From: Acidovorax sp. sic0104
GTDB lineage: Bacteria; Pseudomonadota; Gammaproteobacteria; Burkholderiales; Burkholderiaceae_C
NCBI RefSeq assembly: GCF_019219095.1
Contig: NZ_JAHUWH010000002.1
Span: 372,001 to 436,000 of the forward strand
Length of the DNA stretch: 64,000 nt
Direction of reading: 5' to 3'
This document shows, one piece after another, positions 1 through 64,000 of the stretch; the stretch's first letter is position 1, and each line of letters starts with the position of its first letter. The position numbers were made by a program, and so were the translations under genes. Under the pieces are notes generated by a model that made no database searches, was not told the DNA's origin, and worked only from the letters and a program-made list of their open reading frames with translations.

Positions 1-623
1 CGCGCCCACTCGCGCGCCAGGGCCTCGTCAAAGTGGCGGCGGTTGGCAATGCCGGTGAGGCCGTCGGTATTGCTCAACAGCTCCAGGCGGCGGTTGGCCT
101 GCGCCAGGGCCTCGGTGCGCTCATCCACCAGCGCCTGCAGCTCGCGGTTGCGCTGGCGCAGGTCTTCGATGGGGTACACCTCGCTGCCGTGGGCTTTGCC
201 GAAGGGGATGGAGACGCTCACGTGGGCGATCTTCCAGTCGCCCTCGCCCCTGTCTGCGCCCAGCCCTTCGGTTGCGGGCTCGCGCCGAAACAGAACCACC
301 TTGCGGGCCGTCTCGCGGGCGAACAGCGCGTCAGGGATGGGCAGGTGGATGTGAAAGAAGGCGTTGGCTGCCAGCAGGTCGGGGCCCAGGTCCTGCACGA
401 ACAGGTCCACCATGTCGATGCCGATGCGCGTGGGCACCTGCGCGAAGTCCTGCTGGGTCACCTCGATCCATTCCGCCCGGGTCTTGAGCAGCTTGTCGCT
501 GCTGCCCGAAAAGCCGCTGAAGTTGTCGCTGAAGCGCGCCAGCAACCGCCCATCGCGCGCGGCATACATCTCGATGTATTCCTCGAAGAGCATGCGGGCT
601 AGGCGCTCGCGGTCTGGTGGCAT
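1..623 (-). CDS. SnoaL-like/GGDEF diguanylate cyclase (C-terminus cut by window edge)
   Basis: The frame is open from an ATG at 623 to the window edge, about 207 codons, so the C-terminal part is missing. Residues 1 to about 140 look like an NTF2/SnoaL-type sensory domain (FEEYIEMYAARDGRLL and SVSIPFGKAHG near its end). A short coiled coil follows (LRQRNRELQALVDERTEAL). The start of a GGDEF domain is then visible as NTDGLTGIANRRHFDEAL. GGDEF domains make cyclic di-GMP from two GTP; the GG(D/E)EF active site itself lies outside the window, so activity cannot be judged. The gene is transcribed away from the TRAP operon with about 190 bp between them. Confidence 0.85.
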   Translation of the reverse strand, partial: MPPDRERLARMLFEEYIEMYAARDGRLLARFSDNFSGFSGSSDKLLKTRAEWIEVTQQDFAQVPTRIGIDMVDLFVQDLGPDLLAANAFFHIHLPIPDALFARETARKVVLFRREPATEGLGADRGEGDWKIAHVSVSIPFGKAHGSEVYPIEDLRQRNRELQALVDERTEALAQANRRLELLSNTDGLTGIANRRHFDEALAREWA

Positions 624-810
624 GCAGCGGGTCCTTGTCTGGGGGTGAAGGGGCACCGCGCCAGTGGCCGCAGTGCACTGGCATCGGCAAGAGGTGCGTT
701 GCAAGGTGCTTTTGAATGTAACACCCGCCTTGCCCTCACAACTACCCCCGGCTTACCCTGCCAGCCGCACTATTGCGCCCCCCGTCAGCACCGCGCGCCC
801 ATCCGGGCCT

Positions 811-2091
811 TCAGCCATGGAACCACTTCGCGGGCCCCGTCACCAGCCAGGGGAAGACCACCATCAGGAACATGATGGCGAACTCCGCAGCCATGAAAGG
901 CACCACACCCCGGGTCACGTCGTCCATCGACATTCTGCCCACCCCGGCCACGACGTTGAGCACCGTGCCCACGGGCGGCGTGACCAGGCCGATGGAGTTG
1001 TTGATGATGAACATCACGCCGAAGTAGACCGGATCGATCCCCGCCGCAGTGATCACCGGCATCAGCACAGGCGTGAGGATCAGGATGGTTGGCGTCATGT
1101 CCATGGCGGTGCCCACCAGCATCACCAGCACCATGATGGCCGCCATCAGCAGGATCTTGTTGTCCATGAAGGGCTGCAGCAGGCCCACCACCTTGGACGG
1201 CAGATCGGCCACGGTGATGAGCCAGGCGCTCACCATGGCGGCGGCGATGAGGAACATCACGATGGCGCTGGTCTTGGCCGCCGCGACGAAGATGCCGTAC
1301 AGGTCGCGCCAGGTGATCTCGCGGTAGATGACGGCCGACACAAACAGCGCGTACACCGCCGCCACCACGGCCGCCTCGGTGGGCGTGAACACGCCCATGC
1401 GCAGGCCCACGAGGATGATCACCGGCAGCATCAGCGCCCACAGCGCCTTGCGCAGGGCCGTGAGGATCTCGCCCGCGGACTTGCGCGGCGGGGGCTCGAT
1501 TTTTTCGCTGCGCACCAGCACGGCCCAGGTCAGCCACAGCGCTGCCCCGATCAGGATGCCCGGCACGATGGCCGCGAGAAACAGCTTGGAGATCGACACA
1601 TTGGCAGCCACCCCGAAGATCACGAGGCCGATGCTCGGCGGAATCACCGGGCCGATGACGCCGGTGGCCGCGATCAGCCCGCCCGCCCGCGACTTGTCGT
1701 GCCCGGCCTTCACCATCATGGGCAGCAGCAGCGCGGTGAGCGCCGCCGCATCGGCCACGGCCGAGCCCGACAGCGCCGACAGCAGGCAGCCGGCCATGAT
1801 GGTCACATAGCCCAGGCCGCCCTTCACATGGCCCACCAGGGCCAGCGCAAAGTTCACGATGCGGCGCGACAGGCCGCCCACGTTCATGATCTCGCCAGCG
1901 AGCATGAAGAACGGCACCGCCAGCAGCGGAAAGCTGTCGGCCCCGCTGATCAGGTTCTGCGCCAGGATCTGCGCGTCGAACAGATCCAGATGCCACATCA
2001 GCGCCACGCCGCTGGCCAGCAGCGAGAACGCGATCGGGATACCCATGGCCATGGCGAGCAGCAGCGCGCCGACAAAGACGAAGATGGTCAT
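811..2091 (-). CDS. dctM: TRAP transporter large permease DctM
   Basis: 426 residues, the usual length for the DctM/YiaN large subunit of tripartite ATP-independent periplasmic transporters. It is almost entirely hydrophobic, with about 12 predicted membrane segments. Family-typical stretches include LLAVPFFMLAGEIM near residue 60, GVIGPVIPPSIG near 150 and VTPPVGTVLNV in the C-terminal half. It forms the sodium-driven translocation channel in the inner membrane with DctQ. Its start overlaps the dctQ stop by four bases (ATGA), which implies translational coupling. It is the last gene of dctP-aroQ-dctQ-dctM. The substrate cannot be read from the sequence; the context hints at a quinate/shikimate-like or other carboxylic acid. 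Confidence 0.95.
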   Translation of the reverse strand: MTIFVFVGALLLAMAMGIPIAFSLLASGVALMWHLDLFDAQILAQNLISGADSFPLLAVPFFMLAGEIMNVGGLSRRIVNFALALVGHVKGGLGYVTIMAGCLLSALSGSAVADAAALTALLLPMMVKAGHDKSRAGGLIAATGVIGPVIPPSIGLVIFGVAANVSISKLFLAAIVPGILIGAALWLTWAVLVRSEKIEPPPRKSAGEILTALRKALWALMLPVIILVGLRMGVFTPTEAAVVAAVYALFVSAVIYREITWRDLYGIFVAAAKTSAIVMFLIAAAMVSAWLITVADLPSKVVGLLQPFMDNKILLMAAIMVLVMLVGTAMDMTPTILILTPVLMPVITAAGIDPVYFGVMFIINNSIGLVTPPVGTVLNVVAGVGRMSMDDVTRGVVPFMAAEFAIMFLMVVFPWLVTGPAKWFHG

Positions 2092-2666
2092 CGCGCGCCC
2101 TCCTTGCCGGGGGACGCATGGGTGGTGCCTGCCGAGCCCAGGATCTGCTGCAGCTGCACGGCCTCTTCGGACTCCTGCACCATCACCAGGTCCTCATCGG
2201 CGATCTGGCCGCGCAGCAGCCGGACCAGGTCGATGGCCAGGATCAGCGCCGCGCACACGGCGAACACCAGGCCCGCCGCATAGACGATGGCCATGGACGC
2301 GCCCGTGGTCGGCGCGGTCACGTCCCAGTTGATGCGCGCCTGCGCCAGGCTGCCTTGGAACAGCAGCCACACGATGTAGAGCATCACGACATGGCCCAGG
2401 GCCAGGCAGATCTTCTTGCCCATGGCCGGCAGGCGCTGCACCACCATATCCACCCCCAGGTGTCCATGCTCGCGCAGCGCGACGATGGCCCCGAGGAAGG
2501 TCATCCAGATGAAGAGCCAGCGCGACACTTCTTCCGACACGGTGATGCCCGAGTTGAAGCCATAGCGCAGCACCACGTTGCCGAACACCAGCACCACCAT
2601 CAACGCAAGCATGGCGGCGATCACCGCCTCCAGGCCGCGACAGGCGCGGTCCATCCACCGATTCAT
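2088..2666 (-). CDS. dctQ: TRAP transporter small permease DctQ
   Basis: 192 residues with four hydrophobic segments, beginning MNRWMDRACRGLEAVIAAM. The DctQ hallmarks are visible: FGNVVLRYGFNSG followed by EEVSRWLFIWMTFLGA and REHGHLGVDMV. This subunit partners DctM in the membrane. The frame stays open further upstream to 2978, but that extension is low-complexity and runs through a dispersed repeat and into aroQ, so the ATG at 2666 is preferred. The C-terminal tail (after IDLVRLLRGQ) is somewhat long and acidic. The stop overlaps the dctM start. Confidence 0.92.
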   Translation of the reverse strand: MNRWMDRACRGLEAVIAAMLALMVVLVFGNVVLRYGFNSGITVSEEVSRWLFIWMTFLGAIVALREHGHLGVDMVVQRLPAMGKKICLALGHVVMLYIVWLLFQGSLAQARINWDVTAPTTGASMAIVYAAGLVFAVCAALILAIDLVRLLRGQIADEDLVMVQESEEAVQLQQILGSAGTTHASPGKEGAR

Positions 2667-2684
2667 GTTGTATGTCCTAAAAAA

Positions 2685-2800
2685 CACCCCCTGAGGCGCT
2701 TCGCGCCTTCCCCCTCTCTCGTCTCGCTGCGCGAGTCGGGAGGGGGACGCCCCCAGTGCGGCGGGGCGGCCCTTGCACGGGGGCACTGGCTTGGGCTGCG
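2685..2800. repeat. Dispersed intergenic repeat, CCCCTGAGGCGC... family
   Basis: A GC-rich block with internal inverted segments lies between aroQ and dctQ. It contains the core CCCCCTGAGGCGCTTCGCGC and later GGGGGACGCCCCC. A related block in the opposite orientation is at 54439-54531, and a shortened form is at 41990-42058. It fills most of the 190 bp aroQ-dctQ gap, whereas the other gaps in this operon are 20 bp or less. Confidence 0.7.
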
Positions 2801-2856
2801 TCAGTTTTGTACGTTGCGCGCAAGGCACAGCACAGTAAGTGCTGGCGGAACAGCGC

Positions 2857-3306
2857 TCAGGCGGGCTGCGCAGCCTCGCGCAGGCTCTCCACCAGCGAGC
2901 GCAGCGCCGCCAGGTAGGAATGCGGCCCGAAGCCCTGCACCGTGGCCTTGACGGCCGGCGAGATGATGGAGTGCGCACGCCAGGCCTCGCGGGCGGCGAT
3001 GTTGGACATGTGCACTTCGATCACCGGGAATGGCATGGCCTTGATCGCGTCGTGCAGCGGCACGCCGTGCTGCGTAAGGCCCGCCGGGTTTACCAGCGCG
3101 CCCTGCGCGGCGTCGATGTGGTCGTGCAGGAAGTCGATGAGCGCGCCTTCGTGGTTGGACTGCACGATGGCGAGTTCTACCTGCAGTTCGGCTGCGAGCT
3201 TTTGAAGCCGCTCGTTGATCTGCGCCAGCGTGGTGGTGCCGTAGATGTGGGGTTCGCGGCGCCCGAACAGGTTGAGGTTCGGGCCGTGGAGGACGAGGAT
3301 TTTCAT
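2857..3306 (-). CDS. aroQ: Type II 3-dehydroquinate dehydratase-like protein (atypical AroQ)
   Basis: 149 residues, normal for the small dodecameric type II dehydroquinases that interconvert 3-dehydroquinate and 3-dehydroshikimate. Visible motifs are GPNLNLFGRREP (residues 8-19) with the catalytic Tyr22, QSNHEG (49-54), N73, D86, IEVHMSN (96-102) with the catalytic His99, and Arg106 and Arg110. By alignment to the M. tuberculosis enzyme, the residue equivalent to substrate-binding His81 is Gln79, because the usual T-H-T-S reads T-Q-H-G. The gene sits inside the TRAP operon, 19 bp after dctP, which suggests a catabolic or paralogous role rather than housekeeping aromatic biosynthesis. Altered specificity is an inference. 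Confidence 0.88.
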   Translation of the reverse strand: MKILVLHGPNLNLFGRREPHIYGTTTLAQINERLQKLAAELQVELAIVQSNHEGALIDFLHDHIDAAQGALVNPAGLTQHGVPLHDAIKAMPFPVIEVHMSNIAAREAWRAHSIISPAVKATVQGFGPHSYLAALRSLVESLREAAQPA

Positions 3307-3325
3307 GGGGTTCGGGGCTGCTCGA

Positions 3326-4327
3326 TTACTTGCGGATGCGGGCGAGTTCGCTGTTGTAGAGCTTGACGATGGCCGGGTCGTAGGTGGCGGCGAACTTCTC
3401 GATCACGGGCTTGGCGATCTGCTGCATGCGGGCCAGCTCGGCCGGCGCGATCTCGTTGTAGGCCATGCCCTTGGCCTGCAGGTCGCCCACGGACCTTTGG
3501 GCGGCGGCGCGGCTTACCTGCCGCTGGTAGCCGCGTGCCTCGTTGGCGGCGTCGTGCATCATCTTTTGCTCGGCGGGGGTCAGCTGGTCCCAGAACTTCT
3601 TGCTCACCAGCACGATGTTGGCGGCGTACACGTGGTTGGTCGCGCTCACGTATTTCTGCACCTCGAACATCTTGTTGGACAGGATCACCGCGAAGGGGTT
3701 CTCCTGCCCGTCCACGGCCTTGGCCTCCAGCGCGCCATACAGTTCGGCAAACGGCATCGGCACCGGGTTGGCCTTGAAGGCCTTGAAGGTGTCCAGGAAC
3801 ACCGGGTTCGGGATCACGCGCAGCTTCAGGCCGTCGAAATCCTCCGGTTTGGCGATGGGACGCTTGCTGTTGGTCACGTTGCGAAAGCCCAGATCCCAGT
3901 AGCCCAGGGCCACCAGGCCCTTCTCGGGGAGCCGGGCGATGAGCGCCTGGCCCAGCGGGCCGTCCAGCAGCGCATCAGCCTGCTCGAAGCTGGTCACCGC
4001 GAACGGGAAGTCCACCAGCCCGAACTCCTTGACGATGCCTGCCAGCGAGGTGGTGGCCGGGGCCGACATCTGCTGCACGCCGCCCTGCAGGGCCGACTGC
4101 TGCTGCAGCTCGTTGCCCAGTTGCGAGGCCGGGTATTCCTGCACCTTGAGCTTGCCGCCACTCTTGGCCGCCAGCAGTTCGGCGAAGCGCTTGACGCCGA
4201 AGCTCACGGGGTGGTCCGCGTTGTTCAGGTGGCCGAAGCGGATCACGCGCTCCTGCTGGGCTGCGGCAGGCAGGACGAGCAACAAGGACAGGCCGGCGGT
4301 TGCCAGAAGGCGGGCAGTGTTTCTCAC
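3326..4327 (-). CDS. dctP: TRAP transporter substrate-binding protein DctP
   Basis: 333 residues with a Sec signal peptide (RLLATAGLSLLLVLPAAAQ, cleavage about residue 23). The mature part starts VIRFGHLNNADHP, as in DctP/SiaP proteins. LKLRVIPNPVFLDTFKAF carries the conserved Arg (R in GLKLRVI) that binds the ligand carboxylate, followed by the family helix PMPFAELYGALEAKAVDGQENP. It captures a carboxylic acid in the periplasm and delivers it to DctQM. It is the first gene of the operon; the 190 bp upstream is shared with the divergent iclR gene and contains an IclR-type operator. Confidence 0.95.
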   Translation of the reverse strand: MRNTARLLATAGLSLLLVLPAAAQQERVIRFGHLNNADHPVSFGVKRFAELLAAKSGGKLKVQEYPASQLGNELQQQSALQGGVQQMSAPATTSLAGIVKEFGLVDFPFAVTSFEQADALLDGPLGQALIARLPEKGLVALGYWDLGFRNVTNSKRPIAKPEDFDGLKLRVIPNPVFLDTFKAFKANPVPMPFAELYGALEAKAVDGQENPFAVILSNKMFEVQKYVSATNHVYAANIVLVSKKFWDQLTPAEQKMMHDAANEARGYQRQVSRAAAQRSVGDLQAKGMAYNEIAPAELARMQQIAKPVIEKFAATYDPAIVKLYNSELARIRK

Positions 4328-4416
4328 AAGGCATCTCCATCAAAAAAAGAGGCAGGGCTCGCCGCGAATCACCAGACCGGTATCCGCAGCTCTTGGGAGC
4401 GAATCGTAGAAAAAAG

Positions 4417-4431
4417 TGGAAAGTGTTTCCA
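4417..4431. promoter_or_regulatory. IclR-type operator palindrome
   Basis: TGGAAAGTGTTTCCA is a perfect 6-3-6 inverted repeat between divergent dctP and iclR. It matches the TGGAAA-N3-TTTCCA layout of the E. coli IclR consensus. An AT-rich stretch follows at 4441-4460 (CTTTAACAATTTTTGGTA), suitable for a promoter. The likely role is autoregulation of the regulator and control of the TRAP operon. Confidence 0.75.
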
Positions 4432-4521
4432 TGGTAGAAACCCTTTAACAATTTTTGGTACATTGCTGCCGAACCGATGCAGCGCTTGCAGGCGCCTGCA
4501 CCACCCTCGAAAGTCCTTGTC

Positions 4522-5307
4522 ATGAGCAGCATCCTCGAGCGCAGCTTCAAAGTCCTGGAGCACCTCGCGCCCCATCCCGAAGGCAAGGCGCTGTCCAGCC
4601 TCGCGTCCGAGCTGGACATGCCGCTGAGCGCCACGCACCGGCTGCTGGCCGAGCTGGTCCGCTGCGGCTATGTGCGCCAGGACCACAGCCAGGGCAACTA
4701 CATGCTGACGATCAAGCTGGTGTCGCTGGGCCTGGGGTTCCTGAGTGCCAGCGGCATCGTGGACATCGCCCAGCCGCTGCTGGACCGGCTGGCCGCCGAG
4801 TCAGGCGAGCTGGTGCGCCTGGCCGTGGTGGACGGCAGCGAACTGACCTTCGTCGCCAAGGCGCAAGGGGCCGTGCGCGGTCTGCGCTACGACCCGGACA
4901 TGGGTTTGTCGGTGAACCTGTCGTGCAGCTCGGCCGGCCATGCGTGGCTGTCCACCCTGAGCGATGAGGAAGCGCTGGCGCTGGTGTCCCAGCAGGGTTT
5001 CGGCAAGCCCGAGGACTACGGCCCGAACGCGCCCACCACCGTGAAGGCCCTGCTGGCCTACCTGAAGGCAGCGCGCGAGCGCGGCTTCAGCATGATCGTG
5101 GAGGTGTTCGCGCCCGCCATGACAGCCATGGCCGCCCCCATCCGCAGCAGCCACGACGGTGCGGTGATCGGCGTGGTCACCATCGCAGGGCCGCTGGTGC
5201 GCCTGACCGAGGAGCGCATGCTGGCGCTGGGCCCCGCCCTGCTGGCCACCACCGAAGAGCTGGCGATGGCCAGCAGCGGATCGGCGATGCTCAGAAAACG
5301 CGGGTAG
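4522..5307 (+). CDS. IclR-family transcriptional regulator
   Basis: 261 residues from the ATG at 4522 (MSSILERSFKVLEHLAPHPEG). An in-frame ATG at 4477 would add 15 proline-rich residues that homologues normally lack. Residues 1 to about 65 form the winged helix-turn-helix (LSSLASELDMPLSATHRLLAELVRCGYV). The rest is the IclR effector domain, with the typical LSCSSAGHAWLS and a C-terminal IGVVTIAGP. It is divergent from the TRAP-aroQ operon with a matching operator between them, so it most likely responds to the transported acid or its metabolite. No strong ribosome binding site is visible. Confidence 0.92.
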   Translation: MSSILERSFKVLEHLAPHPEGKALSSLASELDMPLSATHRLLAELVRCGYVRQDHSQGNYMLTIKLVSLGLGFLSASGIVDIAQPLLDRLAAESGELVRLAVVDGSELTFVAKAQGAVRGLRYDPDMGLSVNLSCSSAGHAWLSTLSDEEALALVSQQGFGKPEDYGPNAPTTVKALLAYLKAARERGFSMIVEVFAPAMTAMAAPIRSSHDGAVIGVVTIAGPLVRLTEERMLALGPALLATTEELAMASSGSAMLRKRG

Positions 5308-5390
5308 GCACGGGTGAGGCCCCGGCGGTTGCAGCGGGCCTCACGCGGGGTTCGCGCTCAGGCATTCAATGCGCAAGGCCGTCCGGGCTG

Positions 5391-5465
5391 CGCCCTTCGA
5401 CAAGCTCAGGACAGGCCCGTCGAAGCCTCGCGCGGCGCTTCGAGGGGCTCAGCGTGAACGGTTCG
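5391..5465. repeat. GTTCGGGCTGAGCTTGTCGAAG-type inverted repeat
   Basis: Two arms of the dispersed repeat face each other: CCCTTCGACAAGCTCAGG at the left and CTTCGAGGGGCTCAGCGTGAACG at the right. It lies between the convergent iclR and ogt genes. Related copies are at 7182-7254, 19760-19842 and 19914-19974. Confidence 0.75.
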
Positions 5466-5508
5466 AAATTTCGGAAAGTGTTTGGGTGTCAGCAAGAGCC
5501 TGGGCCGC

Positions 5509-6108
5509 TCAAGAGCGTGGCGCGAACAGCGCCAGCGTGTGGTGCGCGAAAGCACCCTCGATGTCGAGCATGCGCATCTTCGTGGCGGCCCCGCCCCCGG
5601 CCGAGAAGCCGCCCGTGCGCCCATTCGCGGCCAGGATGCGGTGGCACGGCACCACCGGCGCAAACGGGTTGTGGCCCAGCGCCTGGCCCACGGCCCGGGC
5701 CGCGCCGGGCTCGCCCAGCGCGGCGGCCATTTCGCCATAGGTCATGGTCTTGCCCGGAGGGATGCGACGGGCCAGTGCGTACACGCGGGCGTTGAACGGC
5801 GGCACGCCTTCGGTGGCCAACGGTACATCCAGCAGATCGTCGTGCACGCCTTCCAGCGTGGCCGCCACGCGCGCGGCCCAGCCGCCCACGGCGGACGGCA
5901 TGGCGCATTCGGACAATTGCGGAAACCGGCGCTGCATGCGGGCGCGTGTCGCGGCTTCGCCCGCATCCTCGGGCAGTTGCACACCCACCAGCAGCGCGCC
6001 CTGCCATGCGATGCCGCAGTGGCCGATGGTGGTGGCAAACAGCGCATAGCCGCAGGCGCTGCAAGCGCCGCCCTGCGGTGCGGCAGTGGCGTTGTGCTCT
6101 GCTGTCAT
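5509..6108 (-). CDS. ogt: Methylated-DNA--protein-cysteine S-methyltransferase
   Basis: 199 residues. The C-terminal half carries the suicide active site PCHR with the acceptor Cys155, preceded by PPGKTMTYGEMAAALG (the helix-turn-helix that enters DNA) and followed by GRTGGFSAGGG. The enzyme removes O6-alkylguanine lesions by irreversible transfer of the alkyl group to Cys155. The N-terminal part includes CSACGYALFATTIGHCGIAW. A dispersed repeat abuts the start codon directly, so no Shine-Dalgarno is visible. Whether this is Ogt or an Ada-type C-domain cannot be settled from the sequence, but no Ada N-domain is present. Confidence 0.92.
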   Translation of the reverse strand: MTAEHNATAAPQGGACSACGYALFATTIGHCGIAWQGALLVGVQLPEDAGEAATRARMQRRFPQLSECAMPSAVGGWAARVAATLEGVHDDLLDVPLATEGVPPFNARVYALARRIPPGKTMTYGEMAAALGEPGAARAVGQALGHNPFAPVVPCHRILAANGRTGGFSAGGGAATKMRMLDIEGAFAHHTLALFAPRS

Positions 6109-6171
6109 TGCTATAAATTCAATAGCTATCAGCGCTTATACAGCAAGCGAAAAATGCCTTTCAGCGCTTGA
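6109..6171. repeat. TGCTAT...ATAGCT...GCGCTT dispersed repeat
   Basis: AT-rich relative to the surroundings: GCTATAAATTCAATAGCTAT followed by CAGCGCTTATACAGCAAGCG. It fills the whole ogt-SDR gap. It belongs to the same family as 11421-11486, 49408-49474, 58176-58196 and the two copies inside genes at 32166-32220 and 43427-43475. Confidence 0.8.
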
Positions 6172-6174
6172 ACT

Positions 6175-7083
6175 TCAGCCCTCTGCCCTGAGCGCCGCGC
6201 GCAACTGCTCACCCACTTCGGGCTTGCCGGCAAACGGGTCGGTGGGGTTGCGGCCCAGCATGATGTCTTCCATGCGGGTCTGCACCGAGGCGATGGCCTT
6301 GGGGTGGCTGTAGATGTAGAACTGGCCCTGGGCCGCTGCGTCGAACACTTTCTGCGCCACTTCGGCCGCGGTCACCTTGCCGCTGCCCACGGCCTTGTCG
6401 CTCATGGCCTGGCCGATGAGCTGGCTCCTGGTGGGCTTGTCGGCGGGCATGTCGCCAGGCCGGTTGCGATGGCTCTGGGCGATACCGGTAGGCACGAAGA
6501 AGGGGCACAGCACGCTGGCCTTGATCTGGTCCGTCACCAGCGACAGATCCTGGTACAGCGTCTCCGACAGGCTGACCACCGCGTGCTTGCTCACGTTGTA
6601 GATGCCCATGTTGGGCGCGTCCACCAGGCCTGCCATGCTGGCGGTGTTGACGATGTGGCCGCGCCAGGCGGGGTCTGCCTTGGCGGCGGCCAGCATCATC
6701 GGCGTGAACAGGCGCACGCCGTGCACCACGCCCCAGAGGTTGACGCCCAGTACCCATTCCCAGTCCTTGACCGAGTTCTCCCACACCAGGCCGCCCGCGC
6801 CCACGCCGGCGTTGTTGAACACCAGGTGCGGCGCGCCGAAGCGCTGCTGCACGTCGGCCGCCAGTTGCTCCATCTGCGCGGCGTTGGAGACGTCGACCTT
6901 GCGCGCCAGCACCTGCGCACCCGCAGCCTGCATCTCCGCAGTGGCTGCGTCGAGCGCGTCCTGCTGAACATCCGCCAGCACCAGGTTCATGCCCAGGCGG
7001 GCGCCGATGCGCGCGCATTCGAGGCCGAAGCCCGAGCCTGCGCCAGTGAGGACGGCGGTCTTGCCGGCAAAGTTGTCGATCAT
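6175..7083 (-). CDS. Short-chain dehydrogenase/reductase (SDR)
   Basis: 302 residues of classical SDR. The nucleotide-binding motif TGAGSGFG is at residues 13-20, NNAG is at about 90-93, the catalytic Ser is in NTASMAG, and the YNVSK catalytic Tyr/Lys pair is near 164-168. An acidic residue after beta-2 (LADVQ) favours NAD over NADP. The substrate is unknown. The C-terminus is extended by about 50 residues relative to minimal SDRs (YIYSHPKAIASVQTRMEDIM). It lies next to a GST and an acyl-CoA dehydrogenase, so lipid or alcohol oxidation is plausible. The start at 7083 follows an AAGGAGAC ribosome binding site. Confidence 0.9.
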   Translation of the reverse strand: MIDNFAGKTAVLTGAGSGFGLECARIGARLGMNLVLADVQQDALDAATAEMQAAGAQVLARKVDVSNAAQMEQLAADVQQRFGAPHLVFNNAGVGAGGLVWENSVKDWEWVLGVNLWGVVHGVRLFTPMMLAAAKADPAWRGHIVNTASMAGLVDAPNMGIYNVSKHAVVSLSETLYQDLSLVTDQIKASVLCPFFVPTGIAQSHRNRPGDMPADKPTRSQLIGQAMSDKAVGSGKVTAAEVAQKVFDAAAQGQFYIYSHPKAIASVQTRMEDIMLGRNPTDPFAGKPEVGEQLRAALRAEG

Positions 7084-7181
7084 GGTGGTGTCTCCTTGAA
7101 GTGGTGTGTGGTTTTGTGGTGGGTCGGTGACAGGGCATGGGCCGATGCATCTGTGCGGTCACCGGGTCATCCATCACCCCA

Positions 7182-7254
7182 CCCGTTCGCCCTGAGCTTG
7201 TCGAAGGGTGTCCGCGAGGGTTGCCCTGGCTTCGACAGGCTCAGCCCGAACGGG
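7182..7254. repeat. GTTCGGGCTGAGCTTGTCGAAG-type inverted repeat
   Basis: The arms CCCGTTCGCCCTGAGCTTG and CGACAGGCTCAGCCCGAACG lie either side of a short variable centre. It is in the 206 bp gap between the SDR and GST genes. Confidence 0.8.
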
Positions 7255-7289
7255 TGTAGGTGTGGTTATGAGGCGGCGCGGCGCCGCCG

Positions 7290-8225
7290 TCAGGCATTCA
7301 CGGCCCGCAGCACATACCCGATGCGCGGAAAGTGCACATGCACCGTGCCTGCGCGCGGGTCGGTGCGGCGCAGGGTGTAGCGGGTGCGGGTGGCAGCGAT
7401 CAGCTCGCCCTCGGTCGGCTCGGTGCCAAAGCTCTCGGCGGCGATGGCGACCTGCGACCCCAGCGGAATGCCGTGCTCGTCCTGGAACATGTCGTCCATC
7501 AGCGGCAGCGGCTCAGCGCCCGCCGCCACGGTAATGGCGTCCTCAGCAGCGAACTTCTCCATGCGCCCATGGCCCAGGGCTGCGATGCGGTCCATCCATT
7601 CGGGCACCGCGGGCGTGGCTGCGAAGATGTCGGCCATCACCGGCACGCACTGGCGCGTGAACCACAGAGGGTGGTAGGCGGCGAAGTCCGCGAGGCACGG
7701 CTCGGCGCCGAACAGGAAGTCGTGCTCCTCGGCCATGTGTGCGATGCGGCGCAGGTACGAGCGGTAGGCGGCAGTGGCGTCTGCGGGGCGCAGGCGCTGC
7801 ATGCCGGCGCTCATTTCGCGCCTGTCTTCGCTGAAGGCCTGGGCCACGGCGGGCGGCAGGTTGGCAAACATCGCCGATGCCCCCTTGGGCTGCAGGTTGT
7901 AGGCCATGGCCGCCCAGAACAGGCTGCTGTCGGCCCACTGCGCGAACACCCGGGCCACACCCTTCAGGTGCGGCGGGTACAGAACGGGCTCGGGCTGCTC
8001 GTGCTCCAGCACGTCGCAGATCAGGGCGGAGTCGCAGTAGATGTCGGCACCGATCTGCAGGAACGGCGTCTTGCGGTAGCCGCCCGTGAGCGCGACCACA
8101 TCGGGCTTGGGCGCGATGCTGGGGATGATCACGGACTTCCAGGCCAGCTTCTTGAAGCCCAGCACCAGGCGGATCTTTTCGGAAAACGGCGAAGAGGGGT
8201 AGTGGTGCAGGATGAGATGGGACAT
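7290..8225 (-). CDS. Glutathione S-transferase-like protein with extra C-terminal region
   Basis: 311 residues. The N-terminal thioredoxin-like GST domain (about 1-80) shows LILHHYPSSPFSEKIRLVL and the cis-Pro/SNAIL-like region RKTPFLQIGADIYCDSALI. A helical C-terminal GST domain follows to about residue 225 (LFGAEPCLADFAAYHPLWF). A further 80 residues of beta-rich sequence (GIPLGSQVAIAAESFGTEP to the end) go beyond the usual 200-230 residue GST. Glutathione binding is expected and the substrate is unknown. It precedes aidB in the same direction with 24 bp between them. Confidence 0.85.
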   Translation of the reverse strand: MSHLILHHYPSSPFSEKIRLVLGFKKLAWKSVIIPSIAPKPDVVALTGGYRKTPFLQIGADIYCDSALICDVLEHEQPEPVLYPPHLKGVARVFAQWADSSLFWAAMAYNLQPKGASAMFANLPPAVAQAFSEDRREMSAGMQRLRPADATAAYRSYLRRIAHMAEEHDFLFGAEPCLADFAAYHPLWFTRQCVPVMADIFAATPAVPEWMDRIAALGHGRMEKFAAEDAITVAAGAEPLPLMDDMFQDEHGIPLGSQVAIAAESFGTEPTEGELIAATRTRYTLRRTDPRAGTVHVHFPRIGYVLRAVNA

Positions 8226-8249
8226 CGGGATCTCCGCAAAAAAGGGGGG

Positions 8250-9935
8250 TCAGGCAGGCAGTGCCCGGCTCAACAGCAAATCGAAGTCGACGTTCGCACC
8301 CAGGGTGCCGAAGCTGTAGCCCCAGTCGCCGGCAAGGCGCGAATCGCAGAACGCCGCGAACACGCCGGCGGGTGCGCTCTGGTACAGCAGCGCGGCCTGC
8401 ACGGCCAGGGCCACGTCCTGCGCCAGGCGTCGGGCCTCGGCCTCGGTGGTCATGGCGTCCACACGCAGGGGCAGCGCGCTGGCCAGGCGGTCGAGCGCCG
8501 GGTGGGCGCCGCGTGCGGGCGCGAGTTCGTCGGCCAGGGCTGCGGCGGTGTCGGCGCGGCGCACGGCGCGCAGCAGGTCCAGCGCCATGATGTTGCCGGC
8601 GCCTTCCCAGATGGAGTTGAGCGGCATCTCGCGGTAGATGCGGGCCATGGCGCCTTCACCGCCCTCTTCCACATAGCCGTTGCCGCCCAGGCATTCCATG
8701 GCCTCCTGCGCGAACACGCTGCCGCGCTTGCACACCCAGAACTTGGCCACGGGCGTGAGCAGGCGTGCCATGACGGCGTCGTGCTCGCTATGGGCCTTCT
8801 TGTCGAAGGCACTGGCCAGGCGGATGGACAGCGCGGTGGCCGCTTCGCTTTCCAGCGCCAGGTCGGCCAGCACATTGCGCATGAGGGGTTGCTCGATCAG
8901 CTTCTTGCCAAAGGCCGACCGCTGGCGCGTGTGGTGCAGCGCGATGGTCAGCGCCTGGCGCATGAGGCCGCTGGTGCCCAGGGCACAGTCCAGCCGCGTC
9001 ATGGTGCCCATCTCCAGGATCTGCGCCACGCCCCGGCCTTCGTCGCCCACGCGCCAGGCGGTCGCGTCGATGAACTCCACCTCGGAGCTCGCGTTGGCGT
9101 GGTTGCCCAGCTTGTCCTTCAGGCGCTGGATGCGGATGGTGTTGAGCGTGCCCTCCTTCCCGCCGGGCAGCACGCGCGGCAGGAAGAAGCAGGTCAGCCC
9201 GCCCGGGGCCTGCGCCAGAACCAGGAAGGCATCGCACATGGGCGCCGAGAAGAACCACTTGTGGCCCGTCAGGCGGTAGCGCGGGCCCCAGGCGTCCTCG
9301 CCGTCAGGCACGGCCTGCGTGGTGTTGGCACGCACGTCGGAGCCGCCCTGCTTTTCGGTCATGCCCATGCCCATGGTGAGCGCGGATTTCTGCGAGAACA
9401 ACGCCAGGCGCGGGTCGTATTGCGTGCTGGCCAGGCCCGCGCTCCAGTCGGCCCACACGGCGGTGTTGCCGCGCAGTGCTGGCGTGACCGCATAGCTCAT
9501 GGAGACCGGGCACAGCACCGACGGCTCGGCCTCGGTGAAGAGCATGAAACCGGCTGCGCGCTCGGTGTGGGCGTGCGCCGCGGCGTCGCCGGTACGCGAC
9601 CAGGGCGTGGCATGCAGCCCATGGCGCAGCGCGGCGCCGATGAGCGCGTGGTAGCTGGGGTGGAACTCCACCACGTCGGTGCGGTGGCCGAAACGGTCGT
9701 GCGTGCGCAGCTGCGGCTTGTGGGTGTTGGCCAGGCGCGCGTGGGTCTGCATCTCGGCCGAGCCCATCTCCGCGCCCAGGGCCGTGAGGCGGGCCAAGGG
9801 CAGCGCGGGGCTGTGCAGCCGCAGCGCATCCTGCAGCGGCTGGTTGGTGGTGAACAGGTTCACATCCGCCCAGGGCGTGCTCTGGTTGAACACGTCGTGG
9901 GTGCGGGCCAGGCTCGCAACAGGTGCAGTCGTCAT
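8250..9935 (-). CDS. aidB: AidB-type acyl-CoA dehydrogenase
   Basis: 561 residues from the ATG at 9935. It follows E. coli AidB closely along its length: the opening THDVFNQSTPW, SLCP-like VLCPVSMSYA, GMGMTEKQGGSDV, GHKWFFSAPMCDAFLV, ERLKDKLGN-like QRLKDKLGNHANASSEVEF, EAMECLGGNGY and REMPLNSIWEGAGNIMALD. AidB is an FAD flavoprotein with isovaleryl-CoA dehydrogenase activity and DNA binding, linked to the adaptive response to alkylation. The start overlaps the stop of the GNAT gene by four bases (ATGA). The open frame runs further upstream but enters that gene. Confidence 0.93.
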   Translation of the reverse strand: MTTAPVASLARTHDVFNQSTPWADVNLFTTNQPLQDALRLHSPALPLARLTALGAEMGSAEMQTHARLANTHKPQLRTHDRFGHRTDVVEFHPSYHALIGAALRHGLHATPWSRTGDAAAHAHTERAAGFMLFTEAEPSVLCPVSMSYAVTPALRGNTAVWADWSAGLASTQYDPRLALFSQKSALTMGMGMTEKQGGSDVRANTTQAVPDGEDAWGPRYRLTGHKWFFSAPMCDAFLVLAQAPGGLTCFFLPRVLPGGKEGTLNTIRIQRLKDKLGNHANASSEVEFIDATAWRVGDEGRGVAQILEMGTMTRLDCALGTSGLMRQALTIALHHTRQRSAFGKKLIEQPLMRNVLADLALESEAATALSIRLASAFDKKAHSEHDAVMARLLTPVAKFWVCKRGSVFAQEAMECLGGNGYVEEGGEGAMARIYREMPLNSIWEGAGNIMALDLLRAVRRADTAAALADELAPARGAHPALDRLASALPLRVDAMTTEAEARRLAQDVALAVQAALLYQSAPAGVFAAFCDSRLAGDWGYSFGTLGANVDFDLLLSRALPA

Positions 9936-10384
9936 GACGGGCTCCGCAGCATTTGGACGTGGGGGATGTCGTCTTCGAGATATTCGTCCGACACCGTGAC
10001 AAAACCCAGGCTGCCGTAGAAGCGCTGCAGATGCGCCTGCGCGCTGATGCGAATCGCGTGGCCGGGCCACGCCTCGGTGCAGCGCGCGATGCCCTCCTGC
10101 ATGAGCACGCGGCCCGTGCCATTGCCGCGCGCCTCCTTGGCGGTGACCACGCGGCCAATGGACGGCTCGGCGTAGTTCACGCCCGGGTCTGCCACGCGCA
10201 GGCAGGCTTGCAGCACGCCAGCGTCGTCGTAGCCCAGCAGGTGGTGCGACTTCTTGTCAGCGCCATCCGGGTCCTGATAGGGGCCCTGCTCCAGGATGAA
10301 CACCTTGCAGCGCAGGGCCAGGGCGTCATGCAGCGCGTGCACGCCCAGGTCGTCGAAGCGGGCCCAGACCCAACGGAGCGACAT
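9932..10384 (-). CDS. GNAT-family N-acetyltransferase (ElaA-like)
   Basis: 150 residues. Features of the ElaA branch of GNAT are ALRCKVFILEQGPYQDPDGAD near the N-terminus, the acetyl-CoA loop GRVVTAKEARGNGTGRVLM, and AQAHLQRFYGSLGF near the C-terminus. The substrate is unknown. It is coupled at both ends: its start shares one base with the stop of the upstream oxidoreductase (TGATG) and its stop overlaps the aidB start. The three genes therefore form one translational unit. Confidence 0.88.
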   Translation of the reverse strand: MSLRWVWARFDDLGVHALHDALALRCKVFILEQGPYQDPDGADKKSHHLLGYDDAGVLQACLRVADPGVNYAEPSIGRVVTAKEARGNGTGRVLMQEGIARCTEAWPGHAIRISAQAHLQRFYGSLGFVTVSDEYLEDDIPHVQMLRSPS

Positions 10385-11400
10385 CAGACCAGCTTGACCA
10401 GTTGCTTGCCGAAGTTCTTGCCCTTGAGCAGGCCGAGGAACGCTTCGGGTGCGGCGGCAATGCCATCCGCCACGGTCTCACGCGGGCGCAGCTTGCCGGT
10501 GCCGACCAGCGTGCCCAGCTCTTTGAGGGCCTCGGGCCAGACTTCCATGTGCTCGCTCACGATGAAGCCTTCGACCTTCATACGGTTGATGAGCATGAGC
10601 GCGGGGTTGGCCATGGGCAGCGGTGCACCGTCGTAGCCGGCGATCATTCCGCACAGGGCGATGCGGCTGAAGGCGTTCATGCGCAGCATCACGGCGTCCA
10701 TGATCCAGCCGCCCACGTTCTCGAAGTAGCCATCGATGCCGTTCGGGCAGGCTTCCTTCAGCGCCTTGGACATGGCCTTGACGTCGCCGTGCTGCTTGTA
10801 GTCGATGCAGGCGTCAAAGCCCAGTTCCTCCATGGCGTACTTGCATTTTTCAGCACCACCGGCAATGCCCACCGTGCGGCAGCCGCGCGCCTTGGCCAGC
10901 GCGGCAAACGCGCTGCCCACGGCGCCGGTGGCGGCGCTCACCACCACGGTGTCGCCCTCCTTCGGCGCAATGATCTTCACCAGGCCGTACCAGGCCGTCA
11001 CACCGGGCATGCCGACAGCGCCCAGGTAGTGCGACAGCGGCACATGGGCCGTGTCCACCTTGCGCAGCGCGCCGGGGGCATTGGCGTCGACCACGCTGTA
11101 CTCCTGCCAGCCGCCCATGCCCACCACCTTGTCGCCCACGGCGTACTTGGGGTGGCGGCTCTCGGCCACCTCACCCACGGTGCCGCCGATCATGACCTCG
11201 CCCAGGCCTTGCGACGCCGCGTAGCTCTTGCTCTCGTTCATGCGGCCACGCATGTACGGGTCCAGGCTCAGGTAGTGGTGGCGCACCAGCACCTGGCCGT
11301 CCTGCAGCGCAGGCGTATCGGTGGCGACCAGCTTGAAGTTGCTGGCCACGGCCTCGCCCTGGGGACGGTTGTCGAGAACGATTTGCTGATTGCGTGGCAT
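10384..11400 (-). CDS. Zinc-independent NADP-dependent MDR oxidoreductase (CurA/leukotriene B4 dehydrogenase-like)
   Basis: 338 residues of medium-chain reductase without the zinc ligands of alcohol dehydrogenases. The N-terminus PRNQQIVLDNRPQGEA, the SLDPYMRGRM motif, GAVGMPGVTAWYGL, the Rossmann motif VSAATGAVGS and GYFENVGG are typical of YncB/CurA enzymes that reduce the double bond of alpha,beta-unsaturated ketones with NADPH. The ribosome binding site AAGGAG is nine bases before the ATG. It is first in a coupled unit with the GNAT and aidB genes. Confidence 0.92.
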   Translation of the reverse strand: MPRNQQIVLDNRPQGEAVASNFKLVATDTPALQDGQVLVRHHYLSLDPYMRGRMNESKSYAASQGLGEVMIGGTVGEVAESRHPKYAVGDKVVGMGGWQEYSVVDANAPGALRKVDTAHVPLSHYLGAVGMPGVTAWYGLVKIIAPKEGDTVVVSAATGAVGSAFAALAKARGCRTVGIAGGAEKCKYAMEELGFDACIDYKQHGDVKAMSKALKEACPNGIDGYFENVGGWIMDAVMLRMNAFSRIALCGMIAGYDGAPLPMANPALMLINRMKVEGFIVSEHMEVWPEALKELGTLVGTGKLRPRETVADGIAAAPEAFLGLLKGKNFGKQLVKLV

Positions 11401-11420
11401 GGAAAACTCCTTGAACTATT

Positions 11421-11486
11421 TGCTACATTATTCATAGCTTTCATCGCTTACCCATCAAGCGATAGCAGCCATTTTTATTCAAATTT
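11421..11486. repeat. TGCTAT...CATAGCT...GCTT dispersed repeat
   Basis: TGCTACATTATTCATAGCTT is followed by TCATCGCTTACCCATCAAGC and an AT-rich tail, as in the copy at 49408-49474. It occupies most of the gap between the thioesterase and the oxidoreductase genes. Confidence 0.8.
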
Positions 11487-11495
11487 CCGGCAATC

Positions 11496-11999
11496 TCAAT
11501 CGGTGGAGATCACCTTGAGCCCGTGGGTGCTGCGGCCGTCCACCGGCAGGCGCTTGACGTACTTGAAGGTGCCGGTGGCATGGCTGCAGACCTTGCCTTG
11601 CGCGTCGTACACCGTGCCTTCGGTGAAGGCCATGGTGGCGGTGCGGTGGATGAGCCGCCCCTTGGCCACCAGCGGGCCACGGGCGGGCTGCATGAAGCTG
11701 GTCTTCATCTCGATGGTGACAACACCCATGTCAGGCGTCTCGCTGCGCGCGGCCGTGGCCATGGTCACATCCAGCAGCGTCATCGACGCGCCGCCGTGGG
11801 TCACGTCGAACGAATTCAGGTGCTCGGGCCTGGCTTCGTAGCGCAACTCGGATTCACCCTTCTCCATGCGGTGCAGGGTAAAGCCAAGGTGGCTGACAAA
11901 GGGGATCTCGACACCAAATTTCAGCACGGGCAACTCCAGGTTTTGTAGGGAGGCAAAAGCATACGCCTTCGCCTGCCACAGCGGCACAACCCCGGGCAT
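11496..11999 (-). CDS. PaaI/hotdog-fold thioesterase
   Basis: 167 residues from the ATG at 11999; an in-frame ATG at 12038 is also possible. Residues about 60-150 form a hotdog fold with LNSFDVTHGGASMTLLDVTMA, the typical His-Gly-Gly plus downstream Asp arrangement of acyl-CoA thioesterases, and VVTIEMKTSFMQPA. It probably releases free acid from an acyl-CoA, perhaps rescuing CoA during the adjacent degradation pathway. The ribosome binding site is weak for either start. It is separated from the following SDR by 66 bp. Confidence 0.82.
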   Translation of the reverse strand: MPGVVPLWQAKAYAFASLQNLELPVLKFGVEIPFVSHLGFTLHRMEKGESELRYEARPEHLNSFDVTHGGASMTLLDVTMATAARSETPDMGVVTIEMKTSFMQPARGPLVAKGRLIHRTATMAFTEGTVYDAQGKVCSHATGTFKYVKRLPVDGRSTHGLKVISTD

Positions 12000-12065
12000 G
12001 GCGAGGACATCAAGTCCACCGCCAGCACCAGCCTGCACGCCGCGCAGGCGTGCAGCCGGGGGCCA

Positions 12066-12857
12066 TCAGCCCCCGGTGACGATGCTCACGCCGCCGTCCA
12101 CCGCCAGCCACTGGCCGGTGATGTGCTTGCCCGCGTCCGACGCATACAGCGCGCAAAGGCCTTTCAGGTCCTCGTCGTCGCCCAGGCGGCCCAGCGGCGC
12201 GTGCGCGGCCAGGGCTTCCTCGCCCATGGCCTTCAGGGTACCCACCGTCATCTTGCTCGGGAAGAAGCCCGGGCAGATGGCATTGACGCGGATGTTGTAC
12301 TTGCCCCATTCAGCGGCCAACGCGCGGGTGAAGTTGATCACCGCGCCCTTGGATGTGTTGTAGGCGATGGTGTTCATGCCCTTGGGGTTGCCGCCCAGGC
12401 CCGCGATGGACGCCACGTTGATGATGCTGCCGCTGCGGCGCGCGATCATGCTGTGCTTGGCGATGTGCTGGCTCAGGATGAAATAGCCGCGCACGTTCAG
12501 GTTCATCACCTTGTCCCACGCGTCCACGGGGTGGTCTTCGGCGGGGGCGCCCCAGGCGGCGCCAGCGTTGTTCACCAGGATGTCCACGTGGCCCAGGCGC
12601 TCCAGGGTTTCATCGGCCAGGCGGCGGATGTCGGCCTCGTTGGCGCAGTCGGCGGCGATCCAGCGGGCGTCGATGCCGGCGGCCTGCAGGTCGGCGGCGG
12701 CTTCTTCCAGGTCGGACGCCTTGCGCGAGCTGAGCACGATCTTGGCGCCCGCCTCGCCCAGCGAGTGGGCCAGTTGCAGGCCCAGGCCGCGCGAGCCGCC
12801 AGTCACGAGGGCCGTCTTGCCGGTCAGGTCAAACAGTTGCTGGATGGTGCGGGTCAT
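12066..12857 (-). CDS. SDR-family oxidoreductase (gluconate 5-dehydrogenase-like)
   Basis: 263 residues. TGGSRGLG is at residues 19-26, NNAG is near 94, the catalytic Ser is in NVASIAG, and YNTSK supplies Tyr and Lys. The C-terminus ends in ITGQWLAVDGGVS, the usual subunit-interface segment. Closest in appearance to gluconate 5-dehydrogenase/3-oxoacyl reductase-type SDRs. The surrounding acyl-CoA genes make a 3-hydroxyacyl or alcohol substrate plausible, but this is inference. The ribosome binding site is AAGGAGAC. Confidence 0.9.
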   Translation of the reverse strand: MTRTIQQLFDLTGKTALVTGGSRGLGLQLAHSLGEAGAKIVLSSRKASDLEEAAADLQAAGIDARWIAADCANEADIRRLADETLERLGHVDILVNNAGAAWGAPAEDHPVDAWDKVMNLNVRGYFILSQHIAKHSMIARRSGSIINVASIAGLGGNPKGMNTIAYNTSKGAVINFTRALAAEWGKYNIRVNAICPGFFPSKMTVGTLKAMGEEALAAHAPLGRLGDDEDLKGLCALYASDAGKHITGQWLAVDGGVSIVTGG

Positions 12858-13032
12858 GGGTTGTGTCTCCTTGGGTTATCGATCAGTGATCAGCGGTGAG
12901 GGGCCGTAGAGGCTGCCGCGCAGGGCGCGCAACCGTCGGCAGCGAACAGGGGCAACGCGATGATTGTGCGACGCAACGCGACTATTGCGTACCACAGGGT
13001 GTCGCGCTGGTGTCGCGCGCCCGGCAGGGCGT

Positions 13033-13242
13033 TCACGGCGCGGAGTCCGCCCGCAAACGCGAGCGCACGCCGATCAGCACCAGCCCCGCCACCGCTGCCA
13101 GCCCACCCACGGCAGCGAGGCTCCAGCCCAGCGCGTCGTCGGTGCGGGCCGTCGCAATGCCCACGGTGAGCGTGAGCAGGCCGCCATAGATCAGCGCCCA
13201 GATGAGTTGGTGCAGGCGCTGCAGAGTGCGTGGCGCGGCCAT
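13033..13242 (-). CDS. Small two-TM membrane protein, unknown
   Basis: 69 residues from the ATG at 13242 (MAAPRTLQRLHQLIWALIYG). There are two hydrophobic segments, about 14-30 and 40-57, with a basic C-terminal tail (RSRLRADSAP). The start lies two bases after the stop of the upstream acyl-CoA dehydrogenase, so translation is probably coupled. I do not recognise a family. It is often the case in such operons that a small membrane partner accompanies a dehydrogenase, but no function can be assigned. The 175 bp to the next gene downstream holds nothing I can identify. Confidence 0.65.
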   Translation of the reverse strand: MAAPRTLQRLHQLIWALIYGGLLTLTVGIATARTDDALGWSLAAVGGLAAVAGLVLIGVRSRLRADSAP

Positions 13243-13244
13243 GG

Positions 13245-15098
13245 TCAGAACGCGTCTTCCGGAAAGCTCGCGCAGGTCGCATCGCGCGTGCTCACCACCT
13301 GCAGCCAGGCGCCGATTTTCGGCAGCTCGTAATGGAAGAAGTAGCGCATGGCGCCCATGCGGCCCACGCTCGCGGGGCGCGTGAGGTCGGCATCCTGGGC
13401 CAGCGTGGCCAGGGCCAGGTCCAGCCACATCCAGGCCAGCACCGTGTGGCCAAAGGCCTGCATGTAGGGCACGGCATTGGCCAGCGCGTCGGCCGGCTGG
13501 CCCGTGGCCCAGGCAGCCTTGGTGGCGGCGCCCACCTGCTGCAGGGCGGCACCCAGCGCATTGGCATGCGCGGCCAGCGCGGGCACCTGGATCGCGCGCT
13601 CGATGGTGGCGTTGATGCGCCCGGCCAGCAGTGTGAGGCCACGCCCGCCTTCCATCAGCACCTTGCGGCCCAGCAGGTCCATGGCCTGGATGCCGTGGGT
13701 GCCTTCATGGATCATGTTCAGGCGGTTGTCGCGCCAGTACTGCTCCACCGGAAAGTCGCGCGTGTAGCCGTAGCCGCCGTGGATCTGGATGGCCAGCGAG
13801 TTGGCTTCCAGGCAGAACTCGCTGGGCCAGCTCTTGGCGATGGGCGTGAGCACTTCGAGCAGCAACCGCGCTTCGTCGGCCGAGGCCGTGTCACCGGTGT
13901 GCTGCTCGTCCACCAGCTTCGCGCAGAACAGGTTGAGCGCCAGCGCCCCTTCTCCGTACGACTTCTGGGCCAGCAGCATGCGCTTGACGTCGGCGTGCTC
14001 GATGATGCGCACCTGAGGCTGGGCTGCATCCTTGACCACCGCTGCGGCGCCATCCTTCGGGCCTTGCACCGGGCGGCCCTGAGGCCGGTTCTTCGCGTAG
14101 TCCAGGCTGGCGTAGTAACCCGCCAGGCCGAGCATGGTGGCGGCCATGCCAATGCCGATGCGGGCCTCGTTCATCATGTGGAACATGCAGGCCAGGCCCT
14201 TGCCCGGCTGGCCCACCAGGTAGCCCACGGCACCGGCCTGCCCGCCCACCGGGAACTTGCCTTCGCCAAAATTGAGCAGCGTGTTCGTGGTGCCGCGCCA
14301 GCCGAGCTTGTGGTTCAGGCCCGCCAGCGCCACGTCGTTGCGCTCGCCGGTCAGTTGGCCCTGTGCATCGACCATTTTCTTGGGCACGATGAACAGCGAG
14401 ATGCCGCGCGTGCCCGGCACCAGCTTGCCGTCCGGCCCCGGGATCTTGGCCAGCACCAGGTGCACGATATTCTCGGTCAGCTCATGGTCGCCCGAGCTGA
14501 TCCACATCTTGTTGCCCGTCAGGCGGTAGCGCGGGCCCAGCGGGTCGGATTCGAAGTCGGCACCATCGGGCACGGCGCGCGTGGCCACGTCCGACAGGGA
14601 CGAGCCCGCCTGCGGCTCGGACAAACACATGGTGCCCGACCAGCGGCCGTTGAATTCATTGAGCGCGAACACCTCTTTCTGCAGCGCCGTGCCGTGCGCC
14701 ATCAGCAGGTTTGCATTGCCCGAGGTGAGCAGGTTGGAGCCGATGCTGATCGACGCCACCGCGAAGAAGCTGTTGGCCGCGGCCTCCACGGCATAGGGCA
14801 GCTGCATGCCGCCGATCTCATAGTCCTGCGCGGCCGACAGCAGGCCCGATTCCGCGTAGGCCTTGCGGGCCTCGTAGGTGGCCTGGGGCAAGATGACCTT
14901 CTCGCCATCGAAGTGCGGCTCTTCGGTATCGACCGTGCGGTTGAACGGCGCGTACTTCTCGCGCGCGATGCGCTCGCAGGTGTCCAGCACCGCGTCGAAG
15001 GTCTCGCGCGAATGGTCGGCGAAGCGCTCGCGGGCCGAGAGGCTCTCTGCGGAGAGCCAGTCGTAGAGCAGGAAGTCGAGGGTGGAACGCAGGGTCAT
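13245..15098 (-). CDS. Long acyl-CoA dehydrogenase (DmdC/FadE-like, 617 aa)
   Basis: 617 residues from the ATG at 15098, which has an AAGGAGACC ribosome binding site. The ACAD core is visible: MCLSEPQAGSSLSDV (FAD contact), RYRLTGNKMWISSGDHE, LGWRGTTNTLLNFG, the IHGGYGYTRDFPVEQYWRD segment and IHEGTHGIQAMDLLGRK, where the Glu of HEGTHGIQA is the likely catalytic base. An N-terminal extension and a C-terminal helical domain of about 130 residues make it longer than the ~390-residue enzymes, as in 3-methylmercaptopropionyl-CoA dehydrogenase (DmdC) and related ACADs. Substrate chain length is not readable. It is co-directional with the thiolase and FadB-like genes. Confidence 0.92.
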   Translation of the reverse strand: MTLRSTLDFLLYDWLSAESLSARERFADHSRETFDAVLDTCERIAREKYAPFNRTVDTEEPHFDGEKVILPQATYEARKAYAESGLLSAAQDYEIGGMQLPYAVEAAANSFFAVASISIGSNLLTSGNANLLMAHGTALQKEVFALNEFNGRWSGTMCLSEPQAGSSLSDVATRAVPDGADFESDPLGPRYRLTGNKMWISSGDHELTENIVHLVLAKIPGPDGKLVPGTRGISLFIVPKKMVDAQGQLTGERNDVALAGLNHKLGWRGTTNTLLNFGEGKFPVGGQAGAVGYLVGQPGKGLACMFHMMNEARIGIGMAATMLGLAGYYASLDYAKNRPQGRPVQGPKDGAAAVVKDAAQPQVRIIEHADVKRMLLAQKSYGEGALALNLFCAKLVDEQHTGDTASADEARLLLEVLTPIAKSWPSEFCLEANSLAIQIHGGYGYTRDFPVEQYWRDNRLNMIHEGTHGIQAMDLLGRKVLMEGGRGLTLLAGRINATIERAIQVPALAAHANALGAALQQVGAATKAAWATGQPADALANAVPYMQAFGHTVLAWMWLDLALATLAQDADLTRPASVGRMGAMRYFFHYELPKIGAWLQVVSTRDATCASFPEDAF

Positions 15099-15147
15099 GA
15101 GGTCTCCTTGAGTGCGGCCTGCCCCGGCCTCCTGCGCCAGGCGCAGG

Positions 15148-15621
15148 TCAGCGTGCGGGCAGCGCGATGTTCTTGAAACACCAGTAGTCCAGGTCCGAAT
15201 CGGGCCGGGGCTGGCAGCTGGCCTCTCCGAGCTGCAGGCGCTTGGCACCGGCAGGGAGTGGCGGGAAAGTGATCTTCAGAAACTTGGTGCGGCCGGGCTT
15301 GATGATGTCCATCTTGCCGCCGCACAGCGAAAGGCCGCCGATGGTGCGCTGGGGCAGCACGGTGCCGCTGTCCAGGTCCTTGAGCGTGAAGGCCTCGGTC
15401 GAACCCGTGGGCTGGGCGCAGGCTTCAAAGGTTTCGCTGGTGGTGTTCTTCAGGAGCAGCGTGACACGGGTCTGCTGGGCATCGAGCACGATCTCCTGCA
15501 GCACCACGTCGGCATCCGTCTCCAGCGGCTGCAGCAGCTTGAAGCTCTGTGCATGGGCTCCGCAGGCCACGGCCAGCGCCGAGAGTGCGGTGAAAAAGCG
15601 GAGGAATGAAATGCGGCGCAT
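15148..15621 (-). CDS. Secreted protein of unknown function
   Basis: 157 residues from the ATG at 15621. A Sec signal peptide is clear (RRISFLRFFTALSALAVACGAHAQS, cleavage near residue 25). The mature part is beta-rich, with four cysteines (EACAQ, LSLCGG, EASCQ, DYWCF) that could form two disulfides in the periplasm. There is no family I recognise. It sits between the acyl-CoA dehydrogenase and a thioesterase; the 190 bp upstream contains no gene. Confidence 0.75.
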   Translation of the reverse strand: MRRISFLRFFTALSALAVACGAHAQSFKLLQPLETDADVVLQEIVLDAQQTRVTLLLKNTTSETFEACAQPTGSTEAFTLKDLDSGTVLPQRTIGGLSLCGGKMDIIKPGRTKFLKITFPPLPAGAKRLQLGEASCQPRPDSDLDYWCFKNIALPAR

Positions 15622-15814
15622 GGAATGGTCCGGTGAAGGGAAAGGTAGGAAAAAGGAGTGCCACGGCACCAGGCTGGCCTGGGTGCCGCGCGGATTCTGC
15701 CCGCCAAGCCGCCGCCGGCTCGCGCCACCCGCTTCCACAAGGCAACAATTTGTAGCCCTTCCTTCACCCTCCTGTCGCTGCATCATTCACGGTGTTGGTG
15801 TCTGCGCAAGATGC

Positions 15815-16294
15815 TCAGCCGGCCTGCGATGTACTGGCAGGCAGCGCGGCGATCGTGCCCTGCGCCACGGCGCAGAGCTTTTCCTGTCCGTCTGCCTGCA
15901 CCGCGTACACGTCACAGCGGCACACCGCTTGGCTCTTGCCATGGTGCACGGCCTCGGCACGGGCCACCAGCCGCTCACCCACAGCCGGGCGCAGGTAGTT
16001 GACCTTGAACTCGGACGTGACCACCGGCACCTGCATGGCCGTGCCACCGGCATAGGTGAGCGCGTTGTCGGCCAGGTAGCTCACCACCCCGCCGTGCGCA
16101 AACCCATGCTGCTGGCGCAACTGCGGCGTGAGCGCCAGGCCCAGCTCGCAACGCCCCGGCGACAGCGACAGCAGCTCGGCCCCCAGCAGCACGCTGAAGG
16201 GCTGGTTGGCCAGCACCTGCCGGCCGAGTTCCAGAAAGGCCTCAGGCGAGACCGTGCCTTCACTTCGCATGTCGGTGGGGCGCCCAGAGGCCAT
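15815..16294 (-). CDS. PaaI-family hotdog thioesterase
   Basis: 159 residues. The hotdog core shows QLRQQHGFAHGGVVSYLADNALTYAG, with His-Gly-Gly and a following Asp as in PaaI/YbgC-like acyl-CoA thioesterases, then TSEFKVNYLRPAVGE. The start could be at 16294 or at the internal ATG at 16270 (MRSEGTV). It lies three bases downstream of the thiolase stop, so it is in the same operon. It probably hydrolyses intermediates or dead-end acyl-CoAs. Confidence 0.85.
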   Translation of the reverse strand: MASGRPTDMRSEGTVSPEAFLELGRQVLANQPFSVLLGAELLSLSPGRCELGLALTPQLRQQHGFAHGGVVSYLADNALTYAGGTAMQVPVVTSEFKVNYLRPAVGERLVARAEAVHHGKSQAVCRCDVYAVQADGQEKLCAVAQGTIAALPASTSQAG

Positions 16295-16297
16295 GGG

Positions 16298-17473
16298 TCA
16301 GAACACCTCGAAAATGCCGGCAGCACCCATGCCGCCGCCGATGCACATGGTCACGCACACCTTCTTGGCACCACGGCGCTTGCCTTCGATGAGCGCGTGG
16401 CCCGTGAGGCGCTGGCCGGACACACCGTAGGGGTGGCCCACGGCGATGGCGCCGCCGTTCACGTTCAGGCGGTCTGCCGGGATGCCCAGCTTGTCACGGC
16501 AGTACAGCACCTGCACGGCGAAGGCTTCGTTCAGCTCCCACAGGTCGATATCCTCGACCTTGAGGCCCAACTTCTTGAGCACCTTGGGCACCGCGAACAC
16601 GGGACCGATGCCCATTTCATCGGGTTCGCAACCGGCCACGGCAAAGCCGAGGAAGCGGCCCAGGGGCTTGAGGCCCTTCTTGCTGGCGTACTCTTCACTG
16701 GTCACCACGCAGGCGCCTGCGCCGTCGGAGAACTGGCTGGCATTGCCCGCCGAGATCACGCCGCCGGGCAGCGCGGGGCGGATGCCGCTGATGCCTTCCT
16801 TGGTCGTGCCTTCGCGCGTGCCTTCGTCCTTGCTCACGGTGACCTGCCTGGTGATCAGGCCCAGTGTCTTGTCGGCGATGCCGGCGGTGACGGTGATGGG
16901 GGCGATCTCGGCATCGAACAGGCCGGCGGCCTGGGCCGCGCAGGCCTTTTGCTGGCTGGCGGCGCCGTACTCGTCCATAGCGTCGCGGCTGATGTTGTAG
17001 CGCTTGGCCACCTGCTCGGCGGTCTGCAGCATGCTCCAGTAGATCTCGGGCTTTTGCTTGGCCAGGGCCAGGTCCTGGATCATGTGCAGGTTCATCTCCT
17101 GCTGCACGCAGGAGATGCTTTCCACACCGCCCGCCACGTACACGTCGGCCTCGCCGGCGATGATGCGCTGGGCCGCGGTGGCGATGGTCTGCAGGCCCGA
17201 GGAGCAAAAGCGGTTGATCGTCATGCCGGACGCCGTGATGGGCAGGCCGGCCTTGAGCGCGATCTGGCGCGCGATGTTGCTGCCCGTGGCGCCTTCCGGC
17301 GTGGCGCAGCCCATGATGACGTCGTCGACATCGGCGCCGTCGATGCCGGCGCGCTGCACGGCGTGCTGCACGGCATGGCCGCCCAGCGTCGCGCCGTGGG
17401 TCATGTTGAAGGAGCCCTTCCAGCTCTTGGCGAGCGGCGTGCGGGCGGTGGAGACAATCACTGCGGAGGTCAT
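16298..17473 (-). CDS. Acetyl-CoA acyltransferase (thiolase)
   Basis: 391 residues from the ATG at 17473. The nucleophilic Cys is in [10 protein letters not shown] (near residue 90), the catalytic His is in [14 protein letters not shown], and the second Cys is in [10 protein letters not shown]. The common GHPIG motif reads GHPYG here. Thiolases cleave 3-ketoacyl-CoA with CoA to acetyl-CoA and a shortened acyl-CoA. It lies 35 bp downstream of the FadB-like gene, matching the fadBA arrangement of a beta-oxidation complex. Confidence 0.94.
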
Positions 17474-17508
17474 GGGAAATCCTTTAATCGATGAACGGTG
17501 GCGCGGGC

Positions 17509-19608
17509 TTATTGGAAGGCCTTGCCTTCGGCGGCCAGCTTGGCCAGCAGCGGAGCGGGCTTCCAGGCGTTGGCGTCGTCCATGGGGTTCTGGGCAAAGC
17601 GGTTCATGGCCTGCACCACGTTGAACAGGCCCACTTCGCTGGCGTAGTGCATGGGGCCGCCGCGGTGGATGGGGAAGCCGTAGCCGGTCAGGTACACCAT
17701 GTCGATGTCGCCGGACTTGCTGGCAATGCCCTCTTCCAGGATGTGCGCGCCTTCGTTCACCAGGGCGAACACCAGTCGCTGCACGATTTCCTCGTCGGAG
17801 ATCTTGCGGGGCGCCGTGCCCAGCGTCTTGCGGTGCTCTTCGATCATCTTGTTGACGACATCGCTCGGGATCGCGTCGCGCTTGCCTGCCTGGTAGTCGT
17901 ACCAGCCTGCGCCGGTCTTCTGGCCAAAGCGGCCCAGCTCGCACAGCAGGTCTGCGGTCTTGCTGTACTTCATGTCGGGCTTTTCGCTGTAGCGGCGCTT
18001 GCGGATCGCCCAGCCGATGTCATTGCCGGCCAGATCACCCATGCGGAACGGGCCCATGGCAAAACCGAACTTCTCGATGGCCTTGTCCACCTGCTGGGGC
18101 GTGGCGCCTTCGTCCAGCAGGAAGCCGGCTTGCTGGCTGTAGCGCTCGATCATGCGGTTGCCGATGAAGCCGTCGCACACGCCCGAGACCACGGCGGTCT
18201 TCTTGATCTTCTTGGCCACGGCCATCACGGTGGCCAGCACGTCCTTGGCAGTGGCCTTGCCGCGCACCACTTCCAGCAGCTTCATCACGTTGGCGGGGCT
18301 GAAGAAGTGCATGCCCACCACGTCCTGCGGACGCTGGGTGAAGCTGGCGATCTGGTCCACGTCCAGCGTGGAAGTGTTGGAGGCCAGGATGGCACCGGGC
18401 TTGGCCACGGCATCCAGCTGCTTGAACACGGCTTCCTTCACACCCATCTCTTCGAACACGGCCTCGATGATCAGGTCGCAGTCCTTGAGGTCGTCATAGC
18501 TGAGCGTGGTGGACAGCAGCGCCATGCGCTGGGCGTACTTGTCTTCCTTGAGCTTGCCCTTCTTGACCTGCGCTTCGTAGTTCTTTTTGATGGTGCCGAT
18601 GCCGCGGTCCAGGGCCTCTTGCTTCATCTCCAGCATCTTGACGGGAATGCCGGCGTTCAGGAAGTTCATGGCGATGCCGCCACCCATGGTGCCCGCACCG
18701 ATAACGCCCACCAGCTTGATGTCGCGCTTGGGGGTGTCCGACGGAACGTCGGGGATCTTGCTCGCGGCACGCTCTGCCATGAACAGATGGCGCAGCGCGC
18801 GGGACTCGGGGGTCCACATCAGGTTGATGAAGATCTCGCGCTCGACCAGCATGCCTTCGGCGAACTTCTTCTTGGTGGCCGCTTCGACCGCGTCCACGCA
18901 CTTGGCGGGAGCGGGGAAGTTCTTGGCCATGCCCTTGACCATGTTGCGTGCGAACTGGAAGTACGCGTCGCCTTCGGGGTGCTTGCAGGGGAAGTTGCGC
19001 ACCAGGGGCAGCGGACGCGCATCGGCCACGCTCTGGGCGAACGCCAGCGCTTCTTCGGCCAGCGATTCGGGCGATGCAGCCAGCTTGTCGAACAGCTTCT
19101 GGCCGGGCACGCCGGCGATCAGTTCGCTCTTGACGGGCTCGCCGCTCACGATCAGGTTGAGCGCGGCTTCGACGCCGATCACGCGCGGCAGGCGCTGCGT
19201 GCCGCCCGCGCCAGGGATCAGGCCCAGCTTGACCTCGGGCAGCGCGATCGAGCAGCCAGGCGCCGCAATGCGGTAGTGGCAACCCAGCGCCAGCTCCAGG
19301 CCGCCGCCCATGGCGACGGTGTGCATGGCGGCTACGACCGGCTTGGCCGAGTTTTCGACGGCGAGGATCACCGACAGCAGGTTGGGCTCCTGCAGCGATT
19401 TGTCGGTGCCGAATTCCTTGATGTCCGCACCGCCGGAGAAGGCGCCGCCCGCCCCGGTGATGACGATGGACTTGACCGCTGCATCGGCATTGGCGCGGGC
19501 CAGGCCGTCCACGATACCTTGGCGGGTGGCCAGGCCCAGCCCGTTGACGGGAGGGTTGGCCAGCGTGATCACGGCAACGGAGCCGTGGACTTTGTATTCA
19601 GCGGTCAT
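17509..19608 (-). CDS. Bifunctional enoyl-CoA hydratase/3-hydroxyacyl-CoA dehydrogenase
   Basis: 699 residues. The N-terminal crotonase domain (1 to about 190) has the oxyanion-hole segment [10 protein letters not shown] and the two catalytic glutamates in GGGLELALG and [20 protein letters not shown]. The dehydrogenase domain begins near residue 297 with [13 protein letters not shown], has the catalytic His in [17 protein letters not shown], and ends in two C-terminal helical domains ([22 protein letters not shown]). This is the FadB/peroxisomal-type order and length. It hydrates enoyl-CoA and oxidises 3-hydroxyacyl-CoA with NAD, feeding the thiolase encoded next. Confidence 0.95.
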
Positions 19609-19759
19609 GGTGCTGTTGTTCCTTGGAGAGTGAAAAAGAACGATCGTGCGTTTTTATTGTAGGGGCTTCAAACCAGTTTGGCGTGTCAATTTGTCCCGGG
19701 CGGGACAAGGGGTTGACTGCGAGGTCGTTTTCGAGGCGGTGACCTTGAAACCCCCGAAA

Positions 19760-19842
19760 CCGTTCACGCTGAGCTCGTCGAAGCGTTGCGCGAGGCTTCG
19801 ACGAGCCTGTACTGAGCCTGTCGAAGGGCTCAGCCCGAACGG
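19760..19842. repeat. GTTCGGGCTGAGCTTGTCGAAG-type repeat, three arms
   Basis: CGTTCACGCTGAGCTCGTCG at the left, then CTTCGACGAGCCTGTACTGA and GCCTGTCGAAGGGCTCAGCC at the right. This copy seems to contain an extra internal arm compared with the one at 19914. Confidence 0.8.
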
Positions 19843-19913
19843 TATCTGGTGGTAGCACGCGAACCGATGCGACCACAAAGCGCTACATGTCGATGAACTT
19901 GAAAACCCCCATC

Positions 19914-19974
19914 CGTTCACGCTGAGCTTGTCGAAGCGCTGCGCATGGCTTCGACAAGCTCAGCCCGAACGGTT
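19914..19974. repeat. GTTCGGGCTGAGCTTGTCGAAG-type inverted repeat
   Basis: CGTTCACGCTGAGCTTGTCG and CGACAAGCTCAGCCCGAACG face each other around GCGCTGCGCATGGC. This is the cleanest copy in the window. Confidence 0.85.
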
Positions 19975-20113
19975 CTGGGGGGAAGAACCCATATGGCCAC
20001 ATGGCGTATCTCGTGTCGCTTGAAACGAGCCTTTAATCGAATACCTGTACTTTGGCAAAAGAGAGGCGCCATGAGTTGTCACGCGCCTCTTGAGAATGCG
20101 TTGGCCGTCACCC

Positions 20114-20815
20114 TCAGACTTCAAGCCACTCTTTGCGGATGTAGTTGTCTGCCCTCAGGCTGTCCGGCGTGCCCTGGAACACGATGGAGCCGTGCCCCAT
20201 CACCAGCGCGCGGTCCGAGATCTTCATCGCGATGGTGAGCTTCTGCTCGATGAGCAGCACCGAAATCCCCCGCGCCTTGATGGTCTGCAGGTACTGCCCC
20301 ACCAGCTCGACGATCTTGGGCGCCAGGCCTTCGGTGGGCTCGTCGATGATGATGAGGTCCGGGTCACCCATCAGCGTGCGGCACAGCGTGAGCATTTGCT
20401 GCTCGCCACCCGACATGACGCCTGCCTCGGTGTGCTGGCGCTCCTTGAGGCGCGGGAACATCTCGTACATGTCGTCGAACGACCAGCGGCTGCCCTTGCC
20501 GCTGCCCTTCTGGCCCAGCAGCAGGTTTTGGTGCACGGTGAGGTTGGGGAACACGTCGCGGCTCTCGGGGACGTAGCCCAAACCCAGATGGGCGATCTCG
20601 TAGGCCTTCTTGCCGTTCAAGGCCTGGCCCTTCCATTCGAGCGTGCCCTCCCAGTCCACCAGGCCCATGATGGCCTTGGCGGTGGTGGAGCGGCCCGAGC
20701 CGTTGCGCCCGAGCAGCGCCACGATCTCGCCGGGCTGGACTTCGAAGCTCACGCCATGCAGCACATGGCTCTTGCCGTAATAGGCGTGGAGGTTGTCAAT
20801 TTTCAGCATAGTCAA
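20114..20815 (-). CDS. livF: Branched-chain-type ABC transporter ATPase LivF with Arg in Walker A
   Basis: 233 residues, normal for LivF. Motifs are Walker A GRNGSGRST (36-44), the signature in VMSGGEQQML, Walker B DLIIIDEPTEGLAP and the switch His region replaced by VLLIEQK, as usual in LivF. Walker A carries Arg42 where almost all ABC ATPases have Lys; the codon is CGC on the minus strand at 20690-20692. It pairs with LivG to power LivHM. It is the last gene of livKHMGF. The second LivF in this window (43825-44538) has the normal GKST. Confidence 0.93.
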   Translation of the reverse strand: MTMLKIDNLHAYYGKSHVLHGVSFEVQPGEIVALLGRNGSGRSTTAKAIMGLVDWEGTLEWKGQALNGKKAYEIAHLGLGYVPESRDVFPNLTVHQNLLLGQKGSGKGSRWSFDDMYEMFPRLKERQHTEAGVMSGGEQQMLTLCRTLMGDPDLIIIDEPTEGLAPKIVELVGQYLQTIKARGISVLLIEQKLTIAMKISDRALVMGHGSIVFQGTPDSLRADNYIRKEWLEV

Positions 20816-20818
20816 TGA

Positions 20819-21613
20819 TCAGTGTCCCGCGCCTTGCTCATCGGCCACGACGGAGCCGAGGTACGCCTCCTGAACGCGCGCGTTGGCGCGCACCTTGTCG
20901 GGCGTGTCGAAAGCGATCACCTCGCCATAGACCACCACGGCGATCTTGTCGGCCAGGCCGAAAACCACCCCCATGTCGTGCTCCACGGTCAGCAGGGTGC
21001 GGCCTTCGGTCACTTCCTTGATGAGGTGAATGAAACGCGTGGTTTCGCTCTTGCTCATGCCGGCCGTGGGCTCGTCCAGCAGGATCACGTTGGCGCCGCC
21101 CGCGATGGTGATGCCGATCTCCAGCGCCCGCTGCTCGGCATAGGTGAGGTTCATGGCCAGCGTGTCGCGCTTCTTGTCGAGCTTGATCATCTCCATGAGC
21201 TCCTTGGCGCGCTGGTTGGCGTCGTGCAGGTTCGACAGGAAGCGCAGGAAGGTGTACTTGTAGCCCATGCTCCACAGCACGCCGCATCGCAGGTTCTCGA
21301 ACACCGACAGCTTGGGGAAGATATTGGTGATCTGAAAGCTGCGCGACAGGCCCTTGCGGTTGATCTCGTACGGAGCCAGGCCGTTGATGCGCTGGCCGTT
21401 CAGGATCACGTCGCCGCTGGTGGGCGCGAAGCGCCCGCTGATCAAGTTGAACAGCGTGGACTTGCCTGCGCCGTTGGGACCGATGATGGCCACGCGCTCG
21501 CCGGGTGCCACGGCCAGGTTGGCGCCGCGGATGATCTCGGTCTTGCCAAAGCTCTTGCGCAGGTCGCGCAACTCCAGGGCGTGGGTCGTGGGGGTAGCGT
21601 TGTCAGCAGCCAT
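20819..21613 (-). CDS. livG: Branched-chain-type ABC transporter ATPase LivG
   Basis: 264 residues from the ATG at 21613, two bases after the livM stop; a GTG at 21619 overlapping that stop is the alternative. GGAGG lies upstream of both. Walker A is GPNGAGKST, Walker B is VILLDEPTAGMS, the signature region is LTYAEQRALEIG as in LivG proteins, and the switch His is in TVEHDM. The C-terminal VQEAYLGSV is the LivG family ending. It supplies one of the two ATPase subunits for the adjacent permeases. Confidence 0.93.
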   Translation of the reverse strand: MAADNATPTTHALELRDLRKSFGKTEIIRGANLAVAPGERVAIIGPNGAGKSTLFNLISGRFAPTSGDVILNGQRINGLAPYEINRKGLSRSFQITNIFPKLSVFENLRCGVLWSMGYKYTFLRFLSNLHDANQRAKELMEMIKLDKKRDTLAMNLTYAEQRALEIGITIAGGANVILLDEPTAGMSKSETTRFIHLIKEVTEGRTLLTVEHDMGVVFGLADKIAVVVYGEVIAFDTPDKVRANARVQEAYLGSVVADEQGAGH

Positions 21614-21615
21614 GT

Positions 21616-22968
21616 TCACAGCGCCTCCGTACGCTTGATTTCATGTTCGATTTCCTCCTGGATCGTGCCCCACTGGCGCAGGAACTGGCGTCGGCACAGC
21701 TCGAACAGCCCGAAGCCCGTGACCATCACGAAGACGGCGCCGAACCAGCTGGCAAACCCCTTGGCGTTGAGCGTGGCGCCCAGGAAGGTCAGCTCCGGCC
21801 CGAGTGCGGCATTGAGTTGCAGGTGGTAGGTCATCTCGATCATGCAGGCCGCCCCCATCACGCCCACCAGGGCGGTGCCGGCCAGGCCCAGGTAAGAACT
21901 GCCGAGCTGGCGCAGCTTGCCGTACTTGGCCAGGCGCAGGTTCATCATGATCAGGCTGGCGATGCCGCCAGGTGCATACATCACCATGAACAGGAACACC
22001 AGGCCCAGGTACAGCAGCCAGGCCTTGGACAGCTCGGACAGCAGCACCGAGGCCAGCACCAGCAGCACCGCGCCGATGATGGGGCCGAAGAAGAACGTGG
22101 CTCCGCCCAGGAAGGTGAACAGCAGGTAGCCGCCCGAACGGATCACGCTCAGGCTGTCGGCGCCCGTGATGATCTCGAAGTTGATGGTGGCCAGTCCCCC
22201 GCCGATGCCGGCAAAGAAGCCGGCGATGATGAAGGCAAAGTAGCGCACGCGCTGCGTGTTGTAGCCGATGAACTCCACGCGCTCGGGGTTGTCGCGCACG
22301 GCGTTCAGGATGCGGCCGAGCGGCGTGCCGGTGAAGGCGAACATCGCCGCAGTGCACACGAAGCAGTACGCCGCGATCAGGTAGTACACCTGCATGCCCG
22401 AGCCGAAATTCAAGCCGAAGAAGGCTTTGCCGTAGGTACGATCGGTGGTGATGCCGCCTTCGCCGCCGAAGAACTCGGGGAACATCAGCGCCATGGACGC
22501 CACCAGTTCGCCGATACCGAGCGTGATCATGGCGAAAGTGGTGCCCGACTTCTTGGTGGTGACGAAGCCCAGGATGATCGCGAAGAACGCCCCGGCCAGC
22601 CCCCCCACCAGCGGTATGAGCACCAGCGGGATGTTGACCGAGCCCTTGGTCGCCATGTTCATCGCATGGATGGCGATGAACGAACCCAGGCCCGTGTACA
22701 CCGCATGCCCAAAGCTCAGCATGCCGCCCTGCCCCAGCAGGATGTTGTATGACAGGCAGATGATGATCAGGTAGCCGATCTGGGAGAGCATGGTCAGCGC
22801 CAGGCTGCTGCGAAACAGCATGGGCGCGACGATGAGCGCAACGGCAAACAGCGTCCAGACGACGAAGCGGCCCACATTCCAGGGCTTGAACCGGTAGTAC
22901 GAGCTGGCCGCAGCGCTGCCGCCAGCGGTAGCGTTGGGGGGGGTGATGGTGGTGGTGGTCGAATTCAT
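21616..22968 (-). CDS. livM: Branched-chain-type ABC permease LivM with C-terminal extension
   Basis: 450 residues. Residues about 30-345 carry the usual LivM membrane segments and motifs (LSYNILLGQGGMLSFGHA, TLGIGELVASMALMFPEFFGGEGGI, AVRDNPERVEFIGYN). About 105 further residues follow the normal end (after MYAPGGIASLIMMNLRLAKYG), with two more hydrophobic segments and a charged tail (EEIEHEIKRTEAL). Typical LivM proteins end near 330-360. It forms the membrane channel with LivH; the stop is four bases from the livH-side neighbour and next to livG. Confidence 0.93.
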   Translation of the reverse strand: MNSTTTTITPPNATAGGSAAASSYYRFKPWNVGRFVVWTLFAVALIVAPMLFRSSLALTMLSQIGYLIIICLSYNILLGQGGMLSFGHAVYTGLGSFIAIHAMNMATKGSVNIPLVLIPLVGGLAGAFFAIILGFVTTKKSGTTFAMITLGIGELVASMALMFPEFFGGEGGITTDRTYGKAFFGLNFGSGMQVYYLIAAYCFVCTAAMFAFTGTPLGRILNAVRDNPERVEFIGYNTQRVRYFAFIIAGFFAGIGGGLATINFEIITGADSLSVIRSGGYLLFTFLGGATFFFGPIIGAVLLVLASVLLSELSKAWLLYLGLVFLFMVMYAPGGIASLIMMNLRLAKYGKLRQLGSSYLGLAGTALVGVMGAACMIEMTYHLQLNAALGPELTFLGATLNAKGFASWFGAVFVMVTGFGLFELCRRQFLRQWGTIQEEIEHEIKRTEAL

Positions 22969-22972
22969 GGCA

Positions 22973-23926
22973 TCAGTCCTCCCGCGTACCCAGCAGGCCC
23001 TTGGGGCGGAAGATCAGGATCAGCACGAGGAACAGGTAGGGCAGGATGGGTGCCACCTGCGAGATCGTGAGCTTGAGCAGCGGGTAGCCGAAGGTCTGGT
23101 CGGTCACGGCGACCCCCACGGCCTTGAACACATGGATGAGCGAGTAGTCGAGCGCCACGGCAAAGGTCTGCACCAGGCCGATCAGCAGCGATGCGAGGAA
23201 TGCCCCCGCCAGCGAGCCCATGCCACCCACCACCACCACCACGAAGATGATGGAGCCCACCGAGGCCGCCATGGCGGGCTCGGTGACGTAGGTGTTGCCG
23301 CCGATCACGCCAGCCAGGCCGGCCAGGGCCGCGCCGCCGCCGAACACCAGCATGAACACGCGCGGCACGTTGTGACCCAGCGCCTCGACCATGTGGGGGT
23401 ACTTGAGAGCGGCCTGGATCACCAGTCCAATGCGGGTGCGCGTGAGCAGCAGCCACACCGACACCAACATCAGCAGCGCGACCAGCATCACGAACGAGCG
23501 CGACTTTGGAAACTGCGTGCCGTACAGCGAGAACAGCGGGCCCTGCAGTTGCTCGGGCAGCCCATAAGGCACGGTGGAGCGGCCCCACACGAGCTGCACC
23601 ACTTCCAGAATGAGGTACGAGAGCCCGAACGTGACGAGCAGCTCCGGCACATGGCCGAACTTGTGCACGCGGCGCAGGCAATAGCGCTCGAACGCGGCAC
23701 CCAGTGCAAACACCACCAGCGGCGCAATCACGAGCGCCGGCCAAAAGCCCACCAGTCCGGAGATGGTGAAAGCGAAATAGGCTCCCAGCATGTAAAAGCT
23801 GGTGTGCGCAAAGTTGAGCACACCCATCATGCTGAAGATCAGCGTGAGGCCCGAGCTGAGCATGAACAGCAGGAGCCCGTAGCTCACGCCGTTCAGCAGC
23901 GAGATCACGAAAAACTCAGTATTCAT
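22973..23926 (-). CDS. livH: Branched-chain-type ABC permease LivH
   Basis: 317 residues with eight or so hydrophobic segments. It opens FFVISLLNGVSYGLLLFMLS with GLTLIFSMMGVLNFAHTSFYMLGAY, the LivH signature, and later VFMLVFGGGAALAGLAGVIGG and VVVVGGMGSLAGAF. It partners LivM. Four bases separate its stop from the livM start. A transcription terminator hairpin (23949-23976) lies between livK and this gene, which should lower permease expression relative to the binding protein. Confidence 0.94.
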   Translation of the reverse strand: MNTEFFVISLLNGVSYGLLLFMLSSGLTLIFSMMGVLNFAHTSFYMLGAYFAFTISGLVGFWPALVIAPLVVFALGAAFERYCLRRVHKFGHVPELLVTFGLSYLILEVVQLVWGRSTVPYGLPEQLQGPLFSLYGTQFPKSRSFVMLVALLMLVSVWLLLTRTRIGLVIQAALKYPHMVEALGHNVPRVFMLVFGGGAALAGLAGVIGGNTYVTEPAMAASVGSIIFVVVVVGGMGSLAGAFLASLLIGLVQTFAVALDYSLIHVFKAVGVAVTDQTFGYPLLKLTISQVAPILPYLFLVLILIFRPKGLLGTRED

Positions 23927-23948
23927 TGGAATTTTTCACTGCAGGGGT

Positions 23949-23976
23949 AAAAAAAAGGCCCGAGTGGCTCGGGCCT
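23949..23976 (-). terminator. Intrinsic terminator between livK and livH
   Basis: GGCCCGAG-TGG-CTCGGGCC (23957-23975) is an 8 bp perfect stem with a 3-base loop. Read on the minus strand it is followed by a run of eight T (23956-23949). It lies 20 bp after the livK stop and just before livH, so it should act as a partial terminator within the operon. Confidence 0.85.
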
Positions 23977-23995
23977 CGAAGCGGTTGCGCAGGGT

Positions 23996-25228
23996 TTATG
24001 GACGCTTCATCTGGCACGATGAGGGTGTGCTGGCCACATAGGGCTCGTAGTACTTCACAGGCACGAAGGTGTAGCCGGTGTTTTCCGAATCGAGCGGGTA
24101 CTTGCCGCCAGCCTTCTCCCACTTGGAGATGAACAGGCCTTGCTGCAGCTGATGGTCCGTCTTGCGCATCTCGACCTCGCCGTTGAAGCTCTTGAACTTC
24201 ATGCCTTCGAACACCGCCGCCACCTTGACGGGGTCGGTCGACTTGGCCTTGGCAAAGCCTTCGGAGAGCATCGTGAAGGCGTGATAGACCGCGCCGGTGT
24301 ACATGTCGTCGTTGAACTTCTTCTTGTAGTCCACCACGATCTTGTTGATCTCGCCCGGCAGGTTCATGTGGGCGTAGGCCACCATGTACACGCGGCCGGC
24401 GGCGGCCGAGCCCATGGCCGTGGGGCTGCCGGTGACCGAGCCGTAGTAGGTATAGAAATTGACGTTGTTCAGGCCTGCATCGTTGGCCGCCTTGATCAGC
24501 AGCGCCAGGTCGGAGCCCCAGTTGCCGGTGATCACGCTGTCGGCGCCCGACTGCTTGATCTTGGCGATATAGGGCGCGAAGTCACGCACCTGGGCCAGCG
24601 GGTGCAGGTCGTCGCCCACGAACTGCACGTCAGGACGCTTGCGGCCCATCATTTCCTTGGCGTACTTCGCGACCTGGTGGCCGTGCGCGTAGTTCTGGTT
24701 GATCAGGTAGACCTTCTTGACCTCGGGCATGTCCTTCATGTACGTGGTCAGGGCTTCCATTTTCATGGAGGTGTCCGCGTCCAGGCGGAAGTGCCAGTAG
24801 CTGCACTTGCTGTTGGTGAGGTCAGGGTCCACGGCCGCGTAGTTCAGGAAGAGCACTTCCTTGCCGGGGTTGCGGGCGTTGTGCTTTTCCAGCGCGTCCA
24901 TGATGGCCAGGGCCGGGCCCGAGCCGTTGCCTTGCACCACGTAGCGCGCGCCCTGGTCCATGGCCGAGCGCAGCGCGCTGGTGGTCTCTTGCGGGCTGAG
25001 CTTGTTGTCAATGCCGATGATCTCGTATTTGACCCCTGCGGCGTTCTTCTTGTTGAACTCTTCAGCAATGAACTGGAAGCTCTTGAGCTGGTTGGTTCCC
25101 ACGGCCGCCATCAGGCCGGACAGCGGGTCGAGCCACGCAATCTTGACGGTCTCGCCTTTTTGAGCGAACGCCCCGCCAGCACTTGCCAGGATTACCGAGG
25201 CTGCTACAGCCTTAATAGCGAACTTCAT
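23996..25228 (-). CDS. livK: Branched-chain-type ABC transporter substrate-binding protein
   Basis: 410 residues from the ATG at 25228, preceded by AAGGAGAC. The Sec signal is KFAIKAVAASVILASAGGAFAQ. The mature protein is a Peripla_BP_6 (type I) receptor: VKIAWLDPLSGLMAAVG, KYEIIGIDNKLSPQETTSALRSAMDQG, INQNYAHGHQVAKYAKEMM. At about 390 mature residues it is close to the family. It sits between an acyl-CoA ligase and livHMGF, so the ligand may be an organic acid that is then activated to a CoA ester; this is inference. Confidence 0.93.
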   Translation of the reverse strand: MKFAIKAVAASVILASAGGAFAQKGETVKIAWLDPLSGLMAAVGTNQLKSFQFIAEEFNKKNAAGVKYEIIGIDNKLSPQETTSALRSAMDQGARYVVQGNGSGPALAIMDALEKHNARNPGKEVLFLNYAAVDPDLTNSKCSYWHFRLDADTSMKMEALTTYMKDMPEVKKVYLINQNYAHGHQVAKYAKEMMGRKRPDVQFVGDDLHPLAQVRDFAPYIAKIKQSGADSVITGNWGSDLALLIKAANDAGLNNVNFYTYYGSVTGSPTAMGSAAAGRVYMVAYAHMNLPGEINKIVVDYKKKFNDDMYTGAVYHAFTMLSEGFAKAKSTDPVKVAAVFEGMKFKSFNGEVEMRKTDHQLQQGLFISKWEKAGGKYPLDSENTGYTFVPVKYYEPYVASTPSSCQMKRP

Positions 25229-25359
25229 GGTCTTGTCTCCTTGTAAATTAGTAAATCGCAGCGTACCGCGTTGCAACAAAGCGATGCTCAGGGATTGCCC
25301 CTACCAGCGTCGCACACGCGACTGGCCCCGCGCTCCCCCGAGCGCGGGGCCCGTCTTCA

Positions 25360-27003
<1,644 letters not shown>

Positions 27004-27215
27004 GGGTGCTCCTTGGATGTAGTGGTGAATGGAGAGATCATCGTAGCGCGGCGCACGGCCCCGGGATGTCACGCTGGTTGTGAAAACCCGAGCCCTGGAG
27101 TGCAGCCGCCATCGTTCGCACGGCAGTGTGCGCCGCCCGTGCGGCCTTGCCAACACCTGTCGTCCCGTTGACAAACGCACAGGGATTACCCTGCATGCCC
27201 CCAGGAGCAGGGACA

Positions 27216-27911
27216 ATGCGCCGCATGCTCTGCTTTGCGCCCACCGCCCAGCGATTCATCGAAGCCCAGCCGTGGTTCGGCAGCGTGCCTGCAGCCCTGC
27301 AGGAGCGCCTGCGCGCCGAGGTGTTTGCGACCCAGGGCGTCAAGGGCACGGTGATGATGCCCGCCGGCAGCGCGGTGCAAGGCTGGCACGCCGTGCTGTC
27401 GGGGCTGGTGATGCTGCAAAGCCCCGCCAGCAAGGGCCGTTCGTCGGCCTTCATCGGCGTGCCCGACGGCGAGTGGTTTGGCGAAGGCTCGGCCATGAAG
27501 CCGGAGCCGCGCAAGTACAACGTGGTCGCACTGCGACCCACCACCCTGCTGTGCCTGCCCCTGCCACTGTTCGACGTGCTGCGCGACACGCACCTGGCCT
27601 TCAACCAGTTCCTGGTGCTGCACCTGAACATGCGCCTGGGCCAGGCCATGACCATCATCGAAGCGGGCCGCACGCAGTCCACCGAGCACCGCGTGGCGCT
27701 GTACCTGAGCCGGCTGTTCTGGCGCAGCACGCGCCGGCTCAACCTCACGCAGGACGAGCTGGGCCAGTTGGTGGGCCTGTCGCGCCAGACGGTGAACCGC
27801 GTGCTGCAAACGCTGGAAGGGCTGGGCATCGTGTCTCTGGACTTCGGCAAGGTGGCCATCGTGGATGACGACGCACTGAGTGCATACCTTGCCGCCACGG
27901 TGGCATCGTGA
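27216..27911 (+). CDS. Crp/Fnr-family transcriptional regulator
   Basis: 231 residues from the ATG at 27216 (MRRMLCFAPTAQRF), which has AGGAG eight bases upstream; the frame is open back to 27126. An N-terminal cyclic-nucleotide-type beta barrel (about 30-130; AGSAVQGWHAVLSGLVML, GVPDGEWFGEGSAM) is followed by a long dimer helix and a winged helix-turn-helix (LTQDELGQLVGLSRQTVNRVLQTLEGLGIV). There is no Fnr cysteine cluster. It is divergent from the acyl-CoA ligase, with 212 bp between the starts, and is a candidate regulator of that operon. The effector is unknown. Confidence 0.92.
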   Translation: MRRMLCFAPTAQRFIEAQPWFGSVPAALQERLRAEVFATQGVKGTVMMPAGSAVQGWHAVLSGLVMLQSPASKGRSSAFIGVPDGEWFGEGSAMKPEPRKYNVVALRPTTLLCLPLPLFDVLRDTHLAFNQFLVLHLNMRLGQAMTIIEAGRTQSTEHRVALYLSRLFWRSTRRLNLTQDELGQLVGLSRQTVNRVLQTLEGLGIVSLDFGKVAIVDDDALSAYLAATVAS

Positions 27912-27956
27912 ACGGACATGGGCTTGGACATCACCGGGCAGGCTGACTGAACACGC

Positions 27957-29663
27957 TTATTGAACGCTGAGGCGCGCAGCCTTCAGGTCCGCGTCGAAGA
28001 TGAACCTGCGCGGCCAGGCCTGCCACTCCTGCCCCAGGCCGGTGTGGTTGGGGTTGCCGGTGTGCACGAAGGCGCGCACGCTGTCCATCATCACGCCCGA
28101 CAGGGCCAGGCGTCCCGGCTGGTTGGCGGTGCTGTTGGCCGCCTTGGCCAGCAGCGAAGGGCCGAAGTTGCCGAACACGAACGGCAGATCGAAACCGTGG
28201 GCCGCGCCGTACACATCGTTCCAGGGCGCGGGCTGCTGGGCCCAGTTGAACTGGTAGCTCCAGACGTTGGCCTGCTGGGTGCGCAGCGTGTTGAGCAGGT
28301 TGTCGCGGCTCGGGTCGATGAAGGCGGCGCCCAGCAGCTTCATGCGGGCGTTGTAGCCGGTGACCGGTGCGGTGACGGGCAGGTAGGACGCGTCGATGAC
28401 GTCTGCCGGCGTGAGCGTGGTGGGGGCGTCAGGGTTGAAGCCCTGCGTCAGCGCAAATCGCTCTGCATCGGTGATCTTCATGCCGGGCTTGCCGCCCAGC
28501 AGTGCGAGAAACGGCGCAAACAGCTTGGCCTCGTCCAGCGTGTAGCCCGACAGCACGGGCACCTTGTGGTAGCGCCCTGCCCCGATCTCCGCAATGGGAT
28601 CGACCGGAACCACCACTCCATCGGGAATGGGCCCCGACCCGGTGAGGCCGTTCTTGAGCACGGTCTGCAACAGGACGCGGCCGTCCTTGCCGCGCAGGTA
28701 GCTGGCGGTTTGCGCCGGCGTCCAGCCGGCCACCAGCGCGGCCGCCGCTGCGGCATCGGGCGCCAGGCCATCGGCCAGCGCCAGGGCCGCGAGCAGAGCG
28801 CCCGCCTGCGCTGCATACTTGCCGGCTGGGTTGAGCGTGGGGATCGCGCCGGTGGGCAGGTTGGTGGGCAGCGAAATGCCCGCGCTGATCGGCAGAGCCT
28901 TGTGGAACAGGCCTGCGGCCGGCGGCGCGGCGAGCAGTGCCAGCACATTGGTCGCACCGGCTGACTGGCCCATCAGCGTCACGTTGCGCGGGTCGCCGCC
29001 AAAGCGGCCGATGTTGGCTTCGATGAAACGCAGCGCCTGGATGTTGTCCAGCAGCGCGTAGTTGCCGGTGTATGCCTTGCCGCCCGCATGCAGCGCTGGC
29101 AACTGGAAGAACCCCAGGACATCGAGCCGGTAGTTGGCCGTGACCACCACCGCATTGGCCCTGCGCGCCAGTGCGGCGCCGTCGTACACCGGGTCGGCCG
29201 TGTAGCCCGAGATGCCGCTGCCGCCGTGCAGGAACAGCAGCACGGGCAGGTTGTCCTGCGCGTTCGCCGGGCGCCAGATATTCAGGGTCAGGCAGTCTTC
29301 GTTGCCCACGGGCGTGCCCAGCGTCTGGCCGATGGTGTCGTCAAAGCGGTTGTTGGCACCGGGGCCGTACAGGCGGCCCATCTGCAGGCAGGCATTGCCA
29401 AAGCGGGTGGCGTCGCGCTCGCCCGTCCAGGCTGCGGGCTCTGCGGGTGGCTGCCAGCGCAGATCGCCGACCGGGGGCTTGGCAAAAGGCAGGCCTTTCC
29501 AGGCGTAGGTGCCGGTGGTGGCGCTGTCGTCCGTTCCACGCACCGCGCCGTAGCGGGTCTCGCGCAGCTCGGGCGGCGTGCCGCTGGAGCCGCCGCAGGC
29601 CGTACCCATCAATGCTGCCAGCACGGCGGCGCCAAAGCGCACGCGGCGTTGAAAATCAGCCAT
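27957..29663 (-). CDS. Type B carboxylesterase, predicted lipoprotein
   Basis: 568 residues. The N-terminus has a lipobox, ALMGTAC with Cys23 as the lipidated residue. Carboxylesterase/cholinesterase motifs follow: NEDCLTLNIW, oxyanion loop HGGSG (146-150), the nucleophile elbow GQSAG with Ser234, a probable acid in YTLDEAKLF and the catalytic His in AAHGFDLPFVFG. It hydrolyses carboxylic esters, likely anchored at the inner face of the outer membrane or in the periplasm. It converges with the Crp-type regulator upstream in coordinates and is divergent from an AraC regulator, which may control it. Confidence 0.92.
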   Translation of the reverse strand: MADFQRRVRFGAAVLAALMGTACGGSSGTPPELRETRYGAVRGTDDSATTGTYAWKGLPFAKPPVGDLRWQPPAEPAAWTGERDATRFGNACLQMGRLYGPGANNRFDDTIGQTLGTPVGNEDCLTLNIWRPANAQDNLPVLLFLHGGSGISGYTADPVYDGAALARRANAVVVTANYRLDVLGFFQLPALHAGGKAYTGNYALLDNIQALRFIEANIGRFGGDPRNVTLMGQSAGATNVLALLAAPPAAGLFHKALPISAGISLPTNLPTGAIPTLNPAGKYAAQAGALLAALALADGLAPDAAAAAALVAGWTPAQTASYLRGKDGRVLLQTVLKNGLTGSGPIPDGVVVPVDPIAEIGAGRYHKVPVLSGYTLDEAKLFAPFLALLGGKPGMKITDAERFALTQGFNPDAPTTLTPADVIDASYLPVTAPVTGYNARMKLLGAAFIDPSRDNLLNTLRTQQANVWSYQFNWAQQPAPWNDVYGAAHGFDLPFVFGNFGPSLLAKAANSTANQPGRLALSGVMMDSVRAFVHTGNPNHTGLGQEWQAWPRRFIFDADLKAARLSVQ

Positions 29664-29846
29664 GTCTTGTCTCCTTGGGGGTTTTCAGGAATGGGTCGGG
29701 CCTCTCTGAAGCGTCACACTTGCGGCAGGGCCAGACCTCAGCGACGATTGTGTGAACGCATCGCCATCGGCCCACTATCGCAACCGCGCCAAAACAGTGA
29801 CTTCAGAACACCACCCTCGCGTTAACCCTGACCCGGCAGCCCGGCC

Positions 29847-30881
29847 ATGACACCGCGCACCAGTTCCGCCGCGTGGGTGCGCGGCATCGCGGACATGTTT
29901 GCGGCAGAAGGCCTGCCGGCGGCCGACCTGTGCACCGAGGCCGGCATCGACCTGCCGGCGCTGCAGCAGCCGCACACGCGTGTGGACGTGGACCGAGTGA
30001 GCCGCCTGTGGGAGGCTGCAGCGGCGCGGCATGGCCAGCCCGGCCTGGGCCTGGAGCGGAACCTGGCGGCGCGCTACGGCAATGTGGACCTGGTGGGCTA
30101 CGCGCTGGCCTCCGGGCCCAACCTGCTGGTGGGGTTCGAGCACCTGCAGCGGCAGATGGCGCTGATCTCGGACGCCACCACGTTCGAGATGCGGAGCGAC
30201 CCGCGCGGCCAAGGCTACTGGCTGGCGCTCAGCCACATCGGCGCCACCCGGCCCATTCCGCGCCAGCGCATCGAATTCGCGGTGCTCACCTTGTTCACGC
30301 TGTGCTGCTGGCTGACGCGGCGCGACCTGGTGCCGCAGGCGGTGGAGCTGACCACCCCCCCGCCGCAGGACGAGGCCCGCTACCGTGCAGCCTTCGGCCT
30401 GCTTCCGCGGTTCGGGCAGCCCGCCAACCGCTTCTTGCTGGCCGAAGCCGACCTGCTGGCCCCCATCCCCACCCACAACCCCAGCCTGTGGGCACTGCAC
30501 GAGCGCATGGTGGACGCAGAGCTGGACCAGCTCGGCCAGACCCTGGCAAGCACCCGGGTGCGCACCGAGATCGCCCGCGTGCTGCACCTGGGCGAGCCCC
30601 GGCGCGAAGACATCGCAGCGCGTCTGCATCTGACCGACCGCACCTTGCAGCGGCGCCTGCAGGCCGAATCCGTGAGCTACCAGCAACTGCTGGACGACAC
30701 CCGCCGCGAGCTCGCCCGCCAGCACCTGATGGACGTGCGGCGCAGCCTGGCCGAGATCGCCGACCTGCTGGGCTTTGCCGACCAGAGCAACCTGTTTCGC
30801 GCTTGCAAGCGCTGGTTCGGCATGCCGCCCGGCCAGTATCGGGCCCAGGTGCTGCAGGCAGAGCCTGAAGCCGCGTCCTGA
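29847..30881 (+). CDS. AraC-family transcriptional regulator
   Basis: 344 residues. Residues about 15-210 resemble the arabinose-binding-like sensor domain of OruR/ArgR-type AraC regulators ([39 protein letters not shown]). The C-terminal 100 residues hold two helix-turn-helices: [20 protein letters not shown] and [33 protein letters not shown]. It is divergent from the lipoprotein carboxylesterase (183 bp gap), its most likely target. The gap is followed on the other side by selO, 62 bp away. Confidence 0.92.
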
Positions 30882-30943
30882 AGCGGCCTGCGACCCATGG
30901 CCCTGTCGGCCCGGGGGCATCGGCGGTGCGAGACAATCAGCCC

Positions 30944-32425
30944 ATGAATCAGCGCGCTGACAGCGACACCTTCGCCAACATCGGACTGGCCTGGAACCAC
31001 GGTTTTGCCGCCCTGGGCCCGGACTTCTTCACCGAACTGCGCCCCACTGCGCTGCCAGCGCCCCACTGGGTGGGCACCAGTGCGTCAGTCGCCCAGCTCA
31101 TCGGACTGGATGCGGCCTGGCTCCACAGCGACGAAGCGCTGCAGGCGTTGACCGGCAACACGCTGCTGGCGGGATCGCGCCCCCTGGCCAGCGTCTACAG
31201 CGGCCACCAGTTTGGCGTCTGGGCCGGCCAGTTGGGCGACGGCCGCGCCATCTTGCTGGGCGAGACGGCCAGCGGCCACGAGGTGCAGCTCAAGGGCGCC
31301 GGCCGCACTCCGTATTCCCGCATGGGCGACGGGCGCGCCGTGCTGCGCTCGAGCATCCGCGAGTTTCTGTGCAGCGAAGCCATGCACGGCCTGGGCGTGC
31401 CGACCTCGCGGGCCCTGTGCATCACCGGATCGCCCGGCCCGGTGCGGCGCGAAGAAGTCGAAACCGCCGCAGTGGTCACGCGCGTGGCGCCCAGCTTCGT
31501 GCGGTTCGGGCACTTCGAGCACTTTGCGGCCAACGGGCTGGAGCCTCAGTTGCGGGCGCTGGCCGACTACGTCATCGACCGCTACTACCCGGCATGCAGG
31601 GACACCACCGAGTTCGGCGGCAACGCCTATGCCGCGCTGCTGCAGGCCGTGAGCGAGCGCACCGCGCGCCTCATGGCCCAATGGCAGGCCGTGGGTTTCT
31701 GCCACGGGGTGATGAACACCGACAACATGAGCATCCTGGGCCTGACCATCGACTACGGGCCGTTTCAGTTCCTGGACGCTTTCATCCCCGGCCATGTGTG
31801 CAACCACAGCGACACGCAGGGGCGGTACGCCTACAACCGCCAGCCCAACGTGGCGTACTGGAACATGTTCTGCCTGGCGCAGGCCTTGCTGCCGCTGATC
31901 GGTGACGAAGAACTGGCCAAGCAGGCCCTGGAGTCGTACAAGAGCGTATTCCCCGACGAGTTCATGGCCCGCATGCGTGCCAAGCTGGGCCTGGCGTCCG
32001 AGCGCGAGCAGGACGGCGCCCTGATCGACGGGATCCTGCAATTGCTGGCGAAAAACGGTGTGGACTACACCATCTTCTGGCGGCGCCTGTCCCACGCCAT
32101 GGGCGCGAGCGAGTTCGAGCCGGTGCGCGACCTGTTCGCGGACCGCCAATCCTTCGACGCCTGGTTGCTATCATATTCAGAGCTTTTGGCGCATATTGAC
32201 AGGGCGCCAGCGGCCGATTTGATGCTCAAGACCAATCCCAAGTTCGTGCTGCGCAACCACCTGGGCGAGCAGGCCATCCGCGCTGCGAAACTTGGCGACT
32301 TCAGCGAAGTCCAAACCCTTCAGCGGCTGCTGGAGCGCCCCTTCGACGAGCACCCCGGGCACGACGCCTACGCAGCCTTCCCGCCCGACTGGGCGTCTTC
32401 CATCGAGATCAGCTGTTCATCATGA
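30944..32425 (+). CDS. selO: Protein adenylyltransferase SelO
   Basis: 493 residues from the ATG at 30944. SelO (YdiU/UPF0061) is a pseudokinase-fold enzyme that transfers AMP to Ser/Thr/Tyr of proteins in redox control. Visible conserved stretches are [58 protein letters not shown] and [16 protein letters not shown]. The C-terminus SCSS keeps Cys at the site that is Sec in animals. A dispersed repeat has been absorbed in frame at 32166-32220 (residues about 408-425), in a linker before [15 protein letters not shown]. The stop overlaps msrB by four bases. Confidence 0.95.
32166..32220. repeat. TGCTAT dispersed repeat inside selO
   Basis: TGCTATCATATTCAGAGCTT followed by TTGGCGCATATTGACAGGGC and GCCAGCGGCC lines up with the intergenic copy at 49408-49474. 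Here it is translated in frame as [19 protein letters not shown]. Confidence 0.75.
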
Positions 32426-32835
32426 CCCACCCCGTACAGAAAACCGATGCCGAATGGCAAGCCTTGCTGCGCGACAAGGGCGCAGAACCCGTGGCCTTTC
32501 AGGTCACGCGCCACGCGGCCACCGAGCGGCCGTTCACCGGCAAGTACGAAGCCCACTGGGCCGATGGCAGCTACCACTGCATCTGCTGCGGCGCCAAATT
32601 GTTCGATTCGGTGACCAAGTTCGACGCGGGGTGCGGCTGGCCGAGCTTCTCCGAAGCCATCCCCGGCGCGATCACGGAAATCGTGGACCGCAGCCACGGC
32701 ATGGTCCGCACTGAAACGGTGTGTGCACAATGCGGTGCCCACCTGGGCCATGTGTTCGAAGACGGCCCGGCGCCCACAGGCCTGCGCTACTGCATGAATT
32801 CCGCATCGCTGGACTTCGAAACCGACAAGCGCTGA
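32422..32835 (+). CDS. msrB: Peptide-methionine (R)-S-oxide reductase MsrB
   Basis: 137 residues. The zinc site is formed by Cys53/Cys56 (CICC) and Cys101/Cys104 (CAQC). The catalytic Cys124 is in [12 protein letters not shown], and [10 protein letters not shown] and [11 protein letters not shown] are present. It reduces methionine-R-sulfoxide in proteins using thioredoxin. The start overlaps the selO stop (ATGA), tying the two redox-related genes together. Cys71 in AGCGWPS is the position that often acts as resolving residue. Confidence 0.96.
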
Positions 32836-32859
32836 CCGCAGAGACTCCCGCCTGATTCC

Positions 32860-33399
32860 ATGAAAATCCTGATCGACTTTTTCCCCATCCTGCTGTTCTT
32901 CGGGGCCTACAAGCTGTACGGCATCTATGTGGGCACGGCAGTGCTCATGGCGGCCACCGTGGTGCAAATGGGCCTGATCTACGCCATGGAGCGGCGGCTG
33001 CAGACGATGCACAAGGTGACGCTGGTGCTCATCCTGCTGTTCGGCACCCTCACCCTGGTGCTGCAGGACGACCGGTTCATCAAGTGGAAGCCCACGGTGC
33101 TCTACGGCGCCATGTCCGTCGCGCTGGCAGTCGCCTTGTGGATCCTGAAGAAGAATTTTCTCAAGATGCTGCTCGGCGGCCAGCTGGCGCTGCCAGATGC
33201 CGTGTGGACGCGTTTGAACGTGGCCTGGATCATCTACTGCGCCTTCATGTCGGCAGTCAATGCGTATGTGGTCCTGAACTTCAGCACCGAGGCATGGGTT
33301 GATTTCAAGCTGTGGGGCTATGCCTTTCCGCTGGTCTTCCTGATAGGCCAGGGCATCTACATCGCTCCGCACCTGAAAAACGACGAGCCTGTGGCCTGA
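32860..33399 (+). CDS. yciB: Inner-membrane septation protein A homologue (YciB/IspZ)
   Basis: 179 residues with five or six hydrophobic segments. Family-typical segments are [66 protein letters not shown] and [19 protein letters not shown]. YciB takes part in cell-envelope synthesis and septation at the inner membrane. It is co-directional with msrB (24 bp) and bolA (12 bp). Confidence 0.95.
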
Positions 33400-33411
33400 A
33401 GGATGGAGCCC

Positions 33412-33678
33412 ATGACGACGACCCCCCTGGCGCGGCAGATGCATCAGACGCTGGTTGAGCGACTGGCACCCACGGTGCTTGAAGTGCTGGACGAAAGTGC
33501 CGCCCACGCAGGCCACGCCGGGGCCAATGGCACGGGTTTCGGCACCCATTTCCGCGTCCGCATTTCGTCACCTTTGTTTACAGGCAAGGCCCGGGTTGCC
33601 AAGCACCGCCTTGTGTATGATGCGCTGCAAGAATTTATTGACCAAGGCGTACACGCCCTTGCCATTGAAGTTCTGTGA
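33412..33678 (+). CDS. bolA: BolA-family protein
   Basis: 88 residues from the ATG at 33412; the in-frame ATG at 33403 has no room for a ribosome binding site, while AAGGATGGAG precedes 33412. The BolA fold shows HFRVRISSPLFTGKARVAKHRLVYDALQEF with the conserved His in AKHRLVY. BolA proteins work with monothiol glutaredoxins in iron-sulfur trafficking and as regulators. A small insertion (AAHAGHAGANGTGFG) precedes the core. It lies between yciB and a parvulin gene. Confidence 0.93.
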   Translation: MTTTPLARQMHQTLVERLAPTVLEVLDESAAHAGHAGANGTGFGTHFRVRISSPLFTGKARVAKHRLVYDALQEFIDQGVHALAIEVL

Positions 33679-33746
33679 ACCGGCCGCAGCTATCAGTCGC
33701 CGGATTTCAGCTGGCACAAAACAAACTTTCATTTTTTGGATTCCGC

Positions 33747-34532
33747 ATGAAGAAACAGCTCCTGTCCGGCCTCGTGGCCGCTGCCGTGCTGGGCACGATG
33801 GCCCTGCCGGCTTCCGCCCAGAACGTCGCCGTCGTCAACGGCAAGGCCGTGCCGAAAGAGCGCGTTGAGGCCCTCAAGCAGCAGGTGGAGCGATCGGGTC
33901 GCCCCGTGACGCCCGACATCGAAGGCCAGATCAAGGAAGAAGTGATCGCCCGAGAAATCTTCATGCAGGAAGCGCAAAAGCGCGGCCTGGAAGGCTCCGC
34001 AGACTACAAGCTGCAGATGGAACTGGCCCGCCAGACCATCCTGATCCGCGAACTGTTTGCCGACTACCAGAAGAACAACCCCGTGACCGACGCCGAGATC
34101 AAGGCCGAGTACGACAAGTTCGTGGCCGCCAACTCCGGCAAGGAATACAAGGCCAGCCACATCCTGGTCGAGAAGGAATCCGAGGCCAAGGCCATCATCG
34201 CGTCCATCAAGAAGGGCGGCAAGTTCGAAGACATCGCCAAGAAGCAGTCCAAGGACCCAGGCTCCGGCGCCAAGGGTGGCGATCTGGATTGGGCCAACCC
34301 GTCGAGCTACGTGGGCGAGTTCAGCGACGCGCTGGTCAAGCTCGAAAAGGGCAAGATGACCGACACGCCCGTCAAGAGCCAGTTCGGCTACCACATCATT
34401 CGCCTGGACGATGTGCGCCAGGCCGAGCTGCCCAAGCTGGACGAAGTGAAGCCCCAGGTCGCACAGCAGTTGCAGCAGCAAAAACTGGCCAAGTTCCAGG
34501 AAGACCTGCGTACCAAGGCCAAGGTCGAGTAG
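33747..34532 (+). CDS. Periplasmic parvulin-type peptidyl-prolyl isomerase
   Basis: 261 residues from the ATG at 33747. The signal peptide is KKQLLSGLVAAAVLGTMALPASAQ. The N-terminal SurA-like helices (GKAVPKERVEALKQQVER, EEVIAREIFMQEAQKRGL) precede a parvulin domain at about 130-225 (YKASHILVEKESEAKAII, SKDPGSGAKGGDLDW, VKSQFGYHIIRLDD). It assists folding of exported proteins. The C-terminal tail is Gln/Lys-rich. It is the last gene of the selO-msrB-yciB-bolA run and is followed by a strong terminator. Confidence 0.94.
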   Translation: MKKQLLSGLVAAAVLGTMALPASAQNVAVVNGKAVPKERVEALKQQVERSGRPVTPDIEGQIKEEVIAREIFMQEAQKRGLEGSADYKLQMELARQTILIRELFADYQKNNPVTDAEIKAEYDKFVAANSGKEYKASHILVEKESEAKAIIASIKKGGKFEDIAKKQSKDPGSGAKGGDLDWANPSSYVGEFSDALVKLEKGKMTDTPVKSQFGYHIIRLDDVRQAELPKLDEVKPQVAQQLQQQKLAKFQEDLRTKAKVE

Positions 34533-34589
34533 TCGGCTTCTTGCCGATGCACACCTCGAAGGGCAGCCCGGGCAACCGGTCTCTCTTCC

Positions 34590-34619
34590 AAAAAAAACGC
34601 GGCCCAGGCCGCGTTTTTT
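34590..34619. terminator. Bidirectional intrinsic terminator
   Basis: A7-CGCGGCC-CA-GGCCGCG-T6: a GC stem flanked by A and T runs, so it works in both directions. It is 58 bp after the parvulin stop and 119 bp after (on the minus strand) the DUF1624-type gene. Confidence 0.9.
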
Positions 34620-34737
34620 CATGGGCGCTCGACAAGCCCATGACGGGCTGCGATGGGGTACGTGCCAGCAAAGGCGTTGAACATGGCGCGCGGGCAGTCG
34701 GCGCCGCCGAAGTCTATCCGCCCGCTTGCGGACCGGA

Positions 34738-35520
34738 TCAACGGCCCAGCCAGGCAGCCACCATCAACGCCCCGATCAACACCGGCTGGTGCACCATGTA
34801 ATAGCTCAGGCTCCAGCGCCCCAGCAAGGCCAACGGCGCCAGGAATCCAGGCAGTCGCGCTTGAAGCAACTCAGTGCGGCTCCGCAGCAACCACTGGCCT
34901 GATGCAAGCCCCACCCACATCAAGCCAAGCCACGGCAGCACCGGCACATAGTCTTCCGTGAAGGGCTTGCGCCCCACCAACCCCAGCCAGTTGAGCCAGC
35001 GGCTGTTGAACCAGGGCGCGGCCTCGTGCCAGGGCCCCGTGAGCAGCACATGTGCCAACGGGGGCAGCGCGATGGCCACGCCACCTGCCACCGACAGCCA
35101 CCGGCCCCAGCCCGCCGTGAGCCGGGCCACGATCAGCATCACCGCCATGCCGTGCAGCACGCCGAAATAGATGAAGCTCTGCGGGAACATCACCACCGAG
35201 CCCGCCGTCACCAACAAAGCACACCCCGCGATCTGCAACCAGCGGCGCCCGAACCGCGCCCAGCCCTGCCCCTGGTGCAGCGCAATGGCCTGCCCCAGCC
35301 CGGCGCAAAAGAGGAAGAGGCTCACGATGACCGTGCGCTGCGTGGTCCAGAAAGGGTCCATGCGAAAGTTCTGCGGCCAGAACCCGAGATGGCTCAGGTC
35401 GAAGCAGAAGTGGAACACCGTCATCCACACCATGGCCAGCCCGCGCAGCGCATCCACGCTGTCGTAGCGGGCTGGTCGCGGTGCGAAGGAAAAGGGAGAA
35501 GAAGACGCGGGTCCGGTCAT
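34738..35520 (-). CDS. DUF1624/heparan-alpha-glucosaminide N-acetyltransferase-like membrane protein
   Basis: 260 residues from the ATG at 35520 (AGGAAA upstream). It opens with the family hallmark RYDSVDALRGLAMVWMTVFHFCFDLSHLGF and has seven or more hydrophobic segments. The His in FHFCFD and the YMVHQPVLIG end are typical of the DUF1624/acyltransferase-3-like membrane group, which is thought to acylate extracytoplasmic glycans. The substrate is unknown. It stands alone between the parvulin operon and a tRNA remnant. Confidence 0.88.
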   Translation of the reverse strand: MTGPASSSPFSFAPRPARYDSVDALRGLAMVWMTVFHFCFDLSHLGFWPQNFRMDPFWTTQRTVIVSLFLFCAGLGQAIALHQGQGWARFGRRWLQIAGCALLVTAGSVVMFPQSFIYFGVLHGMAVMLIVARLTAGWGRWLSVAGGVAIALPPLAHVLLTGPWHEAAPWFNSRWLNWLGLVGRKPFTEDYVPVLPWLGLMWVGLASGQWLLRSRTELLQARLPGFLAPLALLGRWSLSYYMVHQPVLIGALMVAAWLGR

Positions 35521-35675
35521 TGGTTTCCTGGTAGGTCGGCTCGGCACGGCGCTTGCCAGCGCCGGTAAACCTGCCAGAGCACCGGCATGGCTTGAAGGCA
35601 TGCGCGCCGACATTCTCCCCCCAGACAGCATGGCCGCAACGGGTCGCCATGATCAGAAGGAACGCCGCAAAGCAG

Positions 35676-35707
35676 AAAGGCCCCGCAGCAATTGCTGCAA
35701 GGCCTTC
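35676..35707 (-). terminator. Terminator downstream of tRNA-Pro remnant
   Basis: On the minus strand, AAGGCCTTGCAGCAATTGCT followed by GCGGGGCCTTTCTG forms a hairpin with a short T run. It resembles the hairpin after the intact tRNA-Pro at 37394-37431 in both sequence and position. Confidence 0.65.
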
Positions 35708-35713
35708 AAACAT

Positions 35714-35762
35714 TGGCCGGAGCGGCGGAATTCGAACTCGCGACCCTCTGCTCCCGAAGCAG
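35714..35762 (-). pseudogene. 3' half of a tRNA-Pro gene (CGG-type anticodon loop), 5' half missing
   Basis: 46 of 49 bases match the 3' part of the intact tRNA-Pro at 37437-37513, from the anticodon arm through the T arm (GTTCGAATTCC) and acceptor strand CGCTCCG to CCA. The anticodon loop reads TTCGGGA, which would be CGG (Pro). Upstream on the minus strand the D arm and 5' acceptor strand (expected CGGAGCG) are absent, so this cannot fold into a full tRNA. A terminator-like hairpin downstream is also shared with the intact gene. Confidence 0.75.
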
Positions 35763-36106
35763 CACCGTACACGGTCCTTCAGGCCGTACGGCCAGGGGTT
35801 CGGGAATCTTTCGAGGTGATGCAGGTGCAACTCGCCCCCGTGCCTATGCAAGCCCTCGAGGCCCACCGCGCTGGATGCAGCATTGAACGCATCGAGCAGA
35901 ACCTTTTTACCCAGGAAGAACGGCCCGCGCATCTTGATGCTTGCTTCAACAGGTGCATCTTCCACCCCCATCGGCGAACCTCGAACTCTCGCGGCTCGCT
36001 GTTTTATCGCCTGCTTCACCAGGCCACACAAAACAGCCCTTACCGATCAGCCTCGCGAGAAACCGACCGACGGCTCGCTCAACGAGGGCCGAAGCCCTCA
36101 CCATGC
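35763..36106. other. 344 bp without a recognisable gene
   Basis: This lies between the tRNA-Pro remnant and the SGNH hydrolase stop. Open frames on both strands run through the tRNA-like segment and have no ribosome binding site or recognisable domain. I see nothing else in it. Confidence 0.5.
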
Positions 36107-36961
36107 TTACCAGCCCCGGAACGCCCTCACCTGCGCAGCCACCGCCGAAGCGATAGCCATGTGCGTTACCAAGGTCGGGTGCAGACCCTCATGGGTCGTG
36201 CCGGGGTTCATCGCCACGGCGCCGTTGCTCCAGTAGCGAACGCGGGTTGCAAAGCCTGGGTAGTGAGCATTGATTTCCGCCACGGCGGCGTCAATGCCCG
36301 AGTTCAATGAGTCGCGGCGGCCGACGAAGTCCGCGTAAGCGCCGGTCGTCGGGTCGGTCGGGCCGAACGTGTCCTCGGGTACAGGGTACGGTGCTTCCAC
36401 GATGGCCAGGCGGGTGCCGTTCTGCGCCAGGGGCTTGCCGATCAGCTGCGAGAACCAGTAGGCGCTGACCGCAGTGCGGTCTGCGGGGCTCAGCGCGTCG
36501 TTGCCACCCAGGTGGATCACCACTTGGTCAGCCTGGATGGCGATGGCGTGCTGCACCAGCGTCAGTCCGCCAAAGGCTGGGACCAGGGCATTCGTATTCA
36601 GGTCCGGCCTGTAACCGTCCGTCATGCCCACCAGGGTGGAGCCGCCGAACTGCTGGGCGTCGTAGCTGGAACCAGGGACGGCTGCGCTGATGCGGCGAGC
36701 CATGTTGAACTGGTTGGACGCATTGCCGTACGACTCCCAGGTGGAGTACTGCGAGTTGAAGCCGAACCCACCGGACACAGTGCGCTTGGGCCGTCCGAGC
36801 GGGTTACCTCCGTCTCCGAACGAATCGGTGTAGACGGCGATCTTCCTGGCGATAACGGGCGCGCCCTGGGCCCTCGCAACCATTGGCAAAGCCATGGCGC
36901 TGACTGCCGCAGCTGCAACTTTCAAAATCGAGCGACGGGGCAAAGAACTATGAATGCTCAC
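36107..36961 (-). CDS. Tat-exported SGNH/GDSL-type hydrolase
   Basis: 284 residues from a GTG at 36961, which has a strong GGAGGAG seven bases upstream; the ATG at 36991 lacks this. The N-terminus LPRRSILKVAAAAVSAMALPMVARA is a twin-arginine signal. SGNH blocks are present: YTDSFGDGG with the nucleophile Ser47, GGSTL/GMTDGY, VIHLGGNDALS, and THEGLHPTLVTH with the catalytic His. It likely hydrolyses an ester outside the cytoplasm. It lies alone between a tRNA-Pro remnant and the intact tRNA-Pro, suggesting acquisition. Confidence 0.87.
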   Translation of the reverse strand: MSIHSSLPRRSILKVAAAAVSAMALPMVARAQGAPVIARKIAVYTDSFGDGGNPLGRPKRTVSGGFGFNSQYSTWESYGNASNQFNMARRISAAVPGSSYDAQQFGGSTLVGMTDGYRPDLNTNALVPAFGGLTLVQHAIAIQADQVVIHLGGNDALSPADRTAVSAYWFSQLIGKPLAQNGTRLAIVEAPYPVPEDTFGPTDPTTGAYADFVGRRDSLNSGIDAAVAEINAHYPGFATRVRYWSNGAVAMNPGTTHEGLHPTLVTHMAIASAVAAQVRAFRGW

Positions 36962-37393
36962 GCGGACTCCTCCGAATTGATGAGCAGGCATTAGGTAAAT
37001 TTCTGCTGCATTCGGTCAAGGCAACTTACGCTCTCGCAACGGAACTCACCGGCACTTACAGGCTTGCCGCCGATGACTGATCACGCGCTGGCCAGGGCGA
37101 GCGACCAGCGGCACAAGAAGCATGTGAGCCCCTGCTGATCACCCCGAAGTGCAAGTGATGTGCGTTGTCTGCAAGCGGAACACAAGGCTCGCAGGGTCAG
37201 TCACGGCAGCCCAGCGGATGGGGTGCCAGCACGAAGCAGCGGCAGACGGCCGAAGACGCGGGACACACGAAGAAAGAAGAAAGAAGGCGATCAGGATGAC
37301 CGCAGGGTGCTGAGCGCAAACCGCCGCCCGGTCGAACGCAGGCGTGAAGTGCGCTCAATGTCGCCGCAGAGTAGACAATGGCGATGCAGTTAG
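36962..37393. other. 432 bp without a recognisable gene
   Basis: This is the upstream region of the SGNH hydrolase and the sequence downstream of tRNA-Pro. It is less GC-rich than its neighbours in places (GAAAGAAGAAAGAAGG at 37270-37287). No supported ORF, repeat or RNA is seen. Confidence 0.5.
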
Positions 37394-37431
37394 ACAAAAG
37401 GCCCGCAGAGGAAACCCCTGCAGGCCTTGTC
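37394..37431 (-). terminator. Terminator of tRNA-Pro
   Basis: On the minus strand, AAGGCCTGCAGGGGTTTCCT then CTGCGGGCCTTTTGTC forms a long hairpin ending in a T run, starting six bases after the CCA end. Confidence 0.8.
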
Positions 37432-37436
37432 AATAT

Positions 37437-37513
37437 TGGTCGGAGCGGCGGGATTCGAACTCGCGACCCTCTGCTCCCAAAGCAGATGCGCTACCAGGCT
37501 GCGCTACGCTCCG
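37437..37513 (-). tRNA. tRNA-Pro (UGG)
   Basis: 77 nt including an encoded CCA. The 5' acceptor strand CGGAGCG pairs with CGCTCCG, the discriminator is A, the D arm contains GCGCAGCCTGGTAGCGC, the anticodon stem CTGC/GCAG encloses loop TTTGGGA (anticodon TGG), and the T arm has GTTCGAATCCC. It reads UGG for proline CCN codons. It is followed by its own terminator, with infA upstream on the same strand. Confidence 0.97.
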
Positions 37514-37603
37514 ACAGCTAGTATTCTAACGCGGCAATCCAGCTGTTTTTGGTTCGTTGCCGATTTTTTGAGATTTTTTTCAAAAACCGCCAACGGCCGT
37601 TGA

Positions 37604-37861
37604 TTAACGATTGCCGGTCGAGCCAGGGCCGGGGCCGCGACCTGCCAGGTGACGGAATGTGATGCGGCCCTTGGTCAGGTCGTAAGGTGACATTTCCAGC
37701 GAGACCTTGTCGCCGGCCAGGATGCGGATGTGGTGCTTGCGCATCTTGCCGCCCGTGTAGGCGATCAGTTGATGGCCGTTGTCCAGCGTGACGCGAAACC
37801 GCGAGTCGGGCAGGACTTCCGTCACGGAGCCCTGCATTTCAATGAGTTCTTCTTTGGCCAT
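37604..37861 (-). CDS. infA: Translation initiation factor IF-1
   Basis: 85 residues. The OB fold shows [60 protein letters not shown] and TKGRITFRH. The Gly-rich tail ([12 protein letters not shown]) makes it longer than the 72-residue E. coli protein, as in the second IF-1 of many betaproteobacteria. IF-1 binds the 30S A site during initiation. It is a single gene upstream of tRNA-Pro and is divergent from nothing; the 227 bp between it and the HPP gene holds no other gene. Confidence 0.95.
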
Positions 37862-38088
37862 GTTCTATCTCTTCAAAACAAATATTCTGTGGTCGGCGCC
37901 TGGCACTTGTGCATCCACCATGGCAGCTACGCGTGGCCGGTTGTACTCGGCACACGGGGCATTGCGGGCGGTGGGAGTCGCTGCACCCAGGGCGCAGATA
38001 CGGGCAGAAAGCCGCGGGAGACGGCGTCGATGGACAGGCAAAGCGCTGTGCAAAGCCTGTCAATTGTACCGCGTATACCCAGTTTTGC

Positions 38089-39390
38089 CTATGTGGGTGC
38101 CGTGGGCGAGCCCTCGCCCGGCGGCGGAGCGGACTGGCGCACGGCACCGGGTCCGCCACCCTCCTCCTCGTCGCGCCCTTGCACCACAACAGCCAGGGTC
38201 CGCACCAGATCTGTCTGCGTGATCACGCCGACCAGGCACTGCTGGTGGTCGACGATGGGAATGTGGTGATGGCCGCCATGTGAAAAAAGCGGTACCAGGT
38301 CCATCGCGTGCTGGTCCACGCGGGCGACCTGCACCGGATGCGACATGATCTCCCCGACAGTGCCCGGCTGGCCGCCCCGCCCCATCACCAGCGCCCGCAG
38401 GCGCTGGCCCAGTCCCTCGTGGACGTCCAGATTGGCCAGCCGCATGAAATCCGCCACCGTGACGATTCCCGCCACCCTGCGCCGGCCATCGACAACGGGC
38501 AGCGCCTTGATCTTCTGCGCACGCATCAAGGCCCATGCCTGCTTGAGCGAAACACCGGCCTCCACTGCAAAAGGCGGGCGGGACATGATGTCCGCACAGC
38601 GCACCTCGCCCAGCGTCCGCTGAAATGCCGCGCGCCCGGCAAGGTACAGCAGGCCCTCCAGATCGGCCCGGCTCACGTCCAGCACCTGGTTGTAGTGGGC
38701 CAGCGCCGCATCCACGTCGGACGCGGCAAAGGCGCTTTTGTCCGACGCAGTCCGCGCGGGCGACTGCTGGGGGTGCGGATAGCTGCGCCCCGTGAGGCTG
38801 TTGTAGACCACGCCCGCCAGCAGCAGCACCAGCACATTGAAGAGAACCGGAAATGCCGCAAGATGCAGCCCATCGCTGGCCGTAAGCACCACATACAACG
38901 CCATGGAACCGCCGGGCGGGTGCAGGCAGCGCAGCGGCACCATGAGTGCGATGGCCAGGCCAACGGCAAGCGCTCCGGCGAGCGCGGGGTCTGGCACAAG
39001 GGCCGCACATACGGCCCCGACCAACGCGGACAAGGTGCTGCCACCCAGTACCGGCCATGGCTGGGCCAGCGGGCTCGACGGCATGCCGAACACCAGCACT
39101 GCACTGGCCCCCAGCGCCCCCAGCATCCAGGGCCCATGGGCATGGCCACCGCCCACCCACCAGCGGCTGAGCATGGCAGTGAGGAAGATGCCGAGCATGG
39201 CCCCGACGATGAATCTCAACCGCTCCTTGCCGTTGATCCCCAACGGCGCCGGCCAGAAGCGGCGTATCCAGCGCACGATCCTCACCCGAGCAGGCAGGAC
39301 GGGAACCACGGCGCGTTGCGCCGGCAAAGGGGATGAATCGGACTCCGTGGCGGAAGAAGGGGCAAGGGGCGGCTGCGGCGGTGCTGACAT
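38089..39390 (-). CDS. HPP-family membrane protein with two CBS domains
   Basis: 433 residues. The N-terminal half (about 60-195) is the HPP domain with four hydrophobic segments and the naming motif in LRCLHPPGGSMALYVVL. Two CBS domains follow, about 270-330 (DIMSRPPFAVEAG, ALPVVDGRRRVAGIVTVADFM) and 350-405 (EIMSHPVQVARVDQ, HIPIVDHQQCLVGVITQTDLV), which commonly bind adenine nucleotides. HPP proteins have been linked to nitrite transport in plants; the bacterial role is unclear. The C-terminal tail is Pro/Gly-rich and acidic. Confidence 0.92.
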   Translation of the reverse strand: MSAPPQPPLAPSSATESDSSPLPAQRAVVPVLPARVRIVRWIRRFWPAPLGINGKERLRFIVGAMLGIFLTAMLSRWWVGGGHAHGPWMLGALGASAVLVFGMPSSPLAQPWPVLGGSTLSALVGAVCAALVPDPALAGALAVGLAIALMVPLRCLHPPGGSMALYVVLTASDGLHLAAFPVLFNVLVLLLAGVVYNSLTGRSYPHPQQSPARTASDKSAFAASDVDAALAHYNQVLDVSRADLEGLLYLAGRAAFQRTLGEVRCADIMSRPPFAVEAGVSLKQAWALMRAQKIKALPVVDGRRRVAGIVTVADFMRLANLDVHEGLGQRLRALVMGRGGQPGTVGEIMSHPVQVARVDQHAMDLVPLFSHGGHHHIPIVDHQQCLVGVITQTDLVRTLAVVVQGRDEEEGGGPGAVRQSAPPPGEGSPTAPT

Positions 39391-39800
39391 AAAGGGCGAA
39401 GCTTGCTCACGAGCATGGGGGCCGCCCTGGGCGGCGCGTGGTCGCTTGCCATGCTGAATGAATGCATGCCATTCTGACGCCTACCTGAATCGCACGCACC
39501 GTCCGCGAGCAAACCCGGCGATAGCACCAGGGACACCAGCGGTCAGGACTATGCTCGAAAGTACTTACCTTCCAGGCGCGGGTGCATGAAACATCGGCAA
39601 TAACATGCTCTATACTGCATGCGTCAAAGGAAATTTGCAGTTTAGTTCAATACCTCCCGCCTGCCCGCCCCGCAAAGAAAAGGTGCCTTGGAATTGCGGA
39701 TCGCACCCGCATGCCGTGCCCGATACGGGAAAGCCATAGGTTCTTACCTCGGGGGCTTGGGGTTAAATTACTTTAAGCCTAAACAAAGGAGACACGCCCC
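39391..39800. other. 410 bp upstream region of the second Liv-type operon
   Basis: No ORF is supported. The stretch is more AT-rich than its surroundings near 39600-39660 and 39765-39785. A possible sigma-70 promoter is TGAAAC (39587-39592), an 18 bp spacer, then TATACT (39611-39616), giving a leader of about 180 bases. An AAAGGAGAC ribosome binding site lies at 39786-39794. Confidence 0.4.
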
Positions 39801-40988
39801 ATGACCTCTCGCCGACTCATCCTCAGCCGCAGCGCAGCCCTCGTGGGCGCGGCATCCACCGGCCTTTTGCTGCCCTCCATCGTGCGGGCGCAAAGCGGCA
39901 AGGTGCGGGTCGGCTTCATGCTGCCCTACACCGGCACATTTGCCCAACTGGGCGTGGCCATCGAGAACGGCGTGCGCCTGGCCATCGACCAGCAAGGCGG
40001 CAAGCTGGGCGGCCGCGAGATCGAGTGGTTCAAGGTGGACGACGAGTCCGAGCCCAGCAAGGGCGTGGAAAACGCCAGCAAGCTGGTGCAGCGCGACAAG
40101 GTGGATGTTCTGATCGGTACCGTGCACTCCGGCGTGCAGATGGGCATCCAGAAAGTGGCACGCGACACCGGCGTGCTCAACCTGATTCCCAACGCGGGCG
40201 TGCATGCCGCCACGCGCGCTCTGTGCGCGCCCAACGTGTTCCGCACCTCGTTCAGCAATTCGCAGCCAACGCTCGCACTGGGCAAGGCCATGGTCGAGAA
40301 GGGCCACAAGAAGGCCGTGTGGATCACCTGGAAGTACGCGGCCGGCGACGAAGCCTTCGAAGGCTTCAAGCAAAGCTACACCGCTGCGGGCGGCACCATT
40401 GTCAAGGAACTGGGCCTGCCCTTCCCCAACGTCGAATTTCAGGCGCTGCTGACCGAAATCGCCGCGCTCAAGCCCGATGCCGTGGCCTGCTTCTTCGCGG
40501 GCGGCGGCGCGGCCAAGTTCATCCGCGACTATGCGGCTGCGGGTCTCAAGGACAAGATCCCGCTGTACGGCTCGGGCTTCCTGACCGAAGGGGTGCTCGA
40601 TGCGGCCGGCCCCGCCGCCGACGGCATCATCACCACCATGCACTACAGCGACTCGCTGGACACGCCGCGCAACAAGCAGTTCCGCCTGGAGTACGCCAAG
40701 GCCTTCCGCAGCCAGCCCGATGTGTACGCCGTGCAGGGCTACGACACCGGCCTTCTGCTGGTTCAGGGCGCCAATGCGGTCAAGGGCGACCTGTCTGCCA
40801 AGCCGGCCGTCATCAAGGCCATGGAGAGCGCCACCATCGACAGCCCACGCGGCAAGTGGACGATGAGCAAGTCTCACAATCCCGTGCAGGACATCTACCT
40901 GCGCCGCGTCGAGAACAAGGAAAACAAGGTGATCGGCGTGGCCGCCAAGGCCCTGGCCGACAGCGGCGCCGGTTGCAGGATGGGCTGA
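39801..40988 (+). CDS. ABC transporter substrate-binding protein (Peripla_BP_6)
   Basis: 395 residues. The N-terminus TSRRLILSRSAALVGAASTGLLLPSIVRAQ carries an Arg-Arg pair compatible with Tat export. The mature part is a type I binding protein: VRVGFMLPYTGTFAQLGVAIENGVRLAIDQQGGKLGG, DVLIGTVHSGVQMGI, YAVQGYDTGLLLVQG. Related receptors bind amino acids, amides or aromatic acids; the ligand here is unknown. It is the first gene of a binding protein-LivH-LivM-LivG-LivF cluster, with 124 bp before the permease gene. Confidence 0.92.
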   Translation: MTSRRLILSRSAALVGAASTGLLLPSIVRAQSGKVRVGFMLPYTGTFAQLGVAIENGVRLAIDQQGGKLGGREIEWFKVDDESEPSKGVENASKLVQRDKVDVLIGTVHSGVQMGIQKVARDTGVLNLIPNAGVHAATRALCAPNVFRTSFSNSQPTLALGKAMVEKGHKKAVWITWKYAAGDEAFEGFKQSYTAAGGTIVKELGLPFPNVEFQALLTEIAALKPDAVACFFAGGGAAKFIRDYAAAGLKDKIPLYGSGFLTEGVLDAAGPAADGIITTMHYSDSLDTPRNKQFRLEYAKAFRSQPDVYAVQGYDTGLLLVQGANAVKGDLSAKPAVIKAMESATIDSPRGKWTMSKSHNPVQDIYLRRVENKENKVIGVAAKALADSGAGCRMG

Positions 40989-41112
40989 GCTACCCCTCTG
41001 CCCGCTGCGCACCAAGCCCTGCGCTCCCACCCGCCCGGCCACCATGCCGGGTGCCCTGCTGCCGGCTTCGCGCCGTGCGGCCTGATCTTCTGCACCCCCT
41101 CAACGGCATCCG

Positions 41113-41976
41113 ATGGACTTCGCAACCTTCCTGATCCAGTTGCTCAACAGCGTGCAGTACGGCCTGCTGCTGTTCATGCTGGCGGCCGGGCTCACTCTGA
41201 TCTTCGGGATCATGGGCGTGGTCAACCTGGCGCACGGCAGCTTCTACATGCTGGGGGCGTACCTGGGGTATTCGCTGTCAGGGCTCTTCGGCAGCCTGGC
41301 CCTCGCGATCATCGGCGGTGCGCTGCTCGCCGTGGCGTTCGGCCTGGCGCTGGAGTGGCTGCTGTTTCGCCACTTCTACCACCGCGACCACCTCGACCAG
41401 GTGTTGCTGACGTTCGGCCTCATCTACATCTTCGAAGAGCTGCGCTCCATCCTGTGGGGCGACGACGTTCACGGCGTGGCCATACCGTCAATGCTGGACT
41501 GGTCCATTCCGCTCACGGACACCCTCTCCTACCCCGTGTATCGCCTCTTCATCTCGGGCGTCTGCATCGTGCTCGCACTGGGCCTGTACCTCTTGATCTC
41601 CAAGACCCGGCTGGGCATGAAGATCCGCGCGGGCGCATTCAACCGTGACATGGCCGAGTCGCTGGGCGTGAACATCAAGCTCATCCATGCCATCGTGTTG
41701 GCACTCGGCGTCGGTCTGGCCGCCGTCGCCGGCATGGTGGCCGCACCGGTCTCCAGCGTCTACCCCAACATGGGCTCGTCGGTGCTCATCATGTGTTTCG
41801 TGGTGGTGGTGATCGGTGGCATCGGCTCGGTGCGCGGCGCGCTCATCTCGGCGCTGCTGGTGGGCTTTGTCGATACCTTTGGCAAGGTGCTCCTGCCGCA
41901 GGTGGCCGGGATGCTGGTCTACATGCTGATGGCGGCGGTGCTGCTGTGGAAACCTGAAGGCCTCTTTAAGCAATGA
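41113..41976 (+). CDS. LivH-type ABC permease (second cluster)
   Basis: 287 residues, eight hydrophobic segments. LivH signature: FLIQLLNSVQYGLLLFMLAAGLTLIFGIMGVVNLAHGSFYMLGAYLGY, with TFGLIYIFEELRSILWGDD, SKTRLGMKIRAGAFNRDMAESLG and VVVIGGIGSVRGALISAL. It pairs with the following LivM to form the channel. It ends 82 bp before livM, an unusually wide gap for this gene pair, occupied by a dispersed repeat. Confidence 0.93.
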   Translation: MDFATFLIQLLNSVQYGLLLFMLAAGLTLIFGIMGVVNLAHGSFYMLGAYLGYSLSGLFGSLALAIIGGALLAVAFGLALEWLLFRHFYHRDHLDQVLLTFGLIYIFEELRSILWGDDVHGVAIPSMLDWSIPLTDTLSYPVYRLFISGVCIVLALGLYLLISKTRLGMKIRAGAFNRDMAESLGVNIKLIHAIVLALGVGLAAVAGMVAAPVSSVYPNMGSSVLIMCFVVVVIGGIGSVRGALISALLVGFVDTFGKVLLPQVAGMLVYMLMAAVLLWKPEGLFKQ

Positions 41977-41989
41977 TTACCCCCACGCT

Positions 41990-42058
41990 CATCACTTCGT
42001 GCATCTCCCTGCCCCTCAAGGGGGCCTTCGCTGCCTTGGGGCGGCCCGGCGGCAGCTC
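41990..42058. repeat. Short copy of CCCCTCAAGGGGG-type dispersed repeat
   Basis: CTGCCCCTCAAGGGGGCCTT, then CGCTGCCTTGGGGCGGCCCG, resembles the core of the copy at 54439-54531 (CGTCCCCCTTGAGGGGGAAG). It fills the livH-livM gap and displaces any Shine-Dalgarno from livM. Confidence 0.6.
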
Positions 42059-43057
42059 ATGAGCACCCCCCGCGCCAATATCGAAGTGCTGCCGCGCAGC
42101 GTGCAGTTTGCCCTTGCGCTGGGGCTGGCGGCACTGCTGATGTTCCCCGTGGTCGGCAGCGACTTCTACGTGCAGATGGTCACGCGCATGATGATCATGG
42201 CCATCTTTGCGATGAGCCTGGATCTGCTGCAGGGCGTGACTGGCCTCGTGTCGCTCGGCCACGCCGCCTACTTTGGCGTGGCGGGCTATGCGCTGGCCTT
42301 CCTCACACCGGCGGACGCGCCCGTGAGTCTGTGGTGGACGCTGCCGCTGGCGGTGGCGGGCGCCGCGCTGGCGGCCCTGGTCATCGGCTTCTTCGTGGTA
42401 CGCACCCACGGCATCTACTTCATCATGGTCACCATGGCGTTCGCGCAGATGGTGTTCTACCTGTTCTTCGACAACAAGGTGCTGGGCGGCTCGGACGGGC
42501 TGTACATCAACTTCCGGCCCGATGCCTCCCTTTTTGGCTGGCTGCCGTTCGACCTCGAAGGCCGCAAGACCTTCTATTACTTCACGCTGGCGCTGGTGGT
42601 CATCGTCTATGTGCTGCTGCGCCGCCTGCTCTGGAGCCCGCTGGGCCGGGCGCTCGCGGGCATCCGCATCAACGAGCACCGCATGCGCGCCATGGGTTTT
42701 GGCACGCAGGGCTACAAGCTCACGGCGTTCACCGTGGCGGGCGCGCTGGCAGGCCTGGCAGGGTACCTGTGGGGTGCCCAGACCGGCTACGTCAATCCCG
42801 AGCTGATGGGTTTTCACATGAGCGCCCACGCCATCATGATGGTCATCCTGGGGGGCATGGGTAACTTCGCGGGGGCCATCGTCGGCGCGTTTGCCTTCGA
42901 GGTCCTGCTGCATGTGTTCAAGGACATCACCAAACACTGGCAGCTGCTGATGGGCGGCTTCATCGTGCTGGTGGTGGTGGCCGCGCCGCGCGGGCTGCTG
43001 GGCATGCTGGGACAGCGCCGGAGCGGCAAGGCACAGGAGGACTCTCACCATGGCTGA
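42059..43057 (+). CDS. LivM-type ABC permease (second cluster)
   Basis: 332 residues from the ATG at 42059, the normal LivM length (unlike the 450-residue paralogue at 21616). Motifs: AMSLDLLQGVTGLVSLGHAAYFGVAGYA, TMAFAQMVFYLFFDNKVLGGSDG, GIRINEHRMRAMGFGTQGYK, MVILGGMGNFAGAIVGAF. No ribosome binding site is seen because the dispersed repeat abuts the start. The stop overlaps the livG start by eight bases. Confidence 0.92.
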   Translation: MSTPRANIEVLPRSVQFALALGLAALLMFPVVGSDFYVQMVTRMMIMAIFAMSLDLLQGVTGLVSLGHAAYFGVAGYALAFLTPADAPVSLWWTLPLAVAGAALAALVIGFFVVRTHGIYFIMVTMAFAQMVFYLFFDNKVLGGSDGLYINFRPDASLFGWLPFDLEGRKTFYYFTLALVVIVYVLLRRLLWSPLGRALAGIRINEHRMRAMGFGTQGYKLTAFTVAGALAGLAGYLWGAQTGYVNPELMGFHMSAHAIMMVILGGMGNFAGAIVGAFAFEVLLHVFKDITKHWQLLMGGFIVLVVVAAPRGLLGMLGQRRSGKAQEDSHHG

Positions 43058-43823
43058 CGCCCTGCTTTCTGCCCGCCAGCTCACCAAGCGCTTTGGCGGC
43101 CTGGCGGCCGTCAATGGCGTCTCTGTGGACCTCTGGCGCGGCCAGATCCACGCCGTGATCGGCCCCAACGGCGCAGGCAAGTCCACGCTGACCAACCTGC
43201 TCTCGGGCGACCTGCCCCCTACCGAAGGCACCGTGCTGCTCGGTGGCGCCGACGTGACGGGCTGGGCTCCCGAGCGCATCTCGCGCCAGGGCCTGGGCCG
43301 CAGCTACCAAAAGACCAACATCTTCCTGCCGCTCACAGTGCATGAAAACGTGCGCCTGGCCGCCCAATCGCGCGATGCGCAGCAGCCCTGGAACCCGCTG
43401 CGCTGGTGGCAGGACACGCGCGCCAGTACTATAAAAAACAGAGCTACCAACGCCCGTCTGGAGGGCGCTATCGAGCTGTCAGGCCTCAAAGACAGGCGCA
43501 CTGCGATTGCCGGAGCCATGAGCCATGGAGAGCAGCGCCAGCTGGAGATCGCCATGACCCTGGCCACCGAGCCCCGGGTGCTGCTGCTCGACGAGCCACT
43601 GGCAGGCATGGGCGTAGCCGAGGCCGAACGCATGGTGGAGTTGCTGCAGCGCCTCAAGCCCGCGCACGCCATCATGCTGGTGGAGCACGACATGGATGCC
43701 GTGTTCGCACTGGCCGACCGCCTCACAGTGATGGTCAACGGCGAGGTGATTGCGCATGGCACACCGCCCGAGGTGCGTGCCGATGCCACCGTGCAGTCGG
43801 CCTACCTCGGGGAGGACCACTGA
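43050..43823 (+). CDS. LivG-type ABC ATPase (second cluster) with embedded repeat
   Basis: 257 residues. Walker A is GPNGAGKST, the LivG signature region is SHGEQRQLEIAM, Walker B is VLLLDEPLAGMG, the switch His is in LVEHDMD, and the ending VQSAYLGED is typical. Residues about 127-142 (STIKNRATNARLEGAI), between NPLRWWQDTR and LSGLKDRR, are encoded by a copy of the TGCTAT repeat. This is the helical subdomain, where length varies, so function is probably kept. It is translationally coupled to livM. Confidence 0.93.
   Translation: MADALLSARQLTKRFGGLAAVNGVSVDLWRGQIHAVIGPNGAGKSTLTNLLSGDLPPTEGTVLLGGADVTGWAPERISRQGLGRSYQKTNIFLPLTVHENVRLAAQSRDAQQPWNPLRWWQDTRASTIKNRATNARLEGAIELSGLKDRRTAIAGAMSHGEQRQLEIAMTLATEPRVLLLDEPLAGMGVAEAERMVELLQRLKPAHAIMLVEHDMDAVFALADRLTVMVNGEVIAHGTPPEVRADATVQSAYLGEDH
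43427..43475. repeat. TGCTAT dispersed repeat inside livG
   Basis: TACTATAAAAAACAGAGCTA then CCAACGCCCGTCTGGAGGGC and GCTATCGAG matches the family layout (TGCTAT, AT-rich spacer, AGCTACCA-GCG, inverted GCGC arm). It is in frame and contains no stop. Confidence 0.7.
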
Positions 43824-43824
43824 G

Positions 43825-44538
43825 ATGACCACTCCATGGATTGATGCCAAAGGCATCCACACCTTCTACGGCAGCAGCCACATCCTGCACGGCATTGACT
43901 TCACCGTGGGCCAGGGCGAGACCATTGGCCTCATGGGCCGCAACGGCATGGGTAAAAGCACCCTGCTCAAATCGCTGATGGGCCTGGTGAAACCCCGCTC
44001 AGGCAGCGTGACCGTGGCGGGCCGCGACATGACGGGCAAACCGCCCTACGAGGTGGCCCGGCTGGGCATTGCCTACGTGCCAGAGGGCCGGGGCATCTTC
44101 GGCAACCTGAGCGTGGTGGAAAACCTGCAGATGGCCGCCCGCCCGGGCACGCGCGGCCAGCGCGACTGGACCTACGAGCGCGTGCTGGAGACCTTCCCCC
44201 GCCTGAAAGAGCGCCTCGGTCATGGCGGCCAGCAGCTCAGCGGCGGCGAGCAGCAGATGCTGACCATCGGCCGCGCGCTCATGACCAATCCCGACGTGCT
44301 CATCCTCGACGAAGCCACGGAAGGCCTGGCGCCGCTGATCGCACGCGAGATCTGGCGCATCTGCAGCCTCATCAAGGACAGCGGCATCAGCAGCGTGATC
44401 GTGGACAAGAACTGGAAACACGTCACACAGATCACCGACCGCAACATCATCCTGGTCAAGGGCCAGGTCGTTTTCGAAGGCAGCTCGGATGCGCTGCACG
44501 CGCAGCCCACTCTGCTGGACCAGTACCTCGGGGTTTGA
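43825..44538 (+). CDS. LivF-type ABC ATPase (second cluster)
   Basis: 237 residues from the ATG at 43825, which overlaps the livG stop region (CTGAGATG). Walker A is the canonical GRNGMGKST, the signature is QLSGGEQQML, and Walker B is VLILDEATEGLAP, with Ala replacing the more usual Pro of DEP. NWKHVTQITDRNIILVKGQVVFEG and the ending TLLDQYLGV follow. It completes the second ABC complex. psd follows after 64 bp. Confidence 0.93.
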   Translation: MTTPWIDAKGIHTFYGSSHILHGIDFTVGQGETIGLMGRNGMGKSTLLKSLMGLVKPRSGSVTVAGRDMTGKPPYEVARLGIAYVPEGRGIFGNLSVVENLQMAARPGTRGQRDWTYERVLETFPRLKERLGHGGQQLSGGEQQMLTIGRALMTNPDVLILDEATEGLAPLIAREIWRICSLIKDSGISSVIVDKNWKHVTQITDRNIILVKGQVVFEGSSDALHAQPTLLDQYLGV

Positions 44539-44602
44539 CCGTGCGTGCGATGCACGCCCGCGCCGATAGAATCATCCGCTTTCGTCTTCGAGGGGTTCGC
44601 CC

Positions 44603-45454
44603 GTGTCCGATCGCCTGGCAGTTCTGCCGCAATACCTCCTGCCCAAGCAGGCACTGACCACCCTGGCCGGCAGGTTCGCATCGGCCCGGCTGGGAGGCCT
44701 GACCACCTCGGTGATCCGCTGGTTTGTGGGACGCTACAACGTGAACATGGGCGAAGCGGCCAACCCCGACATCACGAGCTACGCCAGCTTCAACGACTTC
44801 TTCACGCGGGCACTGAAAGACGGTGCGCGCCCGCTCGCCGATGCCGACCTGATCTGCCCCGTGGACGGCGCCATCAGCCAGTTCGGCCCCATTGCCAAGG
44901 ACCAGGTCTTCCAGGCCAAGGGCCATTCGTATTCCACCACTGCGCTGGTGGGCGGCGATGCCGCACTGGGTGCTCGCTTCGAGAACGGCCACTTCGCCAC
45001 GCTGTACCTGAGCCCGCGCGACTATCACCGCATCCACATGCCCTGCGCGGGTGAGCTGACGCGCATGATCCATGTGCCCGGCGATCTGTTCTCCGTCAAC
45101 CCCACCACCGCGCGCGGCGTGCCCGGTCTGTTCGCTCGCAATGAACGTGTGGTCTGCGTGTTCGAGTCGGCGCACGGCCCGTTCGTTCTGGTGCTGGTGG
45201 GCGCCACCATCGTGGGCAGCATGGCCACCGCGTGGCACGGCCAGGTGAATCCGCCGCGCCCCGGCACCCTGCGCCAGTGGGACTACGCTGCGGGCCAGGT
45301 CAGCCTGCAAAAGGGCGAGGAGATGGGTCGGTTTTTGCTGGGCTCCACGGTAGTGATGCTGTTTCCCCAGGGGCCACTGCAGTTCAACCCGCAATGGGCG
45401 CCTGCCAGGCCCATTCAACTGGGCGAGGCCATGGCGCAGCGGGTGCAGGCCTGA
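44603..45454 (+). CDS. psd: Phosphatidylserine decarboxylase
   Basis: 283 residues from a GTG at 44603. The proenzyme cleavage site LGST is at about residues 249-252 (RFLLGSTVVMLFP), where self-cleavage creates the pyruvoyl Ser. Other family segments are FNDFFTRALKDGARPL, CPVDGAISQFG with its Asp, and LSPRDYHRIHMPCAGEL with the conserved His pair. It converts phosphatidylserine to phosphatidylethanolamine at the inner membrane. It lies downstream of the ABC cluster but is functionally unrelated. Confidence 0.96.
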   Translation: MSDRLAVLPQYLLPKQALTTLAGRFASARLGGLTTSVIRWFVGRYNVNMGEAANPDITSYASFNDFFTRALKDGARPLADADLICPVDGAISQFGPIAKDQVFQAKGHSYSTTALVGGDAALGARFENGHFATLYLSPRDYHRIHMPCAGELTRMIHVPGDLFSVNPTTARGVPGLFARNERVVCVFESAHGPFVLVLVGATIVGSMATAWHGQVNPPRPGTLRQWDYAAGQVSLQKGEEMGRFLLGSTVVMLFPQGPLQFNPQWAPARPIQLGEAMAQRVQA

Positions 45455-45492
45455 CCAGCCCAGCACTGATTTATTGTCCTCGGCACCGCAAG

Positions 45493-45510
45493 GCTGCACC
45501 ATGGTGCAGC
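45493..45510. other. 18 bp perfect palindrome between convergent genes
   Basis: GCTGCACCATGGTGCAGC has no loop and no following T run. It lies between the convergent psd and the 67-residue gene. It could be a weak bidirectional terminator stem or a protein site. Confidence 0.4.
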
Positions 45511-45518
45511 AAGGGCCT

Positions 45519-45722
45519 TCACTCCGGAACGCGGCCCAGATGGAACACGCTGGGCTGAAGTCGAAGGGTGTCCGGATGCACCGGGGCCTCGTGACCTACC
45601 AGGTGCACCATCAGCCCACCGCGGCGCACCAGCACGTGGCTCACCGTCTCGCGGGTGTGCCCTACGTGGACGACCGCACCGGGTTTGAACAGGGGCATGT
45701 AGTAATAGGCCGCGGATTCCAT
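45519..45722 (-). CDS. Small conserved-looking protein, unknown
   Basis: 67 residues from the ATG at 45722, beginning MESAAYYYMPLFKPGAVVHV. The sequence is compact and beta-rich (HTRETVSHVLVRRGGLMVHLVGHEAPV), with no signal peptide or membrane segment. I do not recognise a family. The frame is open upstream to 45794, but that part is GC-skewed and unlike protein. It is minus strand, convergent with psd. Confidence 0.6.
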   Translation of the reverse strand: MESAAYYYMPLFKPGAVVHVGHTRETVSHVLVRRGGLMVHLVGHEAPVHPDTLRLQPSVFHLGRVPE

Positions 45723-45848
45723 CAGGATGCGGCTCCTTCCGCAAGGGTGGCCAGGTGGCGCACCACGCGGGCCGTGGAGGACCGCTCGGCCCATACTAGC
45801 ACCGATCGTTGGCGGCGCGACCTGGCAGACAGGTAAAGATGGCCCGGC

Positions 45849-46664
45849 TCAGCGACGGTCCTGGCGACGCGCAAACGCCAAGGCGGCCTGCAGCATGCGC
45901 TGCAGGTGCGGCTGCACACCGGCGGCCACCTCGGGCAGGTAGTCGAACGGCAGTGCCTCCTGCATGTAGCTGCACTGCGTCATCTCCAACTGCACCGCGT
46001 GGATGTTCTGCGCGGGCTGGCCGTAGTGGCGCGTGATGTGCCCGCCCTTGAAGCGGCCATTGAGCACGCCGGTGTAGCCGGGCGCAGACTGGGCGATGGC
46101 CAGCAGCGACTGCGCCAGCGCCGGGTCGCAGCTGGCTCCATCGGCCGTGCCCAGGTTCAGGTCGGGCAGCTTGCCCTCAAAAAAACGCGGCAACACCGAA
46201 CGGATGGAATGCGCATCCCACAGCACCGCCACGCCATGCTGCGCGCGGATGCGGTCCAGCTCGGCACGCAGTTGCGCGTGGTAAGGCGCCCAGACGGCGT
46301 CGCGGCGCGCGGCCACCTCGGCGTCATCGGGCACATCGCCCTGCGCATAGATGGGCGTGTCGTCGAAGGTGTCCACGGGGCACAGGCCGGTGACGCTCTG
46401 GCCGGGGTACAGACTGGCGCCATCCGGAGGACGGTTCAGATCGACCACATACCGTGAATGGGTCGCCACCAGGATGGAGGCGCCCATATCTTTGGCAAAC
46501 GCATACAGCCGCTCCATGTGCCAGTCGGTGTCGGGCACCTGGCGGGCCTCGTCGGTGAAGCGCGCTGCCAGCGCGGGCGGCACGTAGGTGCCCGCATGGG
46601 GCATGGAGACCAGCAAGGGCACGGTACCCTGGTGGAAGTTGAAGGGTGGGGGCGTCGTGGTCAT
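45849..46664 (-). CDS. hutG: N-formylglutamate deformylase
   Basis: 271 residues from the ATG at 46664. N-formylglutamate amidohydrolase features: LLVSMPHAGTYVPP, DTDWHMERLYAFAKDMGAS, ATHSRYVVDLNRPPDGASLYPGQ, VLWDAHSIRSVLPRFFEGKLPDLNLGT and GGHITRHYGQP. The His and Asp residues in SMPHAG, DAHS and GGHITRHYG are likely metal ligands. It hydrolyses N-formyl-L-glutamate to glutamate and formate, the last step of the five-step histidine route. It is the last gene of the hut operon, 37 bp after hutF. Confidence 0.95.
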   Translation of the reverse strand: MTTTPPPFNFHQGTVPLLVSMPHAGTYVPPALAARFTDEARQVPDTDWHMERLYAFAKDMGASILVATHSRYVVDLNRPPDGASLYPGQSVTGLCPVDTFDDTPIYAQGDVPDDAEVAARRDAVWAPYHAQLRAELDRIRAQHGVAVLWDAHSIRSVLPRFFEGKLPDLNLGTADGASCDPALAQSLLAIAQSAPGYTGVLNGRFKGGHITRHYGQPAQNIHAVQLEMTQCSYMQEALPFDYLPEVAAGVQPHLQRMLQAALAFARRQDRR

Positions 46665-46701
46665 GAGGGGGCACGTGGTTGGAGTGGAAGAACCCGGGGT
46701 T

Positions 46702-48102
46702 TCAGCCCGCCGCGATGGTGGTGGAGCGCGCCGCCACAAAGGCCAGCGCGGCCGCGTCGTGCAGGGCATGGCGGCCTTGCGCCACGCGCTGCACACCCGC
46801 CACCCACAGACTGTCGATGGCCGAGGTGCGGTGGCTGCCGAACACATGGGATGACAACATGCTGGGGGCGGGCAGGCCCGCCAGCGCCACATGCTGCGCA
46901 TCCAGCGCGACCATGTCGGCCTGCTGGCCCACTGCAAGGCCTGCCGGACCCGCAGGGCCACCGACCGTTCGGCCAGACGCTTGCGCCCCGCCCTGCACCG
47001 CCTGCAGCATCATGGCAGTGGCCACGTCGGTCTGGCTGCGGCTGGCCAGCACGTTGCGCTGGCGCAGCGACAGGCGCTGGCCGTATTCGAGCATCAGCAG
47101 CTCCTCGGCCGCATTCACGCAGGCGTGGCTGTCCGAGCCCACGCCCCAGCGCCCGCCGTGCTGCAGCCACAGCGGCATGTCGAAGATGCCGTCACCCAGG
47201 TTGGCCTCCGTGGTGGGGCAGATGCCTGCCACCGCGCCCGTGCGCGCTGCGTCCTGGTACTCCAGCGGCGTCATGTGCGTGGCATGCACCAGGCACCAGC
47301 GCTCATCCACCGGCGCATGGTCGAGCAGCCACTGCACGGGGCGCTGGCCGCTCCAGGCGATGCAGTCCTCCACCTCCTGTGTCTGCTCGGCAATGTGGAT
47401 GTGGATGGGGGCCTGCGCGCTCAGTGCCGTGAGGCCTTGCACGGCGGCGGCCAGGCTGTCGGGCGGCACGGCGCGCAGCGAATGCGGGGCCAGGCCCACA
47501 ATGCCACCCAGCGCCTGTGCGGCGGGCGCAATGCGCTCCAACAAGGAGAGCATGTTGTCGGTGCTGCGAATGAAGCGCGCCTGGTCGGCGCGCGGCGGCT
47601 TGGCACCAAAACCGCTGGTCTGGTACAGCACCGGCAGCAGCGTGATGCCAATGCCTGCATTTCCTGCCGCGCGCAGCAGCGCCAGCGAGAGCGTGGCGTC
47701 GTCGGCATACGGCGTGCCATCCTGGTCGTGGTGCACGTAGTGGAACTCGCACACGCTGGTGTAGCCCGCCTCCAGCATCTCCACATACAGCCAGGTGGCG
47801 ATGGCCTCCAGCGATTCGGGCGTAATGCGTGCGGCAAAGCGGTACATCAGGTTGCGCCAGCTCCAGAAGCTGTCCTGGCTTTCAGCGCGGTACTCGGTCA
47901 GGCCCGCAAACGCGCGCTGAAAGGCGTGCGAGTGCAGGTTGGGCATGCCGGGGATCACCGGGCCCGGCGCAATGGCTGCGCCCTCAGGCCGCTGCGCACC
48001 GGGCGTGACGGCGGTAATGCGCCCTGTCCCGTCCCAGGCGATGAGCACGTCGCGCGCCCAGCCGGTGGGCAGCAGCGCGTTGGCAGCAAAAATCTGGCTC
48101 AT
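46702..48102 (-). CDS. hutF: Formimidoylglutamate deiminase
   Basis: 466 residues from the ATG at 48102. Amidohydrolase superfamily: metal ligands in [22 protein letters not shown] and LVHATHMT, and the Asp in [37 protein letters not shown] is typical of HutF. It converts N-formimidoyl-L-glutamate to N-formylglutamate and ammonia, so the pathway proceeds by HutF/HutG rather than by a one-step formiminoglutamase. The start overlaps the hutI stop (ATGA). Confidence 0.96.
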
Positions 48103-49376
48103 GCCTGGCCTCCATGAATGCGCCCCTGCCGAACGATGGTGCAAGCTGGCTTGTGGCCAAACCAGTAGGCCAGCTCGGCCGCCTCACCCACGGGCCACAG
48201 CACGAAGTTGGCGGGTCGGCCGGACGCGATGAGGCCATGGGAGTCTTGCAGGCCCAGCGCGCGCGCGGCATGGGTGGTGATGCCCGCCAGCGCCTCGGGC
48301 ACCGTCAGGCGGAACAGCGTGCACGCCATGTTGGCCATGAGCAGCAGGCTCAGCGCCGGCGAAGTGCCGGGGTTGTGGTCGGTGGACACCGCCATGGCCA
48401 CGCCCGCTTCACGCAGTTGCGCGATGGGCGGCAGGTGCGTGTCGCGCAGCGTGTAGTAGGCGCCGGGCAGCAGCACGGCCACGGTACCTGCGGCTTTCAT
48501 CGCAGCAATGCCATCCGCAGACAGGTGTTCGATGTGGTCGCACGACAGCGCGCCATACCGTGCTGCCAGGGCCGATCCACCCATGTCAGACAGCTGCTCG
48601 GCGTGCAGCTTGACGGGGATGCCGCTCTTGCGTGCGGCCCGGAACACCTGCTCCGTTTGGGCCAGCGTGAAGGCGATGCGTTCGCAGAACACATCGACGG
48701 CATCCACCAGGCCTTCGGCCGCGAGCGCAGGCAGCATCTCGTTGCAGACCAAGTCGGTGTAGTCCTGGCTGCGGCCTGCGTACTCCGGCGGCAGCGCATG
48801 CGCGCCGAGGAAGGTGGTACGCACCGTGACGCCGAAGGCTTCGCCCAGGCGGCGGGCCACGCGCAGTTGCTTGCGCTCATGTTCCAGTGCCAGGCCATAG
48901 CCGGACTTGATCTCGATGGCGCACACGCCTTCTGCGAGCAAGGCTTGCAGGCGCGGCGCGGCCTGGGCAAAGAGCTCGTCTTCCGACGCAACGCGCGTGG
49001 CCTTCACCGACGACACAATGCCCCCACCCGCCTGGGCTACTTCTTCATAGGTGGCACCGGCCAGGCGCATGGCGAACTCGTTGGCACGCTGGCCGCCGTA
49101 GACCAGATGTGTGTGGCAATCCACCAGCCCGGGCGTGGCAAGCGCGCCCCGCGCATCGTGGCGCGGCAATGCCTGGTAAGCGGCGGGCAACTGCGCCTCG
49201 GGGCCTACCCAGGCCATCTGGCCTTGCTGCACTACCACGCAGGCGTGCTGGCCCTCCGGCACGGGCACATCGGCCACCCACAGGCCGGGCGCGGGTTTCA
49301 GGTTTTGCCACACGCCGTCGGCGTTCTGGCTGGCGGCCGACCCGCTCGGGTGGCCGTGGTTGTCCATGTGTTGCAT
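48099..49376 (-). CDS. hutI: Imidazolonepropionase
   Basis: 425 residues from the ATG at 49376; GTG at 49388 and ATG at 49367 are alternatives. Amidohydrolase with metal ligands in [12 protein letters not shown], then [41 protein letters not shown] and [10 protein letters not shown]. It hydrolyses 4-imidazolone-5-propanoate to formimidoylglutamate. An N-terminal stretch of about 40 residues precedes the core. The stop is coupled to hutF. Confidence 0.96.
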
Positions 49377-49407
49377 CTGCCTGCCCACCCACGGGCTCCG
49401 TGTTGAA

Positions 49408-49474
49408 TGCTATACAAATAATAGCTACCAGCGCTTATCCATCAAGCGTTAGCGGCCATTCTTATTCAATTTTT
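49408..49474. repeat. TGCTAT dispersed repeat at the 3' end of hutD
   Basis: TGCTATACAAATAATAGCTA, CCAGCGCTTATCCATCAAGC and GTTAGCGGCCATT with an AT tail. Its right end supplies the last codons and stop of hutD (49466-49474). It is the clearest full copy of this family in the window. Confidence 0.85.
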
Positions 49475-50095
49475 GGGGGCTGCGGCGCGCTGCAAGGCAA
49501 TCCAGACCAGCGCGGGCGCGCTGGCGGCGGCATCCACAGGCTCCAGCCGACCCGGCGTTGCACCGCCCTCGCCCGCCCACCAAAAGCCTTGCCCTGCGGC
49601 CAGTGCGTGCGGCCCGGCGCCTGGCACCACCCAATGCCAATCGCCCTTCAGCACCAGGCACAGGCCTGCGGGCGTGGCGCCGGGCGACTGCGCACCGCCC
49701 ACCACCTGAAGCGGCCCGTGCCAAAGGCCCCGCCGCAGCATGAGATTGAAGTCCCTGGACGCGCCGCCCAGCATGGCGCCGTCCACCGCGTCATCGCCCG
49801 AGAACGCGAACGGCTGCCAGCGCTGCTCCAGGCGATGCTCCCAGCCAGGGCTGCGCAATTGCAGGCCATCTCCAGAGAGCAGCATGATCTGCCGGTCAAT
49901 GGCCGGGAAGACCGAGAACGGACCAGGCCGGTCCACCGTGGCCAGGCTCACGCGCCACTCAAAGCTGTTCATGTCCGCGCCGGGGGGCCAGCAGGCCAGC
50001 TCCTGCGTGCTGCCGCCGCCGTTTTTCCAGGGCATGCTGGGCGTGGTGGCCAGGTCAAAAAAATGCATCGCCATCGTTGTTGTCGTCGTGTCCAT
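49466..50095 (-). CDS. hutD: HutD-family protein
   Basis: 209 residues from the ATG at 50095, whose first base overlaps the upstream stop (TGATG); MHFFDLATTPSMPWKNGGG at an internal ATG is the family start. HutD is a cupin-fold protein of hut operons: WKNGGGSTQELACWP, FEWRVSLATVDRPGPFSVFPAIDRQI and DFNLMLRRG. It is thought to bind N-formylglutamate-like metabolites and tune hut activity; the molecular role is not settled. Its last residues (KN) and stop come from a dispersed repeat. Confidence 0.93.
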   Translation of the reverse strand: MDTTTTTMAMHFFDLATTPSMPWKNGGGSTQELACWPPGADMNSFEWRVSLATVDRPGPFSVFPAIDRQIMLLSGDGLQLRSPGWEHRLEQRWQPFAFSGDDAVDGAMLGGASRDFNLMLRRGLWHGPLQVVGGAQSPGATPAGLCLVLKGDWHWVVPGAGPHALAAGQGFWWAGEGGATPGRLEPVDAAASAPALVWIALQRAAAPKN

Positions 50096-50976
50096 CAGGA
50101 TGTTGCGGTGGCCTGCCCGGCACCCGAAACCAGCAGCGGGAACAGCGGGTGGTCCATCTCGGCCCCGGCGGGCAGCTCGTCGGCCAGGCCGGGAAACTCG
50201 GGCGAGGTCTTCCACGGCCGGGGCGCATGGCGCGTGTCGTCGCCCAGAAAGCGCACCGAAAACACGCGGCGGCGGCGGGTGCCCTCCACCCCACCCGCCG
50301 CATGCAGCGTGAGCATGTGGAAACACACCACGTCGCCGGGCTCGATCTCCCAGCCCACGATGGGGAAGGCATCGCGGTCGGCCTCGACGTTGGGCAGGTC
50401 CTGCAGGCTGCCTTCGGGGAACCACTTGGCCTGGTTGTCCATGAACGTGCGCGGCATGAGCCACGGCCCCTTGTGCGAACCGGCCACAAACTCCAGCGTC
50501 GCAGCGCGAGATACCGGATCGACCGGAATCCACATGCTGACGTTCTGCATGCCGTCGATGTTGTAGTAGGGCTGGTCCTGGTGCCAGGGCGTGCGCTGGC
50601 GCGTGCCCGGCTCCTTGACCAGCACATGGTCGTGGTACAGCCGCACGGTGCGCGACTGCATCAGGCGCTGCGCGGCCAGGGCCAGCGGTGTATCGCGCAC
50701 AAAGCGGCTGAACTGCGGGATGTCCCGCCAGTTGCAGAAGTCCTCGAAGAACCGGCCCGGGTCATCCGGACGGCTGGCCACCTTGGCGCGCGGGCTGGGC
50801 GCGGCGAGGTTGGCGTCGATGCCATCGCGCAGCAGCGCGACCTCATCGGGCGAGAGCAGTTGCCTGATGCAGATGGCACCGTCGCGGGCGAAGTCTGCCA
50901 CCTGCTGGTCGCTCAGCCGCTCACGCAGGCGCGCTTGCCATGGCTGCTGCAAATCCCCAGACGAAACATCGGACAT
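50095..50976 (-). CDS. Phytanoyl-CoA dioxygenase (PhyH)-family oxygenase in the hut operon
   Basis: 293 residues. Iron(II)/2-oxoglutarate oxygenase: the facial triad is His132 and Asp134 in TPWHQDQPYY and His225 in MLTLHAAGG, with the 2-oxoglutarate Arg in RRRVFSVRF (about 236-242). LRDGIDANLA and GSHKGPWLMP are PhyH features. The reaction is hydroxylation or oxidative demethylation of a small molecule. It is not part of known histidine degradation, yet it is flanked by hutU (54 bp) and coupled to hutD, so an imidazole substrate is an attractive inference. Start at 50976 has AGGTGAGGTGCC upstream. Confidence 0.9.
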   Translation of the reverse strand: MSDVSSGDLQQPWQARLRERLSDQQVADFARDGAICIRQLLSPDEVALLRDGIDANLAAPSPRAKVASRPDDPGRFFEDFCNWRDIPQFSRFVRDTPLALAAQRLMQSRTVRLYHDHVLVKEPGTRQRTPWHQDQPYYNIDGMQNVSMWIPVDPVSRAATLEFVAGSHKGPWLMPRTFMDNQAKWFPEGSLQDLPNVEADRDAFPIVGWEIEPGDVVCFHMLTLHAAGGVEGTRRRRVFSVRFLGDDTRHAPRPWKTSPEFPGLADELPAGAEMDHPLFPLLVSGAGQATATS

Positions 50977-51030
50977 GGCACCTCACCTCCAGATCAAATT
51001 GACACACAGATCCCGCAAGTATCGGCGGGC

Positions 51031-52755
51031 TTACTTGATCATCGGCAGCTTCAGGCCCTGCTTCTTGGCTGTTTCCACGGCCAGTTCGTAGCCCGCGTCG
51101 GCATGGCGCATCACGCCGCTGCCGCAGTCATTCACCAGCACGCGCGCCAGGCGCTCGGCTGCTGCGTCCGTGCCATCGGCCACGATGACCATGCCCGAGT
51201 GCTGCGAGTAGCCCATGCCCACGCCGCCGCCATGGTGCAGGCTGACCCAGGTGGCGCCACCTGCGGTGTTGAGCAGCGCATTGAGCAGCGGCCAGTCGCT
51301 CACGGCGTCGGTGCCGTCCTTCATGGCTTCGGTCTCGCGGTTGGGGCTGGACACGCTGCCGGTGTCCAGGTGGTCGCGGCCAATGACGATGGGCGCCTTC
51401 AGCTCGCCGTTTTTCACCATCTCGTTGAAGGCCAGGCCCGCGATGTGGCGCTCGCCCAGGCCCAGCCAGCAGATGCGTGCGGGCAGCCCCTGGAAGGCGA
51501 TGCGCTCGCCCGCCATGTCGAGCCAGCGGTGCACGTGTTTGTTCTCGGGGAAAAGCTCCTTGATCTTGGCGTCGGTCTTGCGGATGTCTTCCGGGTCGCC
51601 CGAGAGCGCCACCCAGCGGAACGGGCCCTTGCCTTCGCAGAACAGCGGGCGGATGTAGGCCGGCACAAAGCCCGGGAAGTCGAACGCGTTCTTCACACCT
51701 TCGTCGAACGCCACCTGGCGGATGTTGTTGCCATAGTCCACGGTGGGTATGCCCATGGCCTGGAAGTCGAGCATGGCCTGCACGTGCACGGCACAGGACT
51801 TGGCGGCTGCCTTCTTCAGCACGTCGTGCTGGGTCACATCCTGCTGGGCGGCACGCCACTGCGCCACCGTCCAGCCGGCGGGCAGGTAGCCGTTGACGAG
51901 GTCGTGGGCCGAGGTCTGGTCGGTGACCAAATCGGGCTTGAGGCCACCGGCCTTGGCACGCCTGACGAGTTCCGGCAAGACCTCGGCCGCATTGCCCAAC
52001 AAGGCGATGGAGATGGCCTCCTTGGCGGCCGTGTGCTGCTCGATGAGTTCGATCGCGTGATCAATGTCGCGCGCCTGCTTGTCCACGTAACGTGTGCGCA
52101 GGCGGAAGTCGATGCTGCTTTGCTGGCATTCGATGTTGAGCGACACCGCACCCGCAAACGTGGCGGCCAGCGGCTGCGCGCCCCCCATGCCGCCCAGGCC
52201 GGCCGTGAGAATCCATTTGCCCGCCAGCGAGCCGCCGTAGTGCTGGCGGCCGGCTTCGGCAAAGGTCTCGTAGGTGCCCTGCACGATGCCTTGCGTGCCG
52301 ATGTAGATCCAGCTGCCCGCCGTCATCTGGCCATACATGAACAGGCCCTTCTGGTCCAGCTCGCTGAAGTGTTCCCAGTTGGCCCACTTGGGCACCAGGT
52401 TGGAGTTGGCCAGCAGCACGCGCGGTGCGTTGGCGTGGGTCTTGAACACGCCCACGGGCTTGCCGGACTGGATGAGTAGCGACTCGTCCTCGTTCAGGTC
52501 CTTGAGCGAAGCAAGGATCTGGTCAAAACACTCCCAGTTGCGCGCAGCGCGGCCAATGCCGCCGTACACCACCAGGTCCTGCGGGCGCTCGGCCACTTCG
52601 GGGTCGAGGTTGTTCTGAAGCATGCGGTAGGCGGCCTCGGTGAGCCAGCTCTTGCAGGTGAGCTGGCTGCCGCGCGGCGCGCGGATCACGCGGCTGGCGT
52701 CGTGGCGGGGGTCGGTGTTGGAGGCGGCGGCAATGATGGCGTCGTTGGCGTTCAT
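51031..52755 (-). CDS. hutU: Urocanate hydratase
   Basis: 574 residues; bacterial urocanases are about 555-560. The NAD site includes [14 protein letters not shown] (185-197). The active-site Cys lies in [40 protein letters not shown] and [16 protein letters not shown] are strongly conserved. It adds water to trans-urocanate to give imidazolonepropionate, using NAD+ as an electrophile. Ribosome binding site CAGGAG is seven bases before the ATG. hutH is 39 bp upstream. Confidence 0.97.
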
Positions 52756-52794
52756 GGTGGGCTCCTGTGAATCAGTGGGTGTGCGTGGAAAAAA

Positions 52795-54333
52795 TCAGGC
52801 AAAGCTGGGCAGGCATTGCGTGAGCGCTGCGGGCCAGGTGGCCTGCTGGGCCCAGGCGCGCATGGCTTCGATGTCGGGGGCGAGGTAGCGGTCCTGCTCC
52901 AGGTAGGCCACGCGCTCGCGGATGGCGGCGAATTGCTCCTCCACCAAAGGTGAAGACTTGAGACTGCGGTCGAACTCCATGCCCTGCGCGGCTGCCATGG
53001 CCTCGATGCCGACCATCACTGCCGCATTGCGCACCATGTCACCCAGGCGGCGCGCGCCGTAGGTGGCCATGGAAACATGGTCTTCCTGGTTGGCCGATGT
53101 CGGCAGGCTGGTCACGCTGCTGGGGTTGGCCAGGCACTGGTTTTCAGCGGCCAGCGCTGCGGCAGTGACCTGGGCGATCATGAAACCCGAATTCACGCCG
53201 CTGTCGCGGATCAGGAACGCGGGCAGGCCCGAGAGGCCGGGGTCCAGCAGCAGCGACAGGCGGCGCTCGGAAATCGCGCCGATCTCGGCAACTGCGAGCG
53301 CGATGATGTCGGCCACAAAGGCCACGGGCTCGGCGTGGAAGTTGCCGCCGGAGATCACGTCGCCGTTGTCGAAGACCAAGGGGTTATCGGACGCCGCATT
53401 CGCCTCGATGGTGAGCACACGGGCAGCGTGGTGCAGGTTGTCCAGGCATGCGCCCATCACCTGCGGAACGCAGCGGATGGAGTATGGGTCTTGCACACGA
53501 CCGCAGTTCGGGTGCGAGGGGTCGATGGCGCTGCCGTCGAGCAGCGCGCGCACGGCGGCGGCCACGGCGATCTGCCCGGCCTGGCCACGTGCTTCGTGGA
53601 TGCGCGCGTCAAAGGGCTTGACCGAGCCCTTGATGGCTTCAAGCGAAAGGCAGCCCGCCACCAGCGCGGCCGCGAACACGCTCTCGGCGCCAAACAAACC
53701 GGCCAGTGCGAGCGCGGTGGACACCTGTGTGCCGTTGAGCAGCGCCAGCCCTTCCTTGGGGCCCAGCACAAAGGGCTGCAGGCCGATGGAACGCATGGCC
53801 TCGGCACCGGGCACCACCTTGCCATCTACCTTGGCCTGCCCTTCCCCAATCAGCACGCAGGCCATGTGCGCCAGCGGCGCCAGGTCGCCCGATGCACCCA
53901 CAGAGCCCTTGGCCGGGATCACCGGCAGCACATTGGCATTGGCCAGGGCCAGCAATGCATCCACCAGCTCGGGCCGCACGCCCGAATGGCCACGCGACAG
54001 GCTCACGGCCTTGGTGGCCAGGATGAGGCGCACCACGTCGTCGGGCAGCGGATCGCCCGTGCCCACGCTGTGCGACAGCACCAGGTTGCGCTGCAGCTCG
54101 GCCAGGCGGTCGTGCGCGATCTTGGTGCTGGCCAGCTTGCCAAAGCCGGTGTTGATGCCATAGACCACCTGGTCTTCATCGACGATGCGCTGCACCGTGG
54201 CCAGGGATTTGTGCAAACCTGCGCGTGCCGACGCATCGAGCACCAGTTGCACAGGGCCCGCGTGGATGCGGCGCAGCTCGGCCAGCGTGACGCGGCCGGG
54301 GTGCAGAGTGATGGGTGATGTGTTCTGTGTCAT
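52795..54333 (-). CDS. hutH: Histidine ammonia-lyase
   Basis: 512 residues from the ATG at 54333. The MIO prosthetic group forms from Ala147-Ser148-Gly149 in [28 protein letters not shown] supplies the catalytic Tyr, and [14 protein letters not shown] and FHAEPVAF follow the family. It deaminates L-histidine to urocanate. It is the first gene of the hutHU-PhyH-DIFG operon, and a HutC-type palindrome lies 10-23 bp before the start codon. Confidence 0.97.
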
Positions 54334-54342
54334 GGCGTTGAT

Positions 54343-54356
54343 CCTGTATATACAAG
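54343..54356. promoter_or_regulatory. HutC-type operator before hutH
   Basis: CCTGTATATACAAG, palindromic core TGTATATACA (54345-54354), lies immediately upstream of the hutH start. It differs by one base from the site at 58058-58071. TTGTATATACAA-like palindromes are the kind of site bound by HutC. A partial second site (CTTGTACCTA on the minus strand) adjoins it. Confidence 0.8.
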
Positions 54357-54438
54357 TAGGTACAAGCGAAAAATAAGCAGCGTTAATTTGTTCTTCAAAT
54401 CCTGTCAGCCAATCCCGCAACGGGTGAAACTGCCACGG

Positions 54439-54531
54439 CACCCGCGAGAGACGCCGAGCAAGAGCCGCCCCGCAGCGAGGGCGTCGTCCCCCTTGAGGGG
54501 GAAGGCGCGAAGCGACTCAGGGGGTGCTTCA
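54439..54531. repeat. Dispersed intergenic repeat, CCCCTGAGTCGC... family
   Basis: GAGACGCCGAGCAAGAGCCG, CCCCGCAGCGAGGGCGTCGT, then CCCCCTTGAGGGGG and GCGCGAAGCGACTCAGGGGG. Opposite orientation to the copy at 2685-2800. It separates hutC from hutH. Confidence 0.8.
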
Positions 54532-54534
54532 TAT

Positions 54535-55347
54535 TCAACCGGCGACGGGATTGCCGTCGGCTCGGAAGCGGCTGCCCAAACGGTAGCGGGTGGCAGGGTG
54601 CAAACACCGCACCACGGTGATCGGCACCCCGCGCGACCAGGTGCGGCGGGTGAGCAGCAGGCATGGCTCCTGAGGCGACATTTCCAGCAGCGTCGCCTGT
54701 TCGGCGGTGGGCATGACGGCATCGACCACATGCTCGATCTGGTCGAAGGGCACGTTGCGCACAAGGTATTCGGAAGGTTGCAGTTGCGTGAAGTCCTGCG
54801 CGGCGAACTGGGGCACCTGGCGCGGGTTCACATGGCGGTCTTCAAGCTGCACGGGCAGGCCGTCCTCGCGGTGGATGCACAGCGAGTGGAACACCGACTC
54901 GCCCGTGCGCAGGTCCAGCGCAGCGGCCACTTCGAGCGTGGCCGAGATGCGCTCCACCGCCAGCACGTCGCAGCGATAGTCGTGCCCGCGCTGGCGGATC
55001 TCGCCAGCCAGGTTGGCGATCTGCAGCAGCGTGGACTGGGGCTTGTCTTCCGCCACGAAGCTGCCTACACCGGCCACGCGCACGATGCGGCCCTGCTCCA
55101 CCAGCTCACGCAGCGCGCGGTTGACCGTCATGCGCGAGATGCCGAACTGGGTGACCAGTTCGTTCTCGGACGGCAGGCGGTCGCCCGCACGCCAGATGCC
55201 TTCCTGGATCTTGCGCGAGATATGGTCCTTGACCTGCTCGTACAGCGCCATGGCCTGCGCGGGCGCAGCCACGGCGACCACGGCCCTGGCAGGCGTGGCG
55301 CTGCGCGGTGCAGTGGCTGCGGTGCGGCGGGATGGGCGGGCGCTCAT
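54535..55347 (-). CDS. hutC: Histidine-utilisation repressor HutC (GntR family)
   Basis: 270 residues from the ATG at 55347. After an Ala/Arg-rich leader of about 30 residues, the GntR winged helix covers about 33-100 (ALYEQVKDHISRKIQEGIWRAGDRLPSENELVTQFGISRMTVNRAL). The UTRA effector domain follows (DVLAVERISATLEVAA, LCIHREDGLPVQLEDRHVNP, LTRRTWSRGVPITVVRCLHPATRYRLGS). HutC represses hut genes and is released by urocanate. It sits 19 bp after the ABC ATPase gene, so it is probably the last gene of the transporter operon and subject to its own control. Confidence 0.95.
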   Translation of the reverse strand: MSARPSRRTAATAPRSATPARAVVAVAAPAQAMALYEQVKDHISRKIQEGIWRAGDRLPSENELVTQFGISRMTVNRALRELVEQGRIVRVAGVGSFVAEDKPQSTLLQIANLAGEIRQRGHDYRCDVLAVERISATLEVAAALDLRTGESVFHSLCIHREDGLPVQLEDRHVNPRQVPQFAAQDFTQLQPSEYLVRNVPFDQIEHVVDAVMPTAEQATLLEMSPQEPCLLLTRRTWSRGVPITVVRCLHPATRYRLGSRFRADGNPVAG

Positions 55348-55366
55348 GGGCTGGTGCGGGTTCAGA

Positions 55367-56146
55367 TCAGTGCAGGTCCGCCGCCATGGATTCAGCGCGG
55401 ATCTCTTCGGTGAGGCGCGCCTTGAGGTCCATGAACTCGGGGCTGGTCTTGATCGTGTAGTGGCGCGGGTGCGGCAGGTCCACCGCCAGCTCGGTCTTGA
55501 TGCGGCCGGGCCGGGCGCTGAACACGGCCACGCGGTTGGCCATGAAGATGGCTTCATCGATGTCGTGGGTGACAAACAGCACCGTCTTGCGCTCGGACTC
55601 CCAGATGCCGAGCAGCAGCTCCTGCATGAGCACGCGGGTCTGGTTGTCCAGCGCGCCGAAGGGCTCGTCCATCAGCAAGATCTTGGGGTCGTTGGCCAGC
55701 GCGCGCGCAATGGCGGTGCGTTGCTGCATGCCGCCCGACAGCTGCTTGGGAAAGTGCTGCTCGAAGCCACGCAGGCCCACCTTGGCGATGAAGTACGCGG
55801 CGCGTTCCTTTTGCTGCGATTCGGGCATGCCGCGCTCGCGCAGGCCAAAGCGGATGTTCTGCTCGATGGTGAGCCAGGGGAAGAGCGTGTAGCTCTGGAA
55901 CACCATGCCGCGGTCGGCGCCCGGGCCGTCCACCGGCGCACCGTCGAGCAGCACGCGGCCGCTGGTGGCGTGGTCCAGCCCCGCCACGATGCGCAGCAGG
56001 GTGGATTTACCGCAGCCCGAGGGGCCGAGGATGGTCACGAAGTCGTTGTCCTGCACCTCGAAGTCGACAGGCTGCAGCGCCTGTGTGCGCTGGCCCTTGG
56101 CGGTCTCGAAGACGCGCGAGACGGCTTGGATGGATACGCTGCTCAT
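55367..56146 (-). CDS. NitT/TauT-type ABC transporter ATPase
   Basis: 259 residues from the ATG at 56146. Walker A is GPSGCGKST, the Q-loop is VFQSYTLFPW, the signature is LSGGMQQRTAIARA, Walker B is ILLMDEPFGALD, and the switch His is in VTHDIDEA. This matches the SsuB/TauB/NrtD class. It powers uptake through the coupled permease; its start overlaps the permease stop (ATGA). The operon lies under a HutC-type operator, so an imidazole compound such as histidine or urocanate is a likely ligand. Confidence 0.93.
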   Translation of the reverse strand: MSSVSIQAVSRVFETAKGQRTQALQPVDFEVQDNDFVTILGPSGCGKSTLLRIVAGLDHATSGRVLLDGAPVDGPGADRGMVFQSYTLFPWLTIEQNIRFGLRERGMPESQQKERAAYFIAKVGLRGFEQHFPKQLSGGMQQRTAIARALANDPKILLMDEPFGALDNQTRVLMQELLLGIWESERKTVLFVTHDIDEAIFMANRVAVFSARPGRIKTELAVDLPHPRHYTIKTSPEFMDLKARLTEEIRAESMAADLH

Positions 56147-56979
56147 CGCACAAAGCTCCAGGCAAACAGGCGGTGGTTGAGCGCCTTGAAGGCGAAGTCG
56201 GACACCAGCCCGATGAGGCCGATGATGATGATGCCGAAGATGATCTGGCCGGTATTGAGCAGCGACTGGCTGTCGGTGATCATGTGGCCGATGCCGCTCG
56301 ACGAGCCGATCAGCTCCGCCACGATCACATAGGTCCAGGCCCAGCCCAGCACCAGGCGCAGTGTCTCGGCGATCTCGGGCGCAGCGCCGGGGATCAGCAC
56401 CCGCGTGACGATGCCCTTGTGGCCCGCACCCAGCGTGTAGGCAGCCTCCACCAGGTCGCGCCGCGCGCCGCCCACGGTGACGGCCACCATCAGCGTGATC
56501 TGGAAGACCGAGCCGATGAAGATGACGAGGATCTTCTGCGTCTCTCCGATGCCGGCCCACAGGATGAGCAGCGGGATGAAGGCCGACGCGGGCAGGTAGC
56601 GGCAGAACGAGACGAAGGGCTCGAAGAATGCCTCGATGCCCTTGTACGCGCCCATCGCGATGCCCAGGGGCACGGCGATGACGGCGGCCAGGATGAAGCC
56701 GCCGAACACGCGCCACACCGTCATGCCGATGTCCTTGTGAAAGCCGTACTCGCTGAACAACAGCCAGCCTTCCTTGGCCATGGTGACAGGGCTGGCCAGG
56801 AAGGTAGGCGACACGAAGCCGCCCAGTGTGAAGAACGCCCACACCAGCACGAACAACACAAAAAAACCGAAGCCCAGCAGCCAGCGGGCACGGGCACTCA
56901 CAGGCTCCAGGGGAGCGAGCGAGCGCCGGCGCACGGGGGCTTGGGGCGTGGTCACGGGCAGAGGTTGCACAGCAGACAT
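56143..56979 (-). CDS. NitT/TauT-type ABC transporter permease
   Basis: 278 residues with six or seven hydrophobic segments after a Pro/Arg-rich N-terminus. The inner-membrane permease signature for ATPase docking is in EAAYTLGAGHKGIVTRVLIPGAAPEI (EAA loop). GMTVWRVFGGFILAAVIAVPLGIAMG is typical of SsuC/TauC proteins. It is coupled to the ATPase and follows the binding protein by 25 bp. Confidence 0.93.
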   Translation of the reverse strand: MSAVQPLPVTTPQAPVRRRSLAPLEPVSARARWLLGFGFFVLFVLVWAFFTLGGFVSPTFLASPVTMAKEGWLLFSEYGFHKDIGMTVWRVFGGFILAAVIAVPLGIAMGAYKGIEAFFEPFVSFCRYLPASAFIPLLILWAGIGETQKILVIFIGSVFQITLMVAVTVGGARRDLVEAAYTLGAGHKGIVTRVLIPGAAPEIAETLRLVLGWAWTYVIVAELIGSSSGIGHMITDSQSLLNTGQIIFGIIIIGLIGLVSDFAFKALNHRLFAWSFVR

Positions 56980-57004
56980 GGCGCGTTCTTCTTCCAGGAA
57001 CGAT

Positions 57005-57970
57005 TTACTTGATGAAGCTCGCGTCGAAAGTGACGTTCAGATCCTCGGGCCCCTTGCGGATGATGCCGGCCTCGAGAAGGATGGCCGTGGCGTCCTTCAT
57101 GAACGCGGTCAGCTCGCCCGCAAAGAACTTCTGGTTGGCGGCCTTGTCCTGCCAGCGCAGGAAGGACGACGACTTGGCAAACTGCTCGCCCGTCTGCTTG
57201 ACCGCCGCGCCCATGATCTCGTTGGACTTGGCCGGGTCGGCCTTGATCATGTCGAGTGCCTGGAAGTACGAGTTGGCCAGGGCCTGTGCGGCCTTGCCGT
57301 TGGCCTTGAGCCAGGTGGGGTCGCAACCCACGGTGTCCATCACCATGGGGTAATCGAGCGTGGTGGCCAAGATCTTGCCCGCAGCAGGGTTGTCGCGCAC
57401 GGTAGACAGGTACGGCTCGTACGTCATGGCGGCGTCGTTCTGCCCCGCCACGAAGGCCTGGGCAGCGGCCTGAGGCGACAGCGTGGTGGTCTTCACGTCC
57501 TTGAGGCTCATGCCGTTCTTACTGAGCATCCAGGCCAGACCGAAATACGGGGCGGTGCCGGGCGCATCCACGCCGATGGTCTTGCCCTTGAGGTCCGCAA
57601 AGCCCTTGATGTCGCCACGCACCGCAATGCCGTCGGCGCCGTAGGACTTGTCCATCTGGAAGATCTGCACGATGGGCACGCCGTTGGCGTTCCAGGCCAC
57701 GTGCGTCTCGACCGTGGTGGCGGCGCACTGGATGGACTTGGAAGCCAGTGCGAGGTGGCGATCCTTCTGCGGGATCATCTTGATCTCCACATCCAGGCCG
57801 TTCTTCTTGAAGATGCCCGCCTTGTCGGCCAGCGTCAGCGGCGCAAAACCCGTCCAGCCGGACATGCCCAGCACAATCTTGGTCTCTTGCGCCTGGGCCG
57901 GTGCGGCCATTGCCATCACGCAGGCCGCTGCCGCTGCCAGCGACGTCCATTTCACAACCGATCGAGTCAT
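57005..57970 (-). CDS. NitT/TauT-type ABC transporter substrate-binding protein
   Basis: 321 residues from the second of two adjacent ATGs (57970; the first is at 57973), with AGGAG upstream. The Sec signal is SLAAAAACVMAMAAPAQAQ. The mature part starts TKIVLGMSGWTGFAPLTLADKAGIFKKNG, the NMT1/TauA-like fold, with GFADLKGKTIGVDAPGTAPYFGL. It is the first gene of the transporter-hutC operon, with a perfect HutC-type palindrome 88 bp upstream. The ligand is inferred to be histidine, urocanate or a relative. Confidence 0.92.
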   Translation of the reverse strand: MTRSVVKWTSLAAAAACVMAMAAPAQAQETKIVLGMSGWTGFAPLTLADKAGIFKKNGLDVEIKMIPQKDRHLALASKSIQCAATTVETHVAWNANGVPIVQIFQMDKSYGADGIAVRGDIKGFADLKGKTIGVDAPGTAPYFGLAWMLSKNGMSLKDVKTTTLSPQAAAQAFVAGQNDAAMTYEPYLSTVRDNPAAGKILATTLDYPMVMDTVGCDPTWLKANGKAAQALANSYFQALDMIKADPAKSNEIMGAAVKQTGEQFAKSSSFLRWQDKAANQKFFAGELTAFMKDATAILLEAGIIRKGPEDLNVTFDASFIK

Positions 57971-58057
57971 CATCTGCTCCTGTTTGAAGAAAGTACCTTT
58001 GCCCACTCCGGCCGGGTCGCACCCGCTTCCAGCCGCCATGATGACAGTCCGAGCATA

Positions 58058-58071
58058 CCTGTATATACAGG
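58058..58071. promoter_or_regulatory. HutC-type operator before the ABC transporter operon
   Basis: CCTGTATATACAGG is a perfect 14 bp palindrome, 88 bp upstream of the binding-protein start. Thirteen of fourteen bases match the site before hutH. This is direct support for common control. Confidence 0.82.
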
Positions 58072-58175
58072 GTAAACGCTAGCACTGCGCCTCAAGAATC
58101 GCGGGGTGATCTGGGTTTGCAAGAACGGGGCCAGGCCGGAGGGTCGGGGGGGCGCTGGCGCGATTATTCGGCCAT

Positions 58176-58196
58176 TGCTATATAAATAATAGCATT
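58176..58196. repeat. Partial TGCTAT dispersed repeat
   Basis: TGCTATATAAATAATAGCAT, the left arm of the family only, lies between the transporter operon promoter and the end of the sensor kinase gene. Confidence 0.6.
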
Positions 58197-58316
58197 CAAC
58201 CCAATGCCAGCCGACCCCATTCGGCACATCGACTCAAGAGCTTGCAGCAGTGCCAGGGCAAGCGGTCTGAATGGTGCCCAGCCCTGCCGTGCACCAATAC
58301 CGGGCAAGGTCGCCGC

Positions 58317-59741
58317 TCAGTCCACCAGGGGCAGGCGCACCGTGACCGACAGGCCGGGCTCTGCATTGCGCATGTCCAGCGTGCCACCGTGCGCCTGCGC
58401 CACCAGGCGGCACAGGTACAGGCCCAGCCCCACTCCGCCCGTGGTGCGCTGGCGGGCCGTGTCAGGCCGGTAGAAGGCCTGGGCCAGGTGCGGCAGATGC
58501 TCCGCAGGAACGCCCGGGCCGTGATCGCGGACCTCGATCACGATGGAACCATCCACGCGCCGCAGATGCAGCTCAGGCGGTGGAGCGGCCGGGTCGCTGT
58601 GCCGAAGGCTGTTGTCCAGCAGGTTGCGCAGCAGCAGCCGAAGCCGTGAGCGGTCGAGCGACAGCGCCGCCAGTGCCTGCGGTGCCCCGCTCACGTCCGC
58701 ATGCAGCACGATGGACGCCGCGCTGGCGTGGCGCGTGCCCAACTCGCCGATCACCTCGCGCGCCAGCGCAGCAAGATCGGTGGGCTCGCGGTGCAGGGCT
58801 GCGTGGCGCCCGGCCAGGCGCTCGCTTTCCAGCAGGTCGGTGATGAGGCCCGCCATCTCGCCCAGGTCGCGCATCAGCGCCAACCGCTGGGTCTGCACGT
58901 CGGTGCTTTCGGGCAGCAGTTCGGTGTTCAGGCGTGCCCGCGTGAGCGGGCTTCGCAACTCGTGGCTCATGGCCAGCAACAGTGCGCGCTTAGCCTCCAG
59001 CATCTGGTGGATGTCGTCGCCCATGGTGTTGATGGTGGCCGCCAGCTGGCCCAGTTCATCAGGCCGGTGGGCGTGCCGCACGGGGATGGCCTGGGCGAAA
59101 TTGCCTTCACCGAAGCGCTGGGCGCCCATGCGGATGTCGTCCAGCGGCCGCAGAAGGTGACGCACGTACACATACGCCAACGCCGTGAGCAGCAGCAGCA
59201 CGGTGAGCGTGCCCCACGCGATGCGCGGCCGCTTGTCCCACGACAGCGCGTTGAGGCCAAACTCGATGCTGTGCCCGTCGGCCGTGATGCGCTGCAAGAG
59301 CCGCCGGCCCTGGTCGTCGCTGCCATGGCCGTTCCAGTGGTCCTCGCGCTGGAACTTGTCGCTCATCCAGTCAGGGCGCGGTTGGTCGGGGTGCGACTCC
59401 CAGTGGACCGACGGCCCGTCGATGCGCAGCGTCACGGGCAGCCGCTTGGCAATGGCCTGTGCGCGCTCGACGCTGGGGGGGGAGCCGATCTCCGCAGCCA
59501 GGCGGTCCACGTAGTCCATCAGCAACGGTCGCGCCGCCTCGCGCCAGCCCACGGACACGGCCTTCTGCACGCCGCCCATGAAGGCAATGGCCACCGTGAT
59601 CGCCAGGGCCATGAAGACCAGCACCAACCGTATGCGCAGCGAGTAGCCGACGGTCCTGCTTGCACGGCGGTGCCATGGGCAGTCGTGTTCGAGGCCCGGG
59701 ATGTCGTGGCGCGCCCGTTGGCGGCTACTCCACCACCTCAT
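58317..59741 (-). CDS. Two-component sensor histidine kinase
   Basis: 474 residues. Membrane segments at about 36-57 and 174-192 flank a small periplasmic sensor region. HAMP follows (RHLLRPLDDIRMGAQRFGEGN), then the phospho-acceptor His260 in AMSHELRSPLTRA, the N box LLRNLLDNSLRHS, G1 RDHGPGVP and G2 GGVGLGLYLC. It autophosphorylates and passes phosphate to the response regulator encoded just upstream, whose stop its start overlaps (ATGA). The nearby Spy-like lipoprotein suggests an envelope or metal stress input. Confidence 0.94.
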   Translation of the reverse strand: MRWWSSRQRARHDIPGLEHDCPWHRRASRTVGYSLRIRLVLVFMALAITVAIAFMGGVQKAVSVGWREAARPLLMDYVDRLAAEIGSPPSVERAQAIAKRLPVTLRIDGPSVHWESHPDQPRPDWMSDKFQREDHWNGHGSDDQGRRLLQRITADGHSIEFGLNALSWDKRPRIAWGTLTVLLLLTALAYVYVRHLLRPLDDIRMGAQRFGEGNFAQAIPVRHAHRPDELGQLAATINTMGDDIHQMLEAKRALLLAMSHELRSPLTRARLNTELLPESTDVQTQRLALMRDLGEMAGLITDLLESERLAGRHAALHREPTDLAALAREVIGELGTRHASAASIVLHADVSGAPQALAALSLDRSRLRLLLRNLLDNSLRHSDPAAPPPELHLRRVDGSIVIEVRDHGPGVPAEHLPHLAQAFYRPDTARQRTTGGVGLGLYLCRLVAQAHGGTLDMRNAEPGLSVTVRLPLVD

Positions 59742-60427
59742 GGCGCTGGGCCGCGCCGCAGCGCGAGCGAGTAGCCCGCGTTGCGCAGCGTCTTGATGCA
59801 GTCGAGCGGCTCGAGCTTCTTGCGCAGGCGGCTGACCACGATGTCCACCGCGCGGGTGTACAGCTCGGCCTCATGTCCGCGCAACTGGTTCAGGATGTCG
59901 TCACGGCTGAAGACCTTGCCAGGCTCGCGTGCCAGCAGATGCAGCAGGTCAAACTCCGTCCCCGTGAGCTCGATGTCAGCCCCGTGGCGCTGAACGCTGC
60001 GCCGCGCCGCATCGATGCTCAGCCCATCGAACTCCAGCACCCCCGTCCCCCCGCCCGCCCCCGGCGTCCGGCGGCGTCGCAACACGGTCTGCAGACGGGC
60101 CACGAGTTCGCGCGGCTCGAACGGCTTGGGCAGGTAATCGTCCGCACCCAGCTCCAGCCCGACCACGCGGTCCATCACCTCCCCGCGGGCCGTGAGCATC
60201 ACCACGGGCAGGTCGCCTTGCTTGCGGATGGTTCGGCACAACTCGAACCCGTCCATCTCGGGCAGCATGACGTCGAGGATGGCGGCATCAAATCCGCCCG
60301 CAGCAAGCCGGGCCAGCCCGTCGCTGGGCCGAAGCGCATGGGTCAGTTCCAGCTCGAAGCGCTGGAAGTACACCGTGAGCGGGGGCCCCAGTTGTTCGTC
60401 GTCGTCGATGAGAAGGATGCGGTGCAT
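59738..60427 (-). CDS. OmpR/PhoB-family response regulator
   Basis: 229 residues from the ATG at 60427 (a TTG at 60433 is an alternative). Receiver domain: acidic pocket IDDDE, phospho-acceptor Asp52 in AAILDVMLPEMDG, Thr79 in MLTARG, and Lys101 in LPKPFEP. The C-terminal winged helix has ELTGTEFDLLHLLAREPGKVFSRDDI and YTRAVDIVVSRLRKKL. It is resembles RstA/CpxR-type regulators. It forms an operon with the kinase and lies nine bases after a conserved unknown gene. Confidence 0.95.
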   Translation of the reverse strand: MHRILLIDDDEQLGPPLTVYFQRFELELTHALRPSDGLARLAAGGFDAAILDVMLPEMDGFELCRTIRKQGDLPVVMLTARGEVMDRVVGLELGADDYLPKPFEPRELVARLQTVLRRRRTPGAGGGTGVLEFDGLSIDAARRSVQRHGADIELTGTEFDLLHLLAREPGKVFSRDDILNQLRGHEAELYTRAVDIVVSRLRKKLEPLDCIKTLRNAGYSLALRRGPAP

Positions 60428-60436
60428 GTGCAATTC

Positions 60437-60895
60437 TTACACTGACAGGCTGTATTCCGGCATGGCGCGCTGGCCGGGCGCAATGCCCCAGGCCTGCCCT
60501 GCTTCTTCGGCCATGCCCCAATCCTGCCCACGGGTATGGATGGCGCGCACTGCCGGCTCGGCGCCGCTGCCGTGCCAGGCGCCATCGCCGTGTGCGTCAG
60601 CAGATACCGCACACAATGCACGGTGTCTGCGGATCAGGTCTCGCAAGCGCCGTTGCGCGGGGATGTGCAGGGCATCGAAGGCATCTGCAGCGGCCAGCAA
60701 CGCGGGCAGCGCCGCCAGGGCCGCCTGAACGGGCTGGCGCGCAACCAGGCCCAGCGCATGCTCGCGGTCAAAACGCGGGCCCCACACCAGGGACATCAGC
60801 TCATCATGTGGCTCGGGCATGCCCGCCAGCAGCACCGGCCCATGCTCGCGCAGTTGCGTGGCCAGTTGGTGAATGGGTTGGAGCAAAGGTGACAT
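60437..60895 (-). CDS. Conserved unknown protein linked to the two-component system
   Basis: 152 residues, mainly helical and rich in Ala, Leu, Arg and His (PALLAAADAFDALHIPAQRRLRDLIRRHRALCAV). No signal peptide, membrane segment or recognisable domain. It sits between the Spy-like lipoprotein gene (16 bp) and the response regulator (9 bp), all in one direction, so it belongs to their operon. No function can be assigned. Confidence 0.75.
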   Translation of the reverse strand: MSPLLQPIHQLATQLREHGPVLLAGMPEPHDELMSLVWGPRFDREHALGLVARQPVQAALAALPALLAAADAFDALHIPAQRRLRDLIRRHRALCAVSADAHGDGAWHGSGAEPAVRAIHTRGQDWGMAEEAGQAWGIAPGQRAMPEYSLSV

Positions 60896-60911
60896 GTTGA
60901 CGCTCCCTGCC

Positions 60912-61382
60912 TCAGGTGCGCGCCAGCCAGCCCTTGCGCCGCTGCATCAGCTCGCGCACTTTCTGCTGCTGACCCGGATTGAGGCTGTCATAGAAATCTG
61001 CCAGCGCCGTGATCACCTCAGGGCTGTTGGCCTGCACGGCCCGGGTCTTTTCATCCAGCAGGGCCTGGGCACGTGTGCGGTCGAACTTGTCGCCAGCCAC
61101 GATGGCCTGGACCTCTGCGCGCGGATCCGCCGTCTGGCCGACCAGAGCAGTGCGCTGGGCCTGCAGCTTGTCCGCCAGCGTATTGAGTTTTTGCTTCTGT
61201 GCGTCCGTGAGATCGAGCTTGCTGCTCACGCGCTCGACCACCTTGCCGCGCATCTCGGCCATCTTCTCCGGCGTCATGGCGCCATGTCGGTGGTGGTAGC
61301 CACCGGAGCAAGCAGTGAGACCACCCACCATGATCGAAGCGCCGAACAATCCCACCAGGGTTCTCTTGATCCAGGATTTCAT
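60912..61382 (-). CDS. Spy/CpxP-like periplasmic lipoprotein
   Basis: 156 residues. The signal ends in a lipobox (GGLTAC, Cys25), followed by a His-rich patch (GGYHHRHG) that could bind metal. Two LTXXQ-type motifs characteristic of the Spy/CpxP fold are present: LDLTDAQKQKLNTL and LNPGQQQKVREL. These proteins are all-helical periplasmic chaperones or stress sensors. It is the first gene of the group with the two-component system, which suggests feedback onto the sensor kinase as for CpxP. Confidence 0.9.
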   Translation of the reverse strand: MKSWIKRTLVGLFGASIMVGGLTACSGGYHHRHGAMTPEKMAEMRGKVVERVSSKLDLTDAQKQKLNTLADKLQAQRTALVGQTADPRAEVQAIVAGDKFDRTRAQALLDEKTRAVQANSPEVITALADFYDSLNPGQQQKVRELMQRRKGWLART

Positions 61383-61551
61383 GATGCAGTCCTTTCACGG
61401 ACGGTGTTGAACATGACCCTGATGGTGCCCGCGCAGCCCAGTCGGGTGGTCTCGGCGCAGTTTCGGTTTATTTCGCTTTGTATCGGTGCACAAGACGGGC
61501 GGCCGGGAAGGAGAAGAGCCCCCCAATGGGGCGCTTGGCCCAGGCGGTCGC

Positions 61552-61896
61552 CTATCGCATGACAGCGGCAAGCACGATGAGTCTCTCGGCAAGACTGGCT
61601 GCATCGTCGCGCATTCGAGCCAGCGGCAGGGCGCCTATCGTGCAGCCTTCATACCAGATGCAGTATCCGGCCTGTGCCGCACCGCCCTGCCCATAGGCAC
61701 ATATAGCCTCTTCCACACTCGAATGCAGTGTTGGCTCACCGACCAGTGTCTTGCCCTGGAATACCCTGGCTTGGTATTGCACCGGGCCGTGCGCGCGGAT
61801 ATGGAGTGTGGGGAGCAATGCGGGCGCTGCAACCCGATGTCCGCGCGGCTCGCCCGACGCTGGCGCGGTCACCCCAGGGCCTGGATCTGGCGACAT
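61552..61896 (-). CDS. Small unknown protein
   Basis: Up to 114 residues from the ATG at 61896. The part that looks like genuine protein begins near LPTLHIRAHGPVQYQARVF and runs to LAERLIVLAAVMR, so a later TTG/GTG start may be the real one. It has two cysteines (AICAY, YCIWYEGC), no membrane segment and no known domain. The 169 bp between it and the Spy-like gene holds no other gene. It overlaps the end of the 72-residue gene by 28 bases. Confidence 0.55.
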   Translation of the reverse strand: MSPDPGPGVTAPASGEPRGHRVAAPALLPTLHIRAHGPVQYQARVFQGKTLVGEPTLHSSVEEAICAYGQGGAAQAGYCIWYEGCTIGALPLARMRDDAASLAERLIVLAAVMR

Positions 61897-62087
61897 CCCG
61901 GATCGGAGAATTGCAATTCGCGCTCCACGCCATGGCCATCTCCATCGCCTTGATAGGCAGGGAGGTCGTCAGCCTGCTGGCGCTGGCGGAGTGCCTCGGA
62001 AGGCTGGCCCATCTGGAAAGATGGCGCCTCAGGCAAGGCCTCGATGTGGTGGAACGACGAGTGATCGGAGCAGGCAGAGAATGACAT
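61869..62087 (-). CDS. Small unknown protein, Gln/Asp-rich
   Basis: 72 residues, starting MSFSACSDHSSFHHIEALPE. The start is supported by GAGGAA seven bases upstream. It is hydrophilic, probably disordered (RQRQQADDLPAYQGDGDGHG), with no recognisable domain. Its end overlaps the start of the next gene, which fits an operon. The coding nature rests on the ribosome binding site and overlap only. Confidence 0.45.
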   Translation of the reverse strand: MSFSACSDHSSFHHIEALPEAPSFQMGQPSEALRQRQQADDLPAYQGDGDGHGVERELQFSDPGCRQIQALG

Positions 62088-62277
62088 GGGGCTTCCTCGC
62101 GGCGAAACTTTGCGGACGCGTCAATGCAGGATTGAGCTTGAGCGGAACATTGGCGCACCAGGCGCTGAGGCGTCGTGTCGGATCGTCTTGCGGTCAATCG
62201 TAGGATGCGACTTACGCACCATTTACCCTGTGCGCCGAGGCACGCCGCAGTGCGATCCGACGGTGGTACCGCTCGCT

Positions 62278-62589
62278 TCAAGCCGCCTTTGCGAGCTCTG
62301 GCGGCTCGATGCCCAGGGCATCGCCCTCCCCGGCCAGCAGGCCGATGCAGTCCAGTGCAGTCGGCGGATCACACGGCTCTGCATAAACCCGCAACGCGAT
62401 GTCCTGGGCTGCTGGCGAAAAGTACAGCCAAAGATTGTCATTGGCCTTGTCGTAGCAGGAAAAAAGCGCACGCCCCGACCCCGGGCGACACATCAGAAAC
62501 CTGGACATGAACATCTGCTGAATGCGCAGAGTGGGCTCGAAAGCCTGTTCGTCATTCCCGAGGGCCAACTTGTGCCAAGTGCTGCTCAT
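62278..62589 (-). CDS. Unknown small protein
   Basis: 103 residues from the ATG at 62589 (MSSTWHKLALGNDEQAF), with AAAGGC upstream. Soluble, beta-rich middle (ALFSCYDKANDNLWLYFSP), acidic C-terminus. No family recognised. The preceding 190 bp (62088-62277) and the 175 bp upstream contain no supported gene. Confidence 0.6.
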   Translation of the reverse strand: MSSTWHKLALGNDEQAFEPTLRIQQMFMSRFLMCRPGSGRALFSCYDKANDNLWLYFSPAAQDIALRVYAEPCDPPTALDCIGLLAGEGDALGIEPPELAKAA

Positions 62590-62765
62590 GAGGTGCCTTT
62601 CGCCTGGCCATGCCAGTGTTGTGGATGGCACATCGTATGGACGGCACCTTCTTGAGCGGCCTTCTTGTGCACCGCATCAATCTGTAGGACAGTCTCTCTG
62701 GCGTATGAGCTTTCACACCGACCTGGGAGCAACCATTTGTCGCTGCGCGGCCCATCGTGACAAGG

Positions 62766-63029
62766 TCATTCGAACGAAGCTTCCAAATCGCGAAAGGCTT
62801 CACCCCGGTGGGGAATGCGCAGCCTTGCGCCGTATGCGCGGAGCGTCGCGCAGCCCAGACCCGTGACATAGAGGATCTGCGCGCGCTGGCAGGGTGAGTC
62901 TACGGGCGGGAGTTGCACCTCTACCATTCCTGCCGCATGCAGAACGCGAAGTTTGTCGATGTTGCCCACATCCGACTCGACAACAGGCAGGGAATCGCGC
63001 TCCAGCGCTCTCAAATACTCCATTGGCAT
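62766..63029 (-). CDS. Unknown small protein
   Basis: 87 residues from the ATG at 63029, which has GGAGG eight bases upstream; the frame is open to 63170 without a ribosome binding site. The sequence (EYLRALERDSLPVVESDVGN, LRVLHAAGMVEVQLPP, LYVTGLGCATLRAYG) looks like a compact alpha/beta domain, possibly winged-helix-like (a short helix, a turn, then paired strands). No function can be given. Confidence 0.62.
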   Translation of the reverse strand: MPMEYLRALERDSLPVVESDVGNIDKLRVLHAAGMVEVQLPPVDSPCQRAQILYVTGLGCATLRAYGARLRIPHRGEAFRDLEASFE

Positions 63030-63545
63030 GGCGGGCCTCCGGCGTGGATGAAAGTTGATTGTGTGGCGCTGCCCCGCGCGCTTCAAGAACTGATACACGC
63101 CGCTACAACATCGGGGCGCGATCTGGTTTTCGCCCAATGACGCGCGCATACCGAACGTCCGGAACGCCAACCTTCAAAGCCATACCGTCAGCACAGCTTT
63201 TGCCTACATGTGCGCCAGGGCTGCTGCCGTTGATGCGCAACCGTAGGACCAGGCTGACACGCTTGCAAGCAGCGCGAGGACTTTCGCCAAATGACAGCAT
63301 CTTTAGCATGGGCCGGTTCGCAACCAGGGGGCCCCATGCCGATTCTTGTGATCTTCTTCGGAGTACAGCTTGTCGCGGTCGCATTGGCTGCAGCAATCGC
63401 CGGGCTGTGATCAGCGATGGGCCAGATCGCCGCAAGCAGCTCACATTCGCGACTTCAGCCCCAGTTGCGGCGCACGTCACCCAACGCGATGTGATCGCTG
63501 CGCAACTTCACGAGGATGACCTTGGCAACGTCGGATCCGATCCGT
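63030..63545. other. 516 bp without a secure gene
   Basis: Open frames on both strands are arginine/serine-rich and look like shadows. The only item of note is a 24-residue hydrophobic ORF at 63336-63410. No repeat of the three families is found here. Confidence 0.45.
63336..63410 (+). CDS. Possible 24-residue membrane peptide
   Basis: ATG to TGA, 25 codons. The product MPILVIFFGVQLVAVALAAA plus IAGL is a single hydrophobic segment with no charged residue. AGGGGG lies four bases upstream. Small single-helix membrane proteins of this size exist, but chance is a real alternative in a gene-free stretch. Confidence 0.25.
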   Translation: MPILVIFFGVQLVAVALAAAIAGL

Positions 63546-63941
63546 TCAGCTTGTTCGATGCTGAGAAACCAACCACCAAGCAGCGTTGATGGCTGGGACT
63601 GCGCCTCCCACGCTGACCATCCCCGCAGCCGACTGCCAGGGTACTCCAGAAGCCAACTCCCACGCGGCCAACGCAAGCACTGCCAGTATCGCCAGGACAT
63701 TCACGCCACCAGCCAAGGCAACCAGTCGCCCAGAAATACCGCCGCGCACCGCCGCACAGAGAGCCAGGGCGAAGGCGGCTGCCGCCAGGAGATTTGCCAG
63801 CATGGCGGGCGTGTGCCAGGGAGTCCGCAGCAAGGCAACCACCCCCGCGCACAGCCAGAGACCCAAAAGATTGATGAGCCCAAGCCCCATGCGAGTGACC
63901 GTGCTGGGTGCCACAACCCGAGAGCGAACTGAGTCCTTCAT
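63546..63941 (-). CDS. Four-TM membrane protein, unknown
   Basis: 131 residues. Four hydrophobic segments: about 19-37, 46-64, 71-92 and 102-124, with a basic N-terminus (KDSVRSRVV). No family recognised. The ATG at 63941 overlaps the stop of the gene at the right edge (ATGA), and GGAG lies 13 bases upstream. It is probably the second gene of an operon entering from the right. Confidence 0.7.
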   Translation of the reverse strand: MKDSVRSRVVAPSTVTRMGLGLINLLGLWLCAGVVALLRTPWHTPAMLANLLAAAAFALALCAAVRGGISGRLVALAGGVNVLAILAVLALAAWELASGVPWQSAAGMVSVGGAVPAINAAWWLVSQHRTS

Positions 63942-64000
63942 GATCCTTGGGGCTCCTCACGGTTGAACGCCATACCTCTTGCGCACATCACAAGAACATT
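63938..64000 (-). CDS. C-terminus of a gene cut by the right window edge
   Basis: The minus-strand frame is open from the edge to a TGA at 63938-63940 and would encode 20 residues ending AFNREEPQGS. The ATGA overlap with the following membrane-protein gene is the main support. Too short to identify. Confidence 0.45.
   Translation of the reverse strand, partial: NVLVMCARGMAFNREEPQGS

Follow-up and report, generated by a model that had tools for sequence, protein, structure and literature searches.

Why should an oxygenase gene lie inside an operon for histidine degradation? Textbooks describe hut as a catabolic pathway in which, to our knowledge, no oxygenase takes part. In the window, which is the whole analysed stretch of 64,000 nucleotides from Acidovorax sp. 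sic0104 (contig NZ_JAHUWH010000002.1, positions 372,001 to 436,000), the gene phyH (50095..50976, minus strand) encodes a predicted PhyH-family Fe(II)/2-oxoglutarate oxygenase of 293 amino acids with the triad His132/Asp134/His225. The sections below describe the enzyme and its operon, the distribution of this linkage among other bacteria, and the functions that could account for it.

The oxygenase gene and its hut operon

The phyH gene begins with ATG, and GGAGGTGA is located six bases upstream of this start. Its product scores 98 bits against the Pfam family PhyH (PF05721, cut-off of 22), which places it in the family. H132, D134, and H225, the HxD...H metal triad, are invariant in every row of an alignment of 49 hut-linked, 17 Limnohabitans-type, 5 Legionella, and 10 Burkholderia-type proteins, 25 other orthologs, and 16 distant relatives. 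The AlphaFold2 model (mean pLDDT of 89) has the fold of the PhyH-type oxygenase family. Relatives are plentiful, as 7427 of 7999 scored candidates matched in one search; among the 120 matches listed, those that are named bear family-type names only. The closest PhyH is 94% identical and comes from an Acidovorax MAG. The product falls far below the equivalog cut-offs for ectoine hydroxylase (TIGR02408, 23 bits vs. 336.5) and 1-deoxypentalenic acid hydroxylase (NF045813, 26.5 bits vs. 550). The nearest characterised relative, similar in both sequence (27% identity) and fold, is MysH (PDB 9c9n, 9ci4), an Fe/2-oxoglutarate oxygenase of palythine biosynthesis; the proline hydroxylase H11, GriE, and the ectoine hydroxylase EctD are 15–22% identical. 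As far as the available part of its source describes it, MysH comes from cyanobacterial sunscreen gene clusters and acts on a mycosporine-like amino acid, whereas phyH lies in a hut operon. The genes at 45849–58039 are hut and transport genes, with no mycosporine biosynthesis genes beside phyH. N-dealkylation has been proposed for MysH, and in the available part of the source paper this mechanism is itself a prediction.

The hut operon is complete, with the minus-strand gene order hutC, hutH, hutU, phyH, hutD, hutI, hutF, and hutG. The neighbours of phyH are genuine, since six of the encoded proteins pass their NCBIfam equivalog cut-offs: the repressor HutC (54535..55347; TIGR02018, 308.3 bits, cut-off of 220), histidine ammonia-lyase HutH (52795..54333, start codon read in the sequence; TIGR01225, 675.9 bits, cut-off of 539), urocanate hydratase HutU (51031..52755; TIGR01228, 958.7 bits, cut-off of 375), imidazolonepropionase HutI (48099..49388; TIGR01224, 464.7 bits, cut-off of 298), formimidoylglutamate deiminase HutF (46702..48144; TIGR02022, 586.6 bits, cut-off of 413), and N-formylglutamate deformylase HutG (45849..46667; TIGR02017, 376 bits, cut-off of 279). 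The hutC reading frame is open to 55575, and the 270-aa HutC predicted in Acidovorax facilis (L006) served as the guide for placing its start. The product of hutD (49466..50095) passes the Pfam HutD cut-off with 165.5 bits. A gap of 54 bp separates hutU from phyH, and the phyH stop and the hutD ATG overlap by one base in TGATG. The hutD gene has a second, downstream ATG (MAMHFF), which the gene caller favoured in L006. Despite this alternative start, phyH and hutD are likely coupled, because TGATG recurs at this junction in four relatives (L013, L019, L021, L096) and ATGA at the phyH end in four others (L055, L092, L094, L095). The intact triad, the distance to hutU, and the TGATG junction had been described in an earlier note and were confirmed by the open reading frame, the Pfam match, the alignment, and the reading of the junction.

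Two side observations concern the distal part of the operon. A 19-base motif, AATAGCTACCAGCGCTTAT, has two copies in the window, each with no more than one mismatch, in the hutD–hutI gap (49420–49438) and at 6121–6139. Two copies compare with 0.01 expected in the window with up to three mismatches, and the motif looks like an interspersed repeat. In A. facilis, a 279-aa alpha/beta-hydrolase-like gene (named by eye; 10864–11700 of L006) is located between hutI and hutF.

In the window, two perfect HutC operators (no strand assigned) were found, vs. 0.03 matches expected with up to one mismatch allowed. The first, TGTATATACA (54345..54354), is located 11 nt upstream of the hutH ATG, and the second (58060..58069) precedes the ABC transporter–hutC unit. 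The operator consensus is TGTA-N2-TACA according to the available part of PMC12977541. The first operator is predicted to control the unit hutH-hutU-phyH-hutD-hutI-hutF-hutG. The placement of phyH on the same transcript as hutH follows from gene order and gaps. Since phyH lies downstream of this operator with short intergenic gaps, co-regulation with the hut genes via HutC is the expected reading. Upstream of hutC, an NMT1/SsuA-type ABC transporter is encoded (55367..58039, minus strand; ATPase, permease named by position, and binding protein). Its binding protein scores 102.8 bits against the SsuA family, below the cut-off of 163.5. Since Variovorax and other bacteria also have boxes (at most one mismatch) ahead of this transporter, it probably serves hut as an importer, even though the family closest to it takes its name from sulfonates. 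In Acidovorax GW101-3H11, the source of locus L010, the transporter genes of this operon have reportedly been assigned to L-histidine by mutant fitness. Acidovorax is not mentioned in the available part of PMC9007349.

The canonical HutC-controlled hutFCHUIG operon of Pseudomonas shares its enzymes, repressor, and operator consensus with the window. Unlike the window operon, it has no oxygenase in its gene list, as given in the available part of PMC12772324. The word "dioxygenase" is absent from the text of PMC12977541, and no report of a PhyH oxygenase joined to hut was found in the open-licence literature among the matches listed. The enzyme family and the hut operon are already known, and their combination in one operon appears to be new here.

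Linkage of phyH to hut across genomes

Among 299 genomes of the same family, a close PhyH (E <= 1e-60) was found in 42, urocanase in 155, and both in 36. Urocanase is thus present in 36 of the 42 carriers vs. 155 of the 299 genomes overall (odds ratio 7, p 9e-7, in a Fisher test that takes both counts as coming from the same 299 genomes and ignores kinship among them). In the remaining six carriers, urocanase was not found, and one of these genomes is only 74% complete. In 24 of the 36 genomes with both genes, phyH and urocanase are at most 6.2 kb apart; one of the 24 (G217) has unrelated genes in between, and some of the other 12 have the genes on fragmented contigs. If the genomes were independent, the binomial tail for finding 24 of the 36 at 8 kb or less would be 2e-50; since they are related, it is not used as a probability. 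A total of 119 of the 155 urocanase genomes have no close phyH relative, so phyH appears to be an optional accessory of hut. This bears out the statement in the earlier note that the known pathway needs no oxygenase.

The close form of phyH is rare outside the family. A sample of 369 genomes from the class gave just two matches at E <= 1e-85, one of them in the window genome itself. Of 29 further relatives from across the phylum, 23 have urocanase and none has phyH within 20 kb of it; in the nearest (G329), the distance is about 23 kb, and hutC and a box adjoin phyH. Many phyH orthologs stand alone among unrelated genes.

Linkage of phyH to hut recurs on scattered branches. Loci were labelled "hut" when at least one Hut gene of over 45% identity lay within 9 kb of phyH (51 rows); in a 122-protein tree, this label needs 12 changes vs. 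about 39 with shuffled labels. At least six of the 12 are forced by well-supported branches, and gains are indistinguishable from losses. A single hut-linked clade is rejected (AU p 2.4e-8) in a thinned, hand-chosen set of 59 rows, 29 of them hut. The label is probably accidental in L075, where HutI is the only Hut gene, and in L097 (the G217 locus with unrelated genes in between), and it depends on HutH alone in L062 and L083. The tree omits L086, L118, L119, and L127, in which no phyH was called, together with L063, L065, and L076, three loci absent from the neighbour list. Two loci (L024, L050) stop at contig ends and three (L001–L003) are too short for annotation; gene starts from the gene caller are rough, with that of L098 about 20 codons late.

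Operators recur as well. The 130 loci collected (2.0 Mb) contain 42 exact HutC operators vs. 0.55 expected under a mononucleotide model, with near-identical Acidovorax loci inflating both operator and transporter counts. A TGTNTANACA box ahead of phyH was found in none of the 20 listed loci that lack both hut genes and hutC. In the Burkholderia-type locus L110, a true HutC gene (299 bits, cut-off of 220) is located beside a binding protein–phyH pair; a HutC box was searched for there and none was found, so this locus was counted as weak support. Chance adjacency of phyH and hut was considered and ruled out by co-occurrence, distance, the operator, and the repeated arrangements.

Gene arrangements in relatives

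The order of genes around phyH varies. The Acidovorax loci have hutU-phyH-hutD-hutI, with the transporter block between or absent. In five loci (L055, L091, L092, L094, L095), hutC-phyH-hutD is divergent from hutU; four of these loci continue with hutI, and in three hutD was named by eye. ATGA junctions lead into phyH in L055, L091, L094, and L095. Further orders are hutH-phyH-hutU (L053), hutU-phyH-hutD-hutH (L027), hutU-hutH-permease-phyH (L069), hutU-hutH-transporter-phyH-hutI in Pseudomonas taeanensis (L059), and hutH-antiporter-M20-phyH in Halomonas (L062, L083). The names IclR, MocR, LysR, permease, and alpha/beta-hydrolase in these loci were given by eye or taken from record annotation. 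Amino-acid-type substrate-binding proteins are encoded within four genes of phyH in 36 of 121 cases, a count that leaves out L114, where the protein after phyH matched no NCBIfam family and only itself. Amino-acid transport genes beside phyH in several contexts fit an enzyme for an imported histidine-like compound.

One Halomonas locus (L083, 627–7411) comprises a MocR-like regulator (by eye), a true hutH with a HutC box, a YfcC-like antiporter, an ArgE-like M20 hydrolase, and phyH; hutU and hutI were not found in this stretch. On a Rhizobium Ti plasmid (L086, 7986–12120), the operon after a phyH relative encodes an amino-acid-type transporter and has a LysR regulator beside it. LysR regulators and ABC transporters of this type are features of Ti-plasmid opine operons, and we take the arrangement to resemble opine uptake operons.

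A second PhyH clade, 42–45% identical to the query, is likewise found downstream of HutC operators. The likely phyH ATG of L098 is preceded at 19 nt by a one-mismatch box and, some 200 bp farther upstream, by an exact one, and phyH leads into an ABC transporter and hutC-hutH-hutU. One hut locus (L096, genome G142) contains two PhyH genes (3191–4051 and 14033–14845; 79% and 42% identical to the query), which are about 10 kb apart and flank hutC-hutH-hutU and transporter genes; an exact box lies 209 bp before the second gene and also upstream of a divergent gene. Two alphaproteobacterial loci extend this pattern. In L116, an exact box is located between a true hutC (249.5 bits, cut-off of 220) and phyH. 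In L114 (8264–11681), a histidine-ammonia-lyase-like gene lies one gene from phyH, with a perfect box 28 bp upstream of the lyase gene; the lyase scores 528.0, below the hutH equivalog cut-off of 539.15, and 528.6, above the subfamily cut-off of 524. The L114 locus also carries a LysR gene (by eye), and no other hut gene was recognised in the stretch.

In Limnohabitans, phyH lies within a purine operon. The Limnohabitans-type product keeps 134 of the 140 residues conserved in the hut-linked form, and urocanase is absent from both genomes of this type that were tested (G189, G264). A near-unchanged enzyme in genomes without urocanase suggests that the substrate is probably not a Hut intermediate and may be, for example, a modified histidine ahead of HutH. 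All four relatives fetched have the purine operon (PuuE-UraD/allantoate amidohydrolase-M20) without phyH, and three of these stretches include PbuX, so phyH seems to have been inserted into this operon. The search for purine gene families covered a single locus, that of an uncultured betaproteobacterium (L045), to which the Limnohabitans loci are tied by gene clusters from all-against-all BLAST. A role of phyH as the missing urate oxidase of Limnohabitans-type loci was set aside; judged by eye, the protein at the start of L045 looks like the membrane urate oxidase PuuD. In 3 of the 17 Limnohabitans-type rows (L035, L037, L040), some, not all, purine genes lie beside phyH. The phyH gene follows an M20 gene in both Limnohabitans and Halomonas, with just 24% identity between the two M20 proteins. 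The M20 hydrolase was considered as a partner of phyH that would hint at an acylated substrate, and it was rejected because in Limnohabitans-type loci the M20 gene is part of a purine operon that also occurs without phyH.

Candidate functions of the enzyme

The reading that we tentatively prefer is that phyH encodes an accessory oxygenase under HutC control whose substrate is a modified, histidine-like amino acid taken up by the cell; the likeliest chemistry is N-dealkylation, which would yield histidine for HutH. Its basis in the sequence consists of the family, the triad, the operon, the operator, the recurrent linkage to hut and amino-acid transport, and near-invariance across contexts. The enzyme would be soluble and would act on a small compound, converting O2, 2-oxoglutarate, and the substrate into succinate, CO2, and a hydroxylated substrate. 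Hydroxylation would most likely occur on the carbon adjoining the nitrogen in an N-substituent, which would then leave as an aldehyde or oxo-acid, and free histidine would enter HutH. Release of HutC would induce phyH together with the hut genes. This induction and the catalytic activity are inferred, as are an amino-acid substrate and a step ahead of HutH; the N-dealkylation chemistry and the group removed are guesses. The earlier note had suggested that a modified histidine or imidazole is fed into the Hut pathway. The hut operon, the HutC box, the recurrent linkage, and the transport genes favour this idea, and the part of it in which the product would feed HutU is disfavoured by the conserved Limnohabitans enzyme in genomes without urocanase. 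Histidine salvage leaves the purine context of Limnohabitans unexplained. The many stand-alone orthologs, the urocanase genomes without a close relative, and the rarity of the close form in the class also speak against an accessory oxygenase of this kind. The same holds for the missing boxes in the 20 listed loci without hut genes and hutC, for the 29 phylum-wide relatives, none with phyH within 20 kb of urocanase, and for MysH, which is only 27% identical and whose mechanism is a prediction. No formaldehyde-handling gene was noticed by eye next to phyH.

Proline hydroxylase and GriE hydroxylate free amino acids, and the phyH enzyme might do the same with unmodified histidine or another basic amino acid, the product being a sink, a signal, or a building block and not a fuel. 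This is judged unlikely: diverting histidine within an operon for burning it makes little metabolic sense, and no enzyme using such a product was recognised nearby by eye. It is quite unlikely that the enzyme demethylates a methylated nucleoside or nucleobase in the manner of FJS and PHYHD1, which are 2'-O-methyl nucleoside demethylases, with its siting in hut reflecting general nitrogen scavenging. A sequence search with the phyH product at E <= 10 found no PHYHD1 chain, and the model is closer in fold to MysH, SnoN/SnoK, and proline and leucine hydroxylases than to PHYHD1. Nucleoside demethylation would leave unexplained the repeated siting behind HutC boxes and beside amino-acid-type binding proteins, and in the four relatives fetched the purine operon lacks phyH, which looks inserted in the Limnohabitans-type loci. 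The FJS paper contains no Burkholderi, Legionella, or Acidovorax, and the sole operon that it mentions is pyr.

Repair or oxidation of a by-product of the Hut pathway (cis-urocanate, for instance, or a derivative of imidazolonepropionate or imidazolepropionate) would suit a gene that often adjoins hutD and hutI downstream of the same operator, but both Limnohabitans-type genomes tested keep the enzyme without urocanase, as may the six family carriers in which urocanase was not found, the 74% complete genome among them. The chances of this explanation are slim. Slimmer still are those of an enzyme that removes an N-methyl group from the imidazole ring common to methylhistidines and 7-methylpurines. 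Such an activity would unite the hut and purine contexts in which the near-unchanged enzyme is found, but it is pure inference, and no methylated-histidine or caffeine-type gene was recognised by eye beside phyH.

A more far-reaching form of the preferred reading, that of an accessory oxygenase ahead of HutH, is a so far undescribed salvage branch of histidine catabolism, which is unlikely on balance. A HutC-controlled Fe/2-oxoglutarate N-dealkylase would free histidine from an environmental N-modified form. Hut operons would have acquired this enzyme repeatedly, and bacteria that lost hut would have kept it. Possible substrates would be N-methylhistidine, from muscle proteins or anserine, and N-carboxyalkyl forms of histidine, among them histidine opines and glycation products; the N-methyl and imidazole variants of the modification are guesses. 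That unrelated lineages place an oxygenase behind a HutC operator suggests that the hut route lacks one of its substrates in current descriptions, most simply a modified histidine, and HutC control may narrow the search for the substrate of this phyH subfamily to a short list.
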